Shown piece by piece: positions 1 through 64,000 of a stretch of 64,000 bases of DNA. This DNA is from Acidipila rosea (GTDB lineage: Bacteria > Acidobacteriota > Terriglobia > Terriglobales > Acidobacteriaceae): assembly GCF_004339725.1 (NCBI RefSeq), contig NZ_SMGK01000001.1, positions 868,001-932,000 of the forward strand, given 5' to 3'. The position numbers were made by a program, and so were the translations under genes. How positions within the stretch are numbered: the stretch's first letter is position 1; the number at the start of each line of letters is the position of its first letter. A model generated the notes under the pieces. That model worked only from the letters and a program-made list of their open reading frames with translations, did no database searches and had not been told where the DNA came from.

Positions 1-124
1 GCGAGTCCGACGTTCTTCTGTATCGTCCCTGCACGAAAAGGAACCGAAGTCTGGACGCCTGCTTTTACCGGGCGCCGCCACTGAGTGGCGCGCGCGGCAA
101 GATTCGTGAGGAGACACTTTTTCC

Positions 125-304
125 ATGGCCAAGATCGCCAAAACAGCTGACCGTAAGAAGGTAATGGACACGTCGAAGAGCACCGACTGTCCCAAGTGCA
201 GCAAGCCCACCCGCATCGTCAAGCGTGTCAAGGACCGCGAGCGCGGCGTCCCCGGCGGCGTTTACATCTCATGCTCGGCATGCGATTTCTACGAGAAGCT
301 GTAG
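125..304 (+). CDS. 59-residue zinc-ribbon miniprotein
   Basis: A short gene that begins ATG-GCC and ends TAG. A good Shine-Dalgarno (GAGGAG, 108-113) lies 11 bases before the start. The product is very basic and holds two cysteine pairs, CPKC near residue 22 and CSAC near residue 50, spaced as in a small zinc ribbon. The N-terminus is lysine-rich, which suggests nucleic-acid or ribosome association. The function is unknown; I do not recognise a named family. Confidence rests on the ribosome-binding site, the paired CxxC motifs and codon use like that of its neighbours. Confidence 0.75.
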   Translation: MAKIAKTADRKKVMDTSKSTDCPKCSKPTRIVKRVKDRERGVPGGVYISCSACDFYEKL

Positions 305-396
305 AAATCAATTAACTTATCGCTGGTTTTTATCGCAGGTTTAGCTTTTCGCCCAACCTGCCCTTTAACGGGAATAGCTTTCTCTTCCGAACTGAA

Positions 397-418
397 GTTG
401 CCGCCGACAGGCGGCAAC
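397..418. terminator. Hairpin between convergent zinc-ribbon gene and pyrF
   Basis: A perfect 9-bp inverted repeat (GTTGCCGCC / GGCGGCAAC) with a GACA loop lies between two convergent genes. There is no T-run on either side, so it is not a textbook intrinsic terminator. The position still suggests a bidirectional 3'-end structure. Confidence 0.35.
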
Positions 419-503
419 GAAGGCGGAACTGTCCGCATTTCCGGCATCCGGTGCGGCAGCTCAACTTAGCCGCAGCTTGCCGGAGAAAATCACGCGACAA
501 CCC

Positions 504-1232
504 CTACTTGGTCGAGCCCATAGCTCCGGCTATCTCTTCAAGAATTGCCTGCGCCGCCCGCGCCGGATCGTTCGCACGGAAGATCGGCCGCCCCACCACC
601 AGGTAGTCTGCCCCGGCATGGATCGCTGCCGCGGGAGTGGCAATGCGCTTCTGGTCCCCGACCGCAGCCTCCGCTGGCCGAATTCCAGGTGTCACGATGC
701 AGCTGGAGGGCAGCGCATGCTTCATCTCTTGCGCCTCTTCCGGGCTGCAGACCAGGCCCCCGATGCCGCACTCAGCCGCCAGTCTCGCAAGCTTCAACGC
801 CTGCCCGGCAGGGGCATCGGCAACCCCGACCGACGTCAGCTGCGCCTGGTCCATACTGGTCAGCACCGTCACGGCCAGCAGCCGTGGGGTGCGAGGCAGG
901 GAAGCCGCCGCTTCAGCCGCTGCCCTCATCATCGCCGGGCCACCGCTCGCGTGCAGTGTCAGCATCTCCGGCTCCAGTTTCGAGACGGATCGAACCGCCG
1001 CCGCAACCGTATTCGGAATGTCATGGAATTTTAGATCGAGAAAAACGCTGTATCCCTGATCCTTCAGCTTCTCCACCAGGGAAGCTCCTGCCGAAAGATA
1101 AAGTTCCAGCCCAACCTTAAACCACTGGATGAGCCCTTCCAGCCGCAGCACTTCTTCAAGTGCTGCTTGAGCATCAGGAAAATCCAGCGCGGCAATCAGG
1201 CGGTCGCGGGGCGCAGTCATGGCCGGGCTCAT
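504..1232 (-). CDS. pyrF: Orotidine 5'-phosphate decarboxylase
   Basis: Decarboxylates OMP to UMP, the last step of de novo pyrimidine synthesis, in the cytoplasm. The 242-residue product has the usual bacterial length. It carries the family signature DLKFHDIPNTV near residues 66-76, with the catalytic Asp/Lys/Asp set at D66, K68 and D71. The phosphate-binding end is GADYLVVGRPI near the C-terminus. The ATG overlaps the stop of the upstream rlpA-like gene in an ATGA arrangement, so the two are probably cotranscribed and translationally coupled. The assignment is secure. Confidence 0.95.
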   Translation of the reverse strand: MSPAMTAPRDRLIAALDFPDAQAALEEVLRLEGLIQWFKVGLELYLSAGASLVEKLKDQGYSVFLDLKFHDIPNTVAAAVRSVSKLEPEMLTLHASGGPAMMRAAAEAAASLPRTPRLLAVTVLTSMDQAQLTSVGVADAPAGQALKLARLAAECGIGGLVCSPEEAQEMKHALPSSCIVTPGIRPAEAAVGDQKRIATPAAAIHAGADYLVVGRPIFRANDPARAAQAILEEIAGAMGSTK

Positions 1233-1732
1233 TGGCCAGTCTGGGGACTGGTTTGGGGATATTGCAGGTGGGCCACTTCCGGGCCGCTCTGGAGCAGCTC
1301 CAGTTTCACCTTCGCGGTGCCTCGTCCGGTGAAGCCGAGAAAATGCGCCGCCGCGAACGATAGATCGACCACCCGGGTTTCAGGAACCGGTCCCCGGTCG
1401 TTCACGCGCACCACCACTGATTTGTGGTTCCGCAGATTCGTAACCCGGACCAGTGAGCCAAGCGGCAGCGTCCGGTGCGCGCAGGTCAGCTGGTGAAAGT
1501 CGTAGCTCTCCCCGCTGGCCGTCGGTTGCCCCTGGAAAAACTTGCCATACCATGACGCGCGGCCAACCTGGTACCAGTGGTGAGTCGGCTGTTGCGCCGC
1601 TGCGGTCTGCGTGTTCTGCGCCGCGGGTTTCAGCACCAGCCGTGAGGTTTCATTCGCCGTGAAGAGAACGGCTGCCGCAGCCATCAGGCTGGCATACGTC
1701 GAGAATCGCTTGATACGGTGACGGTAGCTCAT
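1229..1732 (-). CDS. rlpA: RlpA-like double-psi beta-barrel protein
   Basis: A 167-residue secreted or membrane-anchored protein. A hydrophobic segment (about residues 12-27) serves as signal or anchor, followed by a linker. The RlpA double-psi beta-barrel spans about 55-150, with motifs RASWYGKFFQG, TASGE, LPLGSLVRVTN and VNDRGP. RlpA proteins are lytic transglycosylases or septal-ring proteins acting on denuded peptidoglycan. This copy lacks a SPOR domain, so septal targeting is not indicated. It overlaps pyrF by four bases and is the first gene of that two-gene unit. An AT-rich stretch with a palindrome lies just upstream. Confidence 0.85.
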   Translation of the reverse strand: MSYRHRIKRFSTYASLMAAAAVLFTANETSRLVLKPAAQNTQTAAAQQPTHHWYQVGRASWYGKFFQGQPTASGESYDFHQLTCAHRTLPLGSLVRVTNLRNHKSVVVRVNDRGPVPETRVVDLSFAAAHFLGFTGRGTAKVKLELLQSGPEVAHLQYPQTSPQTGQ

Positions 1733-1753
1733 CTTCCTCCTGTCAATATTTTA

Positions 1754-1765
1754 ACTTAGCTAAGT
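1754..1765. promoter_or_regulatory. 12-bp palindrome upstream of rlpA-pyrF
   Basis: ACTTAGCTAAGT is a perfect 12-bp palindrome 22 bases before the rlpA start, in an unusually AT-rich patch. It may be an operator or part of the promoter. A similar TAACTTA/TAAGTTA theme recurs at 27854-27934. Confidence 0.3.
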
Positions 1766-1867
1766 CAGTTTTAATCAGATACTTAATCCCCTTTTGGGGT
1801 TGCCTTGCCGGCGCAGCTGTGCTAGGCCGCGCCGCCCTCGGGCGCAACACGTTGTAGCATTTCCTTC

Positions 1868-2692
1868 ATGTCTGCGACAACTGCAGCAACGAAAATTGCG
1901 CTCGCAATCGCCGGTTTTGACCCCTCGGCCGGGGCAGGCATCGCCGCCGATCTCAAGGTCTTCGCCGCGCACGGTGTCTACGGCATGGCCTGCATCACCG
2001 GCCTCACCGTCCAGTCCACGCGCGGCGTCAGGCGTGTCGAGCCATCCTCGGCGGAGATCATGCGCGAGACCCTCGACTGGCTCAGCGAAGACGTCACCTT
2101 CGCTGGCGTCAAGATCGGCATGCTGGCCAATGCAGCCAATGTCAGGGAGACGGTCGCCTTCCTCATGAAAGGACCGCCGCGGGACCACGTCGTTCTCGAT
2201 CCGGTCATCCGTTCGAGTTCTGGGCGCCCGTTGCTTGACCCCGCAGGAGTCACCGCCATGCGCGACACCCTGCTCAAGCACCTCGGCTGGATCACTCCCA
2301 ACATTGAAGAGCTGGCCATCCTTGCAGGCGTGGAGTATGCCTCCCGGGAGTCTGTGCCGGAGGTGGCAGGCAAGCTGGCCGCGCACGCTGCCCGGCTGGG
2401 CAACCGCCGCCTCAACATCATTGTGACCGGTGGGCATCTTGAGCCGCCGCACGACTTCCTGCGTCTGGCTTCTGGAGAGGAGCATTGGCTGCCCGGTGAG
2501 CGCGTCCACACCCGGGCCACGCATGGCACCGGCTGCGCCTATTCGAGTGCGCTGCTCTCCCGCCTGCTGCTGGGAGACGCGCCGTTAGAGGCCGCTGCCG
2601 CCGCAAAGAATTACGTTATTGGAGCCCTGCGGGCCGCGCCTCAGATCGGTCGCGGCCATGGCCCTATGAATCACTTCTGGATGAAGCCTTAA
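1868..2692 (+). CDS. thiD: Hydroxymethylpyrimidine/phosphomethylpyrimidine kinase
   Basis: Phosphorylates HMP and HMP-P to HMP-PP for thiamine synthesis. The 274-residue product is a ribokinase-fold kinase of normal length. The N-terminal substrate motif IAGFDPSAGAGIAADLK is at about residues 15-31; its first positions differ slightly from the common IAGSDxSGGAG form. DPVIRSSSG and WITPNIEEL follow in the middle. The C-terminal anion hole and catalytic-base motif is THGTGCAYSSA, near residue 218. No other thi gene is nearby. The ribosome-binding site is weak. Confidence 0.92.
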   Translation: MSATTAATKIALAIAGFDPSAGAGIAADLKVFAAHGVYGMACITGLTVQSTRGVRRVEPSSAEIMRETLDWLSEDVTFAGVKIGMLANAANVRETVAFLMKGPPRDHVVLDPVIRSSSGRPLLDPAGVTAMRDTLLKHLGWITPNIEELAILAGVEYASRESVPEVAGKLAAHAARLGNRRLNIIVTGGHLEPPHDFLRLASGEEHWLPGERVHTRATHGTGCAYSSALLSRLLLGDAPLEAAAAAKNYVIGALRAAPQIGRGHGPMNHFWMKP

Positions 2693-2700
2693 CAGGTACT

Positions 2701-2726
2701 GTTAGCAGGCCAAGGTTAGCAGGCCA
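2701..2726. repeat. Short tandem duplication at the M16 gene 3' end
   Basis: GTTAGCAGGCCA occurs at 2701-2712 and again at 2715-2726, a 14-base period. The second copy covers the last codons and stop of the M16 peptidase gene, and the first lies just beyond. It duplicates the stop-codon region and has no obvious function. Confidence 0.5.
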
Positions 2727-3990
2727 GGTGTTCGCGCTCCAGCTTCAGCCCGTCCAGCCGTCCCAGCAGCGTCACCGCCACAGCTTCCTGCTGGAAGAGC
2801 TTGTTGGCCATCGCCATCACCTGGTCGGCCGTCACTTCCTCTACCTTGTCGAGAATCTCCTGCATCCCGAAGAAGTACTGGAAGTACATCTGCTGGCGCG
2901 CCAGGTTCGACATGCGTGAGGTTGAGCTTTCGAGCGACAGCAGCAGGTTGCCCCGCAGCTGGTCCTTCGCCCGGCGCAGCTCGTCTGCCGGCAGCGTCTC
3001 GTTCTTCAGCCGCTTGAACTGCTCCATCACCAGCTCGATCATCTGCAGCGCCTTGTCCGACGAGGTGCCTGCGTAGACGCACAGCGAGCCCGTGTCGCGG
3101 TAGGGATTCAGGTCGCTGTAGATCGAATACGCCAGCCCGCGCTCCTCGCGGATTGTCTGGAAGAGCCGCGAACTCATGCCTCCTCCGAGAATCGTATTCA
3201 GCACCAGCGTCACATAGCGCGATGAGTCCTGGATCGGTGGGGAAGGCACCCCGAGGCACAGCTGTACCTGTTCGAGCGAGTTCTTGTTCTTCAGGATGAT
3301 GCGAGCCGCCGTCTTCGGTGGCGCATCCACGGTCAGGCTCTCACCCGAAGGCAGACCCTCAAACCGCCGCGTCACCTGTGCGACAAAGCTATCGTGGTCA
3401 ATATTGCCTGCGGCCGAGAAGATCATGTTCCCGCCCAGGAAGCGCTCTCCGTAGTAGTCCGTCAGGTTCTCCCGCTCAAACCTCTTCACCGTCTCCCGCG
3501 TTCCCAGGATCGGTTTGCCCAGTGCGTGCCCCTTCCAGAAATTCTGGGTAAAGATCTCGTGCACCAGGTAATCGGGGTTGTCCTCGTCTATCTTGATCTC
3601 TTCGAGAATCACTCCGCGCTCGCGAACGATCTCATCCGCGGCGAAGACCGGGTTCAGCACCAGGTCAGACAAAACTTCAAGTGCTACTGGAGCATGTTCG
3701 TCCAAAACCTTAATGTTGAAGCAGACAGTTTCCTTCCCGGTAAAGGCATCGAGGTTGCCTCCAATGGCGTCTACTTCGCGGGCGATGCGCTGCGCCGAGC
3801 GGGAAGTCGTCCCCTTGAACACCATGTGCTCGACGAAGTGCGAGATGCCGTTCATCTCCGCAGACTCGTGCCGCGAGCCCGCGCGTATCCACATTCCCAT
3901 CGCGACCGAGCGCAGATGGTCCATCTTTTCCGTGAGAATCGTCAGTCCATTCGGCAGGACTGTCCGCCTTATATTGCGTTCGTTATCCAT
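2716..3990 (-). CDS. M16 family zinc metallopeptidase (pitrilysin-like)
   Basis: A 424-residue processing-peptidase-like enzyme. The inverted zinc motif HFVEH is at residues 51-55, and the third ligand Glu is near residue 131 (ILEEIKIDED). The second half carries the M16 C-terminal motif GGGMSSRLFQ..REERGLAYSI, so the protein has the usual two-lobed length. I chose the ATG at 3990 because an AGGA precedes it. The longer frame to 4080 would add 30 unconserved residues and overlap the divergent rlmN. No signal peptide is visible, so it is probably cytoplasmic. A 12-bp duplication sits at its 3' end. Confidence 0.88.
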   Translation of the reverse strand: MDNERNIRRTVLPNGLTILTEKMDHLRSVAMGMWIRAGSRHESAEMNGISHFVEHMVFKGTTSRSAQRIAREVDAIGGNLDAFTGKETVCFNIKVLDEHAPVALEVLSDLVLNPVFAADEIVRERGVILEEIKIDEDNPDYLVHEIFTQNFWKGHALGKPILGTRETVKRFERENLTDYYGERFLGGNMIFSAAGNIDHDSFVAQVTRRFEGLPSGESLTVDAPPKTAARIILKNKNSLEQVQLCLGVPSPPIQDSSRYVTLVLNTILGGGMSSRLFQTIREERGLAYSIYSDLNPYRDTGSLCVYAGTSSDKALQMIELVMEQFKRLKNETLPADELRRAKDQLRGNLLLSLESSTSRMSNLARQQMYFQYFFGMQEILDKVEEVTADQVMAMANKLFQQEAVAVTLLGRLDGLKLEREHLAC

Positions 3991-4067
3991 TCCATTCCTG
4001 TTTCGAGGTATCGCGAGGCCTGGGCTTCCGGGTGAAGGGATGAGATATCCTGAAATATTGGAAGCCG

Positions 4068-5219
4068 GTGTTGAAAGCAATGCAACTACCCACTATTTTA
4101 GACGCGTCAGAGCCTGCCAGGGAGCAGCTGCTTTTCGGCCTTGATAATGAGGCACTTAGCTCTCTGATGCTCAAACTGGGCCAACCGGCTTACCGCGGAC
4201 GTCAACTTTCCGACGCTCTTTATCGCGGCTGGGCCAGCCAGCTCGACGACATCTCAACCCTTCCCGCAGCCCTTCGTAAGCAGCTGGTCGAGGGCGGCTA
4301 CCGCGTTGGCCTGCCCCGGATCGTCGAAACCTTCCGCTCCGTCGACGGCACCGAACGCTACCTCATCGCCGGGGCAGACGGCCAGACCGTAGAGACTGTC
4401 TGGATGCCCGAGGGGGACGATGGAGAAGCAGGCGACGGCACCGAAGCCGGCGAAGAAGAGATTGCCGCCCCGGGATACCGCCGCGCCACCATCTGCGTAT
4501 CCAGCCAGATTGGCTGCGCCGTCAACTGCCAGTTCTGCCTCACCGCCCGGCTCGGCCTCCAGCGCAACCTCACCGCTGGTGAAATCGCCGGGCAGGTCGT
4601 CGCCGTCCTCAAGCGCCACCAGGTCCAGGTCGATCGTCAGCGGATCAACCTCGTCTTCATGGGCATGGGCGAGCCCTTTCTCAACTACGATGAGTTCATG
4701 GCGGCGGTCCGCCTGCTGGTGCAGCAGGTCGGTCTTCCCGAGTCGCGGATGACCGTCTCAACCTCCGGAATCGTTCCCGGCATCCTCCGGTTTGCAGCCG
4801 AGACCGTGCGCCCCAAGCTGGCCATCTCCCTCAACGCCTCAAACGACACTGTTCGCGAGGCGATCATGCCCATCACTCGCAAGTGGCCCATCGAGCAGGT
4901 CGTCGACGCCGTCAAGACCGTTCCGCTCCGTCGCGGCGAGCGCGTCACCTTTGAATATGTGCTGCTCGGCGGCGTCAATGATCGCCCCGAGCATGCCGAC
5001 GAAGTCGTCCGTCTGGTCCGTCGCGCCGGCCTCGCCGCCAAGGTCAACCTCATCGTCTGGAATCCCGGCCCCGGCGTCCCCTACACCATGCCCGAGCCCC
5101 GCGACGTCGAAGCCTTCCAGCAGCGCCTCATCGCCCGGGATGTCCCCGCCTTCCTGCGTCGTCCCCGCGGCCGCGACATCTACGCCGCCTGCGGCCAGCT
5201 CAAGCGAACCGTCGAGTAG
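4068..5219 (+). CDS. rlmN: 23S rRNA (adenine-2503-C2)-methyltransferase
   Basis: A radical-SAM enzyme that methylates C2 of A2503 in 23S rRNA (and A37 of some tRNAs). The cluster motif is C150-x3-C154-x2-C157 (CAVNCQFC). The proximal Cys of the mechanism is in the C-terminal AACGQLK. The motif FMGMGEPFLNYD is typical of RlmN. An acidic insert of about 20 residues (around 117-137) precedes the radical-SAM core, a lineage-specific feature. The start could be GTG 4068, TTG 4071 or ATG 4080; a GGAAG at 4060 does not decide between them. It is divergent from the M16 gene. Confidence 0.95.
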   Translation: MLKAMQLPTILDASEPAREQLLFGLDNEALSSLMLKLGQPAYRGRQLSDALYRGWASQLDDISTLPAALRKQLVEGGYRVGLPRIVETFRSVDGTERYLIAGADGQTVETVWMPEGDDGEAGDGTEAGEEEIAAPGYRRATICVSSQIGCAVNCQFCLTARLGLQRNLTAGEIAGQVVAVLKRHQVQVDRQRINLVFMGMGEPFLNYDEFMAAVRLLVQQVGLPESRMTVSTSGIVPGILRFAAETVRPKLAISLNASNDTVREAIMPITRKWPIEQVVDAVKTVPLRRGERVTFEYVLLGGVNDRPEHADEVVRLVRRAGLAAKVNLIVWNPGPGVPYTMPEPRDVEAFQQRLIARDVPAFLRRPRGRDIYAACGQLKRTVE

Positions 5220-5240
5220 CCCAGCGACAGCAACCATCTT

Positions 5241-7731
5241 TCACTCCGAGCGCAGCGCATGCATCGGGTCCACGCCTGCCGCCCGCTGCGCCGGCACGAG
5301 ACTGGCGGCCAATGCCACCAGGGCCACTCCCGCAATCGCTGCCGCATACGTCATCCCGTCCCAAGGCTTTACCCCATAGAGCTCTGAGGCGAGCGCATGC
5401 GCCAGCAGCGCTGCAATGGGCAGTCCGGCCGCTACCCCTGCAGCGGCCACCAGCAGGCTGTCCTGCACCACCATTTTGACAATCTCCTCCCGCCGCGCTC
5501 CCAACGCCATGCGTACGCCGATCTCGACCGTGCGGTTGGCCACCCGAAACGCCAGCGTCCCATAGAGGCCGGTCGCCACCAGCAGCGCCGCCAGCAGCCC
5601 GAAGCAGCCTGCAAGCCTCGCAAACAGCATCGGTCCGGCAATCGTCGTCTCAAACTGCGCGCGCTGGGTCATCGGCTGCTCCAGCGGCAGGTTTGGGTCA
5701 ATCTGTTGGACCACTTTCCGGACCGCGGGCAGCATGGCAAGCGGGTCGCCATAAGTGCGCAGGGCGATATTCATGGCTCCCAATGTGTCTCGCTGCAACG
5801 CATCGTCCCACTCCATCGGTACAGGTTGTTCCTGGATTGTCGTATATTTGTGGTCCTTGACCACGCCCACGATCGTCAGCTGGTTTTGGGCGTCCTTTCC
5901 ACCGACGCGGTGCCCAATGGGATCTTCGCCCGGAAGATAGCGCTTCGCAAAGGTCTCATTGATGATCGCCACTTTGGGGGCACTCCCCAGGTCCGCATCG
6001 CTGAAGTCACGCCCCGCCACCACGGGAACCCCTAGTGTGTGGAAGAAATTAGAAGCCGCAACATTGTTGCGAATCTCACCTCTGCCGTCGATAGCGTTAG
6101 GGGGAACCTTGCCATCCACCAGGAGCGCAAAGTTATTCGACCATCCGGAGCCGGGCCGGAACCTCACCGCTGAGGCGTCCGCCACCCCCGGCAATGTTCG
6201 CAGTCTGCGCAACAGTTCCTGGTAGAAGGCAATGCTTTCCGCCGCCGAATGCGCCTGTTCCGGGTTAATGCCGAAGAGGAGCAGGTTATCGGCCTCAAGA
6301 CCCAGCGGGGTGTCTTCCAGGTTGCGTAGCGTTCGCACCAGCAGCCCGGCGCCGACCAGCAGCGTCACGCACAGGGCGATCTGCGCCGCTATGATCATCC
6401 TTCCAAAACGCACAGCGCCTTTTCCTGTACCCGCCGTAGCATTGGAGGTCTTTAGCACCAGTCCGGGTCCGCTTGCCGTGGCGGTTCGCAGCGGAGCCAC
6501 TCCAAACACAATCGCCGTGAGCGTCAGCAACGCGCCCGTAAACAGCAGCACCGTTTTGTCCGGAGCCAGGCTCGTCTCTATCTGTGACCAGGCCGCCAGC
6601 ACATGGGTCGCCGCGAACGCCAGCGACCACGCCAGCAGGCCCCCGGCGACAGTCAGCAGCAGCCCCTCGGTCAGCAGCTGGCGAAACAGCCTTTCGCGTC
6701 CCGCGCCGACAGAGATCCGCAGCGAGAACTCCCGCGCCCGAGCCGTATTGCGCGCCATCAGCAACATGGCCACGTTGCTCAGCGCGATCAACAGCACCAG
6801 CGCCACCATCCCCATCATTATGTGGAGCGGTTCGCCGAACTGCTGCTCCGCACCCGGAAAATTCTTCGCCTCGCGCAGGCTCAGCACAGGAGGCTTTTCG
6901 CCAGGTCCCGGCGCACCTATTCCCAGGTAGGCAGCCTGCTGAAACAGCGGTTGCAGCCTGGCAAGGGCCTGCTGCCTCGTGGTGCCCGGGCGCGAGCCGC
7001 GCCATCAGACGCAGGCACCACCACTCCGGCCGGTTCAGGTAGTTCTTGCCATCAGGTTCCGGTAGAACTCCCCACGCGTTGAACTCACGACCCGTTTGCA
7101 GCGGAATCCACAGATCTGTCGTGCTGCCCTCCTCGACACCTTCAAAGCCTTCGCCTGCGATACCGACAATGGTGAAGGGAACCCCCTTGATATGGATCGT
7201 CCGGCCCACTATCTCCGGGTCACGCAAAAACCGTCGCCTCCAGTAGTCATAGCTGAGCACCGCGCTCTGGGTGTGCGCTTCCTCATCCCGGCGTGTAAAG
7301 CCGCGGCCTCTTGCCATTGGAACTCCCAGCCCTGAGAAGAAATTTCCGCTTACCATGTCGCCCTCTGCGACCTCCGGCGAAGCCCCGTACCGCACCCCGA
7401 TGGTGTTGCCGAAGCTCAGCGGTACATAGGCAATCACCTCGCTCAACCCGGGATGATCACGGCGAAGCGTGTCATAGACATTGAAGCTGAAGGAAGTCGA
7501 GAAGTTTCCGCTGCTGGTCGCTCGATACGGAAGCCCTGCCGTGTTCAGGTAAACCACCTGCTCCGGGTGGGCCACTGGCAACATCCGCAGCAACACCGCA
7601 TTCATCACGCTGAAAACTGCGGTATTTGCGCCGATCCCCAGCGCAATGGTCAGCACGCACACCAGCGTAAAGCCCGGCGACTTGCGCAGCTGGCGCAGCC
7701 CATATTGCAGATCCCGAAAGAATGTGGTCAT
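5241..7731 (-). pseudogene. ADOP-type MacB-like permease, split by a frameshift
   Basis: An 830-codon ABC-type permease of the acidobacterial duplicated orphan permease kind: FtsX-like TM regions around MacB periplasmic domains, with no ATPase gene nearby. The N-terminal part starts at 7731 with a GGAGG and reads through MacB motifs (LTIALGIGANTAVFS, VLSYDYWRRRF) to RLMARLAPG. The reading then moves by one base near 6984-6990, in a CCCGGG run. The next frame continues smoothly (TTRQQALARLQPLFQQAAYLG) through two more FtsX regions to the stop at 5241. Each half alone is incomplete. Either a recent inactivating indel or a sequencing error in a GC run would explain this. Confidence 0.85.
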
Positions 7732-7766
7732 TGCGGTTGGCCTCCGTCCTGCTCTTTACCTTCATC

Positions 7767-7780
7767 GCACGCAGGCTGCC
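7767..7780 (-). promoter_or_regulatory. Candidate sigma-54 (-24/-12) promoter of the ADOP gene
   Basis: On the minus strand GGCAG-N5-GTGC matches the GGCAC-N5-TTGC pattern with two mismatches and correct spacing. It lies 36-49 bases before the permease start and 60-115 bases downstream of the paired TGTCC sites, the usual distance for an enhancer-binding activator. This is an inference from pattern only. Confidence 0.3.
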
Positions 7781-7843
7781 GATTCAATCTTCCTCCAAGT
7801 TCCTCATTCCACGCGGCAGCTGATTCCCGGTGCAACAACAGAG

Positions 7844-7880
7844 TGTCCGGAAACGGACACCCACTGTCCACGAATGGACG
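7844..7880. promoter_or_regulatory. Tandem TGTCC-N6-GGAC inverted repeats
   Basis: Two related inverted repeats, TGTCCGGAAACGGACA (7844-7859) and TGTCCACGAATGGACG (7865-7880), have centres exactly 21 bp apart, so they fall on the same helix face. They lie between the divergent permease and PRC/MgtE genes. Paired dimer sites of this kind suit a cooperative regulator or a sigma-54 activator. Confidence 0.55.
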
Positions 7881-7925
7881 CACGATCCAATAGCTTCTCT
7901 CGCGCATTGCCGGTAGACTGCGACA

Positions 7926-9188
7926 GTGATGCACGAGCGGCAGACCTCCAACACGAGCCTCACCTCCCTGCTGGGCACCCCCGTCGTTCACCCTGACGGC
8001 CGCCTCTGCGGCAAGGTCAAAGACGTTGCTGTCGGCACCGGCGCCGACGCGGGACTGGTCGCAGGCCTCGTCATCAAGAGCCGCGAAAGCGGCCGCCGCC
8101 TCGTCAAGGCGACTGAGGTCATCATCACTCCCAGCGGCGCGCTCGAACTCCGCAGCGAGTCCGCACTCGAACCCATCCGTGGCGATGAAAACTTCATCTT
8201 CCTCGCCCAGGACCTGCTCGACCGCCAGATCATCGACGTCCATGGCCGCAAAGTCGTGCGCGTCAATGATGTCGATCTGCAATGGTTCGCCCGCGACACT
8301 CTGGCCGACCTGCGCGTTCGTGAAGTGGAGGTGGGCCTCCGCGGAGCCGTGCGCCGCCTGCTCCAGGGCACCATGCCTCGCAAAACGCTTGATCAGGTCG
8401 CCTCCCACATCTCCGCCCGGGTCATCCCCTGGGAGTTTGTAGACATGATCGAGGTTGACCCGGCCCGCCGCGTCAAGCTCAAGATCGAACACGCGCGCCT
8501 CGCGCTGATGCATCCCTCCGATCTCGCCGACATTCTTGAAGATCTGGCCCCCGCCGAGCGTGAGGCCATCTTCACCACCCTTGATGAGGAGGTCGCCGCC
8601 GAGACCCTCGAAGAGGTTGACCCGAAGCTGCAGAAGGCGCTCGTCGAATCGCTCGACTCGGAGACCGCCGCCGGCATCATGGAAGAGATGCATCCCGAGG
8701 CGGCCGCCGACCTGCTCGCCGATCTCTCCGACGCCCGCTCCGAAGCGATTCTCGAAGAGATGAACCCCGAGGAGCGGCAGGAGGTCGAGGAGCTGCTTGA
8801 GTTCCGCGAAGACACCGCCGCCGGGCGCATGACCACCGATGTCGTCATCGTCCCGGTCGCCGCCACTGTCGCCGAAGCCGTCCAGGCCCTGCGCAGCTTT
8901 GACGGTGATCCCGAGACCGTCACAGAAATTTACCTCGTCGATGAGCGCCGCGTGCTCAAGGCCGTCGTCCCCCTGGCGCGGGTCGTGCTCGCGCTGCCCG
9001 AGTCCCGTATGGAGGTGCTCGCCGAGCCTCGCTTCATCTCCTGCCGTGCCGAGGAGCGTCAGCAGGAAGTCGCCGAGCTCTTCGACAAATACAATCTCCG
9101 CGCCCTGCCCGTGCTCGACCGGGACGGTCGTCTGCTGGGCGCTGTTGAGGCCGACCACGTCATCGCATTTCTGCGTCAGGGCCGATAA
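7926..9188 (+). CDS. Soluble PRC-barrel / MgtE-N / CBS-pair protein
   Basis: A 420-residue protein without membrane segments. Two PRC-barrel-like blocks come first (about 12-90 and 95-170). An MgtE intracellular N domain follows (about 195-300, acidic helical repeats such as LEDLAPAEREAIFTTLDEE and MHPEAAADLLADL). A CBS pair ends it (about 300-418, from AAGRMTTDVVIVP). In MgtE channels the N and CBS domains sense cytoplasmic Mg2+ and gate the pore; here the pore domain is missing. The next gene in the same direction encodes an NRAMP-like transporter, so a role as its regulatory subunit is a good inference. The start may be GTG 7926 or ATG 7929. Confidence 0.85.
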   Translation: MMHERQTSNTSLTSLLGTPVVHPDGRLCGKVKDVAVGTGADAGLVAGLVIKSRESGRRLVKATEVIITPSGALELRSESALEPIRGDENFIFLAQDLLDRQIIDVHGRKVVRVNDVDLQWFARDTLADLRVREVEVGLRGAVRRLLQGTMPRKTLDQVASHISARVIPWEFVDMIEVDPARRVKLKIEHARLALMHPSDLADILEDLAPAEREAIFTTLDEEVAAETLEEVDPKLQKALVESLDSETAAGIMEEMHPEAAADLLADLSDARSEAILEEMNPEERQEVEELLEFREDTAAGRMTTDVVIVPVAATVAEAVQALRSFDGDPETVTEIYLVDERRVLKAVVPLARVVLALPESRMEVLAEPRFISCRAEERQQEVAELFDKYNLRALPVLDRDGRLLGAVEADHVIAFLRQGR

Positions 9189-9303
9189 TAGAAATTGATT
9201 TTTCCGCCGGTTAGATTCTGCCCCTGCAACTCTGGTATGTTCCAATCTGGAGCCTCGCTCTCAAACCAACAAAAACCAAGCCAAGCCTCTGAGATCCTGA
9301 TAA

Positions 9304-10563
9304 ATGCTGAAACGCTGGAGAACCCGGATACTGCTCACTCTCGCTGTGCTCGGGCCAGGCTTCATCACCGCCAACGTCGATAACGACCCCAACGGCATCC
9401 TCACCTACTCTCAGGCGGGCGCGAAGTTCGGCTACTCGCTGCTCTGGACCATGATCCCCATCACCCTCGCGCTCATCCTTGTTCAGGAGATGTGCGCGCG
9501 CATGGGGGTCGTCACCGGCAAAGGCCTCAGCGATCTCATCCGTGAAGAGTTCGGTCTGCGCCTGACCTTCATCATGATGGTGCTGCTCGTCATCGTGAAC
9601 TTCGGCAACGTCGTTGGCGAATTTGCCGGCATCGCAGGCAGCCTCGAACTTTTTCATCTCACCAAATATATTTCCGTCCCGATCTGCGGCATCCTCGTCT
9701 GGCTTCTCGCCGTCAAGGGCGACTACAAGAGCGTCGAAAAGATCTTCCTCGCCGCCTCGGTCTTTTACATTGCCTACATCATTGCCGGCGTGCTCTCCCA
9801 GCCCAGCTGGCACACGGCCATCGTTGCTACCGTCAAGCTGCCGCCGCGCAAAGTCTGGCGCGATCAGGATTACCTCTTCCTCGTCATCGGCACCATCGGC
9901 ACCACCATTGCCCCGTGGATGCAGTTCTACCTGCAGTCCTCCATCGTTGAGAAGGGAATCAACGTCAAGAACTACGCCGCCTCCCGCCTTGACGTCATCA
10001 TCGGCTCCATCACCACCGACGTAGTCGCCTGGTTCATCATCGTCGCCTGCGCGGCCACCCTCTGGGTCCACGGCATGGGCTCCATCGACGTGCCCGCCGA
10101 TGCCGCCGAAGCCATGAAGCCCCTCGCCGGGCAGTACGCCTTTCTGCTCTTCGCCTTCGGGCTCTTCAATGCCTCGATCTTCGCGGCGTCCATCCTCCCG
10201 CTGTCCACCGCCTACACGGTCTGCGAGGGCCTCGGCCTCGAGTCCGGCATAGACAAGCGCTTTAATGAAGCGCCCGTCTTCTACTGGCTCTACACGCTTC
10301 TCATCGCCGGGGGAGTCGCTGTCGTCCTCATCCCCAACTTTCCTCTGGTCAGCTTTTCGATCTTCTCCCAGGTCCTCAACGGTCTGCTCCTGCCCCTGGT
10401 CATCATCTTCATGCTGCTGCTCATCAACCGCCGCGATCTCATGGGCGACCATGTCAACAGCCTCTGGTTCAACATCGCTGCCTGGACGGTTGCCGTCATC
10501 GTCATCGTCCTCTCCGTGGTTCTCATGGTGCAGCAGCTACACTTCCTGCATCGCAGCGCCTGA
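9304..10563 (+). CDS. NRAMP-like divalent cation transporter, non-canonical site
   Basis: A 419-residue integral membrane protein of the SLC11/NRAMP fold with about 11 hydrophobic helices. Helix 1 has GPGFITANVDNDPNG, giving DNDPN (residues 26-30) where manganese/iron NRAMPs have DPGN. Helix 6 has TTIAPWMQF, with A203-P204-W205 in place of the usual MPH. Loss of the soft methionine ligand is known from NRAMP-related proteins that carry Mg2+ or Al3+. The MgtE-type sensor gene 115 bases upstream fits Mg2+ as substrate. Substrate identity is inferred. Confidence 0.85.
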   Translation: MLKRWRTRILLTLAVLGPGFITANVDNDPNGILTYSQAGAKFGYSLLWTMIPITLALILVQEMCARMGVVTGKGLSDLIREEFGLRLTFIMMVLLVIVNFGNVVGEFAGIAGSLELFHLTKYISVPICGILVWLLAVKGDYKSVEKIFLAASVFYIAYIIAGVLSQPSWHTAIVATVKLPPRKVWRDQDYLFLVIGTIGTTIAPWMQFYLQSSIVEKGINVKNYAASRLDVIIGSITTDVVAWFIIVACAATLWVHGMGSIDVPADAAEAMKPLAGQYAFLLFAFGLFNASIFAASILPLSTAYTVCEGLGLESGIDKRFNEAPVFYWLYTLLIAGGVAVVLIPNFPLVSFSIFSQVLNGLLLPLVIIFMLLLINRRDLMGDHVNSLWFNIAAWTVAVIVIVLSVVLMVQQLHFLHRSA

Positions 10564-10608
10564 GCCGCGCATCTGCTCACCATTAACTGATATGTGACGG
10601 AGACAACC

Positions 10609-11073
10609 ATGGTTCCTGTACTGCTGCTTGCGCTCGGCATTGGATTCATCTGTGGACTGCGATCGATGACCGCCCCTGCGGTCGTCTGCTGGGGTGCTCA
10701 ACTGGGCTGGCTGCAGCTTGACCACTCGCCGCTCGCCTTCCTTCACAACAAGATCTCCCTCATCGTCTTCACCCTCTTTGCCATCGGCGAGCTCATCGCC
10801 GACAAGCTGCCCTCCATCCCCAGCCGTACCCAGATCGGCCCCCTCGTCGTCCGCATCATCTTCGGGGCAGCCTCCGGTGCTGCGCTTACCATCACTGCCG
10901 GCCAGCCTCTGGCCACCGGCCTCCTCGCCGGTGCAGCCGGTGGAGTCACGGGCGCATTTCTCGGCTACACCTGGCGTCGGCTCTCTGCAGGTTCCGTCCC
11001 TGCGCTGCTCGCCGCCTTGCTTGAAGATGTAATTGCAGTCGGTGGCGGCTTTCTGATCGTTTCGCGCTTCTAA
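10609..11073 (+). CDS. DUF4126 integral membrane protein
   Basis: A small membrane protein of about 154 residues with four to five hydrophobic stretches, including glycine/alanine-rich helices (GAASGAALTITAG, GLLAGAAGGVTGAFLGY). The opening GIGFICGLRSMTAPAVV is typical of DUF4126. Biochemical function is unknown. ATG 10609 follows GGAG at proper spacing and is preferred over GTG 10594. It starts 45 bases after the NRAMP-like gene, and the flavoenzyme that follows begins immediately at its stop codon, so the genes probably form one transcript. Confidence 0.75.
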   Translation: MVPVLLLALGIGFICGLRSMTAPAVVCWGAQLGWLQLDHSPLAFLHNKISLIVFTLFAIGELIADKLPSIPSRTQIGPLVVRIIFGAASGAALTITAGQPLATGLLAGAAGGVTGAFLGYTWRRLSAGSVPALLAALLEDVIAVGGGFLIVSRF

Positions 11074-12480
11074 GTGAGCGTGAAAGCCACTGACCATTTC
11101 GACGCGATCATTCTGGGCTCGGGGCAGGCGGGCAATCCGCTCGCTTCCGCCCTGGCCAAATCCGGCAGGCGCACCGCCATCATTGAGAGCAAACACCTCG
11201 GCGGCACCTGCATCAATGAGGGCTGCACGCCCACCAAGACCATGGTTGCCTCTGCCCGGGCCGCATGGCTCGCCCGCCGTGGCGCGGATTATGGCTTCTC
11301 CGCCTGCGAGGCAGCCGTCAACATGGAGCAGGTGCGCGCCCGCAAGCGGCAGATCGTCGACAGCTCCCGCGAGCACCATGAGAAAGCCTTCAGCTCCATG
11401 GAGAACCTCACCGTCCTCATGGGCCTCGGCTCCTTCGCTGCGCCCCGTCAGCTGCGCGTCGAGCTCAACGACGGCAGCCAGCAGGTCATCTCCGCGGAGC
11501 ATGTTTTCATCAACACCGGCTGCCGCAGCGCCATTCCACCCCTCAACGGCCTCGATGAGACGCCCTTCCTCGACAACAACTCCATCATGGAGCTGGACCG
11601 CCTGCCCGAACACCTCATCATCCTTGGCGGCGGCTACATCGCCGTCGAGTTCGGCCAGATGTTCCGCCGCTTCGGCAGCCGCGTAACCATCGTTCAGTCC
11701 GGCCGCCAGCTCCTTGAGCGTGAAGATCCCGACATCGCCGAAGAGGTCCAGCAGATTCTCACCCAGGACGGCATCGAGATCCTGCTCAGTTCCATGGCCA
11801 GCCGGGTGCGGCCCACCTCCGGCGGCCTCACTGCTGACGTCAAGACGCCCTCCGGCCCGCGTACCATTCAGGGCAGCCACCTGCTCGTCGCCACCGGCCG
11901 CGTCCCCAATACTGACCGGCTCAACCTCACCGCCGCAGGAGTCGCCACCGACAGCCGCGGCTACATCGAGGTCAACGACCGCCTCGAAACCTCCGCGCCC
12001 GGCGTCTACGCCCTCGGCGACGTAAAGGGAGGCCCCGCCTTCACCCACATCTCCTACGACGATTACCGCATCGTCAAGGCCAACCTACTCGATGGCGGCA
12101 GCCGCACCACCACCGGCCGCATGGTGCCTTACACCGTTTACATGGACCCGCAGCTGGGCCGCATCGGCCTCACGGAAGCCGAGGCCCGCGAGGCCGGCAA
12201 CAGCTTCCGCATCGCAAAGATGCCCATGACCTCTGTCGCCCGTGCCCGCGAAATCGCCGAAATCCGCGGCGTCATGAAAATCCTCGTCGACTCCACAACC
12301 GAAAAAATTCTGGGCGCAGCCATGCTCGGCTCTGAAGGCGGCGAAATGGCCGCCATGGTCCAGATCGCAATGATGGGCGGCCTTGGTTTCACCGCCTTAC
12401 GCGATGCAATCTTCGCTCACCCCACCTGGGCCGAGTCGTTGAATAATATCTTCTTTGCATGGGCCGACGAATCCGCCTAA
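11074..12480 (+). CDS. Dihydrolipoamide dehydrogenase / mercuric reductase-like flavoenzyme
   Basis: A 468-residue class I pyridine nucleotide-disulfide oxidoreductase. The FAD-binding motif is GSGQAGNPLA, the redox-active pair is C46/C51 in GGTCINEGCTPTK, the NAD(P) motif is GGGYIAVEFG, and the second FAD motif is YALGDVKGGPAFTH. The C-terminal catalytic pair is H449/E454 in AHPTWAE. The C-terminal CC pair of true mercuric reductases is absent and no 2-oxo-acid dehydrogenase genes are nearby, so the substrate is open. GTG 11074 abuts the previous stop codon. Confidence 0.85.
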   Translation: MSVKATDHFDAIILGSGQAGNPLASALAKSGRRTAIIESKHLGGTCINEGCTPTKTMVASARAAWLARRGADYGFSACEAAVNMEQVRARKRQIVDSSREHHEKAFSSMENLTVLMGLGSFAAPRQLRVELNDGSQQVISAEHVFINTGCRSAIPPLNGLDETPFLDNNSIMELDRLPEHLIILGGGYIAVEFGQMFRRFGSRVTIVQSGRQLLEREDPDIAEEVQQILTQDGIEILLSSMASRVRPTSGGLTADVKTPSGPRTIQGSHLLVATGRVPNTDRLNLTAAGVATDSRGYIEVNDRLETSAPGVYALGDVKGGPAFTHISYDDYRIVKANLLDGGSRTTTGRMVPYTVYMDPQLGRIGLTEAEAREAGNSFRIAKMPMTSVARAREIAEIRGVMKILVDSTTEKILGAAMLGSEGGEMAAMVQIAMMGGLGFTALRDAIFAHPTWAESLNNIFFAWADESA

Positions 12481-12525
12481 CCTAGGCAAACAAAACATAT
12501 TGCTGCAAAACAGCATCTCCAAGAT

Positions 12526-14550
12526 GTGCGAGGGATTGTGATCGAACCGGAAATCGTCTCCAAACCGAAGGACGGAAAGAAGAGAGTTGTCATTGAAGGA
12601 GTAACCCCGCAGCTTGACGCCGGGCGCTTCGCGGTCAAGCGCATCGTGGGCGACACCCTCACGGTTGAGGCGGATGTCTTCGGCGATGGCCATGACCACG
12701 TCACCGCCCGCCTGCTTTACCGGCATCACAGCGAAACCGCCTGGCGCTCCGTCAGGATGAAGCCTCTGGGCAACGACCGCTGGCGCGCGTCCTTTCCACT
12801 TGAGCGGCTGGGCCGCTACATCTACACCATCGCCGGCGCTGTAGATCATTTCGACACCTGGCGCAGCGACCTCATCAAGCGCCTTGAGGCCGGCCAGGAT
12901 GTTCACGTGGACCTGCAGAACGGCGGCCTCCTGCTTGAGCACTCCGCCCGCCTTGCCGCCCGCCAGGACGCCGTCCGCCTCAATGAGGCCGCTCAGGCGC
13001 TGCGCTCCCGCTCCGACGAAGAAGATACAAAAGTGCTCGCCCTCGATCCCACCATCCTCGCCCTCGTCGAGCGCTACCCCGATGAGGCGATGGAGACCCG
13101 CTACGAACGCCAGCTTGAAGTCATCGTGGATCGTGAGCGCGCTCGCTTTTCCTCCTGGTACGAGATGTTTCCCCGCTCCGCATCGGACGTGCCCGGCAGG
13201 CATGGCACCTTCGCCGACTGTGCCGCTCGTCTGGATTACGTAGCCGAGCTGGGCTTCAACGTCCTCTACATGCCGCCCATTCATCCCATCGGAACCAGCT
13301 TCCGCAAGGGTAAGAACAACTCCGTCACCGCCGAGCACGGCGAGGAGGGCAGCCCCTGGGCCATCGGCAACGTTGACGGCGGCCACACAGCCATTCACTC
13401 CTCGCTCGGCACTTTCAAGGACTTTCAGGCACTCCGCGCCAAGGCTGCGAAGCTCGGTATCGAGCTTGCCCTCGACATCGCCTTCCAGTGCGCGCCCGAC
13501 CACCCCTGGGTCACCGAGCATCCTGACTGGTTCCGCAAGCGCGCCGACGGCTCCATCCAGTACGCCGAGAATCCGCCCAAGAAATATCAGGACATCTACC
13601 CCCTCGACTTCGAAAGCCCTGACTGGGAGGGCCTCTGGGAGGCCCTGAAGGGTGTCTTCCTCTTCTGGATCGAGCAGGGCGTAAAAATCTTTCGCGTCGA
13701 TAATCCTCACACCAAGGCCTTCCCCTTCTGGGAGTGGGCCATCACCGCCATCAAGCGTGAACACCCCGACGTGCTCTTTCTCGCCGAAGCCTTCACACGC
13801 CCGCGCGTCATGCAGCGGCTCGCCAAGCTTGGCTTCTCGCAGTCTTACACCTACTTCACCTGGAGAAATACCGGCCAGGAGATAGTCGAGTACCTCACCG
13901 AGCTCACGCAGACGCCGCTCCGTGAATACTTCCGGCCCAATTTCTGGCCCAACACTCCGGATATTCTTCCGGAGTCGCTGCAGATCGGCGGCCGCCCCGC
14001 GTTCATCACCCGGCTGGTGCTCGCGGCTACGCTCAGCAGCAACTACGGCATCTACGGCCCGGCGTATGAAATGCAGGAAAACCTGCCCATGAAGCAGGGA
14101 GGCGAAGAATATCTCAACTCTGAGAAGTATGAAATCCGCCACTGGGATCTGAATGCGCCTGAAAGTCTGCGCGACGTCATTGCGCAGGTCAATCAGGCCC
14201 GGCGGGCAAATCCAGCCCTGCAGTTCATGGAGAGCCTCACCTTCCATCCCACTGACAATCCGAGTCTGCTCTGCTACTCCAAGGCCAGCCCCGATGGAAG
14301 CAACGTCGTCCTCACCGTAGTCAATCTGGATCCGGTTCACACCCAGGCCGGCTGGGTTGCGCTCGATCTCGCATCCTTGAACCTCACCGATCGGGAACCC
14401 TTTCAGGTGTATGACCAGCTCGCCGACAGGCGCTACCTCTGGCAGGGCTCCAGCAACTACATAGAGCTCATCCCGGACGAGTTGCCGGCGCACATCTTCC
14501 GTATCCTCAGGCGCGTGCGCACTGAGAAAGATTTCGACTACTACTTATAA
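12526..14550 (+). CDS. glgE: Alpha-1,4-glucan:maltose-1-phosphate maltosyltransferase
   Basis: Extends alpha-1,4-glucans with maltose from maltose-1-phosphate. The 674-residue product has the GlgE N-terminal DUF3416-type beta domain (1-120), a helical insert and a GH13_3 barrel. The nucleophile is D392 in FRVDNPHTK and the acid/base is E421 in [14 protein letters not shown] and FRKGKNN are GlgE hallmarks. It is the first gene of a glgE, treS-mak, GT-like, TM-protein run, with 17 bases to treS-mak. A branching enzyme is not in the window. The start is GTG 12526 or GTG 12538; the ribosome-binding site does not settle it. Confidence 0.95.
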
Positions 14551-14567
14551 GCAGGCAAGGGGGCACG

Positions 14568-17846
<3,279 letters not shown>

Positions 17847-17870
17847 GGTTAACTCCAGGAAAGAGTGGCG

Positions 17871-19118
17871 ATGGCCAAAGCAGAAATAGTAGAAGAACCG
17901 CAGGCTCAGGCAGAAAAGATCGACAACGCCGATCTTCTGATCGGTGTAGCGGGCCCCGCGAACATGGCGGAGGTGAAGGCGAAGCTCGACCAGATACGGC
18001 TGGAAATGGTTTCCAGCGTTACCCGGCTGAAGATCGTCTTCGCTTGCCTTGGCGCAGGTGGCCTCGACGAGAACGTCGATCCACGCGGCATTCCCATCCA
18101 TCTCGTAGACCTGCAGATGCCGGCAGCCGACCCCTCTGCCAACCCCTGGGTCATCGCCTCGCAGTCCAGCCGCGCGCTGCTCTCGCTCGCGCGCCAGGTC
18201 AATGCGCGCGTCAGCATCGTGCTCGGCAGCGACCTCCTCGGGCTCGACGTCCTCACCATCGAGCGTCTCAGCTTCCCCATCCTTGAGAAGCAGTCCGACC
18301 TCGTCATGCCCGTCTATCCCGCGGCGCGTTTCGAGGGGCTCATCAACAGCGCCATCCTCGCCCCGCTCAACCGCGCTCTCTACGGCCTGCGCGTGCGTTA
18401 CCCGTTGCCGCTTGAGTTCAGCTGCTCCTTGCGCATGGCCGGTCTGCTTTCGCAGCAGGAATCGGCCCACGCCGCGTCCTCGCAGCAGCAGATGCTCTAC
18501 CCGGCAACCACCGCCGCGATCACCGGCAGCCAGATCAGCCAGACGCACCTCGCCCTTCAGCATGAGGCGCAGACCGATGGCCTCGATCTGAGCACCGTCC
18601 TCGCGCAGCTCGCCGGCTCTGCCTTTCTTCAGATGGAGCAGCTCGCTCCGCACTGGCAGCGCGTGCGCGGCTCGCAGCCGCTGCAGTCCTGGGACCCGCC
18701 CACCGTGGGCAAAGAAAACGGTGGCCCCATCGACGTGAGTCCCATGATCGATTCCTTCATGCTCGCCTCGCGCAACCTGCAGGAGGTATGGGGACTCGTC
18801 CTTCCGCCGGTGACCATGCTTGAGCTCAAGCATCTCGCCCGTCTCCCGGCCGCGCAGTTCCGCATGCCCGACGAGCTCTGGGTGCGCATCATCTACGACT
18901 TCGCCCTCGCGCATCGTTTGCGCACGCTCAGCCGCGTCCATTTGCTGGGTGCGCTCACCCCGCTTTATCTCGCGTGGGTCGCGTCCTACGCGCAGGAGGT
19001 AGGAACCATGCCCGCGATGGCCGTGGAGCAGAGACTCGAGCAGCTGGCCCGCGCTTACGAGAGCGGCAAGCCTTATCTCGTCTCGCGCTGGAGATGGCCG
19101 GACCGCTTCAACCCGTAA
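17871..19118 (+). CDS. Degenerate GT-A glycosyltransferase-like protein of the GlgE cluster
   Basis: A 415-residue cytoplasmic protein. The middle segment, SDLVMPVYPAARFEGLINSA then PLNRALYGLRVRYPLPLEFSCS, resembles family-2-like glycosyltransferases whose equivalent reads RxxGxI...PLxRALYGxxxRQPxGGxFG. The usual N-terminal VVIPxxN nucleotide-binding strand and an obvious DxD metal motif are not visible, so catalysis is doubtful. It may be a regulator or scaffold of the glucan pathway. ATG 17871 has AGGA at good spacing; GTG 17865 is the alternative. It lies 24 bases after treS-mak and 27 before the membrane protein gene. Confidence 0.6.
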   Translation: MAKAEIVEEPQAQAEKIDNADLLIGVAGPANMAEVKAKLDQIRLEMVSSVTRLKIVFACLGAGGLDENVDPRGIPIHLVDLQMPAADPSANPWVIASQSSRALLSLARQVNARVSIVLGSDLLGLDVLTIERLSFPILEKQSDLVMPVYPAARFEGLINSAILAPLNRALYGLRVRYPLPLEFSCSLRMAGLLSQQESAHAASSQQQMLYPATTAAITGSQISQTHLALQHEAQTDGLDLSTVLAQLAGSAFLQMEQLAPHWQRVRGSQPLQSWDPPTVGKENGGPIDVSPMIDSFMLASRNLQEVWGLVLPPVTMLELKHLARLPAAQFRMPDELWVRIIYDFALAHRLRTLSRVHLLGALTPLYLAWVASYAQEVGTMPAMAVEQRLEQLARAYESGKPYLVSRWRWPDRFNP

Positions 19119-19145
19119 CAGGCGCTCACCGCAAGGAGAAGAATT

Positions 19146-19853
19146 ATGTGGCAACAGATTCAGCAGTCGCTGGTGCAATCGATCGAGCGGGTCATCACCA
19201 AGATCGTAACCCTGCTTCCCGGCATCGTCGCCTTTGTGCTCGCGCTCATCATCTTTGCGGCCATTTCGTGGGTCTTCGCCATGGCCATCCGGCGCCTGCT
19301 CATCGCCATCCGCTTTGACGAGCGCCTCAGCCAGGAGCGCAGCTCCCTTGCCGAGTGGTCGCCCGGCAGCACCCCCACCGTCCTCGTCGTGCGCACCGTC
19401 TTCTGGTGCGGCATCATCATTGGCGTGCTGGTCGGTGTCTCCGCCTTTGAGGCCGCCTCGGCGGAGGCGGGCATCTCGGCCTACATCTTCGGCTACGTCC
19501 CCCGCGTTGTTGGCGCGGCCATCCTGCTCTTCGCCGGCAACATCATCGCGCGCTTCCTCTCCCGCACCGTCCTCATCAGCGGTGTCAACATGAACCTGCA
19601 GTACGCGCGCCTGCTTAGCCTCGGAGTCAAGTGGCTGGTGCTCGTGCTCACCGCGGCGATGGTGCTTGACCATCTCGCCATCGGCGGCCAGATCGTCGAT
19701 CTCGCCTTCGGAATCCTCTTCGGCGGCATCGTGCTCGCGCTCTCGCTCTCCGTCGGGCTGGGCTCGCGCGAGCTGGTCACTCGCTCGCTTGAGCGCGAGG
19801 CCAGCCGTCCCGTTGAGGTGCCCACGGAGGAGCGCAAGATCCACCACTTCTAA
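19146..19853 (+). CDS. TM-helix-repeat membrane protein (MscS-related, no MscS domain)
   Basis: A 235-residue membrane protein with four to five helices, including paired glycine-rich segments (VPRVVGAAILLFAGNIIARFLS; GILFGGIVLALSLSVGLGS) of the conserved TM-helix-repeat type seen in CmpX/MscS-like proteins. The cytoplasmic MscS beta domain is missing. A strong AAGGAG precedes the ATG. Being last in the GlgE cluster suggests a link to osmotic stress, since trehalose is the pathway substrate; this is inference. Confidence 0.7.
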   Translation: MWQQIQQSLVQSIERVITKIVTLLPGIVAFVLALIIFAAISWVFAMAIRRLLIAIRFDERLSQERSSLAEWSPGSTPTVLVVRTVFWCGIIIGVLVGVSAFEAASAEAGISAYIFGYVPRVVGAAILLFAGNIIARFLSRTVLISGVNMNLQYARLLSLGVKWLVLVLTAAMVLDHLAIGGQIVDLAFGILFGGIVLALSLSVGLGSRELVTRSLEREASRPVEVPTEERKIHHF

Positions 19854-19906
19854 GCTCTTCTGCGCTCTTGGGCAGCCATCTCTTCCATGGATGAATCTAG
19901 GTACCC

Positions 19907-22660
19907 ATGGCCGCCCGAAAGCAGAAGCGCACTACTCCCGCTGAGGCCGCAGAGGCCGTTGACGAGCAGCTCAGCCGCTATCACGCCATGCGGGACTTCT
20001 CCATGACCGCCGAGCCCAGCGGCGCGTCGACAAAGGCAAAGTCCCAGCCTGCCGCCCTGCCCTTTGTCGTTCAGAAGCACGCAGCCACCCGCCTGCACTA
20101 TGACTTTCGCCTCGGCTGGCACGGCGTCCTCAAGAGCTGGGCCGTCACCAAGGGCCCCAGCTACTACACCGGAGACAAGCGCCTCGCCGTTCAGGTTGAG
20201 GATCATCCCATCGACTACGGCGGCTTTGAAGGCGCCATCCCGCAGGGCCAGTATGGCGGCGGCACAGTCATGGTCTGGGACCAGGGCACATGGGAGCCGC
20301 ATGGCGATGCGGAGGAAGGCCTGCGCTCCGGCCGCCTCAAATTCGCGCTCCACGGTGAAAAGCTCAAAGGCAACTGGACCCTCATACGCATGGGCGGCCA
20401 CGCTGCCCGCGAGTCGAAGCCCAACTGGCTGCTCATCAAGGAGCACGATGAGTTCGAGCGCAGCGAGAGCGACCCGCCCATCACCGACGCAGCCCCTGAC
20501 AGCGTCATCACCGGTCGCAGCCTTGAGCAGATCGCCGCTGCTGAGGATCATGTCTGGAACTCCAAGCCTGCAGCCCGCACGCAGAACCGCTCCCGCCTCA
20601 CGCGCAAACTGCTTCAGCAGAGAAGTGAAGCCGCGCCTGACCGTGAGGCCGCCCTCAAGCATGCTCCGCGCGAAAAGTTTCCCGGCTTCCTCAAGCCGCA
20701 GCTCGCCATACAATCCACCGAGGCTCCCACCGGCTCAGACTGGCTCCACGAGTTAAAGCTTGACGGCTATCGCATTCAGGTCCAGGTCCAGGCAGGCAAG
20801 GCCGCGCTCTTCACCCGCAACGGTCTTGACTGGACCCACCGCATGCCTGACCTGGCCTCCACTGCGGCTCAGCTGCCCGTGCAGGCCGCGCTCCTCGACG
20901 GGGAAGTAGTCGTGCTCGATTCCTCCGGCGGCACCAGCTTCGCCGATCTGCAGGCAGCCTTTGAACAAGGCGCGAAGCACCACCTCACCTACTTCGCCTT
21001 TGACCTGCTTCATCTCGACGGACACAATCTACGCGCTCTTCCGCTCATCGAGCGCAAGACCATTCTTGAAGGTCTGCTCAGCGAGCTGCCCTCGCAGGAT
21101 GTAATCCGCTACAGCGAACACGTCACCGACAACGGCAGCGAGACCTTTCACAATGCCTGCAAACTCGGCGCGGAAGGCATCGTGTCGAAGCTCGGCTCCT
21201 CCACCTACAGCTCCACCCGCAGCCAGAACTGGCGCAAGCTCAAGTGCATCCGTCAGCAGGAGTTCGTCATCGGCGGCTTCACCCTGCCTTCTGACAAAGG
21301 CTCCGGCATCGGCGCTCTGCTCCTCGGCTACTACGAAGACGGCAAGCTCCGCTACGCCGGACGCACCGGCACAGGCTTGACGCGGAAGAGCCGGGCCTCG
21401 CTTCGCAAACAGCTCGACGCCCTCCGCCAACCCAAACCCGCCTTCGCCGCTGTTCCAAAGGATGCGAAGCGCGACGGCATCTGGGTCAAGCCCGAGATGG
21501 TCGCCGAGGTTCACTTCGCCACCTGGACCAGTGAGGGCATCGTGCGCCAGGCTTCCTTCCAGGGCCTCCGCGAAGACAAGTCTCCCCGCGAGGTCACTCG
21601 CGAGGATGCAGCGCCCGTCCCTCGCCAACGCAAGGCCGCGAAGCACAAGCCGGCCGCAGTCCTGAGCACAGCCGCCAAAAGCGTCGCCGCAAAGAGCAGC
21701 CCGGCGAAACATGCGGTCAGCCACGCCCGCAGCAGGAGTTCCGCTAAGAGTGATCCGGCCCCCGGCCTCCGCATCACTCACCCCGACAAAGTGCTCGATC
21801 AGGAAACCGGCCTCACCAAGCAGCAGCTCGCCGACTACTACCTCGCCGTCGCCGAACACATGCTCCCGCACATTGCGGGCCGTCCGCTCAGCATCGTCCG
21901 CTGTCCTGAGGGAAGCACCAAACCCTGCTTCTTTCAGAAGCACGTCGGCGCAGGTCTGCCCGCCGGCGTTGACAGCATCGCCGTGCCGGACAAGAAGACC
22001 GGCAAGCCCGAGGACTACATCACCATCTCGACTGCGGAGGGCCTCGCCGGGCTTGCGCAGATGGGCGTTCTCGAGGTCCATCCCTGGGGCTCGCGCAACG
22101 ACGATCTGGAACATCCCGACCGCCTCATCTTCGACTTCGACCCCGACCTCTCCATCGACTGGAAGACGCTCGTCGCCAGCGCGAAAAATGTTCGTGAGCT
22201 GCTCAAGAAGCTCGGCCTCGAAACCTTCGTCAAATCAACCGGAGGCAAAGGCCTGCACGTCGTCGCGCCCATGCAGCCCGAGCACACCTGGGCAGACCTC
22301 AAGGCCTTCGCACGCGGCATCGCGCTCGCCATGGAAGACGCAAACCCGAAGCTCTTCCTCTCGAAGATGACCAAGTCCGCGCGCAAGGATCGCATCTACA
22401 TCGACTACCTTCGCAACGATCGCGGAGCCACCGCCGTGGCTCCCTGGTCGCCGCGCGCCCGCACCGGCGCGCAGGTCGCCATTCCTCTCAGTTGGAGCGA
22501 GCTCGCAGCATGGAACAACCGCCCCTGCAGCGTCTCCGCTTTCGCCGAGTGGAAGCAGCGCCTCCGCCGCGACCCCTGGGCAAAGATGAACCAGGTCCGG
22601 CAGCGTCTCGACCCGCAGATCATGCGTGATGTCATCGCCGCGCAGGCCACGCGCAAATAG
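19907..22660 (+). CDS. ligD: ATP-dependent DNA ligase D (PE-LIG-POL)
   Basis: A 917-residue three-domain non-homologous end-joining enzyme. The 3'-phosphoesterase comes first (about 50-170, FVVQKHAATRLHYDFRL and GGTVMVWDQG). The ATP-dependent ligase follows (about 230-560; nucleotidyl lysine K284 in ELKLDGYR). A basic Ala/Ser/Lys linker (about 565-620) leads to the primase-polymerase (about 620-915; metal Asp D743 and D745 in FDFDPD, and DRIYIDYLRN). This PE-LIG-POL order differs from the POL-PE-LIG order of Mycobacterium. No ku gene lies in the window, though LigD normally needs Ku. Confidence 0.95.
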   Translation: MAARKQKRTTPAEAAEAVDEQLSRYHAMRDFSMTAEPSGASTKAKSQPAALPFVVQKHAATRLHYDFRLGWHGVLKSWAVTKGPSYYTGDKRLAVQVEDHPIDYGGFEGAIPQGQYGGGTVMVWDQGTWEPHGDAEEGLRSGRLKFALHGEKLKGNWTLIRMGGHAARESKPNWLLIKEHDEFERSESDPPITDAAPDSVITGRSLEQIAAAEDHVWNSKPAARTQNRSRLTRKLLQQRSEAAPDREAALKHAPREKFPGFLKPQLAIQSTEAPTGSDWLHELKLDGYRIQVQVQAGKAALFTRNGLDWTHRMPDLASTAAQLPVQAALLDGEVVVLDSSGGTSFADLQAAFEQGAKHHLTYFAFDLLHLDGHNLRALPLIERKTILEGLLSELPSQDVIRYSEHVTDNGSETFHNACKLGAEGIVSKLGSSTYSSTRSQNWRKLKCIRQQEFVIGGFTLPSDKGSGIGALLLGYYEDGKLRYAGRTGTGLTRKSRASLRKQLDALRQPKPAFAAVPKDAKRDGIWVKPEMVAEVHFATWTSEGIVRQASFQGLREDKSPREVTREDAAPVPRQRKAAKHKPAAVLSTAAKSVAAKSSPAKHAVSHARSRSSAKSDPAPGLRITHPDKVLDQETGLTKQQLADYYLAVAEHMLPHIAGRPLSIVRCPEGSTKPCFFQKHVGAGLPAGVDSIAVPDKKTGKPEDYITISTAEGLAGLAQMGVLEVHPWGSRNDDLEHPDRLIFDFDPDLSIDWKTLVASAKNVRELLKKLGLETFVKSTGGKGLHVVAPMQPEHTWADLKAFARGIALAMEDANPKLFLSKMTKSARKDRIYIDYLRNDRGATAVAPWSPRARTGAQVAIPLSWSELAAWNNRPCSVSAFAEWKQRLRRDPWAKMNQVRQRLDPQIMRDVIAAQATRK

Positions 22661-22669
22661 CTGGGCGCG

Positions 22670-24094
22670 CTATCCGCGCCCCAGCCGCTTCAGCGCCAGC
22701 TTGGCCGCATGATACCCGCACATGCCGTGCACGCCCGCACCCGGCGGCGTTGAAGAGGAGCATAGATAGAGGCGCGGATCGGGCGTAGCGTAGCCGCTCG
22801 CCGTCGGCCGCAGCACCATCTGGCGCAGGTTCATCGCGCCGCCGCTGATGTCCCCGCCCACCAGGTTTGCATCCATCGCCTCCAGCGTCGAAGGAGAGGA
22901 AACATGCTTCGCCAGGATGCACTCGCGAAAGCCCGGCGCAAAGCGCTCGATCTGCCTCTCGATTGCCTCTGCCATGTCCACGGTTGAGCCGTTCGGCACA
23001 TGGCAGTAGGCCCACAGAATATGCCGTCCTTCCGGCGCGCGCGTCGCGTCAAAGAGCGTCGGTTGCGCCACCAGCACAAAAGGCGCATCGCTCACCTGCC
23101 CGCGCACCGCGGCCTCTTCTGATGCAGCAATCTCCGCCATTGAGCCGCCAAGATGCACCGTCGCCGAGCGCAGACACTCGCGCGCTCGCCATGGCGCTGG
23201 CGCAGACAACGCGTAGTCCACCTTGAACGATCCCGGCCCGTACTTGAAGTCGCCGAGCGCCGCTCGATATGCGCCCCTCAGCCGTTCTCCCGCCATTGCC
23301 AGCAGCGCCCGCGGACTCACATCGCACATCACCAGGGAGTTCTTCGGCAGCTCATCGAGCGAGCCCACCCGCGTTGAGGTGTGCACGCGCCCGCCAAGGC
23401 TGGTCAGCAGTGAGAGCAGCGCGTCCGTAATCGACTGCGCCCCTCCGCGCGGCACCGGCCATCCTGCCGCATGCGCCGCCGCTCCCAGCATGATGCCCAC
23501 CGCCGCGCTGAGCGGCGCATCGAGGCTCATGAAGGAGTGCGCCGCAATCCCTGCAAACAGCGCGCGCGTCCGCTCCTCCGTGAAAGTGTGTTTCGCCAGG
23601 AAGCGCGCCGGCTGCACCGCTCGCATCCCGAACTTCGCCAGCAGAAAAGGATGGCGCGGCGCCCGCAGCAGCGGCCCCAGTGTATCCCCGGCGAAGTCCG
23701 CCCAGTTCTCCACCAGCGGACGCATCATGCCGTTCCACGCGCGCCCATCGCGCCCCAGCACCGCCGCAGCTTCATCGAGATCGCGTTCCAGCAGCACCGC
23801 GCTGCCATCGTTGAGCGGGTGCGCCAGCGGCGCATCCGGCTGGATCCATTCCAGTCCATGCGCGGCCAGTGGCAGCGAACGAAAAAATGGCGAGCCCGCG
23901 CCCATCGGATGCACCGCCGAACCGAAGTCGTGCCGGAAGCCCGGCAGCGTCAACGGCAGCGTCCGTGCCGCGCCGCCCGGCACCGCTTCTGCCTCGAAGA
24001 CATCCACCTCCATGCCCGCCTGCGCCAGCACAATCGCTGCCGCCAGCCCGTTCGGGCCGGAGCCGATCACACTCGCGCGCACAGGCTCAGTCAT
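22670..24094 (-). CDS. Phytoene desaturase-like FAD oxidoreductase
   Basis: A 474-residue NAD(P)/FAD-dependent amine oxidase/phytoene dehydrogenase-like protein. The dinucleotide motif GSGPNGLAAAIVLAQAG is at the N-terminus, followed by EAEAVPGGAARTLPL and FRHDFGSAVHPMG. The C-terminal flavin motif is LYLCSSSTPPGAGVHGMCGYHAA. No carotenoid genes are near, so the substrate is unknown. I prefer ATG 24094, which overlaps the upstream gene end by 8 bases and begins just before the FAD motif, over the in-frame codon at 24139. Confidence 0.85.
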   Translation of the reverse strand: MTEPVRASVIGSGPNGLAAAIVLAQAGMEVDVFEAEAVPGGAARTLPLTLPGFRHDFGSAVHPMGAGSPFFRSLPLAAHGLEWIQPDAPLAHPLNDGSAVLLERDLDEAAAVLGRDGRAWNGMMRPLVENWADFAGDTLGPLLRAPRHPFLLAKFGMRAVQPARFLAKHTFTEERTRALFAGIAAHSFMSLDAPLSAAVGIMLGAAAHAAGWPVPRGGAQSITDALLSLLTSLGGRVHTSTRVGSLDELPKNSLVMCDVSPRALLAMAGERLRGAYRAALGDFKYGPGSFKVDYALSAPAPWRARECLRSATVHLGGSMAEIAASEEAAVRGQVSDAPFVLVAQPTLFDATRAPEGRHILWAYCHVPNGSTVDMAEAIERQIERFAPGFRECILAKHVSSPSTLEAMDANLVGGDISGGAMNLRQMVLRPTASGYATPDPRLYLCSSSTPPGAGVHGMCGYHAAKLALKRLGRG

Positions 24095-25658
24095 GGGGGG
24101 GAAGTGGCTCCGGCCAATTTGTAACCGTGAAAGTTCCATTTGCCGTGCGCGTCACCTCTGGTGCATACAGCCCCAGCAGTTGCCTGCGCCACCAGTCGCC
24201 GTTGGCGCGCTTCTCGGCCGCGCTCGTGAACCAGTACTGCCACAGCACCGCCCGCACATATTTCGGCGGCGTCTGCGCAAACGGGTTGCCTGCGAAAAGC
24301 CCCAGCACATCGCGGTCATTCATCAACAGCTTTTCTTCCGTGATGGGCACAATCGCATTCTGCCGCCAGTCTCCCAGCGAGGCAAACCAAAGGTTCCAGT
24401 CAAAGCGTGGTTGATAAGGCGCATAGATGTGCGGCCTCTCATGCAGCGCCTGCGGCTTGTAGCGGAAGGGGTACGCCGTCCACCTGACTCCATCATTCGA
24501 GCCTTGAAACTCGATCTCGTAGCGCCCGCGCGTCATCACGGCAAACAGTCCATACTGGTTCGCAATCCGAAATGGCTCCAGCGCCGTAATCGGCGCCGTC
24601 GGCAGCGGCAGATCGCGGAAGGGAAGTCGCAGCAGCTCCGCCGTCGTTACATAGCCGACGAAGGTAAGCATCACCGCCGCGATCGCAGTGCGCAGCGCCG
24701 CAGCATGCGTGGAGCGAGGTGCCGGCGAACTCTCTGCCAGCCTGCTGCGAAAGCGCTGCGGCGTCAGCCGCTCAACCGCGCGGTCATCGAGCAGCAGAAA
24801 CCCCAGCGCCAACACCAGGTAGTTCAGAAACTTGTAGTTTGCCGTCACAATCACGCCCGCCTGCCACGCCGTCACCAGCACAAAGCACGCCAGCCGCACC
24901 GGCCTCGGCATAAACATCATGAAGACCAGCACCAGTTCGAGCGCGAGCGTCAGAAAGGCCGTCGCCACATGGAACCAGTGCGGCAGGTGCGCCGCATACC
25001 ATCCCACCCACGTCGGCAGCGGCCCGTTCTGGTAGTAGTCCACCATCGCCGTCAGGTGTCGCCACTGTTCGTCGCCGCTCAGCAGCTTCACCAGTCCTGA
25101 CTCGAAGTAGATCCTGAACCACTCCCACAGCAGCAGGAAGAGCGCTGCCCGCGACGGCGGATCATCCGCGCCCCACCCCGGCAGCAGGCCTCGCGGCGCA
25201 AGGAACAGCGCCAGAAATCCAGCCTCCAGCAGCATCCCATCCGACTGGTAGCCTGAGAACTCGCTAGCCGTGCTCACAAACGAGAGAAAGCAGACGAAGC
25301 ACACCGCCAGCGTCAGCCGAGGCCACACATTCGCCACCACGAGCAGGGATGCCGCCATTCCCACCCAGCACAGCGCCATCAGCGCATGGTTTGAGCTCGC
25401 TACCCACAGCAGCGACGGCGCAAACCAGAACCGCTCCAGCCCGCTTACGCTGTTGGCCACGTGCGCCAGGAACTCACCGGCCGGCAGGATGCCGTTCGGC
25501 CCGATCAGGCCGCGTATCTGAAAGACCAGCGAGAAGAAGGCAGAGAAGTAGATCAGCCCCAGCGCCCGCAGAAACAGCCATCGGGGCGCAAGTCTGCCGG
25601 GTGCGCCCGGTGGCGTGCCAAAGATCCAGTTCAGCCGCGACTGTGAGCTACCATTCAC
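24087..25658 (-). CDS. Lipase maturation factor-like membrane protein
   Basis: A 523-residue polytopic membrane protein. The hydrophobic first two thirds contain the LMF1-type motifs FQIRGLIGPNGILP, GYQSDGMLLEAGFLALFLAP, WEWFRIYFESGLVKLLSGD and a C-terminal block including FEGSN-like and YAPYQPRFDWNLWFASL. Eukaryotic LMF1 helps lipoprotein lipase fold in the ER; the role of bacterial members is not established. Its stop overlaps the start of the FAD oxidoreductase, so the two form an operon of unclear purpose. Confidence 0.88.
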   Translation of the reverse strand: MNGSSQSRLNWIFGTPPGAPGRLAPRWLFLRALGLIYFSAFFSLVFQIRGLIGPNGILPAGEFLAHVANSVSGLERFWFAPSLLWVASSNHALMALCWVGMAASLLVVANVWPRLTLAVCFVCFLSFVSTASEFSGYQSDGMLLEAGFLALFLAPRGLLPGWGADDPPSRAALFLLLWEWFRIYFESGLVKLLSGDEQWRHLTAMVDYYQNGPLPTWVGWYAAHLPHWFHVATAFLTLALELVLVFMMFMPRPVRLACFVLVTAWQAGVIVTANYKFLNYLVLALGFLLLDDRAVERLTPQRFRSRLAESSPAPRSTHAAALRTAIAAVMLTFVGYVTTAELLRLPFRDLPLPTAPITALEPFRIANQYGLFAVMTRGRYEIEFQGSNDGVRWTAYPFRYKPQALHERPHIYAPYQPRFDWNLWFASLGDWRQNAIVPITEEKLLMNDRDVLGLFAGNPFAQTPPKYVRAVLWQYWFTSAAEKRANGDWWRRQLLGLYAPEVTRTANGTFTVTNWPEPLPPHD

Positions 25659-25706
25659 CTTCGTCCGCCATCATAGATTAACGGGAATCTGACCGCAGGC
25701 TGGCGT

Positions 25707-26672
25707 ATGCTGTTCAGAAATATGACGAACCCGCTGGTGAGTTTTGTCATCCCAACACGTGATCGTCCAATCCAGTTGATCCGCGCCGTTCAAAGTGCTC
25801 TCGCGCAGACATACCCTCAGGTTGAGGTCATTGTCGTTGTGGATGGCCCGGACGATCTTGTGCTCGCCCTGCTCGACGATATTTCCTCGCCCGCGCTTCA
25901 CATCGTCCCCGTGCCCCAGCCGGTCGGCGGGGCAGAGGCCCGCAACATCGGCATCCGGTACGCCTCCGGTCAGTGGATCGCTCTGCTCGACGACGACGAT
26001 CAAGCCATGCCCGATCGCATTGAGCAGCAGTTGCGCCGCGCACACGCCTCCCGCTATCCACTTCCGGTGGTCAGCTCGCGATTCATCGCCGTTCTTGATA
26101 GCGGAGAGCAGATCCTGCCCCGCCGCCTTTACCGTCGCGGCGATCCTGCGCGCTACCTCTTCCTGCGCCGATCCTTTCGCTATGGCGACGGTCTTCTCCA
26201 CACTTCCACGCTTCTGCTCCCCCGCACGCTGATGTTGTCCTGCCCGTTTCTGGGAGGTCTCCGCCGCCATCAGGACTGGGACCTGATTCTCCGTCTCGTC
26301 ACTCTCCCCGGCGTCGGTATTGAAATGTTGCCCCAGCCGCTCGCCCGCGTGCAGATGCAGGAGCAGCGCACCAGCGTCAGCACCAGCCCCGACTGGGAGT
26401 TTTCCCTTGATTGGGCCCGCGAGCGCCGCCGCCGCCTCGGCCGCCGCGCCTATGCCGCCTTCCTTGCCACGGAGTGCATGCCGCGCGCCGCCAAGGTGGG
26501 CGCTTCCCGCAGAAGGCAGCGCGCTCTCCTCCGGGAGTGCCTTCGCCACGCATGGTTCTCGCCGCGCGTCATGGTGCTGGCGACAGCCTTTTTCATTCGC
26601 GCTCGCAAAACTGCGCGGAAGGCGAAGGCTTTCTCTGCCGCAGAAACAACTGCTTCCCGATCAGATCAATGA
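25707..26672 (+). CDS. GT2 glycosyltransferase
   Basis: A 321-residue GT-A inverting glycosyltransferase with the opening strand VSFVIPTRDRP, the first acidic motif VVVDGPDD and the metal motif LLDDDDQ near residue 96. H-Q-D-W at about 190 provides the base region. The C-terminus is highly basic (many Arg/Lys, residues 225-321) without a clear TM helix, suggesting peripheral membrane association. ATG 25722 (fifth codon onward) is an alternative start. It converges with another GT2 gene at 26722. Confidence 0.85.
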   Translation: MLFRNMTNPLVSFVIPTRDRPIQLIRAVQSALAQTYPQVEVIVVVDGPDDLVLALLDDISSPALHIVPVPQPVGGAEARNIGIRYASGQWIALLDDDDQAMPDRIEQQLRRAHASRYPLPVVSSRFIAVLDSGEQILPRRLYRRGDPARYLFLRRSFRYGDGLLHTSTLLLPRTLMLSCPFLGGLRRHQDWDLILRLVTLPGVGIEMLPQPLARVQMQEQRTSVSTSPDWEFSLDWARERRRRLGRRAYAAFLATECMPRAAKVGASRRRQRALLRECLRHAWFSPRVMVLATAFFIRARKTARKAKAFSAAETTASRSDQ

Positions 26673-26721
26673 AGTAGCTGTTACCCGGCGATATCTTCGT
26701 CGCCCGTTCTTGGGCTTCTCG

Positions 26722-27774
26722 TCAGCCGGTCGACCGGGACCCCGGAAAGCAGACAACGCTGTCTGCCGTCTGCAGCGCCGTCAGCTGCGGCGCCGTCCCG
26801 AACTGTAGCGGCCATAGCCATTCCTTTCGCTCCAGAAACATTCCTGGCGGCAGCCCGTTCGCAATCCTGCTGCCGGGCGCAAACTCATCGCGCAGCCGCC
26901 TGGCAAGGTAGCTGGGCGACGCGATCATCGACCGCACCAGCCTGTCCGCAGCCGCGCCCCACAGCCCTTCGCCCAGCCGCATATTGCAGCAGCGAAGATG
27001 CTCCTTGGCTCGCAGCCAACGCGGTGACAGCAGCTCCGCCAGCCTTGGCGCCGCTTCCTCCCACGACGAGGCCCTCCACCCGTGCAGGTGCGACAACAAC
27101 AGGTACTGGACATAGATCCCGTGCAGCTCCTGCATTTTGAAGTGGCGCGTGCTCACGCTCCCCTCGTTCTGCCGAAAGCCGACCAGCACCTCGGGAATGA
27201 GGTGCGTCTCATACATCAGCACCATCCGCCACCACAGGTCTGGGTCCTCCGCATGCAGCCCCGTGCGATAGCCGCCCAGCGCCCTCACCGCCTGCACCCG
27301 CAGCGCCACCGTCGAGTGGCAGATCGCCGGCAGATAGCCCCGCTCGACCAGCTTCCTGCGCTCGCTGCTGCTGCCCCGCGTCGACCGGAAAAGCCCCACG
27401 CTGCCGCCCTGGTACTCCGCCAGCGAATAGATCATGCCCGCTTTAGGATGGGCTGCGATCGCCTCGTCCATCTTCGCCAGGCGGTCCGGATACGACAGGT
27501 CGTCCGCATCCTGCCGCACCAGCCACGGGGTCCGCGTCTCCTTCAACATGCGGTTCAGCGTCGCCGCCACCCCCGCATTCGCCTGCGTCAGGATGCGCAG
27601 CCGCTCATCCCGCACCGAGTGCAGGTAGTCGAGGCTGCCGTCCGTGGCTCCGTCCACGATCGCCAGTATCTCGAAGTCGCCGAACGACTGCCCCAGCAGG
27701 CTCCCCACCGCCTCCTGCAGATAGGGCAGGGCGTTGTAAACGGGAAGACCGATAGTGAATCTGGCTTGTCGCAA
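26722..27774 (-). CDS. GT2 glycosyltransferase
   Basis: A 350-residue family-2 glycosyltransferase: FTIGLPVYNALPYLQEAVGSLL at the start, AIVDGATDGS, metal motif RQDADDLSYPDR (about 92-103) and ED near residue 183 in LHAEDPDLWWRM. It probably adds a sugar during exopolysaccharide or surface glycan assembly, given the second GT2 next door and the polymerase-like gene at 28235. Acceptor and donor cannot be told. Its promoter region would be the AT-rich stretch beyond 27774. Confidence 0.88.
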   Translation of the reverse strand: MRQARFTIGLPVYNALPYLQEAVGSLLGQSFGDFEILAIVDGATDGSLDYLHSVRDERLRILTQANAGVAATLNRMLKETRTPWLVRQDADDLSYPDRLAKMDEAIAAHPKAGMIYSLAEYQGGSVGLFRSTRGSSSERRKLVERGYLPAICHSTVALRVQAVRALGGYRTGLHAEDPDLWWRMVLMYETHLIPEVLVGFRQNEGSVSTRHFKMQELHGIYVQYLLLSHLHGWRASSWEEAAPRLAELLSPRWLRAKEHLRCCNMRLGEGLWGAAADRLVRSMIASPSYLARRLRDEFAPGSRIANGLPPGMFLERKEWLWPLQFGTAPQLTALQTADSVVCFPGSRSTG

Positions 27775-27853
27775 TAGTCCCGCCCTCTGCCGCGTGCCAA
27801 GGGCGCAATTACGTTACCCTCCGCCCCTGGCTCCATCCCTGGCTGAAAATTTT

Positions 27854-27934
27854 CTAACTTAACTAAATGTTTAAGTTAGCAAACATTACTGCAGCTTAAA
27901 ATTATCGCGGTCAAGTTAAAACTACTTTAAGTTA
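27854..27934. promoter_or_regulatory. AT-rich control region with TTAAGTTA repeats
   Basis: Within about 170 bases of strikingly AT-rich DNA between the divergent GT2 and the Wzy operon there is a perfect 9-bp inverted repeat, CTAACTTAA (27854-27862) and TTAAGTTAG (27871-27879), with an 8-base spacer. A further half-site TTTAAGTTA follows at 27926-27934 and AAGTTAAA at 27913. Candidate operators for surface-polysaccharide genes. Confidence 0.4.
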
Positions 27935-28019
27935 TCGAACCAAAGTAACGTTTAACCTGCTCTATGCAAATGTTAAGGTAACTCAATTACTGGATAGCTA
28001 TATCTCAGATTGATTTCTT

Positions 28020-28238
28020 TTGAGCTGCCTTAGTAGTAACGCCAAGGCTGCAATGAGGTGGATTTTTTTGCCCGCAGGGTTGCAAGCCGTTGAGATCGCG
28101 GGAACCCGCGCGTGTCCGGGCGGCGAACTCACGTTCGCTGATCTCGCAGCAGTCCTGCGCCGTCGCCGGCCGCCGATGGACCAGCTCATCGCAGTCTGGG
28201 CCAATCAACACGGCTGCTTCTACGTGGGGCGCCCATGA
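28020..28238 (+). CDS. Small hypothetical protein coupled to the polymerase gene
   Basis: A 72-residue open frame (or 61 residues from the internal ATG at 28053) whose TGA overlaps the ATG of the next gene as ATGA. That overlap is the main reason to consider it real. The product ends in MDQLIAVWANQHGCFYVGRP and has one Arg-rich patch (LRRRRPP). I recognise no family. It could also be a leader frame used for translational coupling. Confidence 0.4.
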   Translation: MSCLSSNAKAAMRWIFLPAGLQAVEIAGTRACPGGELTFADLAAVLRRRRPPMDQLIAVWANQHGCFYVGRP

Positions 28239-29572
28239 AGAGCTCCCGGCTCAATCAGATTCTCAGCGCCTTCGGGGTGGAGGATGTCCTCTGTGTCCTG
28301 CTCCTTGCCTTTTTTGCCGTGGCCGGCTCCATCTCCGGCATCGCGCCCAACCAGGCCTCCGGGATGACGAACGCCCCGGCCACCGGCTTCATGGCCCCCG
28401 GCATCCTCTCGCAGCTCGTCGTCAACGCCATCATCCTCGGTCTGCTCCTCTTCAACGCCCGCAAGATGCTGCTGTGGAACCGCGCCCTCCAGTGGAACCT
28501 CGCCATCATCCTCGCCGCGCTCTCCTCTGTTGCCTGGTCGGCGGACCCGCTCCTCACCCTGCGCCGGGCCATTCCCTTTGCCTTGGCAGCTCTCTTCGGC
28601 CTCTACTTCGCCGTCCGATTTGTCCCGCGCCGCCAGCTGCAGATTCTGTGGTTCACCTTCGTACTGCTGGCCATCGCCAGCGCGGTTGCGGCGCTGGCCT
28701 TTCCCTCTGTGGGCCTTGACGCCTCCACCGGCCACACCCACGACTGGCAGGGCGTCTTCACCCAGAAAAATGCCTGTGGCCGCGTCATGGTGCTCGCCTC
28801 CGTCGTCGTCTTCTCCATCCGCGCGCACCGCGGTCTCCGTGCCTTCTCACTGCTGCTTTTTACAGGCGTGCTCCTCATGAGCGGCTCGCGCGGCGCCTGG
28901 GTCATTGAGCTCTCTCTCTTCGCGCTCTGGCTGGGGTTCCTCATCGCCGCCCGGCTCAGGAAACAGGAGCGGGTCTTCGTCTTCGCCGCAGTCGCCGTAG
29001 CTCTGGTCCTCTGCGCCTTTCTTGTCGTGTGCGTTCTCCCCGAGCTCGCGCTGCTGCTGGGCCGCGATCCCACCCTCTCAGGCCGCATCGCCATCTGGCA
29101 TCACGTCTGGAGGGCGATCCTCCGCCATCCCTTGCTCGGCTATGGTCTGTCGGCCTTCTGGCAAGGCCTTCAGGCAGCGTCGTATTCCGTCATCGTCGCG
29201 CTCCACTTCGTCCTCTTCCACGCGCACAACGGCTTTCTTGAAATCTGGCTGGAGCTCGGCGCCCTCGGCCTGCTGCTCTTCATCTTCAGCTACCTTCGCG
29301 CCTGCAGGAAGGTTCTCCCCCACCTGCTCGGCCGCGACAGCCGCAGCGCCCTTTGGATGGGCCTGTTCCTCTTTCTCATCGCCGTCTACAACATCGGCGA
29401 GAATACCTTCCTCACCTCCAACGGCATCTTCTGGGTGCTCTATGTAGCAGTCCTTGCCGACATCGAACTGCTCGCCCCCGAGCGCCCTGAGAATGTCCTC
29501 GCCTTTCCCGGAGCCGCGCGTTCTCCCGTCTACTACGGGACCGCAGCGGCGCGGCGCAGCTCGTTAGGCTAG
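28235..29572 (+). CDS. O-antigen ligase / Wzy-type polymerase family protein
   Basis: A 445-residue polytopic membrane protein with 10-12 helices. It carries the Wzy_C-type motif DWQGVFTQKNACGR near residues 168-181, in the large-loop region, and a second loop with GRDPTLSGRIAIWHHVW and HAHNGFLEIWLELG near 275-345. Such proteins polymerise or ligate exopolysaccharide repeat units in the inner membrane. The GT2 genes around it support a surface-glycan role. Confidence 0.85.
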   Translation: MKSSRLNQILSAFGVEDVLCVLLLAFFAVAGSISGIAPNQASGMTNAPATGFMAPGILSQLVVNAIILGLLLFNARKMLLWNRALQWNLAIILAALSSVAWSADPLLTLRRAIPFALAALFGLYFAVRFVPRRQLQILWFTFVLLAIASAVAALAFPSVGLDASTGHTHDWQGVFTQKNACGRVMVLASVVVFSIRAHRGLRAFSLLLFTGVLLMSGSRGAWVIELSLFALWLGFLIAARLRKQERVFVFAAVAVALVLCAFLVVCVLPELALLLGRDPTLSGRIAIWHHVWRAILRHPLLGYGLSAFWQGLQAASYSVIVALHFVLFHAHNGFLEIWLELGALGLLLFIFSYLRACRKVLPHLLGRDSRSALWMGLFLFLIAVYNIGENTFLTSNGIFWVLYVAVLADIELLAPERPENVLAFPGAARSPVYYGTAAARRSSLG

Positions 29573-29708
29573 CGCTCGCCCTCATTGGCGGCATCGACAA
29601 GACCTTCCCCGTCAACGCCGGACAGATCGGCGCCGCTGGCCTCTCAGCCGCCGCGCCCCAGGCATCTTCCGGGAAGGGAAGCGCTCCACTCTGCCTTAGA
29701 TCTACGCC

Positions 29709-30896
29709 CTATTCCGGCGCCACCCCGGCATGCGAATTCGCCTCATTCAGCTTGCGCCAGTCCGCCACCTGTTTCGCGCTTGCCTTATCCGCTTCCTGCC
29801 GCAGTTGCTGATACTTCAGCAGCGCCTGGTGCGCCTCTGCCGTCTGACCTGCCTTTCGGTAGATCTGCGCCAGCTCATACCACGCACGCCTCTGCACCTC
29901 GCCCTGCACCTCGCACGCGCGCTTGAACTCGGCAATCGCCTCGGCATTCTTACCCTCCGACGCCAGTCCCCGCGCCAGGTAGTAATCGGCCACCGTCGGC
30001 GCTCCATAGAGCTTCACCACCTGCTCCAGCAGCGGCACGCCCTTCTCCTCTTCGCCGCGATCCACGCGTACGCTGCCCAGGTCATACATCGCCACCGGAT
30101 TGCCCGGCGTCAGCTTCAGTTGCTCGGCAAACGCATTCTCCGCCAGGTCCACCGCTCCCGTCTTGCGATATTCCTCGCCCAGCCCCTCGTAGAGATCGGC
30201 CTCGCCCGGCGCGATCTTGATCGCCGCCAGGTACTCGTCAATCGCGTTCTTGTGCTGCTCCGCCTGCGCCGCAATCTGCGCATTCAGCCGGTGCACTCGC
30301 CACGAGCCAGGGTCCAGGTGATACATCTGCGCATAGCTGTCTTTCGCCACCTGCATATGCGCCTGCCCACGATAATCCAGCACATTCACATCCTTCGGAG
30401 CCAGCTCCGCCGCGCGATCCAGCGGCCCCGTCGCCTTCTCCGGATGGCCGGACTTCAGCTCCACAATCCCCAGCCACATCTCCGCCTCGGCGTTGTCCGG
30501 GTTCGCCGTCGCCTCCAGTTCCAGGTCGTGAATCGCCTCCGGAATATGGTTGGTCTGGTAGTTCGCAATGCCCATGAACAGGTGAGCGCCCGCCAGCGTC
30601 GGATCGATCTGCAGCGACTTCTCGATCGAGGCCTTCGCCTCCGCCAGCTTCCCCTCTTTGAGCTGCGTCATCCCCAGGTCGAGGAACGCCTGCGGCAGGT
30701 CGGGAGCCACCACCGTCGCCTGCTTCAGATACTTCTCCGCCAGCTCCGGATGGCCGCTCTGCATCGCCGCTCCTGCCTGCGCAAAGAGCGATTGCAGCTG
30801 CGCCTGCGACGCCTGCACCTGGTAGCCCAGCGCGGTCCCGCAGCAGCCCAGCAGCGCCGCGCCGCTGAGCAATATTCCTGTTTTTAGGGTAAACAT
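29709..30896 (-). CDS. Secreted TPR-repeat protein
   Basis: A 395-residue protein with an N-terminal signal sequence (MFTLKTGILLSGAALLGCCG); the LLGC could be a lipobox. About nine tetratricopeptide repeats fill residues 30-380, with typical A..LG....P...A.... spacing. TPR proteins act as scaffolds and no enzymatic motif is present. I start it at ATG 30896, directly before the signal peptide, not at the far upstream in-frame codon at 31151, whose extra 85 residues look non-coding. Confidence 0.82.
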   Translation of the reverse strand: MFTLKTGILLSGAALLGCCGTALGYQVQASQAQLQSLFAQAGAAMQSGHPELAEKYLKQATVVAPDLPQAFLDLGMTQLKEGKLAEAKASIEKSLQIDPTLAGAHLFMGIANYQTNHIPEAIHDLELEATANPDNAEAEMWLGIVELKSGHPEKATGPLDRAAELAPKDVNVLDYRGQAHMQVAKDSYAQMYHLDPGSWRVHRLNAQIAAQAEQHKNAIDEYLAAIKIAPGEADLYEGLGEEYRKTGAVDLAENAFAEQLKLTPGNPVAMYDLGSVRVDRGEEEKGVPLLEQVVKLYGAPTVADYYLARGLASEGKNAEAIAEFKRACEVQGEVQRRAWYELAQIYRKAGQTAEAHQALLKYQQLRQEADKASAKQVADWRKLNEANSHAGVAPE

Positions 30897-31493
30897 GCCA
30901 TCGGATTGTACACGCCGGACCGTCCCGGCCGCATGCGCCGCTTCTCCCCGTGCCGCGATTTCGTTCCTCAGCTGAGCTCCGACAGGCTTATTACGAAAGT
31001 AATGAGCCGAACGGTCGATTTCTAGTTGTGCTTTCCGGCTGATATCAATTAGGCCGTTGGAATTAGCCCGTTGGAATGAGCCCGCTGGAATGAGGAAGCT
31101 TTTCCCGTCTCCGTCCAGCTGTAGCTGCCTCTTTCGGGGTGATTCTCCCAAGCTTTTTTAGGTCGGGAAAAGTCTGTAATCGTTTGCAAAAACATGAGCC
31201 AGATGCTGTCTGTCACAAATTCGAGCCGCAGGGTAGCTCATGGATTTCCCTCTGGCTTCAGGTTACGTTTACTTGCTTGAAAGTGCTTTAACTGCGCGCA
31301 GCGGATAGCTCTCATATCGTAAGGCATTGCTAGGGGTTAATCATTGGTGATACGTTTACCGATGGCTCTGCTTTACAAGCGGTCCGCTGCAGGTATTGTC
31401 CTTGGGAACTGCAGACGGAATGCTTCCGGACCCAGATCCGGAAGCCCGGAATGGAGCGGTTCCTTGTTTCAACGTATTTCTTCAGGAGGCAAC
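30897..31493. other. Non-coding region between divergent TPR and TonB-receptor genes
   Basis: About 600 bases with no convincing gene. It holds a 10-bp palindrome CTCAGCTGAG (30967-30976), a 5-bp-arm hairpin ATTAC-GAAA-GTAAT (30990-31003), the 14-bp triple repeat at 31051-31092 and, at its right end, a strong AGGAGG (31484-31489) for the receptor gene. No clear promoter hexamers were recognised. Confidence 0.6.
31051..31092. repeat. Three tandem 14-bp repeats
   Basis: Units AGGCCGTTGGAATT (31051-31064), AGCCCGTTGGAATG (31065-31078) and AGCCCGCTGGAATG (31079-31092) follow one another without gaps. They lie in the long divergent intergenic region, not in a gene. They could be iterated protein-binding sites or simple slippage. 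Confidence 0.75.
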
Positions 31494-34400
31494 ATGAGTG
31501 CAATCAGGAGAGTGGGATGGCGTGCGTTGTCGGCATGCCTGTTTCTGCTCCTCATAACCAGTCCCAGTCGAGCCCAGTCCGTTTACGGCTCGATGACCGG
31601 CACTGTTACCGACAGCTCCGGCGCAGTCATTCCCAACGCTTCCGTTCAGGTCAAGAACGAGAAGACCGGCTCTGTCAACAAGACAACCTCCACCTCGGCA
31701 GGCTCCTACCGCTTTCCTGAGCTGCCTCTCGGCTCCTATGACCTCACCGTAACCGCGCCCGGCTTCAGCACAGCGCAGCTTACGGGAGTTACCGTTCAGA
31801 TTCAGAGCACCACCGGTCAGAACGTCACTCTCCAGGCTGGCGGCGAAACCACCACTGTCAACGTCAATGCGGACGCTCCTACCCTGCAGACGGAATCCTC
31901 TGACATGGGCGGCGTTATCTCCGACAAGCAGATCACCGAGCTGCCTCTCGCCCTCGGCGGCGTAGGCGCGCTCCGTTCGCCTGAGGCCTTCGTCTTCCTG
32001 CTGCCCGGCGCGACCGGTCCCGGAACGGCCAACAGCAACAACGGCATCTTCTTCTCCAGGATCGCCGGTGGCCAGACCTTCGGCAATGAAGTCCTCATCG
32101 ACGGCGTCAGCCAGCAGCGCAGTGAAAACGGCTCCTCCTTCGACGAAGAAGCACCCTCCGTTGAAGCCCTGCAGGAGTTCAAAGTCACCACCGCCCTGCC
32201 CACCGCCGAGTACAACCGCACCACCGGCGGCATCGAGAACTTCGTCACTAAGAGCGGCACTAACAACTTCCACGGCACCGCGTACGACATCTTCCGCAAC
32301 CAGGACCTCGACGCCAACACCTGGTTCAACAACGGCTACCGCGCAGAGTTCTGCACCGGCGCTAACAATACCCCATCCTGCCGGTCCACCTATGCAACCC
32401 CGGTTGACCAGAAGAATGACTTCGGCGGGAGCTTCGGTGGTCCGGTCTGGATTCCCAAGGTCTATGACGGCCGTGACAAGCTCTTCTTCTTCTTCGCCTG
32501 GGAGCAGCTCGCCTATCATCTCGGCGCCTCCACCGTCACCACTGTCCCCACTCCGCAGGAGCTGAGCGGCGACTTCTCCAACCCGGCCATTTTCCAGACC
32601 AACAAGCCGGTTGGAACCAATCCCTGCGATGGCTCCACCGTCTACCAGGGCCAGATCTTCGATCCTTCGAGCACCCGTGTCGTCAACGGCGTACCCTGCC
32701 GCACGGCCTATCCCGGCAACAAGATCCCCGGCGGATTTTCTCCCGTCTCGCAGGCGATCCTGAACTATTTCCCCAAGCCGACCAACGATCAGGTCTTCAA
32801 CAACTTCAACTTCAACAGCACCATTCCCATCACCAACACGACCTACACGGTCCGCATCGACGCTCATCTGAGCGACCGGAACTCCATCTGGGGTTCTTAC
32901 AATACGCGTGACAACAACCGCATCAGCGGCACGCCGATCCTTCCCGATCCCATCGATCCCAACACCTGGAAGCAGGACTTCGAGACCCACTTCTTCCGTG
33001 TCGGCTGGGATTACTCGCTCACCCCTCACGTCCTCAATCACTTCATCTTCGGCAGCAACCGCAGCAACAGCATCAACTTCGCTCAGGCCGCGCTTACCGG
33101 CACCAACTGGTTCCAGAAGCTTGGCGTCGCGAATGCTGTCAGCAACAACTTTCCTGTCGTCACCAATGGATTCACTGCTCAGGAAGGCATGCCGAACAAC
33201 GGTGACAACATCGACAACGGCCTGCGGTTGAATGAAAGTGTTGCCTGGGAAAAGGGCGCTCACAGCTTCATGTTCGGTCTTGACCTGCGCTACCAGCAGT
33301 ACTCGCCGATCAACAACAACTCTCCGTCAATCAACTTCGGCGGCGGCCAGACGGCTGCGGATCCGACTCTTGCCTCGCAGACCGGTAACGGTCTGGCCAG
33401 CGAACTTCTCGGCCTTGCCACCAACGGCAGCCAGAACATCATCCCGCATCAGTCCCGCTGGATCTCCTGGTACTGGTCCGGCTTCGCTCAGGATGACTGG
33501 AAGGTCACCAAGGACCTGACCCTCAACCTGGGTATCAACTACAGCCTTGATATGCCCCGGCACGAGGCCAACAACTTCACCTCCAACTTCAGCCGCACCG
33601 CAATCGATCCCGAGTACGGCGTTCCCGGAGCCCTCGTCTTCGGCACCACCTGCCAGCACTGCAACACCGCATGGGCTGACACCTGGTACAAGGACGTAGC
33701 TCCTCGCGTCGGCTTTGCCTATGCCCCGTCCAGCCTTCAGGGCAAGACCGTATTCCGCGGTGGCGCCGGCATCTTCTATGGTCCGCTGCAGTATGACGAC
33801 TTCGGCGGCTCCATGAACACCGGTTACAAGGCGAATCCGAACTTCCCCTCCAAGAACGGCTTCGACCCGTCCTTCTCCATCGACAGCGGCTACCCTGCCT
33901 TTGCGCAGCCGCCCAACCTCGACCCCGGCTACTACAACGGATCGTATGTGCCCGGTTCTTACATCGAGCGTCGCGCAGGCCGCCCTGCCGCCGTGTATGA
34001 CTGGACGGCGCAGGTGCAGCAGCAACTGGCCAGCGACCTCATCATGACCATCGGCTACATTGGCAACCGTGCCCAGAACCTGCAGGCCAATGTGCAGAAC
34101 ATCAACAACATCCCGCTGCAGGACATCGCACTGGGCAACAAGCTCACCGATCAGCTCCAGGGCAACTCGGATGGCGTAGCCACTCCGTTCCCCGGCTACT
34201 TCAACCTGTGGGGCAATGGCGTTCAGGTCCAGCAGGCCCTCCGTCCTTTCCCGCAGTATGACTTCATCGACTCTGGCTGCTGCCTGCAGAATCCCGGTCA
34301 CTCGTCCTTCGACGCGCTTACCGCCAGCCTGCAGCGCCGCTTCTCGCAGGGCCTCAGCCTCCAGGTCTCTTACACCTGGGCTAAGACCCTCACCGATGCG

Positions 34401-35153
34401 GAAAGCGCTCTCCCCAACACCAACCCCGGCGGTCCCCAGGTACAGAATCCTGACAATCTGCACCAGGAGAAGTCCATCAGCGTTCAGGACATACCCCAGA
34501 CGCTCGTCCTCAGTTACACCTACGATCTGCCCTTTGGAGAAGGCAAGCCCTTCCTCAATCACGGCTTCGTCGGCAAGTATGCTGTGGGCGGCTGGGAAAT
34601 CGGCGCAGTCCAGCGTTACCAGTCCGGCGAACCGATGGCCTTCTGCTGCGCCAGCGGCATCCCCGGTTGGCAGCAGGCAATCCGGTATGACAGTGTTCCG
34701 AATACGCACGTCAAGAGCGCGGTTTACCGGCAGGGCTGGAAGAAACTCAACCCCTTCAACATCGCCAATGGCACCGATCCTAATGTGAACAGCCTCTTCA
34801 ACGGCGCTGTTGACAACGGGGCGTATGCCTACACCCACGGTCTGGCTACGCCGGCCTTCATCGATCACAACCTGACGTCCTACCGTGGCACCGGCGCTTA
34901 CAAGCTCGGCGACACCCCGCGTATCAGTCAGGTCAGGATCCCCGGCTACTTCAACGAAGACATCAGTATCATCAAGAACACTCCGATTCACCAGAATATT
35001 GTGTTCCAGTTGAAGTTCGAACTTCTCAACGCCTTGAACCGTCATGCCTTCTCCACGCCTGACGGCAACCCCAACGACTTCCTCTTCGGCGTTCCCACAG
35101 GAACGATAACGAATCCAAGGAATGTCCAGATCACCGGACGTATCAGCTTCTAG
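31494..35153 (+). CDS. Oar-like TonB-dependent receptor with carboxypeptidase-regulatory domain
   Basis: A 1219-residue outer-membrane protein. It has a signal peptide (residues 1-28, ending SRAQS), then a carboxypeptidase-regulatory-like beta-sandwich (about 30-115, GSMTGTVTDSSGAVIPNA and SGSYRFPELPLGSYDL-like text), a plug domain (about 125-280) and a large beta-barrel ending in aromatic-rich strands (QITGRISF at the end). Acidobacteria have many such receptors, which take up large glycans or peptides. The flanking GH28 and GH127 genes suggest plant polysaccharide fragments. AGGAGG lies 5 bases before ATG 31494, so the longer frame from 31344 is rejected. Confidence 0.92.
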   Translation: MSAIRRVGWRALSACLFLLLITSPSRAQSVYGSMTGTVTDSSGAVIPNASVQVKNEKTGSVNKTTSTSAGSYRFPELPLGSYDLTVTAPGFSTAQLTGVTVQIQSTTGQNVTLQAGGETTTVNVNADAPTLQTESSDMGGVISDKQITELPLALGGVGALRSPEAFVFLLPGATGPGTANSNNGIFFSRIAGGQTFGNEVLIDGVSQQRSENGSSFDEEAPSVEALQEFKVTTALPTAEYNRTTGGIENFVTKSGTNNFHGTAYDIFRNQDLDANTWFNNGYRAEFCTGANNTPSCRSTYATPVDQKNDFGGSFGGPVWIPKVYDGRDKLFFFFAWEQLAYHLGASTVTTVPTPQELSGDFSNPAIFQTNKPVGTNPCDGSTVYQGQIFDPSSTRVVNGVPCRTAYPGNKIPGGFSPVSQAILNYFPKPTNDQVFNNFNFNSTIPITNTTYTVRIDAHLSDRNSIWGSYNTRDNNRISGTPILPDPIDPNTWKQDFETHFFRVGWDYSLTPHVLNHFIFGSNRSNSINFAQAALTGTNWFQKLGVANAVSNNFPVVTNGFTAQEGMPNNGDNIDNGLRLNESVAWEKGAHSFMFGLDLRYQQYSPINNNSPSINFGGGQTAADPTLASQTGNGLASELLGLATNGSQNIIPHQSRWISWYWSGFAQDDWKVTKDLTLNLGINYSLDMPRHEANNFTSNFSRTAIDPEYGVPGALVFGTTCQHCNTAWADTWYKDVAPRVGFAYAPSSLQGKTVFRGGAGIFYGPLQYDDFGGSMNTGYKANPNFPSKNGFDPSFSIDSGYPAFAQPPNLDPGYYNGSYVPGSYIERRAGRPAAVYDWTAQVQQQLASDLIMTIGYIGNRAQNLQANVQNINNIPLQDIALGNKLTDQLQGNSDGVATPFPGYFNLWGNGVQVQQALRPFPQYDFIDSGCCLQNPGHSSFDALTASLQRRFSQGLSLQVSYTWAKTLTDAESALPNTNPGGPQVQNPDNLHQEKSISVQDIPQTLVLSYTYDLPFGEGKPFLNHGFVGKYAVGGWEIGAVQRYQSGEPMAFCCASGIPGWQQAIRYDSVPNTHVKSAVYRQGWKKLNPFNIANGTDPNVNSLFNGAVDNGAYAYTHGLATPAFIDHNLTSYRGTGAYKLGDTPRISQVRIPGYFNEDISIIKNTPIHQNIVFQLKFELLNALNRHAFSTPDGNPNDFLFGVPTGTITNPRNVQITGRISF

Positions 35154-35203
35154 TTGGCCAATGAGTCACTGGAAATAGCAGTACAAAAAGCAACAACCTC
35201 CCA

Positions 35204-35239
35204 TGCCGCTTTGAGCTCGTCTCAAAGCGGCACTTTTTT
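35204..35239 (+). terminator. Intrinsic terminator of the TonB receptor gene
   Basis: A perfect 12-bp stem TGCCGCTTTGAG / CTCAAAGCGGCA with a 5-base loop (CTCGT), followed by a run of six T. It lies 51 bases after the receptor stop codon. Confidence 0.9.
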
Positions 35240-35327
35240 GGTGGGAAGATTTACGTGTTTGCTCTGGCGCGGACGCGCCGCAGGGAAGGAAGAGGAACAG
35301 CAGCAGGCCCCGATCTAGCGCTCCGAT

Positions 35328-36935
35328 CTAGCGCCTGATCGTCTCGTTAGCCTTTTCGATCGCGGCATCCTTGATGCCTCTGCTGCCCGATACGCGAAAA
35401 TCCGTCACGTCCTTCAGCACAAATGCCGCGCCCGTGTCATTCCGCGGCAGTTTGATGCGAAAGAAGTCAGCGCCCTGCACATCTTCCAGCACAAACCCCG
35501 GCCGCGCATCTGCCTTTTCATTCGCGATCTCGACGTTCGTGAACTCGATGTCCTTCACATGCCGAACATAGAATCCCTGCGCCGGCATCGCTCCAAACAT
35601 CCCCGGGTCCGGATACTTCGTCTCGTTCTCCGGCGGGTGCAGCGCCGCCATCTCTTCCGTGCCGCCGCCCTGGTGGTGCAGGTAGATGTTGTTCAGCTTG
35701 ATGCTCGCAATCTCGTGCCCCGGCACTCCGCTGATGATCGCGCAATCCTTTGACGCGCAGTTGTAGCTCACGATATCGCTCAGCACCACACGCTGCAGCG
35801 TCCCCACCGCCGCGCCCGCAGGCCCGCGCATCCGCGTCCCCAGCCGCAGAAAGATCGGCGCCGTCGTCACATCGCGCATCGTGATTCCGATGAAGGTCAC
35901 ATCTTCCAGCAGCGCCCCATCTTCGCTCTCGAGCGCAATGCCGTTGCAACCGTCGAAGACGCAGTTTGAAACCGTAATGTTCTTGAAGCCGCCATTCGAC
36001 TCCGTTCCGAACTTGATTCGTCCCGTATGCGGCACCCGCGCGTCCGCCGCAAACTTCTTCCAGGTTCCATCCAGCATTGTGCCCAGCTCATACGTCCCCG
36101 TCACATAGCAGTTCGTGATCGTCACGTTTTCCGTGGCCCGCGCATACCCCAGCGCATAGGAGCTCTTCGGGCAGATGCCGTCGTCCCACGGCGAGTTCAC
36201 GCTGCAGTTTGAGACGCGCACATTCCGGCAGCAGTCAATGTCCATGCCATCCCGGTTGGTATCGATCTTCAGGTTGTCGATCGTTAGATTATCCACGCCC
36301 GTCGCCAGAATCCCGAAGTGGCCGCCCTTCAGTATCGAGAAATCCCGCAGGATCACGTTGCGGCAGTTCTTCAGCGCAATTGACTTGTTGCCGTTGCGCG
36401 GCGTCTCCGCCAGCGGCTGCTCCGTAGCCCATCCGCGGCTCAGCCCCTTGCCCCAGATCAGCCCCGGCCCCATGATCGAAACATCATGCAGCCCCTCGCC
36501 CCAGATCAGGCTGTTGTGCCAGTGGTTGTGCCCATAGTCCTGGTAGTTTTCCCATGGCGCATTCGACTCAGCCGCATCATAGCCCTCTGTGCCGCTCGTC
36601 GGCACCTCTGCCGCCAGCAGCGTCGCCCCCTGGTCCAGGTAGAGCGCCACCTTGCTCTTCAGCCGCAAGGAGAAGCTCGCATAGGTCCCGGCAGGGAAGC
36701 GCACCGTCCCGCCGCCTGCTGCTGCTGCCGCGTCAATGGCCTTGTTGATCGCCGGCGAGTCAATGGTCGTACCATCGCCCGTCGCTCCGAAATCCCGCAC
36801 GTCATAGATGCCGCCCGCAGTCTTCGCGGCCCTCGCCGGTGCTTTGGCAAAGGCAACGCCGGTGGCGCCCGTAGCAGCCGTAGCCGTCAGGCCCATTCCG
36901 GCCAGCTTCATAAACTCTCTGCGAGGTGTTCCCAT
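35328..36935 (-). CDS. GH28-like pectinolytic glycosidase, Tat-exported
   Basis: A 535-residue right-handed beta-helix enzyme. The twin-arginine signal RREFMKLAG precedes a hydrophobic stretch, so folding before export is likely. The pectate-lyase-fold opening YDVRDFGATGDGTTIDSPAINKAIDAA is typical of GH28. Catalytic-type motifs are NRDGMDID (about 237-244) and DDGICPKSS (about 257), corresponding to the NTD and DD positions of polygalacturonases. The GHG motif is replaced by GTESNGGF, so rhamnogalacturonidase or a related exo activity is more likely than polygalacturonase. GGAG precedes the ATG. Confidence 0.85.
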   Translation of the reverse strand: MGTPRREFMKLAGMGLTATAATGATGVAFAKAPARAAKTAGGIYDVRDFGATGDGTTIDSPAINKAIDAAAAAGGGTVRFPAGTYASFSLRLKSKVALYLDQGATLLAAEVPTSGTEGYDAAESNAPWENYQDYGHNHWHNSLIWGEGLHDVSIMGPGLIWGKGLSRGWATEQPLAETPRNGNKSIALKNCRNVILRDFSILKGGHFGILATGVDNLTIDNLKIDTNRDGMDIDCCRNVRVSNCSVNSPWDDGICPKSSYALGYARATENVTITNCYVTGTYELGTMLDGTWKKFAADARVPHTGRIKFGTESNGGFKNITVSNCVFDGCNGIALESEDGALLEDVTFIGITMRDVTTAPIFLRLGTRMRGPAGAAVGTLQRVVLSDIVSYNCASKDCAIISGVPGHEIASIKLNNIYLHHQGGGTEEMAALHPPENETKYPDPGMFGAMPAQGFYVRHVKDIEFTNVEIANEKADARPGFVLEDVQGADFFRIKLPRNDTGAAFVLKDVTDFRVSGSRGIKDAAIEKANETIRR

Positions 36936-37006
36936 GTGGCCATCTCCAGGAAAAATTTTCCACCGAGAACTCTAAAGGAATTTGCGCTGTTTGTCGCGCA
37001 GTGGTC

Positions 37007-38791
37007 TTACCTCGTCGCTCCTCCCGCCGCCTTCTGCTCGGCGATCCACTGGTCGATCGTCTTCTCCAGCACATCGAGCGGCAGCGGCCCCTGCGCCAGC
37101 ACCGCGTCATGGAAGCTTCGCAGGTCAAAGCGCGCCCCCAGTTGCTGCCGTGCCCGTTCCCGCAGCTCCAGTATCTTCATCTGTCCCAGTTTGTAGGCCA
37201 GCGCCTGCCCCGGCCACGCAATGTATCGGTCGACTTCTGTCTCGATATTCTGTTCATCCATCGCCGTATGGTCGCGGAAGAACTGGATCATCTGCGCCCG
37301 GGACCAGTGATCGTAGTGCACCCCCGTGTCCACTACCAGCCTCACCGAGCGCCACATCTCGTTTTCGAGCCGCCCATATTCGCTGTAGGGGTCCTGGTAG
37401 AAGCCCACTTCCTTGCCCAGTCTTTCCGCATAGAACGCCCATCCCTCCGAGTAGGCGTTGTAGTTCCCGAAGCGCCGAAACGGCGGCAGCCCCGGTATCT
37501 CCTGCGCAATCGAGAACTGCAGGTGATGCCCCGGAATCCCCTCGTGATACGCAATCGCCTCCACATTCAGCAGCAGCCGATGCGTCGGATCATACTCATT
37601 CACATTGACTCGCCCCGGCCTGTTTCCCGCGCCCGGCGAGTAGTCCGCGGGCACCGCATCCGGCGCGCGAAACGCATCCATCGGCACCACTTCCAGCTTG
37701 TTCTTCGGCAGCCGCCCAAAGAGCTGCGGCAGTTTGCCGCTCATCTGATCCACGTAGTGTTGGTAGAGCCCCAGCACCTGCGCCCCGGACTTCCCATAGA
37801 GCGCCGGGTCCTTGCGGATGTGTTCGTTGAACGACTTCAGATCGCTGTACCCCTGGCTCCGCGCCAGCGCCACCATCTGCGCTTCGATCTCCGTCACCTG
37901 CGCCAGTCCCATCCGGTGGATCTCATCCGGGGCGAGCTCCGTCGTCGTCATCTGCCGTACGTCGAAGCGATACCGCGCCGCCCCGTCCGGCAGCGACCAC
38001 ACGCCATATTCCGTGCGCCCGTGCGGCGCATACTCCGTGCGTACAAAGGCGGCAAATTTCGCATACGCGGGCGCGGCATCTTCCTCCACCGCCTTCACGA
38101 TCGCGCCCTTGAGTCGCGCCTGCTCCGTTGCGGAGATCCCTGCCGGGAACTTCACCACCGGCGCTGCGAAGGGGCTTTCCACGCCCTTCTTTTGCGCGAT
38201 CTCCTGCGCCTCGGCCGCCACCTTTTCCAGCAGGTACTTCGGCGGCATCAGTCCGTCCCGCATGCCCAGCCTCATGTCCGCCGTCACCTGGTCAAAGGCG
38301 CGCGGCAACTGCTGCAGCCGCGCAAGGTAGTTCTCGTAGTCCTTCACCGTCCTGAACGGCATCTGCGATGCAAGGGCTGCGTAATCCAGGTGGACGCCGT
38401 TCATCTGGTTCACCGGCATCTCCCAGTCCTTGAACCTCGCCTCTTCCACCTCTTCGCTGAGCTGCCGCACCATCAGCGCCTTGTTCAGCTGCTCCTGCTC
38501 GCTCAATCCCGTCACGTCGAGAGCTTTGAAGAGCTGCAGCGCGTGCTCCGCATGCCGTTCTTCTCTCGCGTAAGCCTCGGGCGAGTAGTCGCTCAGCCGA
38601 TCGTTGTAGCGCGTATCCCCAACATACGTCGCCATCTCGGGATACGTGCGCAGCTCGTATTGCCACTCCGCGTTGATTGCCGCATCCAGCTTCGCCTTGC
38701 GTGTCTGCTGCGTCTGCCCTTGCATCGGCAGACTCGCGAACAGCAGCACAACCCCGCCACAGGTCACCTTGGATAAATTCCTTGCGAGCAT
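37007..38791 (-). CDS. DUF885 zinc-peptidase-like secreted protein
   Basis: A 594-residue exported protein of the DUF885 family, which shares a gluzincin-like active site: HEGIPGHH near residue 458 and EGWAFYAERLG about 35 residues later provide the zinc ligands. The N-terminus MLARNLSKVTCGGVVLLFASLPMQG is a signal peptide when started at ATG 38791. An in-frame ATG at 38863 would bury it behind 24 residues; the SD at 38791 is very close, so the start is not settled. The substrate is unknown, probably peptides. Confidence 0.82.
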   Translation of the reverse strand: MLARNLSKVTCGGVVLLFASLPMQGQTQQTRKAKLDAAINAEWQYELRTYPEMATYVGDTRYNDRLSDYSPEAYAREERHAEHALQLFKALDVTGLSEQEQLNKALMVRQLSEEVEEARFKDWEMPVNQMNGVHLDYAALASQMPFRTVKDYENYLARLQQLPRAFDQVTADMRLGMRDGLMPPKYLLEKVAAEAQEIAQKKGVESPFAAPVVKFPAGISATEQARLKGAIVKAVEEDAAPAYAKFAAFVRTEYAPHGRTEYGVWSLPDGAARYRFDVRQMTTTELAPDEIHRMGLAQVTEIEAQMVALARSQGYSDLKSFNEHIRKDPALYGKSGAQVLGLYQHYVDQMSGKLPQLFGRLPKNKLEVVPMDAFRAPDAVPADYSPGAGNRPGRVNVNEYDPTHRLLLNVEAIAYHEGIPGHHLQFSIAQEIPGLPPFRRFGNYNAYSEGWAFYAERLGKEVGFYQDPYSEYGRLENEMWRSVRLVVDTGVHYDHWSRAQMIQFFRDHTAMDEQNIETEVDRYIAWPGQALAYKLGQMKILELRERARQQLGARFDLRSFHDAVLAQGPLPLDVLEKTIDQWIAEQKAAGGATR

Positions 38792-38866
38792 GCTCCTCCA
38801 TCCGGCTCCGCGAACCCATCGAAGAGCAGTAAAATCAGGAAAAATTGGAATAGCTAAGTTCAACGG

Positions 38867-38899
38867 AAAGTTTTAAAAATGTCTACGTCAAAGTTTTAA
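38867..38899. repeat. Direct repeat AAAGTTTTAA upstream of GH127
   Basis: AAAGTTTTAA occurs at 38867-38876 and 38890-38899, 23 bases apart, in the AT-rich divergent promoter between the DUF885 and GH127 genes. Possible regulator binding or UP-element-like sequence. Confidence 0.25.
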
Positions 38900-38964
38900 G
38901 ATCGTACATCTGCAGCGCGGCCGCCATTCGCCACGCTCTCCCCGACAGGAGTAAAAAGAAAGCC

Positions 38965-40866
38965 ATGCTCAACCGCCGTCACTTCCTTTCTTCCTCGCTG
39001 GCCGCCGCCTCCGTAGCCCTGCTTCCTCGTCCGCTTCTCGTCGCGCAGGATGCAGTCGTAGACAGCCCCGCAAGCAACATCGCGGGTGGTCGTGAAAAGG
39101 TTTCCTGGCGCGTCCAGCCCTTTCCCATGCAGCAGGTGCGCCTCCGCGACGGACTCATGTTGCGCGCCCAACAGATCAACCTCGCCTACCTCAACCAGCT
39201 CCCCAACGACCGCCTGCTGCACATGTTTCGCCTCACCGCAGGCCTGCCCTCCACGGCAGCGCCGCTCGGCGGATGGGAGGCGCCCGATGGCGAGCTGCGC
39301 GGCCACTTCGCCGGCGGCCATTATCTCTCTGCCTGCGCTCTCATGTATGCCAGCGCCGGCGATGAAGCCATCCGCGCCAAGGGCAATGAACTCGTAGCCG
39401 AGCTCGCGAAGTGTCAGAAGGCCAACGGCTACCTCGGCGCCTATCCTGAAAACTTTTACGATCGCCTGCGCAACTATCAGAAGGTCTGGGCGCCCTTTTA
39501 CACCTACCACAAGATCCTCGCCGGCCATCTCGATATGTATGTGCACTGCGGCAACCGGCAGGCCCTCGCCACCGCGGAGAAGATGTCCGACTGGGCAGCC
39601 AGCTGGGTCGCGCCTCTCACCGATGAGCAGTTCGAACGCATCAAGCTGGTCGAGCAGGGCGGCATGTGCGAGTCTCTCTTCAATCTCTACGCGCTCACCG
39701 GCAACCCGAAATATCTCGCCCTCGCGCGCCGCTTTGAACACAAGAAGATCCTCGACCCGCTCGCACAGCAGCAGGACGATCTCGCCGGCAACCACGCCAA
39801 CACCAATATCCCCAAGATCATCGGCGTAGCCCGCGGCTATGAACTCACCGCCGAGGACCGCGACCACACCATCGCCACCTACTTCTGGCAGCGAGTCACT
39901 TCGCAGCACGCCTACGCCACCGGCGGCACCAGCAACCATGAGTTCTGGCAGGCGCCCGGCAAGCTCTCTACCGAGTTAGGCAAGTCTGCCGAGGAGTGCT
40001 GCTGCAGCTACAACATGCTCAAGCTCTCCCGTCACATCTACGGCTGGACTGCCGATCCGCATGTCATGGATTACTACGAGCGACTGCTCTACAACGTACG
40101 CCTCGGCACACAGGACCCCAGCGGCATGCTCATGTACTATGTCTCCCTCAAGCCCGGCTACTGGAAGACCTTCGGCACGCCCGATAAATCTTTCTGGTGC
40201 TGCACCGGCACCGGCGTCGAAGAGTACTCCAAGCTCAACGATTCGATCTACTGGCATGACGACCACGCCCTCTACGTCAATCTCTTCATTCCTTCTGAAC
40301 TGAACTGGCCGCAGAAGAATCTCCGCGTCATGCAGCAGACCGCCTTTCCTGTTGAAGAGGGAACTACTCTCACCTTGCGAACTACCTCCCCATCCGCATT
40401 CCCGCTGCACATTCGTGTACCTTACTGGGCCACCCAGGGCGCCACGGTTAAGATCAATGGCAAGCTCCAGCACATCGCTGCCGAGCCCGGCACCTATCTC
40501 ACGCTCGACCGCACCTGGCACGATGGCGACAAGGTAGAGATCGCCATGCCCATGTCCCTGCACACCGCGCCTCTGCCGGATAATCCCGCCTTGCAGGCTG
40601 CCATGTATGGTCCGCTCGTGCTTGCCGCGCAGATGGGCCGAGACGGCCTCACCCGCGAAATGATCTACGGAGACTTAGGTCCCTTCGCCAAGGGGCAGAA
40701 GGACTACGAGCCGCCCACGGCGAGGGCCGCCGGCCGGTCCCCGTGGCTCAAGCGAACCTCTTCGCCTCACCTTGAATTCGTCAGCGCCGACAATACCCGC
40801 GCCGTTCCTCTCTACACCATCATGGACGAGCGCTACAGCGTCTATTGGAAAGTCGAGAACGCCTGA
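38965..40866 (+). CDS. GH127 beta-L-arabinofuranosidase-like enzyme
   Basis: A 633-residue exported glycosidase (DUF1680/GH127). It has a Tat-like signal RRHFLSSSLAAAS, then an (alpha/alpha)6 barrel. The family's zinc-bound cysteine site is represented by the ECCCSYNMLKL cluster (about residues 345-355) and WCCTGTGVEEYSKL (about 412-425), with the catalytic Cys and Glu among them. It would release arabinofuranose from pectic or hydroxyproline-rich glycans, in line with the GH28 gene nearby. AGGAG lies 12 bases upstream. Confidence 0.9.
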   Translation: MLNRRHFLSSSLAAASVALLPRPLLVAQDAVVDSPASNIAGGREKVSWRVQPFPMQQVRLRDGLMLRAQQINLAYLNQLPNDRLLHMFRLTAGLPSTAAPLGGWEAPDGELRGHFAGGHYLSACALMYASAGDEAIRAKGNELVAELAKCQKANGYLGAYPENFYDRLRNYQKVWAPFYTYHKILAGHLDMYVHCGNRQALATAEKMSDWAASWVAPLTDEQFERIKLVEQGGMCESLFNLYALTGNPKYLALARRFEHKKILDPLAQQQDDLAGNHANTNIPKIIGVARGYELTAEDRDHTIATYFWQRVTSQHAYATGGTSNHEFWQAPGKLSTELGKSAEECCCSYNMLKLSRHIYGWTADPHVMDYYERLLYNVRLGTQDPSGMLMYYVSLKPGYWKTFGTPDKSFWCCTGTGVEEYSKLNDSIYWHDDHALYVNLFIPSELNWPQKNLRVMQQTAFPVEEGTTLTLRTTSPSAFPLHIRVPYWATQGATVKINGKLQHIAAEPGTYLTLDRTWHDGDKVEIAMPMSLHTAPLPDNPALQAAMYGPLVLAAQMGRDGLTREMIYGDLGPFAKGQKDYEPPTARAAGRSPWLKRTSSPHLEFVSADNTRAVPLYTIMDERYSVYWKVENA

Positions 40867-40870
40867 CCGT

Positions 40871-41809
40871 TTACTTGGCCGCCCACTTATCGACAATGGT
40901 CTTCGCGAGGTGCGCCATCAGCACCTCGCCTTCGTTGTCCACGGTCCAGCTCTGGTCCTTGTTGTCGTAGGTGAAGAGCGAAAGCACGATGGGCCCGCTC
41001 TTCGCATACACCACGCCCACATCGTTGCGCACCGCATCGAGCGCGCCCGTCTTGTTCGCGATTGCAGAGTCTTTCTCTGAGCTGTCGATCGTCTCCAGGT
41101 AGCGCGGAATGCTGTCGCGATAGAACTGATTCTTCAACATGTGCAGCGCTGCCCCGCACAGCTGCTCATCCTCCGCCGTCTTCGCCGCCGTGCTCCCTGG
41201 CGGATTCAGGTTGCAGTCTACATACCGCTGCATCACGCTCGCCATCTCCCGCGGCGTCGTCTTGCCCAGCCCGAACTGCGTCTGGTCCGCCGGCATTGAT
41301 CCCTCCGCCGGTGCAAAGACTTTCTTGTAGAGCCACGTATTCTTCAGCCCCAGCGCCACAATCTCATCGTCGATATTCTTCAGCCCCAGGTGGCCGATCG
41401 CAAGGTTCGTCGCCGTGTTGTCGCTCACGATCACCATCATCGTCAGCACATCCTTGAGCGTCAGCGTCAGGGGAGTGTCGAAGAACATCAGCACTCCCGA
41501 CCCCTGCACCTGGTCCTGCTTCGTGAGTGTGATCTTGTCGTCGAAGTGCACCCGTCCCGCCCGCACCTGCTGCAACGCATCGTAGAGCACCGTCAGCTTG
41601 ATGACCGAGGCCGTCTGCACCGGCGTATCCGCGTTGAGCGCCACCGTCTGTCCCGTCGTGAGATCTTTGGCAAAGAGGGCGACCTTGCCGTGGTATCCCG
41701 CCGTCATCGTTTGCAGCTGTGCTTCGAGCGCCGCGTCATTCTGTCCCATCGCGCATCGGCCCCAGCCGGTGCAGAGCAGCAAGGCAACCACCATCGATCT
41801 CAATCTCAT
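40871..41809 (-). CDS. Class A beta-lactamase-like serine hydrolase
   Basis: A 312-residue exported protein of the class A beta-lactamase/transpeptidase fold. Signal peptide at residues 1-22; S68-V-I-K71 is the SxxK motif, S129-D130-N131 is SDN, and KTGALD is the third motif. In the omega-loop region AEGSMPADQ replaces the usual ExELN; a Glu is present but the Asn (Ambler 170) is not, so efficient penicillin hydrolysis is uncertain. ATG 41809 sits directly before the signal peptide. It is divergent from the serine hydrolase at 41898. Confidence 0.85.
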   Translation of the reverse strand: MRLRSMVVALLLCTGWGRCAMGQNDAALEAQLQTMTAGYHGKVALFAKDLTTGQTVALNADTPVQTASVIKLTVLYDALQQVRAGRVHFDDKITLTKQDQVQGSGVLMFFDTPLTLTLKDVLTMMVIVSDNTATNLAIGHLGLKNIDDEIVALGLKNTWLYKKVFAPAEGSMPADQTQFGLGKTTPREMASVMQRYVDCNLNPPGSTAAKTAEDEQLCGAALHMLKNQFYRDSIPRYLETIDSSEKDSAIANKTGALDAVRNDVGVVYAKSGPIVLSLFTYDNKDQSWTVDNEGEVLMAHLAKTIVDKWAAK

Positions 41810-41897
41810 CGAAACATTATCTCCACACTGGACGCGAACCATTGGCCCTGAAGAACTTGTTTCGCTAATATAAGCACACTTTGCTTCAGGAGCGAGC

Positions 41898-43001
41898 ATG
41901 ACGGAGATCACCACCAATTCACAGGACCGCTTCAGCGACGCCATCGCATTGCTGGAGACTTCCGTTCGGGAGCGCGTCTTTCCCGGCGCCGCCTGCGGAG
42001 TCCTTCACCGTGGGGAGGTGGTGCTGCAGCGCGCCGTCGGCCGCTTCACCTATCAGGACGACTCGCGCCCCGTTCAGCCTGACACTGTCTTCGATCTCGC
42101 CAGCGTAACCAAGGTGCTCGCCACCACCGCCGCCGCCATGCTTCTCTACGACCGCGGCATCCTCAAGCTGCAGACGCGCCTCGGCGATATTCTCCCCGGC
42201 TTCGTCATCGGCAGTGGCGGCACCGGCAAAAAGGATGTGACCCTCGGCATGCTGCTCGCGCACTCTTCCGGCCTGCCCGGCTACGCGCCGCTCTACGAGC
42301 GTGCTCATGCGCCCAATGAGCTGCTCCGCGATGCGCTGCAGCTCCCGCTCACCGCGGTGCCCGGCGAGCGTGCCGAGTACTCTGACATCGGCTTCATCCT
42401 CCTTGGCAAAGCCATCGAGGTGCTTTCCGGCGACTTTCTCTCGCGCCTCTGCGCCCGCCAGCTCTTCGCGCCCCTCGGCCTCGACGCCACCGGCTACTGT
42501 CCCACTGAGGCGCTGCATCCGCTCATCCCGCCTACAGAAGACGATCGCGTCTTCCGTAAAAAAGTCATCCAGGGCGAGGTTCATGATGAAAACTGCTGGG
42601 CCCTCGGCGGCTGCGCGGGTCACGCCGGAGTTTTCTCCAACGTGCAGGATGTACTCACCTTCGCCCGCTGCATCCTCAGCAACGGTGCGCTGCCTGACGG
42701 CCGCCAGCTCTTCAAGCCCTCGACCATCGATCACTTCGCCACTCGCCAGCCCGCGCCCTCCGGCTCTTCGCGCGCGCTCGGCTGGGACACGCCATCCGAT
42801 CCTTCCTCTTCCGGCAGCCATTTCAGTCAGCGCTCCATCGGGCATCTCGGCTACACCGGCACGTCCCTCTGGATCGATCGCGACCGCGATCTTGCCGTCG
42901 TGCTGCTCACCAATCGCACCTGGCCCACGCGTGAAAACAAGGCTATCCAGCAGCTTCGCCCGCGCTTCCACGACGCTGTTCTCTCCGCGCTCCTCGCGTA
43001 G
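41898..43001 (+). CDS. Class C-like serine hydrolase linked to MurQ
   Basis: A 367-residue penicillin-binding-like serine hydrolase without a signal peptide. Catalytic S69-V-T-K72 and Y161-S-D163 are present, and HLGYTGTS is the third motif. The stretch DRVFRKKVIQGEVHDENCWALGGCAGHAGVFSN is like the beta-lactamase-fold domain fused to NagZ-type glucosaminidases in Bacteroidetes. With murQ 120 bases downstream, a role in muropeptide or MurNAc recycling is likely, for example amide or ester hydrolysis. AGGAGC precedes the ATG. Confidence 0.85.
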   Translation: MTEITTNSQDRFSDAIALLETSVRERVFPGAACGVLHRGEVVLQRAVGRFTYQDDSRPVQPDTVFDLASVTKVLATTAAAMLLYDRGILKLQTRLGDILPGFVIGSGGTGKKDVTLGMLLAHSSGLPGYAPLYERAHAPNELLRDALQLPLTAVPGERAEYSDIGFILLGKAIEVLSGDFLSRLCARQLFAPLGLDATGYCPTEALHPLIPPTEDDRVFRKKVIQGEVHDENCWALGGCAGHAGVFSNVQDVLTFARCILSNGALPDGRQLFKPSTIDHFATRQPAPSGSSRALGWDTPSDPSSSGSHFSQRSIGHLGYTGTSLWIDRDRDLAVVLLTNRTWPTRENKAIQQLRPRFHDAVLSALLA

Positions 43002-43075
43002 CATTTCATTTCTGGACAGTCTGGGTTGTCGTGAATGAACTCCTCTTAAGATTGGCCATGCGCCCCATTGACAGA

Positions 43076-43090
43076 AGCGATACAATCGCT
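43076..43090. promoter_or_regulatory. Inverted repeat before murQ
   Basis: AGCGAT-ACA-ATCGCT, 6-bp arms with a 3-base centre, lies 32 bases before the likely murQ start. Candidate operator; no matching regulator gene adjoins. Confidence 0.3.
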
Positions 43091-43121
43091 AGTGGTAGAC
43101 AGCGCGACGAGTAAAAAGACA

Positions 43122-44108
43122 ATGGCAACCATGACACCTCCGCAAGCCGATGCCCAGCGCTCAACAAATGGACACACGGGCCCCGTCCAGCAGCCACTCA
43201 CAAACCTTCATGACCTCCTCACGGAGAGCGGAAATGAAGCATCCTTAGGTTTCGACACGAAGTCCGCTCTCGAAATCGCACGCATCATCAACCATGAAGA
43301 CGCCAAGGTGGCGACCGCGGTCAAGAAGGCACTTCCTGAGATTGCTCAGGTCATCGATGCCGTGGCCCGCAGCCTGCGTGATGGCGGACGCCTCATCTAC
43401 ATCGGCGCCGGCTCCAGCGGCCGCATCGCAGCTCTTGACTCCTGCGAGTGCCCACCCTATTTCTCCAACTCCCCGCAGCAGATTCAGTACATTATGGCTG
43501 GCGGCCCCAAGGCTCTCGCCTCGCCTGTCGAGGTCAACGAAGACTCTGAGGAGCTGGGCCAGCGCGACATCGCGCGCCGTCGCCCCACCCGCAAGGATGT
43601 GGTCATAGGCCTCTCCGCCAGCGGCCGCACCCCTTATGTCGTCTCCGCCGTGGCCTATGCTCGCGCGCGCGGCGCCAAGACCGCCTGCATCACCTGCAAT
43701 CCGAACACGGCGCTCTCCGCCGCCTCTGATATCGCCATCGTGGCCGAGGTCGGTCCCGAGGTCATCTCCGGCTCCACCCGCATGAAGGCTGCAACCGCAC
43801 AGAAGACCATCACCAACATGATCACCACCGGCGCCATGACGCGCCTCGGTTACGTGTACGGAAACCTGATGGTCAACGTCCACATGCAGAACTCCAAGCT
43901 CATCGAGCGCGGCATCGGCATCCTCATGCGTGCCTGCGACGTCGATCGTGAGACCGCTGTCCGCACCATCAAGTCTGCTGGCCGCAGCGTTCCTGTCGCA
44001 CTGGTCATGCTCAAGGCAAACGTCGACAAGCCTGAGGCTGTACGCCGCCTCGCCAAGTCTGACGGCAATGTCCGCCGCGCCATTGAAGACACCACTCTGG
44101 AACTATAG
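43122..44108 (+). CDS. murQ: N-acetylmuramic acid 6-phosphate etherase
   Basis: Cleaves the lactyl ether of MurNAc-6-P to give GlcNAc-6-P and D-lactate in cell-wall recycling. The SIS-domain product is about 328 residues from ATG 43122 (an in-frame TTG at 43068 is possible). Motifs YIGAGSSGRIAALDSCECPPYF, GLSASGRTPYV and EVISGSTRMKAATAQK are diagnostic; the last holds the catalytic/binding Glu and the SGSTR loop. It follows the serine hydrolase gene in the same direction. Confidence 0.95.
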   Translation: MATMTPPQADAQRSTNGHTGPVQQPLTNLHDLLTESGNEASLGFDTKSALEIARIINHEDAKVATAVKKALPEIAQVIDAVARSLRDGGRLIYIGAGSSGRIAALDSCECPPYFSNSPQQIQYIMAGGPKALASPVEVNEDSEELGQRDIARRRPTRKDVVIGLSASGRTPYVVSAVAYARARGAKTACITCNPNTALSAASDIAIVAEVGPEVISGSTRMKAATAQKTITNMITTGAMTRLGYVYGNLMVNVHMQNSKLIERGIGILMRACDVDRETAVRTIKSAGRSVPVALVMLKANVDKPEAVRRLAKSDGNVRRAIEDTTLEL

Positions 44109-44122
44109 ACAGACCTGGAAAG

Positions 44123-44158
44123 CTCGCTCCTGACCCCTGCGCAGGGGTCAGGAGCGAG
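44123..44158. terminator. 36-bp perfect palindrome between convergent genes
   Basis: Two 18-base arms (CTCGCTCCTGACCCCTGC and its exact complement) meet without a spacer, between the ends of murQ and the S55 peptidase gene. It folds to a stem of about 16 bp with a 4-base loop from either strand. No T-run follows, but the position indicates a bidirectional terminator or 3'-end stabiliser. Confidence 0.65.
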
Positions 44159-44163
44159 TAGCC

Positions 44164-45918
44164 CTACTCCACCATCAGGTTCAGCACCTGTTCCCCTGAC
44201 AGCATCGCATCCACGCCCACTGAGGCCAGCGGCACTGCCGACTCGCCGCTCAGGGTCAGCTTATGGTTCTGCTTCAGCGGCTCCAGTGCATTTGCCATGG
44301 AGATCGGCAACGTAGGCAGCGTGCGTCCCTCCACCGTAGCCTGCGCGGATGGCGCCAGCAGCGTCACATACAGCCGGTCGTTCGGATGCTGGCTGTTCAG
44401 CTGCGCAATCGTCTGCGAAACATCCAGCTGCTGTCCTCCTGCCTGCGGTGGCTGCAGCAGCCGGTCCAGCGCCGCTCCATTGCTGATCAGCAGCCGCACC
44501 GGCCCATCCGGCAGCGTTGCCGGCAGCTTCACCGGGATGCGCACATTGCGCACCTCCCCGTGATAGGGCCGCAGCGTCGCTTCAATCGTCACCGTATCGC
44601 CCGCATGCATTGTCGTCGTCGTGCTCACCGCGCTTTCAAGCTCCGCCGTCAGCCGCTTCGGCACCGCTTCGATGGTCACATCCACGCTCCGGATCGGCGT
44701 CCGCCGCGCGGCATTGTCATACAGTCGTGAGAAGTCGCTCCCCACCATCAGCGCGGCAATCATATTCGCCGGCCCCAGCTCCGTCGGAGCCACCATCTCG
44801 TCCAGCGCCACCGGCTGGTAGCCTTCCATGCTGATCGTGCTCCGCACCCGGTAGCTGGTCTCCGCCGTGTAGTTGTTGCTCTCCATCAGTCCTTGAAAGA
44901 CGGAAACCATCACCGCCGACGGTGTAATCTGCGGCTGGTCCACCACCTCCAGGTGCAGCTCCCGCGGCGTGCCTGCGCCCGTGATGTGCAGCGTCACCGG
45001 AATCATCCGCGCCGCCACTCCAAAGCGTCCCGCAATCGCCGTCTGGCGATCTTCGGTAAACGAGCCAACCGTGTCCGTCGTGTTCACGATTTTGAAGGCG
45101 TTATAAGGGGAGGGAAGCGTCGCCAGCACCTCTGCCTTGGTCATAGGCAGCGAAACCGGCCCAAACTGCGTGATCGGGTGTCCGCAGGCGAGCAGCTTCT
45201 TCGCGTCCACATAGGTCGCCGTGCACGTTGCTGAAATCTCCAGGTCGCCCCGCACCAGCAGAGCGCTCACCGCCGAGCCGGGAATGATCGGCTCCGGCTG
45301 GTGTTGGCTTCCGCCGCCTCCGCCCAACCCTGCCACCGCCGTCAGCCCCAGCCCGGGCGTGTGCTTGTTCCACAGCTCCACCGCCGCCGCGCTGAATCCG
45401 TCAAAGACCAGCGGCGTCTCAATCGGCCGGATCGGCCCCGTCTCCGCTCCCGTGCTCGTCGCCGCCATCTCCATCGGCACGGTCTTCTGCATGTCCCGCA
45501 CCTGCAGCATCTGCTCGATTGGCGTAATCCCCGCGATCGGCTCCTTGCTGAACTCGCCGATGCGGTACGCCAGCGCGCCCGCCAGCTTCCCGTCGATATA
45601 CACCGGGCTGCCGCTCATCCCCGCCACCACGCCCGTATACTCCGGCTTCGCACCATGCAGCCTCGCCAGGATCATGTCCTGCCCCGGCCCCAGCGCATTG
45701 TGCAGCAGCCCCAGGATCTCTACATCCATCGGCTCCGGCTGTGTGCCTTCAAAAACCGTGTAAGCCACTCCATGCATCCCGCGATGGATCGCCGACACGG
45801 GAAACACTCCGGCCGTCGAAGGCGGCGGCGTAGCCGCCATTTGCGTCTGCGCCGGCATTGTGGCAGGAATCGTTACAGCAAGGGAAAAACAGGCGGCGAT
45901 TTTTGATATGGCTTTCAT
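44164..45918 (-). CDS. SpoIVB-like (S55) serine peptidase domain protein
   Basis: A 584-residue exported protein. Signal peptide at about 1-23 (ending MPAQT). The S55 peptidase domain (about 35-290) has AIHRGMHGVAYTVFEG at its start and GVVAGMSGSPVYIDGKLAGAL with the likely catalytic Ser in GMSGSPVY; the catalytic His should be in HRGMHG or GHPITQFG. The rest is a beta-rich C-terminal region. Spore-formers use SpoIVB in sporulation, which does not apply here. The role is unknown. Confidence 0.82.
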   Translation of the reverse strand: MKAISKIAACFSLAVTIPATMPAQTQMAATPPPSTAGVFPVSAIHRGMHGVAYTVFEGTQPEPMDVEILGLLHNALGPGQDMILARLHGAKPEYTGVVAGMSGSPVYIDGKLAGALAYRIGEFSKEPIAGITPIEQMLQVRDMQKTVPMEMAATSTGAETGPIRPIETPLVFDGFSAAAVELWNKHTPGLGLTAVAGLGGGGGSQHQPEPIIPGSAVSALLVRGDLEISATCTATYVDAKKLLACGHPITQFGPVSLPMTKAEVLATLPSPYNAFKIVNTTDTVGSFTEDRQTAIAGRFGVAARMIPVTLHITGAGTPRELHLEVVDQPQITPSAVMVSVFQGLMESNNYTAETSYRVRSTISMEGYQPVALDEMVAPTELGPANMIAALMVGSDFSRLYDNAARRTPIRSVDVTIEAVPKRLTAELESAVSTTTTMHAGDTVTIEATLRPYHGEVRNVRIPVKLPATLPDGPVRLLISNGAALDRLLQPPQAGGQQLDVSQTIAQLNSQHPNDRLYVTLLAPSAQATVEGRTLPTLPISMANALEPLKQNHKLTLSGESAVPLASVGVDAMLSGEQVLNLMVE

Positions 45919-45927
45919 ACGGACATC

Positions 45928-45949
45928 TACGTCTATAAGAGTAGACGTA
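45928..45949. promoter_or_regulatory. 8-bp-arm inverted repeat in the S55/VWFA divergent promoter
   Basis: TACGTCTA-TAAGAG-TAGACGTA lies ten bases before the S55 peptidase start and 36 before the VWFA gene. A single dimer site here could control both divergent genes. Confidence 0.5.
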
Positions 45950-45984
45950 CCCGGGCTTGCGGCAAAGCATCCCGGCGTCCGAAA

Positions 45985-47373
45985 ATGATCTCATTTATGA
46001 AATCAGCTTCAGGCGATCACGTTTCTACCCTCCCGGCCATCCTTCGCAGGACCACCGCCGTGTTCGCCTGCGCTGCCGTTCTCAGCTTCCAGCCCATCTC
46101 GGCCGCCGCTCAGCAGACCGCGCCCTATCCCCAAACCCAGCCCCAAACCAAGCCCGACCCGCAGACCGCGCCGCCTTACCCGCAAACCGCCCCTTATCCT
46201 CAGACGGCGCCCTATCCGCAGGCCCCGCCACCCGACCAGAAACCTGACCAGAAGCCGGCTCAAAAGCCCGATCAGCAGCAGCAGACCGCGCCGCCGCCCA
46301 ACCCTCAGGACCAGAGCGGCCCCGCCGACGGAGGCCCCACCGGAGACAATGGCGCCATCGCCATCCCCCGCAAGGCCCAAAAGCAGCAGAACGTTCCGCC
46401 GCCCCCGCCGCCGCCCTCCGAGCCCCAGGTCAAGAACCCTCCCGGCCTCCAGAACTACTCCCTGCGTGTTGACGTGCCCGTCGTCAACGTCGACGTAGGC
46501 GTCATTCTTGAGAAGACGCACCAGTTCGTCCCCAACCTGCAGCAGGAAAACTTCCGCGTCTACGAAGACGGCATCCCTCAGCAGATCACCAGCTTCCACC
46601 GCATCCAGGCGCCCATCACCGCGCTCCTTCTGGTGGAGTTCGCGGCCAACAGCTGGTGGTTCATCAATGACATGCAGATGGCCGCCTACAGCTTCGCCCA
46701 GCAGCTCAAGCCCGACGACTACGTGGCTGTCATGACCTATGACATGCACACGCAGATCCTCACCGACTTCACCCAGGACAAGCGCCTCGTCTACGACTCT
46801 CTCAACTCGCTCCAGATCCCCTCCTGGCAGGAGACCAATCTCTTCGACGCGCTCTACCAGTCCCTTGACCGGCTCACCCGCATCGATGGCCGCAAGTATC
46901 TGGTGCTCATCTCCTCCGGCCGCGATACTTTTTCCAAGATCACCCTCGACAAGGTGCTGCAGAAGATCAAGGCCACTCCCAACGTGACCATCTTCTCCAT
47001 CGGCACCGGCCAGACCGCGCGCATCCTCGCCGACGGAGCCGGGCGCATGGGCCCCATCCACGAGATCGACTTCCTCCAGGCTGATAACCAGATGTCCACC
47101 TTCGCCCGCATGACCGGCGGCATGGCCTTCTTCCCCCGCTTTGAGGGCGAGATGCCGGACATCTTCCACCAGATCAACGAGTCCATCCGCAACCAGTACG
47201 TGCTCAGCTACCGCCCCACCAACTCACGCCAGGACGGCACCTACCGCAAGATCCGCGTAGAACTGGTAGACCAGGAGGGCCACCCCCTCCGCATGCAGGA
47301 CGAAAAACACAAACCACTCAAGTACGACGTAATTGCCCGCGACGGCTACAAAGCCAAACAGGAAGTAGAGTAG
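45985..47373 (+). CDS. VWFA-related protein, acidobacterial type
   Basis: A 462-residue protein with a signal-like hydrophobic segment (about 22-40) and a Pro/Gln-rich tail with repeated PYPQTA and DQKP units (about 45-110), probably a cell-wall-spanning linker. The VWFA-related acidobacterial domain (about 155-455) holds VPVVNVDVGV, NFRVYEDGIPQQI and a von Willebrand A-like core with ALLLVEFAANSWWF and YLVLISSGRDTFS. The first MIDAS DxSxS is not conserved. Such proteins are abundant and specific to this phylum; the function is not known. Confidence 0.85.
   Translation: MISFMKSASGDHVSTLPAILRRTTAVFACAAVLSFQPISAAAQQTAPYPQTQPQTKPDPQTAPPYPQTAPYPQTAPYPQAPPPDQKPDQKPAQKPDQQQQTAPPPNPQDQSGPADGGPTGDNGAIAIPRKAQKQQNVPPPPPPPSEPQVKNPPGLQNYSLRVDVPVVNVDVGVILEKTHQFVPNLQQENFRVYEDGIPQQITSFHRIQAPITALLLVEFAANSWWFINDMQMAAYSFAQQLKPDDYVAVMTYDMHTQILTDFTQDKRLVYDSLNSLQIPSWQETNLFDALYQSLDRLTRIDGRKYLVLISSGRDTFSKITLDKVLQKIKATPNVTIFSIGTGQTARILADGAGRMGPIHEIDFLQADNQMSTFARMTGGMAFFPRFEGEMPDIFHQINESIRNQYVLSYRPTNSRQDGTYRKIRVELVDQEGHPLRMQDEKHKPLKYDVIARDGYKAKQEVE
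46110..46300 (+). repeat. Pro/Gln-rich coding repeats in the VWFA protein
   Basis: Imperfect repeats encoding PYPQTA/PQTAP (three to four units) and then DQKP/AQKP units. The region is low-complexity and may vary in length between strains. Confidence 0.6.
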
Positions 47374-47875
47374 CTATAGCTTGTTGAGATAGGAAAAAGG
47401 GTAGTCCCCACCTACCACGAAATATCTTTAGCCATTGGTCGAAGAAAGCATCGCCACCTGAATAAGCAGTGCCAACTATCACCCAACCTCCGAATAGTAA
47501 TCTACGCTCAATATGTGCCTCGGCGATAACGGACTCTTCGAGATGTGCGTGAGAGGGAAGCGAGTATCGGAAATGCCATTCGTCCAGTGAAGTCGCCCTC
47601 GTTCGCGCCTCGTTCCCCACAAACGGCTATTGAGGAATGCCGATTTCGTTTGGTTCCTGTTCGCGCATTTTCTGTCTTGACTCGATTAGCTCGTCGCTTA
47701 GGCGCGCGTCGTAGATCGAACGAGGCTCAATGGAACGGGCGATGAGTGCCAGTTGTGCCCACCAGGCCAATGCACGTTTCCAGCGCCCTAACGCTCTTGA
47801 AACGCGCATTGGCGATAATGCACTCACCGAGCAAGCCGAGCGAAGAATTACCGATCTGCCAAATACGAAGATGAG
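47318..47875 (-). pseudogene. Possible decayed gene with an in-frame amber
   Basis: One minus-strand frame is open from 47875 to 47318 except for a TAG at 47627-47629. Both sides look protein-like (for example ALIARSIEPRSIYDARLSDEL before and SLDEWHFRYSLPSHAHLEES after the stop). It overlaps the 3' end of the VWFA gene, so at least the end has decayed. I recognise no family. It could equally be chance coding in a less GC-rich segment. Confidence 0.25.
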
Positions 47876-48049
47876 TTAAGAGTGACGAGATGCGCGTTTA
47901 GACCTCACCAGCCACACATCCTCGAGCATTTGCCTCTAAACGATCAACAATTTGGCTTACTACATAGAATCTAAAGCCACTCCCACCCAGCTCAGGGTCA
48001 GCCGGAAGGGTCCGAACACGGCGGAAGCCATTCACTCCCTTTTACCGCA
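47374..48049. other. 676-base region without a sure gene
   Basis: Between the VWFA gene and the end of the ATPase operon. Less GC-rich than the left half of the window. It contains only the possible gene relic at 47318-47875 and no clear terminator or RNA gene. It probably marks the boundary of the accessory region that follows. Confidence 0.5.
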
Positions 48050-49486
48050 TCAGTTTTTGCGAGGAACGGCGACGCCGCCCTTGCGCAAGACACCTGCATC
48101 AACTCGGAAGATGTCGGGCACGTTGATCTTCCCATTTGCCCGCTCTTCCATAACGGCGACACTCGTCATGGTTTTGAGTAACGCTTCTGGCGTTCCATTC
48201 AGGTCCATCCCGATCGGAGCTAAAAATCTATCTTGCTGCGATTTATCGAGAATCTGCTTCACTACTTCGTCTTGCTTCCAGAGTTGGATGAGGTGCGACT
48301 GTTCCATGGGGACAAACTCTCCGCGAAGAGGCCGCAGAGCAAGCGGTATCCAAGGAAAATCCTCGCTCAGTTCAGTCATGCGTACCTTGGAGGCGCGGCG
48401 AACACCTTCGCTCAAGCCGAGGCGATCCACGGCTTGTGTTTGTGGAGCGGGATTATGTTCAGCAGCCGTTTTCCAAGCTGTGAGAAACGTCCGTGGCGAG
48501 CAGTTGTTCTTGGCATCACTCAAATGCAAAGGAACCCAGGAATAGACGCGACCACGTTTAGCGTTCGTTCCCATAAACTCACCCGCAATGCCTGAGATGA
48601 GCGCTTGCTGTTGCCCTGGATCGACGGTAGTCTTGCCGGCAATCGGCAGAGCGGAGGACGCACCTAACTGAGTTGCAAGATCTTTGAGGGTCTGTTCAGC
48701 AGCCTCTCGACGTGAAATTTCGAAAAGCAATAAGCCGTATAGCTCATGTGCCTCCCATCCAAGATTGACGTGATCGTTCCGCAACTTTGAACTATCCGGG
48801 AAATGGAACAACTCGCTATCGGAAAACTGATCCACTCGCATAAAGACTTTCGCACGAACGGAGCGGAAAGATTGCAGACCCAAGATCGTGATCAACAAGC
48901 CCCTAGTGAGGGCTCTAATTGTGGGCCAATCCTGTGAAAGTCGATCGAGTGCGTCGAAAAGGATAAGGACATAGGAATCACCGTTGGCCTCATCGGCGTC
49001 TGTCAATTCTTTAGCATAAGCGAGGGGGTTGAGTTTAAGGCGTTGAATATCCTCGGCTAGATGCGCCTCTCCAGTGCTCGTTTGCACTGACTTGATCGCG
49101 CGAAGCAGAACCGCTCGCCAAATGACTTCAGGGTTTTCACCGCTTTCGAAGGCCTGCTGGATCTCATGAATAGATGGCGTCGATGGACTGAGCTTCGCAG
49201 ATCCATTGAAGCCGAGAACGACTTTCGTTCGAGATAACGTTGGGAAGGAGTAAGCATCTGCAACATGTTTCAGCACGTTTGGGTTGAAGAGTGCGTGAGT
49301 CCAAAAACTCTTTCCCATCCCGCGATTGCCAACCACGAGTTGCCGCTTTGTGTCGAGCACGCCGCGATGCCCATTTGGGAAATAGACACGATCAATGTCG
49401 ATCGTTTCATTGGGTGCGACTTGGGGTGCGATCTCAAGATCCCCGAGCGCCTGCCGAATAGAGCGCTGATCGATTGGTAGAGTCAT
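48050..49486 (-). CDS. P-loop ATPase, third gene of the KGGVGR operon
   Basis: A 478-residue NTPase. Walker A is GNRGMGKS (residues 53-60) in QLVVGNRGMGKSFW; the Walker B-like strand is YVLILFDALDRL near 178-189, as in STAND/KAP-like and AAA-type P-loop proteins. The C-terminal half is helical with a winged-helix-like portion (about 300-470). Its ATG overlaps the stop of the KGGVGR gene by four bases, so it is strictly coupled. No known effector domain was recognised. The coding style is less GC-rich than in flanking housekeeping genes, suggesting horizontal transfer. Confidence 0.7.
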   Translation of the reverse strand: MTLPIDQRSIRQALGDLEIAPQVAPNETIDIDRVYFPNGHRGVLDTKRQLVVGNRGMGKSFWTHALFNPNVLKHVADAYSFPTLSRTKVVLGFNGSAKLSPSTPSIHEIQQAFESGENPEVIWRAVLLRAIKSVQTSTGEAHLAEDIQRLKLNPLAYAKELTDADEANGDSYVLILFDALDRLSQDWPTIRALTRGLLITILGLQSFRSVRAKVFMRVDQFSDSELFHFPDSSKLRNDHVNLGWEAHELYGLLLFEISRREAAEQTLKDLATQLGASSALPIAGKTTVDPGQQQALISGIAGEFMGTNAKRGRVYSWVPLHLSDAKNNCSPRTFLTAWKTAAEHNPAPQTQAVDRLGLSEGVRRASKVRMTELSEDFPWIPLALRPLRGEFVPMEQSHLIQLWKQDEVVKQILDKSQQDRFLAPIGMDLNGTPEALLKTMTSVAVMEERANGKINVPDIFRVDAGVLRKGGVAVPRKN

Positions 49487-50847
49487 AATGACGGGCTTTC
49501 AGCCTCGCGAGAAGCGGGCGTCTCGATCGCCAATATGCGATCTATCCCCTGGAGGAAGGGCCGGTAGGCTGCCTCATAGAAGTCCTTTGTCAGTTGATCA
49601 GGCTCGAGGACTGGATCAAAGTCGACAAAATCCTGGGAAAACGGGATGATAAGCGGCCAGTGAGGAGAATTTTCATCATCGATGTCGAAGTTTATGGCAT
49701 CCAAGTTGACTTGTTCCGGTCTATCTTCATCGTAAAGATTCTCTGCAAAAAGATCATATAGAGCTTCACGATGCCGAGTTCCAACGCGTCTGTCCCCCCC
49801 GGCTTTGGCATAGACCGCCTTGAAAAGAAGGCGCCACTCCGCTCGCTTTCCAGCGTACGTATCGCGCTGGGCAAGGAGTCTCAGACCCGCGAACAGAGCG
49901 CTATAGCCGTGAATGGTCTGAGTTTGCGCAGTTCCAAATAAAAGAACCGTTGCGCCAAGGCCGAGAATCGCAGGAGCGGTGATCTCGGACAGTCCAGCCC
50001 GCGTATCAATGAGGATCACGTCATATGACTCTTTGTGAGATAGTCGAGAAATCATAGAGTTGATCTGATCGGTGACGGACGTAGAGGAGCCATCCTGTGC
50101 CACGTCCTCAAGAATCGCCCGAGAGATTTTCGCGAGCGTGTTGTAGGGGTATAACAGTGCTTGTTTTCCAAAGGCAGGAAGCACATTGACACGTCCGCCA
50201 CTTGCGCTGGTCAACGGACTAGTACCTACGAATGTTTGAAGAGACTCCTCCGAAATTCCGACTATACCGTTTTCGACCAGATAATCCACGGAACCAAAGT
50301 CCGGCAGCCGGTCCTCAGGAAGCAGCATGTCGCCTATACCTGGAGCCTCAAGGTCGAGATCGACGATAAGCACATTTTTACCCCGGCGGGCAAGGTCGGC
50401 GGCCGTAACAGCGAGGGCTGTAGATCTTCCTACGCCACCTTTGAGGCTGCCAAAGACAATACGCGGTGGTCTGCCTGTTTCTTCACGCGGCGAATCGAGC
50501 CATGCTGATCCAACGATCCGGCGGTCCAGAAGCCGAAACTCTAAGGATTCGATAGTGATTGGAAGAACAGCAGGATCATCCAATAAAGTTCTTGTGCCAG
50601 CTTCATCGCCGAAGCTCACCACTCCATCTCTTCGGGCATAGGGACCTAAGGCATCGCTGAGGTCCTTCTCAAGCTTGTCGCGCTTGTCCACTGTTGGAGC
50701 AACTGTATCGCTTAAGAAACGTAGCCGTCCGCTGGTGTCCCGCACGATCAGACCACGCTTCAGGTCTTCACCGCCCAAGTGGGCCGCAATCGCGGACGCG
50801 AAGATTTGCAGCGACGCATCGAATGTAATCCTGATCGCTGCGCTCAT
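49483..50847 (-). CDS. ParA/MinD-like ATPase with KGGVGR Walker A
   Basis: A 454-residue protein. An N-terminal domain (about 1-115) of unknown type is followed by a SIMIBI-class ATPase. The deviant Walker A reads SLKGGVGRST (K136-GGVG-R141-ST), with Arg where ParA proteins have the second Lys. DLDLEAPG (163-170) and DVILIDTRAGLSE follow as the A' and Walker B motifs. I know this KGGVGR variant as a feature of proposed NTP-dependent conflict systems rather than plasmid partition. GGAGG for this gene lies inside the end of the upstream gene, and both ends overlap neighbours by four bases. Confidence 0.8.
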   Translation of the reverse strand: MSAAIRITFDASLQIFASAIAAHLGGEDLKRGLIVRDTSGRLRFLSDTVAPTVDKRDKLEKDLSDALGPYARRDGVVSFGDEAGTRTLLDDPAVLPITIESLEFRLLDRRIVGSAWLDSPREETGRPPRIVFGSLKGGVGRSTALAVTAADLARRGKNVLIVDLDLEAPGIGDMLLPEDRLPDFGSVDYLVENGIVGISEESLQTFVGTSPLTSASGGRVNVLPAFGKQALLYPYNTLAKISRAILEDVAQDGSSTSVTDQINSMISRLSHKESYDVILIDTRAGLSEITAPAILGLGATVLLFGTAQTQTIHGYSALFAGLRLLAQRDTYAGKRAEWRLLFKAVYAKAGGDRRVGTRHREALYDLFAENLYDEDRPEQVNLDAINFDIDDENSPHWPLIIPFSQDFVDFDPVLEPDQLTKDFYEAAYRPFLQGIDRILAIETPASREAESPSL

Positions 50848-51266
50848 TCAGCCTCCATGCTCTCAACCAACGCCTTAGCAGACGCTTCCCACGCGTCAAT
50901 GTCATTCTTCTGGATATCTTTTGTGGGGGCGTAGCGCATGTTCGTGTCCCAGTTCTGAAAAAGCGAAGAATTCTCAGCGATTCTCCGCAATTCTTCTGAT
51001 CGCCGCCCACTGGCAATGGAGAGCATCTTCTTTAGCGCTGGGAAATGGGCAAAGTACGGATCATCTCGACGCCTCTCGGGAGGTAATGGCGGCATACCGC
51101 TGTCCTTCATGATCTTCTTCACCGCCAGTTCTCCAGAAAGGCCGAAAAGATAACCCGCTACAGCCCGACATCCAGGTTGGAGACCTGCGCCCTTCTCAGC
51201 GCAGAGAACCTGTGCCGACTTGAAGTGCCGGTGCGCCGCTACTCTCATATCTGTGGAGTACGCCAT
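50844..51266 (-). CDS. HEPN-like small protein, first gene of the KGGVGR operon
   Basis: A 140-residue helical protein. The pattern AAHRHFKSAQVL, AVAGYLFGLSGELAVKKIM, HFPALKKML and WDTNMRYAP matches HEPN-type four-helix proteins. The RNase motif RxxxxH of catalytic HEPN domains is not visible, so it may be a non-catalytic adaptor or substrate-binding partner. I start it at ATG 51266; an in-frame codon at 51392 would add 42 residues with no HEPN character. Its stop overlaps the next gene's ATG. Confidence 0.6.
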   Translation of the reverse strand: MAYSTDMRVAAHRHFKSAQVLCAEKGAGLQPGCRAVAGYLFGLSGELAVKKIMKDSGMPPLPPERRRDDPYFAHFPALKKMLSIASGRRSEELRRIAENSSLFQNWDTNMRYAPTKDIQKNDIDAWEASAKALVESMEAE

Positions 51267-51833
51267 GTTGACCGTTGTGAACCTTCCAGATTTAGAGTAG
51301 CAGCTCGAAACGCCATATATGGGCTTGCAAGCAAGAACGAACCAAGGTCCCTCTGCGTTGCGAAGGGTCAGGAACGCTGATTCGGAAACCATTGAAGCCT
51401 TTCAAGTCAGCCGGATCCGCCGATCCCTCTCCGCATGGTCTTCGGTTGGTGATATCAGGCCAATGCACTCATTGAGAATTCAGCATCGAACCGGCCGAAT
51501 CAGAAAAGCAGCCGGGTGCCTAAACCTCAGGTCTAGATCCTGAGACCTGGGATCGCAAGAGCTCCTCCCAGCGACGGATTACCCGTGAGCCCGCATGTCG
51601 CCGAAACGCAGCTCCTGCAGAATCCTCAAGCCCGGGCCTCACGCCGAAAGCATTCCGAAGCACTCCACTCCGGAAGCGCGCAAATATCGGATGGGATATG
51701 TGAATGTTCTCCTCGGCGAAATCGAAAGGCCCATGCCGACCGGCAGGGCTCATCGGATTTTTCAGCAAGTGCCTCGGCGACGCTTCGCTTGTGGAGAGCT
51801 CTCGTTCCGCGCAAGCACACCTCCTGCATCGGG
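51267..51833. other. Gene-free stretch with a repeat copy
   Basis: About 570 bases between the HEPN-like gene and the DUF1398 gene. Only short frames without recognisable content are present. It includes the first copy of an ~85-bp repeat (51534-51622) and should hold the promoter of the three-gene ATPase operon, although no clear hexamers were identified. Confidence 0.5.
51534..51622. repeat. Diverged ~85-bp direct repeat, copy 1
   Basis: Matches 55862-55947 at roughly four of five positions, with identical blocks such as GAGACCTGGGATCGCAAGA and CATGTCGCCGA. Both copies are in the same orientation and lie 4.3 kb apart. On the minus strand both encode a similar VIRxWEExLRSQVS segment, but copy 1 carries a one-base deletion relative to copy 2. 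Confidence 0.75.
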
Positions 51834-52250
51834 CTATTCAATCTGAACAGCGGGATAGGCTTCGGTGTATTCCTCGCCGCTGCAGCCCAGATACGTCACC
51901 GTGCGCGCGACGAAATCAACATCGTAGCGAACGATTCCGGCTCCCCAGGTAGCTGCGAGGAATTCAGGAAAGGTGCTTTCGCCAGCCTGGTCGATTCGCA
52001 GAGCCTTGATGAGGGCCTCTCTATCGAAGCCTGGAACATCCGCAGTGCCTGAAACCAGCGGTGTTCCTTGCATCACCACCGGCCCGTGCCCAGTCAGGAA
52101 CAGGCTTTGGCAAGCCGGGAGCGACCAGATGTTGCGAGAGACTCCGGCCTGTCGCAGGCACTCGGCAAGATAAGGGAATCCCCCCACCTTCGGGCGGATC
52201 GCTGCCGCTCTCTGCATTGCCGTGTTCAGATTGTCGATTGCCTTGCTCAT
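51834..52250 (-). CDS. DUF1398 (YbcV-like) protein
   Basis: A 138-residue cytoplasmic protein of the YbcV family: GGFPYLAECLRQAGVSRN, LPACQSLFL and the C-terminal VTYLGCSGEEYTEAYPAV are typical. The function of this family is unknown. ATG 52250 has AGGAGA at good spacing and is preferred to the in-frame start at 52298. It lies 44 bases downstream of the MarR gene in the same direction, so the MarR protein probably controls it. Confidence 0.85.
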   Translation of the reverse strand: MSKAIDNLNTAMQRAAAIRPKVGGFPYLAECLRQAGVSRNIWSLPACQSLFLTGHGPVVMQGTPLVSGTADVPGFDREALIKALRIDQAGESTFPEFLAATWGAGIVRYDVDFVARTVTYLGCSGEEYTEAYPAVQIE

Positions 52251-52294
52251 CCTGTCTTCTCCTTTTGCCATGCATGGATTGGTCATAAGTTGCG

Positions 52295-52768
52295 TCATTC
52301 GATCGGGACATCGCGGATCTGATGACAGGTTGCGAGCTTGCCAAGCAGACGGCCAAGCGACTGTCTTTCGTCGGAGTCAAGACAGGCGAAAAACTGATCG
52401 TCGTTGCGATCGGCAATCTTCGCCAACTCAGGAACAATGCGCCGTCCGGCGGCTGTCAACGAAAGCAGTTGGACACGATTGTCCTCGGGCTTGACCCGCC
52501 TCCTGATCCAGCTTTTCGCCTCTACTTTGTCGAGGATCTTGGAGACCGCTCCGCGAGTCATCGTCAGGGCGTCGGCCAGTTCTCCCGGCGTTGCCTGCCT
52601 CCTGTCATAGAGCTGGCGCAGCAAAACCCACTCGGCGACGGAGGTCCGCTTGGCCTGCAGCGCCCGGGCAAAATTGCCCGAGACCGCATTCGACACCCGC
52701 CGGAGGCAATACCCCAGATGAGTTTCAAGATCCGAGACGGGTGCAGTGGTCTCCGAAGTAGTTTCCAT
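52295..52768 (-). CDS. MarR family transcriptional regulator
   Basis: A 157-residue winged-helix repressor: an N-terminal dimer helix, then VAEWVLLRQLYDRRQATPGELADALTMTRGAVSKILDKVEAKSWI as recognition unit and the wing RRRVKPEDNRVQLLSLTAAG. The start is best placed at ATG 52768. Upstream in-frame ATG/TTG codons lie inside the promoter and operators (52776-52804). The predicted transcript start nearly coincides with this ATG, so the mRNA may be leaderless. It probably represses itself and the DUF1398 gene. Confidence 0.88.
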   Translation of the reverse strand: METTSETTAPVSDLETHLGYCLRRVSNAVSGNFARALQAKRTSVAEWVLLRQLYDRRQATPGELADALTMTRGAVSKILDKVEAKSWIRRRVKPEDNRVQLLSLTAAGRRIVPELAKIADRNDDQFFACLDSDERQSLGRLLGKLATCHQIRDVPIE

Positions 52769-52804
52769 GGAAACAAGTATGATTTCCATGGAAACCATTG
52801 TCAA
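52761..52804 (-). promoter_or_regulatory. MarR promoter with two palindromic operators
   Basis: On the minus strand TTGACA (52799-52804), a 17-base spacer and CATACT (52776-52781) form a sigma-70-type promoter. A TTTCCATGGAAA palindrome fills the spacer (52783-52794). A 14-bp version, GTTTCCATGGAAAC (52761-52774), covers the start point. Operator centres are 21 bp apart. Binding would block RNA polymerase directly. Confidence 0.75.
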
Positions 52805-52971
52805 CTCTCTCGGCTGGCAACTGGAGATATCGGCAAGCTTCTGCGGAGATGATGCTCAAGTCCGTCGCCTGCGCGTGCAACTACGACGGCTCCCTGCCCT
52901 GTTCCCCTCGCGGAACACCTTGCCGGCTTCATCACCTCGTGCGTCGCCCTCCGGTTTCGCCACAAGCCCAC

Positions 52972-55428
52972 TTATTCGACGCGGAGTGCGGACATGGGCT
53001 CGAGTTTGGAGGCGCGGTGAGCGGGAATCCACGTGGCGGCGAGTGCCACCATTGTCAGGATGATAGGGACGGAGATGAAGACGAGCGGGTCCCAAGCTTT
53101 GATTCCGTAGAGGAAGCTTGCGATGAGGCGAGTGAGGCCTAAGGCAGCTCCTGTGCCTATGACGACACCGATGATGGCGAGGGTCATGCCCTGGCGAACG
53201 ACGAGGTTGCGGATTTTGGCGCGGTCGGCTCCGAGCGCCATGCGGATGCCCATCTCCTTCGTGCGCTGCTGGACGGAGTAGGCCATGAGGCCGTAAATGC
53301 CGATGGAGGCGAGGATGAGCGCGCAGACCCCGAAGATGGTGAGCAGCAGCATGTTGAAGTTTTCGCGCGCGGTGGAGAGGACGACCACTTCATCCATGGT
53401 ACGGATGTGGGCGACGGGGAAGCCTCCGCTGGCCTGACGGAGCTGCTCGGTAATCGCGGAGATGTACTGGTGGGGATCGCCGTGGGTGCGGACGAGCCAG
53501 GCGATGGGGCCGATGCGGGCGTTGAGCGCGGTCAGACCGTCTGGGACCTGAGACTGCGGCACGATCATCAGCGGGCGCGGTTCCCGGTTGAGACCGCCGT
53601 CCCGGATGTCTCCGACGACACCAATGATTTGGCGGGCGGGCTCTACATACTCGGGGCCGATGCCTTTGCCGATGATGATCTGCTGGCCGATGGGGTTGCC
53701 TTTGGGCCAGTACTGCTTGGCCATAGTTTCATTGATGATGACCACCCCGGCGGCTCCGGTGGAGTCTTGTATGTTGAAGTCACGGCCCTGGAGGAGGGGA
53801 ATCTTGAAAACGGAGAAATACCCGGGTGAAGCGCTCATCCAGCCGGCGCCGCCGGTGTAGGGGCTTTTGCCGGTGGGGCGGCCTACGACATTGAAAGGCA
53901 GTCCGAAACCGCCTTGCAGGGGGATGCAGCAGCTTGAAGCTGAGGCTTCGACGCCGGGAATGCTGTTAAGACGCTCGCGCGCATCCCGGATTAGCTGGGC
54001 GACCCCGGCGGTCTTCTGATATTTGTCTCCTGTCAGAGACATTTCCAGCGTGAGGACGTGGTGCGGGTTGAATCCGGGATTAACGCCGCGCAAAGCGATG
54101 TAGGTGCGAATGAGCAGGGCGGCGCCGATCAGGAGGATGAGGGCGAGCGAGACTTCGCTGATCACAAGCAGCGAGCGGCCCTTGCTCTGACGGAATCCGG
54201 TACCGGCGCGGTTGCTGCCCTCCTTGAGCGTGGCATTGAGATTGGGTCGCGCCGCTCCGATGGCGGGGAAGAGCCCGAAAAGGATTCCGGTGAACACGGA
54301 AACCCCAAGGGTGAAGAGTAGAACGCGCCAGTCGATGCCGACGGCGGCCCCATGCTCGCCGATGCGAGGAATATCGCCGGGGTTCAGAGCGAGAAGAGCG
54401 CGCACGCCGACGAAGCCGAGGAGGAGCCCGAGGATACCTCCAGCGGTGGCGAGCAGAATGCTTTCGGTGAGCAGCTGGCGGATGATGCGCACGCGGCCTG
54501 CTCCCATGGCGGAGCGAATGGCGAATTCGCGCTTGCGCCCCGTAGCGCGGACGAGGAGGAGATTTGCGACATTGGCGCAGGCGATGAGAAGGACGAAGCT
54601 CACGGCTCCTATGAGCACGAAGAGCGAGGAGCGCACGCCGCTGACGATGGCATCGCGGAGAGGCTGGACGCCGTATGTTTCGTGAGGATCGAGCATGTTG
54701 GGATAGCTGCGGCGGAACTGGTCGGCGGCAATTTTCATCTGGGCGTTCGCCTGGGCCAGGGTGACTCCGGGCTTGAGGCGGCCAGCGACGAGGAAGTAGT
54801 GGCCCTGATCGTTGCTGTTGGGGTCGAACTGGAAGGGCAGCCAGAGGTCGGCGGGAGGATCGGTATAGAAGGATTTTCCGATGACGCCGAGGATGGTGTA
54901 AGGCTCATTTCCAAGCATCAGAGCCTTGCCGACGATGTGTGGGTCGCCGCCAAAGCGGCGCTGCCACAGGCCGTAGCTGATAACGACGAGGTGGCCACTG
55001 TTGGGGCGGTCTTCCTCTTGTGTGAAGGTGCGTCCGAGGATGACCGGGGCGCCGAAGAGAGCGAAATACCTCTGCGTAACATGGAGGCCCTGGACGAGCT
55101 CAGGACGACCGCCAGTGATGTTGTAGCCGGGGCCGCCGAAGTCATAGGCGGCGACATCCTGCACGACCTTGGTCTGCTGCTGCCATGTCTGGAAGTCGGT
55201 GGCGGAAGCGACAGGTCCGTTGCCTTGGGGCGATGTGTGCATGAACAGGACGATGCGGCCCGCGTCCGGATAGGCGAGCGGTTTGAGCAGGACACTATCG
55301 ACAACAGTGAAGATGGCGGTATTGACCCCGATTCCCAGAGTGAGTGCCGCCAGGGCAGCGAAGATAAAGCCGGGGTTGTTGGCGAACATGCGCAGCGCGT
55401 GCTTGATGTCTTTCCAGAGGGCGTTCAT
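52972..55428 (-). CDS. ADOP-type MacB-like permease (intact)
   Basis: An 818-residue permease of the acidobacterial duplicated orphan permease type. It opens with an ADOP N-terminal segment (DIKHALRMFANNPGF), then FtsX/MacB halves with LTLGIGVNTAIFTVVDSVLLKP, a periplasmic MacB core, three central helices (LLIACANVANLLLVRATGRKREFAIRSAMGAGR) and a repeated second half. No ATPase is adjacent. ATG 55428 follows GGAG by 7 bases; the frame continues to 55572 but without conserved sequence. Unlike the copy at 5.2-7.7 kb it is uninterrupted. Confidence 0.9.
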   Translation of the reverse strand: MNALWKDIKHALRMFANNPGFIFAALAALTLGIGVNTAIFTVVDSVLLKPLAYPDAGRIVLFMHTSPQGNGPVASATDFQTWQQQTKVVQDVAAYDFGGPGYNITGGRPELVQGLHVTQRYFALFGAPVILGRTFTQEEDRPNSGHLVVISYGLWQRRFGGDPHIVGKALMLGNEPYTILGVIGKSFYTDPPADLWLPFQFDPNSNDQGHYFLVAGRLKPGVTLAQANAQMKIAADQFRRSYPNMLDPHETYGVQPLRDAIVSGVRSSLFVLIGAVSFVLLIACANVANLLLVRATGRKREFAIRSAMGAGRVRIIRQLLTESILLATAGGILGLLLGFVGVRALLALNPGDIPRIGEHGAAVGIDWRVLLFTLGVSVFTGILFGLFPAIGAARPNLNATLKEGSNRAGTGFRQSKGRSLLVISEVSLALILLIGAALLIRTYIALRGVNPGFNPHHVLTLEMSLTGDKYQKTAGVAQLIRDARERLNSIPGVEASASSCCIPLQGGFGLPFNVVGRPTGKSPYTGGAGWMSASPGYFSVFKIPLLQGRDFNIQDSTGAAGVVIINETMAKQYWPKGNPIGQQIIIGKGIGPEYVEPARQIIGVVGDIRDGGLNREPRPLMIVPQSQVPDGLTALNARIGPIAWLVRTHGDPHQYISAITEQLRQASGGFPVAHIRTMDEVVVLSTARENFNMLLLTIFGVCALILASIGIYGLMAYSVQQRTKEMGIRMALGADRAKIRNLVVRQGMTLAIIGVVIGTGAALGLTRLIASFLYGIKAWDPLVFISVPIILTMVALAATWIPAHRASKLEPMSALRVE

Positions 55429-56050
55429 TGTGTGCTCCGTTAGGGAGTGGCTGCAAAAGTTCTGACTTGCTGGTGATGCCTTTGCTGACACCGAACTGAG
55501 ATATACGGCTCGCTCCGCATCAGAGTTCAACCGGATGTGAAGGTTGGACGAGAAAGAGGTTGGGTGAATCAAGGGTGCGGCAAAATAATGGGAGTTGGAT
55601 GTCTGGCCTGAGACTTCCTCCCTGACGAGCTCTCGACACCAGAGCTGCAGCCGGTGTTATTGGATCGATCAAGCCTGTAAAGCCGAACCGTCCGGTCAAA
55701 GTCGTCTCCCAAATCGGTTACGAATATAACTGGCGAGAAAAGGGCGGTCCAGTACCAAATCGCCCCAGGCTAAGTGGATTTATTGATGAGTAATAAGATA
55801 GTCGGCCAGCATTCGTCAGCTTTATCGCCGCGTCGACCGCATGAAGCCGGATGCCCCACGTCTCGATTCTGAGACCTGGGATCGCAAGAACTCTTCCCAG
55901 CTACGGATTACTCTCTGAGCCCTCATGTCGCCGACACGCGGCTCATGCAAATCGTCAGCTGCTCGCCCACGACGAGCGCGTCGTATCCCGAAGTATCATG
56001 CTCTCTTTCACAGGAGCTGTTCTCAGGAGGCGCCAGGCTCGTCAAAATCC
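55429..56050. other. Gene-free stretch upstream of the second ADOP gene
   Basis: About 620 bases with no recognisable gene. It contains the upstream region of the permease, unstructured sequence, and the second copy of the ~85-bp repeat (55862-55947). No operator like that of the first ADOP gene (TGTCC-N6-GGACA) was found here. Confidence 0.5.
55862..55947. repeat. Diverged ~85-bp direct repeat, copy 2
   Basis: Partner of 51534-51622. On the minus strand it reads open for more than 40 codons (HEPRVGDMRAQRVIRSWEEF and onward) to a stop at about 55811, so the repeat may derive from the end of a lost gene. Confidence 0.75.
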
Positions 56051-56620
56051 TTAACTTGTGTAATCCAGAAACAATACAAGTAGTCCGAATGCCGCGATCA
56101 TTGCCGCGGAAATCGATGCTAGTCTTCCATTTCTTTCCGCTTTGGCTGAGACGTCCAGCGCTGCACGCCAGTACATCAAGGCGCCTGCGACCACGAGAAT
56201 GAACTCCACGAATGCCGCCGCCGGTGGATGATTCCAGAGTCCCATGCCGAGGTATGGCAGGTGTCCGAGGTTTCCCGGCAGCACAGGCATGTCAGCACGA
56301 TGGACGACGAGATCAAGCATCCAGTGAGACGCGCTGACTGCCGCGATAACCAGCGCGACTCTCCTGCCCAGTCTGGGTAAGAACATAGCCCCTAAGGCTG
56401 CGGACAGTGCCAACATGCCGACCATCGAGTGTGTGTAGTCCGCATGGATAATCATGCCGCCGTACCCCGTATGAATCGGTTGCAGACTTTCACGATGAGC
56501 AAGCAGCAAAGGAACAAAGATAATGTCGAGCCACGCTGTGGCTAGCATGAGGGCCCAAAGAGGCGCGGATCTCTCACGAGATTTCACGATTGCGGCAAGA
56601 CCAAAGTGCCCAGCTATCAT
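56051..56620 (-). CDS. YdjM-like membrane protein
   Basis: A 189-residue membrane protein with about five helices and histidines at fixed places: GHFGLAA, HADYTHSMVGM, SHWMLDLVVHRADMP. This resembles the YdjM/DUF457 group of predicted membrane-bound metal-dependent hydrolases, although the fit is partial. Its ATG overlaps the stop of the 33-residue peptide gene upstream (ATGA), so the two are coupled and probably controlled by the divergent TetR protein. Confidence 0.65.
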   Translation of the reverse strand: MIAGHFGLAAIVKSRERSAPLWALMLATAWLDIIFVPLLLAHRESLQPIHTGYGGMIIHADYTHSMVGMLALSAALGAMFLPRLGRRVALVIAAVSASHWMLDLVVHRADMPVLPGNLGHLPYLGMGLWNHPPAAAFVEFILVVAGALMYWRAALDVSAKAERNGRLASISAAMIAAFGLLVLFLDYTS

Positions 56621-56718
56621 TGGGCGCTCTCCCCATTCTTGGCAGATGGCCAGGGAAGCCGACGATCGACCAGCCCGACCACGACAACGAAAAGAACAAT
56701 GCCAGCGATAAAGGGCAT
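56617..56718 (-). CDS. 33-residue single-helix membrane peptide
   Basis: A short gene with an excellent AAGGAG six bases before its ATG. It encodes one hydrophobic helix (FIAGIVLFVVVVGLV), a positive DRR flank and a polar tail ending AQ. Its TGA overlaps the start of the YdjM-like gene, as expected for translational coupling. The positive-inside pattern places the C-terminus in the cytoplasm. It may be a small subunit of the downstream membrane protein. Confidence 0.65.
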   Translation of the reverse strand: MPFIAGIVLFVVVVGLVDRRLPWPSAKNGESAQ

Positions 56719-56763
56719 ATTCACTCCTTCAAAATCGTGTTATCAGCATCAGACAACTTAATA

Positions 56764-56812
56764 GCTTACACCGTAAGCCTTCGTCTCAGACCTGTCAAGA
56801 CTTACAATGTAA
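56764..56812. promoter_or_regulatory. Two TTAC-N3-GTAA operators of the TetR gene
   Basis: GCTTAC-ACC-GTAAGC (56764-56778) and TTAC-AAT-GTAA (56802-56812) share the core TTAC-N3-GTAA with centres 36 bp apart. The second ends three bases before the TetR ATG and overlaps a TACAAT -10-like hexamer (56804-56809). They lie between the divergent TetR gene and the membrane-peptide operon. Confidence 0.65.
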
Positions 56813-56815
56813 TTT

Positions 56816-57463
56816 ATGGCCTATCCAAAACTTCTGTCCGCAGCCGACATCCTGAAAACGGCCGTTCACATGATCGAACAGGATGGTGCCGATGGCCTTT
56901 CGCTGCGAGCAGTCGCGTCGGTACTTGGCGTTAAGGCGCCAAGTTTGTATCGCTACTTTCCGCAGAAGGAAGCGCTCGAAGTTGCAGTCGTTGAAGAGAT
57001 CCTGAATGCGATGCTGGGCAGGATGCAGGCTGCGTCCGCCAGCCCAGACCCGGAGATCAGGTTCCGCAAAACGGTTGACGCGTATCTACAGTTTGCGCGG
57101 GAACGATTTCAGCTCTACACGTTCCTCTTGCAGAGCCGCCGTCCCGAGACGTATGCCTCAAAGGCGGGCAAAGCCGTCTGGAAGCTCGTGGTCGAGGCTG
57201 CAAGCGCGGTGTCCGGACTGCAGGACGATACCGCCGCCGCAGTCGCTATCTGGTCCTTCTTGCATGGCTACGCCACTCTTGAGCACTCTGGTGCGTTCGG
57301 GGCATCCGGCCCCAAAGGTGGACTGGAGCGGGGTGTGGAGGCTTTCTTGAGCAGCTTTCGCAGTCGCGCCCGGCCCGTTCGGAAAAAACGTCCACCACGC
57401 ACGACAGACCTTCGGCGGGCAGGAAAGAGGTCGTTACGAAACCCCACCCGGTCGAGTAATTAA
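56816..57463 (+). CDS. TetR/AcrR family regulator (WHG-type C-domain)
   Basis: A 215-residue repressor. The helix-turn-helix is at residues 9-55 (ADILKTAVHMIEQDG, LSLRAVASVLGVKAPSLYRYFPQKEAL), followed by an all-helical ligand-binding domain with FARERFQLYTFLL and WSFLHGYATLEHSGAFG as in WHG-type TetR proteins. A basic tail (about 180-215) is unusual. It should control itself and the divergent membrane-protein pair through the paired TTAC-N3-GTAA sites. Confidence 0.88.
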   Translation: MAYPKLLSAADILKTAVHMIEQDGADGLSLRAVASVLGVKAPSLYRYFPQKEALEVAVVEEILNAMLGRMQAASASPDPEIRFRKTVDAYLQFARERFQLYTFLLQSRRPETYASKAGKAVWKLVVEAASAVSGLQDDTAAAVAIWSFLHGYATLEHSGAFGASGPKGGLERGVEAFLSSFRSRARPVRKKRPPRTTDLRRAGKRSLRNPTRSSN

Positions 57464-57524
57464 GAAATGTCGGCGATCAGCCTAACGCTCTCACGGTTCT
57501 TGATTGATAAATCGGGTGGCCGTT

Positions 57525-57640
57525 CTATGAGGCAACTAGGAGTTCCTTCGTCAGTTTTGCTATCCCAAGCACATTCATGATGCGCTTTAGGTTGTAGGCC
57601 ATCGTCGCGATGCCGACTCTATCATTCCTAATGTGACGCT
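57525..57640 (-). mobile_element. IS1182-type transposase 3' remnant
   Basis: The minus strand encodes the end of a transposase: RHIRNDRVGIATMAYNLKRIMNVLG then a short tail and stop. The AYNLKR-NVLG motif is the usual C-terminus of IS1182-family DDE transposases. Everything upstream is gone, replaced by the 3' end of the amidohydrolase gene, which ends at 57641. A fragment of about 40 codons, non-functional. Confidence 0.7.
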
Positions 57641-58909
57641 CTAGGGTTCCAGTCTGGATCCGCTGTTGTAAATGACAATACCGTTGCGGATGGTGTAACG
57701 AAGTTGTGAGAAAGCAGTGACGTCTCGGGATGGGTCCGCGCGGAGGACCACGAGGTCCGCGTCGAAGCCATTTGCGATGCGTCCGCTGCGCGCGGAGAGT
57801 CCAAAACGCCGAGCAGGATTTGTGGTCAGTGACGCGAGAATCTGCTGATAGCTCATGCCTCCCCGAGACATCCACTTGAACTCTTCACTGGTGTCGAAGA
57901 CATCGGTATACCCGACGTCTGTTCCGAACAAGACGTCACCTCCCGCGCGTAAGAACGCGTTCAACTGCTCGGCTGCGCGATTCATAACCTGCTCAAGGTC
58001 GGCGGCGGAGATGCTGCCTTTACGGGACTCATACTCCCACAGGGTGAGCGTCGGTGTCAGCGCCATGTGCGCTCCGACCAAGCGCTGCGCAAAGGCCGCG
58101 CTCCAAGGTTCATCGATGGGCGTCGTGTGGGCCAGGATGTCTACACCACTCTCAAGCGCGATCTCGATTCCCTTGTTGTTAGAGACGTGTGCGAAGACGG
58201 GCTTGCCGAGCGCGTGAGCTTCGGCCACGATGCCTCGGGCCATATCAGCTGGCATTGTGAGAATAACGTTTGGCTCGATGGAGTTGGCAAATATCTTAAT
58301 TCCATCAGCACCATCGTGAACCTGCTGTTTGACCCGTTCCTCCGCCTCTAACGTGGACTGGATCTCCGGGATATTGACGTGATTGGTTTCGAGGAAGCTT
58401 TTGACGTAGATCGGAGTCTTGATCCAAAAGGGCTCGCCCACGGTAAGAATGCGCGGACCTTTCGTTTCGCCGGTCGCGATGCGGTGACGAATCAGGTTCG
58501 TGTTGTTGAGGACAGATGCGATGTCGAATACCGTAGTGAATCCCCACTGCGTGAGCATCGCCTGAAGCTGCGCCGTGGTTTCATCCGGTGAGAGCTTGTC
58601 TGCGTGGATCAAGCCGGGCGTAAGGATGTGGACGTGGCTGTTCCAGAAGCCGGCGGTGACAACGAGGCCTGTGCAGTCGATGATCTTAGCGTCCCGCGGG
58701 ACTTTGACATCCGCACGCGGTCCAACCGCGAGAATGCGACCTTCGTGGATCAAGATGGAGCCGTGTTCGATCGGTGGATCGGTCGGGGACGGATATATCT
58801 TGGCGTCAACCAACGCAAGATCCGAAGCGCGACATGGGAAACCCCCGAAGAACGCAAGAACCAGTAGAGCAGCTAGCGCCTTCACGCGGAGTCCTAGACT
58901 CGAAACCAT
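57641..58909 (-). CDS. Amidohydrolase family protein, exported
   Basis: A 422-residue metal-dependent amidohydrolase of the imidazolonepropionase-like type. Signal peptide at about 1-27 (ALAALLVLAFFGGFPCRA). Metal-binding motifs: NSHVH, GIKIFANS (probable carbamylated Lys), FAHVSNN, ILAHTTPID, and FGTDVGYTD with the catalytic Asp. The substrate is unknown. Its 3' end abuts the IS remnant. ATG 58909 puts the signal peptide first; a GTG at 58972 is the alternative. Confidence 0.85.
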   Translation of the reverse strand: MVSSLGLRVKALAALLVLAFFGGFPCRASDLALVDAKIYPSPTDPPIEHGSILIHEGRILAVGPRADVKVPRDAKIIDCTGLVVTAGFWNSHVHILTPGLIHADKLSPDETTAQLQAMLTQWGFTTVFDIASVLNNTNLIRHRIATGETKGPRILTVGEPFWIKTPIYVKSFLETNHVNIPEIQSTLEAEERVKQQVHDGADGIKIFANSIEPNVILTMPADMARGIVAEAHALGKPVFAHVSNNKGIEIALESGVDILAHTTPIDEPWSAAFAQRLVGAHMALTPTLTLWEYESRKGSISAADLEQVMNRAAEQLNAFLRAGGDVLFGTDVGYTDVFDTSEEFKWMSRGGMSYQQILASLTTNPARRFGLSARSGRIANGFDADLVVLRADPSRDVTAFSQLRYTIRNGIVIYNSGSRLEP

Positions 58910-59069
58910 ACGCTGAGCATAAAACAATCTGTCCGAGAGCGAGATCAACTCGCCGCGCAATCTCATCAGCACTGCCGAGCTGGCATGAGGCGATCAGTCC
59001 TCACAAGTTAGCTGGGACAGCGAAGCGATGAGTTTCGTAACAGCCTCGAACTCTAAGCCGCAAGCTCCC

Positions 59070-59109
59070 CGAGCGATAATCATTATCAGGCGATAACAAT
59101 TATCGCTCG
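59070..59109. promoter_or_regulatory. Fur-like double inverted repeat
   Basis: GATAAT-C-ATTATC (59075-59087) is the 6-1-6 core of the classical Fur box. GATAAC-A-ATTATC (59092-59104) repeats it 17 bp later with one mismatch. The pair is nested in an 11-bp inverted repeat, CGAGCGATAAT / ATTATCGCTCG. It lies about 160 bases upstream of the amidohydrolase gene and downstream of xylB. No T-run follows, so an operator is likelier than a terminator. Confidence 0.5.
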
Positions 59110-59195
59110 TGTCTGGATTTGCACCATATTCAGTGCGGGAATAAGCCCTCCGAGCGCGCACTTTGGCTGCAAAAGGCTCCCAATTCTAGGCTGAT

Positions 59196-60671
59196 TTACT
59201 CTCCCCGAATCGCCCGCAGCGCCGGATAAATCCGACGGTAAACCTGGTAACCGCGCTCATATTCGGCCGTGTCTTCGGGCATGATCTGCTCCGCCACTTC
59301 GATCGCCGCCGCGCAGGCCGCATCCGTATCCGGCCACGCTCCTGCGCCCACACCCGCCAGCAGCGCAGCGCCAAAGGCCGCGCCCTCTTCCGCCACCAGC
59401 ACGTCGCACGGGTAGTTGTAGATGCCCGCCTGGATCGCGCGCCACAGCGGGCTGCGCGCGCCGCCGCCGCCCAGACGCACGCCGTTCACCGGAATGCCCA
59501 ACTCGGCGAAAAGCGTAAAGGTGTCCTTGAGCGAATAGGCCACGCCTTCGAGCACCGCCCGCACCAGATGCGCGCGCGTTGTGCCTGCTGTAATTCCGCA
59601 GAAAGCCGCCGTTGCATGCGAGTCAAGATGGGGTGTCCGCTCGCCCAACAGATACGGCGCCCACAGCACGCCGTCGCTGCCCGCGGGCACGTCCACCGCG
59701 TCCGCCGTCAGCGCCGTGTAGTCTTCCTGCGGCGCCAGGACCTCGCGCAGCCAGCGCAGGGAGAGCCCCGCCGCCTGCGTCACACCCATCACGTGCCAGC
59801 GTCCAGGCACCGCATGGCAGAAGGTATGCAGCCGCCCCAGCGGATCGCGCGTCGGCTCCGCTGTGGCCGCAAACACCACCCCCGAGGAGCCAATCGTCGC
59901 CGAGACGGAGCCAGGCTGCAGAATGCCCATGCCCACGGCTCCCGCGCCTTGGTCGCCTGCCCCCGCCACTACCACGGTTCCGGCACTCAGGCCGGTCAGG
60001 GCTGCAGACTCAGCCGATACCGCTGCACATACTTCCTGTGACTCGAAGAGCTCGGGCAGCCACGCCTCGTCGATCCCCGCCGCCGCGGCCACTTCAGAGG
60101 ACCAGCGGCGATGCGCCACATCGAGCAGCAGCGTGCCCGAGGCCTCCTGCACGTCCATCGCATATTTGCCCGTCAGCCGGTAGCGTACGTAATCCTTGGG
60201 GCAGAGAATATGCGCGATCTGCGCGAAGATCTCCGGTTCGTGATCGCGCACCCAGAGCAGCTTGGTCAGCGTGAAGTTGGGGAGCGCCGGGTTGGCCGTC
60301 AACTCGATCAGGTGCTCCCGGCCCAGCTTCGCATGGAGCCAGTCACACTGCGGGCCGGTGCGCTGATCGCACCAGATCAGCGAGGGGCGCAGCACGCGGC
60401 CCTCCGCGTCCAGCATCACCGCGCCATGCATTTGGCCGGTCAGCCCGAGGGCCTTCACCTCGGCAGCGCTTACGCCGCTGCTCGCCATGACGCCCTTGAT
60501 CGACTCCTGCGCGGCGCGCCACCAGTCCTCCGGATCCTGCTCGGCCCAGCCCGGCTGCGGGCTCCGAAAAGCCGCATGTTCACTCGCTGCGGAGGCGATC
60601 AGCTTGCCATGTTCATCTACCAGGACAGCGCGCGTGCCGCCCGTTCCCACATCCAGACCAAGAAAGTACAC
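59196..60671 (-). CDS. xylB: Xylulokinase
   Basis: Phosphorylates D-xylulose to xylulose-5-phosphate. The 491-residue FGGY-family kinase shows GLDVGTGGTRAVLVD (phosphate-1), GLTGQMHG near residue 76, DQRTGPQC, GAGDQGAGAVG, and LGGGGARSPLWRAIQA (adenosine motif), all of the XylB type. GTG start preceded by GGGAG at 7 bases. No xylose isomerase is in the window. It lies downstream of the GH39-like gene in the same direction (48 bases). Confidence 0.93.
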   Translation of the reverse strand: MYFLGLDVGTGGTRAVLVDEHGKLIASAASEHAAFRSPQPGWAEQDPEDWWRAAQESIKGVMASSGVSAAEVKALGLTGQMHGAVMLDAEGRVLRPSLIWCDQRTGPQCDWLHAKLGREHLIELTANPALPNFTLTKLLWVRDHEPEIFAQIAHILCPKDYVRYRLTGKYAMDVQEASGTLLLDVAHRRWSSEVAAAAGIDEAWLPELFESQEVCAAVSAESAALTGLSAGTVVVAGAGDQGAGAVGMGILQPGSVSATIGSSGVVFAATAEPTRDPLGRLHTFCHAVPGRWHVMGVTQAAGLSLRWLREVLAPQEDYTALTADAVDVPAGSDGVLWAPYLLGERTPHLDSHATAAFCGITAGTTRAHLVRAVLEGVAYSLKDTFTLFAELGIPVNGVRLGGGGARSPLWRAIQAGIYNYPCDVLVAEEGAAFGAALLAGVGAGAWPDTDAACAAAIEVAEQIMPEDTAEYERGYQVYRRIYPALRAIRGE

Positions 60672-60719
60672 CGTCAGACTCCCGTTTGATAAAGCGATTC
60701 ACTAGACGAAGCTAATGTA

Positions 60720-62225
60720 TCACTGTGCGACGACGATTACCGCAAAAGGATCGAGCATCAGCCTAGTCGAGCTGGCTCGATAGGTCTGGACGGTTGCACC
60801 GTTTCGCGAGCTTTGGACGCCTGAAACTTCGCCGTGGCTGAACTCCGGTGGCAGCTCCAGCCGCATGGAGCGGTTGCGCTTGTTCACCAGCAGCAGCTTG
60901 CGCCTGCCGTCATGCACAAACCCCAGCGCCGCGATTGCGGAGCTGTCCTGCTTCACATCGACCACTGTGTCGCCGGCTGAGAAGTTGCTTTTGATCAGCT
61001 GCAGCACTGCAAAGCGGGCATTCGGCGCGCCAGTGGTCCAGTCGAGCAGCGTCACGCTTGGGAACTGCGATGGATAGCCGACCAGTTGTGATTCGCCGAC
61101 CACGTCGATGCCCAGCTTCACGGTCTCCAGGTAGACATCGGCATAGAGCGCACCTGAGAGCTGCCAGTAGTAGGGGCTGATCGGCTTTTCGGCCTTCCCC
61201 GGAGTGCCGGGATCGCCGGGCAGAATTGAGCCAATTTCGTCGAGCGTCGTCCGCGTCTCCGGTGACAGACGCTTGCGTATTGACTCGATATAACGCACGG
61301 TCGAGAGGAAGCGCTCCGCCTGGTCAAAGAAGGTGTACTGCCAGTCCGAGACGGTCTGCCCAGCCGACGGAGTCGCATAGAAGTGGTAGGAGATCATGTC
61401 GAGCGGAATGCCGGGCTTGTGGTTTGCCGGGTTCAGGAAGTACTCAAACATCTCTGGATGGCTGCTGGGGTCGGCGAGCGCCAGCCCGACGAATTTCATC
61501 TTCGGGTTGTCCTTGTGGATCGCCGCCACAATGGCGTCGTAGTGTTGAGTGTAATCCTCGGCGGTCGTCTGGTGCTCGGAGTCGACCTCGTTGCCTACCT
61601 CCCAGTACGCGATCGGATAGTGGTGGCCGGAGTCATGGCGCTTGCCATTCTCGTCGATAAAGCCGCCGTTGGTGTACCAGTCCACCAGTCGCGCATAGTA
61701 GTCGCCAAGCTGTTTCCCGCTGGGGTCAATCAGCTGTGTGCCCTGCGTGTAGTCCCAGTCCACGTCATCAGGATTGGCGGGATAGGGAACCGGCTTCGGA
61801 GTTTTGTAGAGCCATGCCGGCGAAGTGCTGAAGTTGACGATGACCGGGTGGCCGGCTGTGGCATCGAGAAAGTCCGTAGTCATCGGGTCGATCCGGCTGA
61901 AGTCCCACGAAGTCGTCGTCTTGGTCGGCGGCTCCATCTCCGCCACTGCCAGCTTGGGATAGGGCAGCCAAGGCACATAGCGAACATAGTCTGCCCCCAG
62001 CGACTTCAGGTTGGCGAAGACCGCATCGTGGATCGGGGAAGCGCGCTCCAGCAGGGGATTGACCACTACCTGCAGCGTCGCCGTCGTCTTCGACGTTAGC
62101 AGTGGATGGTTCCAGTCCACCCGCACGGCAACATCGGAAGGAGCCTGGGCAAAGGCCGGGATGACCGCAAACAGTAAACCTGCGTATTTGAGCCGGCGGA
62201 GGATATCGCGAGCTGTGCTTTGCAC
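60720..62225 (-). CDS. GH39-like exported glycosidase
   Basis: A 501-residue glycosidase. Signal peptide at about 1-27 (LLFAVIPAFAQA). TIM-barrel motifs: FANLKSLGADYVRY, NFSTSPAWL, YWEVGNEVD with the acid/base Glu and TTLDEIGS with the likely nucleophile Glu. This is the clan A layout of GH39 beta-xylosidases/iduronidases. With xylB just downstream, xylose release is plausible. GTG 62225 is preceded by GGGAG; earlier in-frame codons up to 62339 fall in the hairpin region. Confidence 0.75.
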   Translation of the reverse strand: MQSTARDILRRLKYAGLLFAVIPAFAQAPSDVAVRVDWNHPLLTSKTTATLQVVVNPLLERASPIHDAVFANLKSLGADYVRYVPWLPYPKLAVAEMEPPTKTTTSWDFSRIDPMTTDFLDATAGHPVIVNFSTSPAWLYKTPKPVPYPANPDDVDWDYTQGTQLIDPSGKQLGDYYARLVDWYTNGGFIDENGKRHDSGHHYPIAYWEVGNEVDSEHQTTAEDYTQHYDAIVAAIHKDNPKMKFVGLALADPSSHPEMFEYFLNPANHKPGIPLDMISYHFYATPSAGQTVSDWQYTFFDQAERFLSTVRYIESIRKRLSPETRTTLDEIGSILPGDPGTPGKAEKPISPYYWQLSGALYADVYLETVKLGIDVVGESQLVGYPSQFPSVTLLDWTTGAPNARFAVLQLIKSNFSAGDTVVDVKQDSSAIAALGFVHDGRRKLLLVNKRNRSMRLELPPEFSHGEVSGVQSSRNGATVQTYRASSTRLMLDPFAVIVVAQ

Positions 62226-62302
62226 GTTAAATTTTCTCCCTATTGAAGCAAAAGCATTGTAAGCATTTCTGCCCGGAGAATCCATGAACCGCGCGACTCC
62301 AC

Positions 62303-62365
62303 GTTTCTGCTGCTTTCGGGCGCTCGCGTCTACCCGCACGCGAGCCCGAATAACGCAGCAGAAAC
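62303..62365. repeat. Long imperfect hairpin in a divergent region
   Basis: GTTTCTGCTGC (62303-62313) pairs with GCAGCAGAAAC (62355-62365). Inside it TTCGGGC and TCGCGT pair with ACGCGAGCCCGAA (62338-62350) around an 8-base loop. The result is a 63-base stem-loop of about 24 paired bases between the divergent GH39-like and NUDIX genes, so it is not a terminator of either. It may be a REP-like palindrome. Confidence 0.6.
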
Positions 62366-62374
62366 ATCAGTGGC

Positions 62375-62400
62375 GTGACTTCATGGCACAATGAAGTCAC
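62375..62400. promoter_or_regulatory. 10-bp inverted repeat before the NUDIX gene
   Basis: GTGACTTCAT-GGCACA-ATGAAGTCAC, perfect arms, ending six bases before the NUDIX ATG. It would overlap the ribosome-binding region, so it could be an operator or a translation-controlling hairpin. Confidence 0.5.
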
Positions 62401-62406
62401 CCTCGT

Positions 62407-62958
62407 ATGAGCATAAAAACACTCAGCAGTCGCGAAGTCTATCGCAACAACTGGCTCAGCGTGCGCGAAGATCAGATCGAGCGCAGCAATGGCGTGCCGG
62501 GCATCTACGGCGTCGTCGATAAGGATGATTGCGCCGTGGTTATCCCGCTCGACGGGGACCGAATCTACCTGATCGAGCAGTTTCGCTACACGATCCAGCA
62601 GCGTTGCCTGGAGCTGCCGCAGGGCGGCTGGGAGACGGCGGATATCGATCCGGAGCAGCTCGCGCGCGGCGAATTACGCGAGGAGACAGGCTTTAGTGCA
62701 GAGAAGATGATCTACCTCGGCACCATGTGGATCGCCTATGGCTTTGCCAAGCAGAAGCAGCACGTCTACCTTGCCACCGGGTTGACCCATGAAGGTGTCG
62801 ATCCTGATCCGGAAGAGCACGATCTCATACTCCGCTCTGCCACGGTGGCAGAGTTTGAGCAGATGCTGCTCGATGGAACCATCCAGGACACCTGCACGAT
62901 CGCTGCGTGGGGGCTCTACCGTTTATGGAAGGAACGGCAGCAGACCGGGGCTGTTTAG
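62407..62958 (+). CDS. NUDIX hydrolase (ADP-ribose pyrophosphatase-like)
   Basis: A 183-residue NUDIX protein: VVIPLDGDRIYLIEQFRY, then LPQGGWE and the box region LARGELREETGF (about residues 93-104), which keeps the EE metal ligands. Relative to the consensus RELxEETG, the Arg before the EL is Gly (GELREETG), with an Arg one step earlier. Family resemblance is to ADP-ribose/sugar-nucleotide pyrophosphatases. A strong inverted repeat stands just upstream. Confidence 0.85.
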   Translation: MSIKTLSSREVYRNNWLSVREDQIERSNGVPGIYGVVDKDDCAVVIPLDGDRIYLIEQFRYTIQQRCLELPQGGWETADIDPEQLARGELREETGFSAEKMIYLGTMWIAYGFAKQKQHVYLATGLTHEGVDPDPEEHDLILRSATVAEFEQMLLDGTIQDTCTIAAWGLYRLWKERQQTGAV

Positions 62959-62973
62959 AGCGCCCGGCTGCGC

Positions 62974-64000
62974 TTAATGTCCCATTGCCTCTGCCGGCAG
63001 CTTCTTCATCCTGGGTGGTTTGCGCATGATGAAGGGCAGCGGAACCAGGCAGGCGATGATCACGCTGAGCCACCAGAAAGCATTCATGTAGCTCAGCATC
63101 GAGGACTGCCTGAGCATCTGCTGGTAGGCGCGGCCCACCGCCATCTGCGAAGCAGCCGCAGAACCCTGGCCGAGCCGCATCAACGCCTGCTCCGTCTGGC
63201 TCAGGTAGCGGGAGTAGGCGAAGCTACCCGGAACCGTATTGGCGGAAAGAACGGATTGGTGCACCTGTTGCGTCCGCTGTAGGAAGGTGGTCAGCATCGC
63301 CGTACCCGCGCTGCCGCCCAGGTTACGCGCAAAGTTGGAAAAGCTTGAGATCTGGTTATTCTTGTCCCGGGGAACGCCGACGTAGTTCAGTGTGCTGATG
63401 GGGATGAAGATGAAGGCCAGCCCCATGACCTGAAACATGCGCCAGAGAACAATCTGTCCGAAGCTTACATTCAGGTCGAGCCGCGTGAGGTTGTAGAGGC
63501 CAATCGCAGTGACGGAGTAGCCCAAGGCGACCATCAGCCGCGCATCCATCTTGCCAACTAATTTGCCGGCGATGGGCATCATCAGCATCATCATGAAACC
63601 GGCAGGCGACAGCGCCATGCCGGCGCGCTCGGCGGTATAGCCCATCAGTACCTGAAGAAACTGCGGGATCAGAACCGTGGTGCCGAAGAGCACCATGCCG
63701 AGAATCAGTTGCAGGAAGACGGCAGTGCCAAAGTTGCGGTTCTTGAGCAGTTTGAGGTCGACGATTGGATCCTCGTGGTTCCACTCCCACCAGACGAAGA
63801 AGACCAGCAAGGTTACGGCGATGATGGCAAACGTCGTGATCATTGGACTGCCGAACCAGTCCTTCTCCTGGCCCTTGTCGAGGACGAATTCGAGGCAGCC
63901 TACACCCACCGCAACCAGTCCGAGCCCCATGCCGTCGACTTTACCCGCCTTGTCCTTCTGGACCTTGAGGTACGGTGGGTCTTCGACCATCCTGTTACTC
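62974..64000 (-). CDS. DHA2-type MFS efflux transporter, cut by the window edge
   Basis: The C-terminal two thirds of a 14-helix drug:H+ antiporter of the EmrB/QacA kind. The frame is still open at base 64000, so the N-terminus lies outside; reading enters at SNRMVEDPPYLK, just after the region that normally joins helices 6 and 7. Motifs include GTAVFLQLILGMVLFGTTVLIPQFLQ and SSFSNFARNLGGSAGTAMLTTFLQR. Adjacent regulator or HlyD-type partner genes are beyond the window. It converges with the NUDIX gene. Confidence 0.88.
   Translation of the reverse strand, partial: SNRMVEDPPYLKVQKDKAGKVDGMGLGLVAVGVGCLEFVLDKGQEKDWFGSPMITTFAIIAVTLLVFFVWWEWNHEDPIVDLKLLKNRNFGTAVFLQLILGMVLFGTTVLIPQFLQVLMGYTAERAGMALSPAGFMMMLMMPIAGKLVGKMDARLMVALGYSVTAIGLYNLTRLDLNVSFGQIVLWRMFQVMGLAFIFIPISTLNYVGVPRDKNNQISSFSNFARNLGGSAGTAMLTTFLQRTQQVHQSVLSANTVPGSFAYSRYLSQTEQALMRLGQGSAAASQMAVGRAYQQMLRQSSMLSYMNAFWWLSVIIACLVPLPFIMRKPPRMKKLPAEAMGH

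Follow-up and report, generated by a model that had tools for sequence, protein, structure and literature searches.

The 64,000-nt stretch analysed here (the window), from the genome of the acidobacterial soil bacterium Acidipila rosea, carries on its minus strand a gene for a MarR-family regulator, followed 44 nt after its stop codon by a gene for a DUF1398-like protein. The promoter elements and two palindromes, the candidate operators, are packed around the marR start codon (coordinates are those of the window; the basis of each assignment is given in brackets):

52799..52804, minus strand: -35 hexamer TTGACA (sequence, promoter scan, relatives)
52782..52795: operator 1, GTTTCCATGGAAAT, in the spacer between -35 and -10 (sequence, relatives)
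52776..52781, minus strand: -10 hexamer CATACT (sequence, promoter scan, relatives)
52761..52774: operator 2, GTTTCCATGGAAAC, 14 bp and perfectly palindromic, centred on the ATG and the predicted transcription start (sequence, relatives)
52768, minus strand: predicted transcription start, the A of the start codon and 8th base after the -10 (from the spacing)
52295..52768, minus strand: MarR-family regulator, 157 aa (METTSETTAPVSDLETHLGY...), stop codon included (Pfam, structure model)
52259..52264, minus strand: Shine-Dalgarno sequence AAGGAG of the DUF1398 gene (sequence)
51834..52250, minus strand: DUF1398-like protein, second gene of the operon (PF07166, annotation of relatives)

Along the minus strand the order is TTGACA, a 17-bp spacer (52798-52782), CATACT, 7 nt and ATGGAAACT, the ATG occupying 52768-52766. 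Operator 1 is a single base short of a perfect palindrome, the centres of the two operators are 21 bp apart, and the 3′ half of operator 2 covers the Met and Glu codons and the initial two bases of the Thr codon. An earlier note on this DNA had claimed this very arrangement, a promoter with one palindrome in its spacer and another over the start point at a distance of 21 bp, and all of it is present on the minus strand. A sigma-70-like scan of 52250-53100 returned a single promoter match, TTGACA/CATACT, against a mean of 0.2 in shuffled sequences, and found no second promoter in that interval; the promoter weights, like the anti-Shine-Dalgarno (anti-SD) sequence used below, were entered by hand. 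Upstream of the promoter and on the same strand lies a permease-like ORF (52972-55572, 866 aa from a TTG), which we take to resemble the FtsX/MacB-type permeases common in Acidobacteria.

The 157-aa protein matched the MarR profile PF01047 with 49.7 bits (cut-off 24.6). In the AlphaFold2 prediction (mean pLDDT 78.1; of the five models, two exceeded 70 and three were near 40) it has the winged-helix fold of the MarR family. The best Foldseek match of the model was DNA-bound MftR (E 1.6e-7), followed by MarR of E. coli (E 2e-7). Residues 1-11 have a pLDDT below 50 and form a disordered tail in the model. Among the named MarR equivalogs in NCBIfam (BilQ, MprA, HpaR, MarR, FabT, SlyA and others), all 11 matches stayed under their cut-offs, the best being BilQ with 48.7 bits against 125. 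A role in a defence system was considered and dropped, the PADLOC matches having E values of 0.003 or worse, which we took for generic winged-helix similarity.

The second gene scored 19.7 bits with PF07166 (E 0.00095), below the Pfam gathering cut-off of 22, and its counterparts in relatives carry the DUF1398 annotation in public records, including those of plasmids. A DUF1398 homologue follows the MarR gene in all 17 close acidobacterial loci described below and in 46 of 55 loci across Acidobacteriota and Pseudomonadota, so that the two genes form a conserved pair. A structure search with the DUF1398 protein gave no clear solved match (7ong, molecule name SAKe6BE-L1, at E 7e-5, where no single stretch passed by itself), and a literature search on DUF1398 gave no functional lead.

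Promoter spacing and ribosome-binding sites in related loci

Relatives came from three sources: 31 of 298 genomes of the order had a match, as did 10 of the 80 genomes searched among 114 further ones of the family (G299-G412), and a scan of GTDB contigs yielded 80 loci, of which 21 (L046-L066) were kept and 59 (L067-L125) were left out as weak, partial matches of 24-46% identity. After 7 duplicates had been dropped, 55 distinct loci remained, and 53 of these were scored, L060 and L065 being without a candidate start 24-45 nt before the anchor. We distinguished 17 close acidobacterial loci, the window included (group A), 8 proteobacterial loci, 7 of them scored (group B), and 29 other scored loci from the window's own family, nearly all of them more distant paralogues (group C). 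In a quick tree, a weakly supported branch (SH-aLRT 69) set group A apart.

To look for leaderless spacing, the 100 nt ahead of each start were scanned for the best -35/-10 pair. In all 17 group-A loci the gap between -10 and ATG measured exactly 7 nt, with TTGAC- as the -35 in 16 and TTGCC- in L048; the -10 of most relatives is CATAAT or TATNAT-like. The position of ATG 52768 inside operator 2 and at the predicted transcription start, which the earlier note had proposed for the window, is the rule in this group. Gaps of 6-7 nt were found in 36 of the 53 scored loci compared with 2.6% of 3180 dinucleotide shuffles, and together with a promoter score of at least 9 in 33 of 53 compared with 0.09%. 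They were distributed as 17/17 in group A, 1/7 in group B and 18/29 in group C. For L018 and L048 the start had been set by hand to the operator-2 ATG that aligns with the other loci; with the starts that the script had first chosen for these two, the count is 34 of 53. As controls, none of 15 DUF1398 starts had a gap of 6-7 nt, and none of 87 first-ATG ORFs of at least 150 aa in the window combined such a gap with a score of at least 9.

Transcription most commonly starts 7 nt after the -10 and prefers a purine. With a gap of 7 nt the commonest distance falls one base before the A of the ATG, and a very short leader of 1-5 nt, from a start within TGTTTCC, would leave both operators and autorepression unchanged. 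We consider such a leader unlikely, as the purine preference favours the A of the ATG, and group-C paralogues often have a gap of 6 nt, which brings the A exactly to position 7.

The MarR gene has no Shine-Dalgarno sequence at a usable distance, and the downstream gene usually has one. Calculated over 16 nt, the anti-SD energy was +1.0 kcal/mol for the MarR gene of the window, with a group-A median of +0.6 and a lowest value of -2.7, and the duplex at the DUF1398 gene of the window reached -7.1 kcal/mol. When 22 nt were considered, the group-A median was -3.3, which we attribute to the GGAAA of operator 1, located upstream of the predicted transcript start. In group C, the 18 loci with leaderless spacing had a median of +0.7 and 9 leadered loci one of -6.4 kcal/mol (Mann-Whitney p = 1.9e-4; as the homologues are related, p-values here overstate independence). 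L033 was counted as leadered in this test (scan gap 51), though TTTACT-17-TACTCT-6-ATG is visible by eye. The group-C paralogues are mostly of two kinds, promoter-abutting without a Shine-Dalgarno sequence or leadered with one. The suggestion of the earlier note that the regulator is probably translated without a leader agrees with the fixed 7-nt gap and the lack of a usable Shine-Dalgarno sequence in group A. According to the excerpt of a survey of sequenced genomes, leaderless genes occurred in 3 of 3 acidobacterial genomes and made up a mean of 13.3% of genes, which would make the mechanism at home in the phylum (PMC3160421).

Start codon and paired operators

The reading frame of the MarR gene is open upstream of 52768, to 52804 and beyond, and contains ATG 52789, ATG 52798 and TTG 52804. 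The earlier claim that 52768 is the only sensible start therefore does not hold for the window taken by itself; it does hold in that none of the others is conserved. The operator-2 ATG is the one start common to all 17 group-A loci, and in L017, L020 and L026 it is the sole possible one. Operator 1 contains an ATG in 10 of the 17 and a GTG in 2, while the remaining 5 lack a start codon there; of the 17, the window alone has an ATG at the 52798 position. The longer forms of MarR are hence most likely by-products of the repeated palindrome. The alternative is an mRNA starting further upstream, with MarR translated from ATG 52798 (MVSMEIILVSMETT...) or ATG 52789, the repeat then being two coding copies of VSME plus the operator. 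The 21-bp distance, which holds both operator ATGs in one frame, would fit it, and a GAGAG located 6 nt before ATG 52798, at Shine-Dalgarno distance, counts against the leaderless reading. This second alternative is nevertheless quite improbable, given that its start codons are missing from so many relatives, that three loci carry a stop in frame and lack any upstream start, and that the scan of 52250-53100 revealed no promoter from which the longer mRNA could originate.

The pair of operators at 21 bp is intact in 16 of the 17 group-A loci, the exception being L024, in which operator 2 has decayed. The spacing is 21 bp also in 6 of 8 group-B loci (26 bp in L063 and 22 bp in L064) and in 3 of 3 further loci from the search of the Burkholderia family. 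This conservation indicates that the operators exceed chance, as does the genome-wide search for the palindrome that had been proposed as a check: neither the 64-kb window nor the 4.21-Mb genome holds any site besides operators 1 and 2 with 0-1 mismatches to GTTTCCATGGAAAC. Allowing up to 2 mismatches raised the genome-wide count to 16, versus 8 with the reversed control pattern, so this wider list is mostly background, and a search for a regulon with GTTTCCNNGGAAAC at up to 1 mismatch gave 8 sites versus 11 with the reversed control. With no further near-exact operator and no excess over this last control, a regulon beyond the operon is not claimed. A literature search on TTTCCATGGAAA together with MarR found nothing related.

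The idea that operator 2 also encodes the first codons is supported by codon 2. All 17 group-A loci have GAA at this codon, and the other Glu codons in these genes comprise 93 GAA and 95 GAG (binomial p = 6e-6 against 93/188, with relatedness ignored). Codon choice here shows a constraint at the DNA level. Given the disorder of residues 1-11 in the model, an N-terminus dictated by DNA should cost the protein little.

We assign the palindromes as putative MarR binding sites by their position and palindromy. MarR sites cannot be defined from sequence alone, and the palindromes could in principle be bound by another regulator at a gene that is simply leaderless, but this is the least probable of the alternatives, because the operator pair accompanies the MarR-DUF1398 operon in Acidobacteriota as well as in beta- and gammaproteobacteria, with little change in spacing, and because the genome holds no other near-exact copy, which is what a local autoregulator would lead one to expect.

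A candidate leaderless autorepressor operon and its parallels

We consider it likely (probability about 0.8) that marR and the DUF1398 gene form an autorepressed operon with a leaderless mRNA and two MarR dimers on paired operators. RNA polymerase would use TTGACA-17-CATACT and begin the transcript with the A of the marR ATG, and 70S ribosomes could initiate on the 5′-terminal AUG of the resulting mRNA. Two MarR dimers, bound to the CCATGG-centred palindromes, one in the spacer and the other across the start point, would exclude the polymerase; being 21 bp or two helical turns apart, they would occupy the same side of the DNA helix. A ligand would release the dimers and open the promoter. Operator 2 would at the same time be coding sequence, its centre being the AUG and its right half the Glu codon (GAA) and the start of codon 3. 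With no ribosome-binding site before marR and a strong one before the DUF1398 gene, each transcript would probably yield little repressor and more DUF1398 protein.

The closest experimentally tested parallel, judging from the excerpt of the report (PMC3017554), is AcuR, a TetR-family protein of Rhodobacter sphaeroides. Like MarR in the window, AcuR is an autorepressor encoded by the first gene of its operon (acuR-acuI-dddL), it lacks a Shine-Dalgarno sequence, an inverted-repeat operator overlaps its promoter, and the downstream genes are translated better (PMC3017554). The acuR transcript was mapped exactly to the AUG by experiment, whereas the start in the window is a prediction (PMC3017554). 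Unlike the window, acuR has one promoter-overlapping operator, TAATAGAC-n6-GTCTATTA, and the excerpt places no operator over the start codon (PMC3017554).

CrtR, the carotenogenesis repressor of Corynebacterium glutamicum, is likewise of the MarR type, negatively autoregulated and reported as leaderless, but its gene is divergent from the target operon and its own promoter is poorly understood; the excerpt of that report mentions no paired operator over the start codon (PMC5401885). CvkR, a MerR-type regulator of cyanobacterial CRISPR-associated transposons, is a further leaderless repressor, whose start was corrected by comparison of homologues and by its coincidence with the mapped transcription start (PMC9938897). 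It differs in its protein family, in repressing cas12k and tnsB, and in a gene that lies reversed beside cas12k, as described in the same excerpt (PMC9938897). The cI gene of phage lambda and the tetR gene of Tn1721 are cited in the excerpts as autoregulated repressors with leaderless mRNAs, as proposed here (PMC3017554, PMC9938897). Unlike the window, these two belong to different protein families and to mobile elements. Their operators are located elsewhere relative to the start codon.

Our literature search, with subscription papers largely outside its reach, found leaderless autorepressors and none with an operator reported as the start codon plus the following codons. Leaderless autorepressors as such are known, and what is modestly new here is that codons 1-3 are part of an operator; it is the combination alone that is unusual. 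If the proposed reading is correct, a single DNA site would bind the repressor and hold both the transcription start and the start codon. The layout is conserved in Acidobacteriota, a phylum with few studied promoters, and it shows where proteins of this MarR subfamily truly begin, a position that ORF callers may place too far upstream.

Operators and start codons beyond group A

Both operators are kept in the proteobacterial loci L058, L059, L060, L061 and L066, with operator 2 centred on CCACGG, and translation must begin downstream in these loci. L062 has the acidobacterial arrangement. In L064 and L145-L147, from the Burkholderia group, the CCATGG of operator 2 is kept at the predicted transcription start, and its ATG is out of the MarR frame. 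These ATGs open MEI*, MVIM* and MEVTR* and, in L145, a longer frame. They are possibly 5′-terminal mini-ORFs ahead of a leadered MarR start, 5′-terminal AUGs being able to bind ribosomes in E. coli according to the excerpt of one report (PMC4965119). With the ATG of L064 and L145-L147 out of frame at about the same place relative to the promoter, an ATG in this position can belong to the palindrome alone, and these loci speak against reading any such ATG, on its own, as a start. More distant alphaproteobacterial plasmid loci (L148-L156) have related palindromes by eye and starts further downstream, several of them after a GGAG-like site.

Since proteobacteria keep the operator pair and most of them start downstream, operator and start codon are separable features. 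The relatives thereby offer a natural series, in which the start lies in the operator, has moved downstream, or the AUG is out of frame or removed, and this series makes it testable why repressors are so often leaderless. It is conceivable, though we would offer it as speculation, that the start codon of the repressor arose from its own operator, the CCATGG centre having supplied an AUG at the transcription start that acidobacteria came to use, whereas in the Burkholderia group this AUG survives as a 5′-terminal start out of frame and in other proteobacteria the centre changed to CCACGG. Repressor binding, the starts of transcription and translation and the N-terminus would then all depend on a single DNA element, and repression would evolve together with translation initiation.

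In L065 (MAG bin_225) only one operator is left, as though the repeats had lost a 21-bp unit, the -10 included, from between them. The reading frame of this locus appears broken, through real decay or a collapsed assembly repeat.

In group C (L028-L045 and L127-L136), palindromes with the same or similar half-sites, AGTTTCC/GGAAACT or AGTTGCC/GGCAACT, were recognized by eye at shifted positions, some of them holding the -35 TTGAC inside the left half-site. This pattern suggests that the operators have drifted relative to the promoter.
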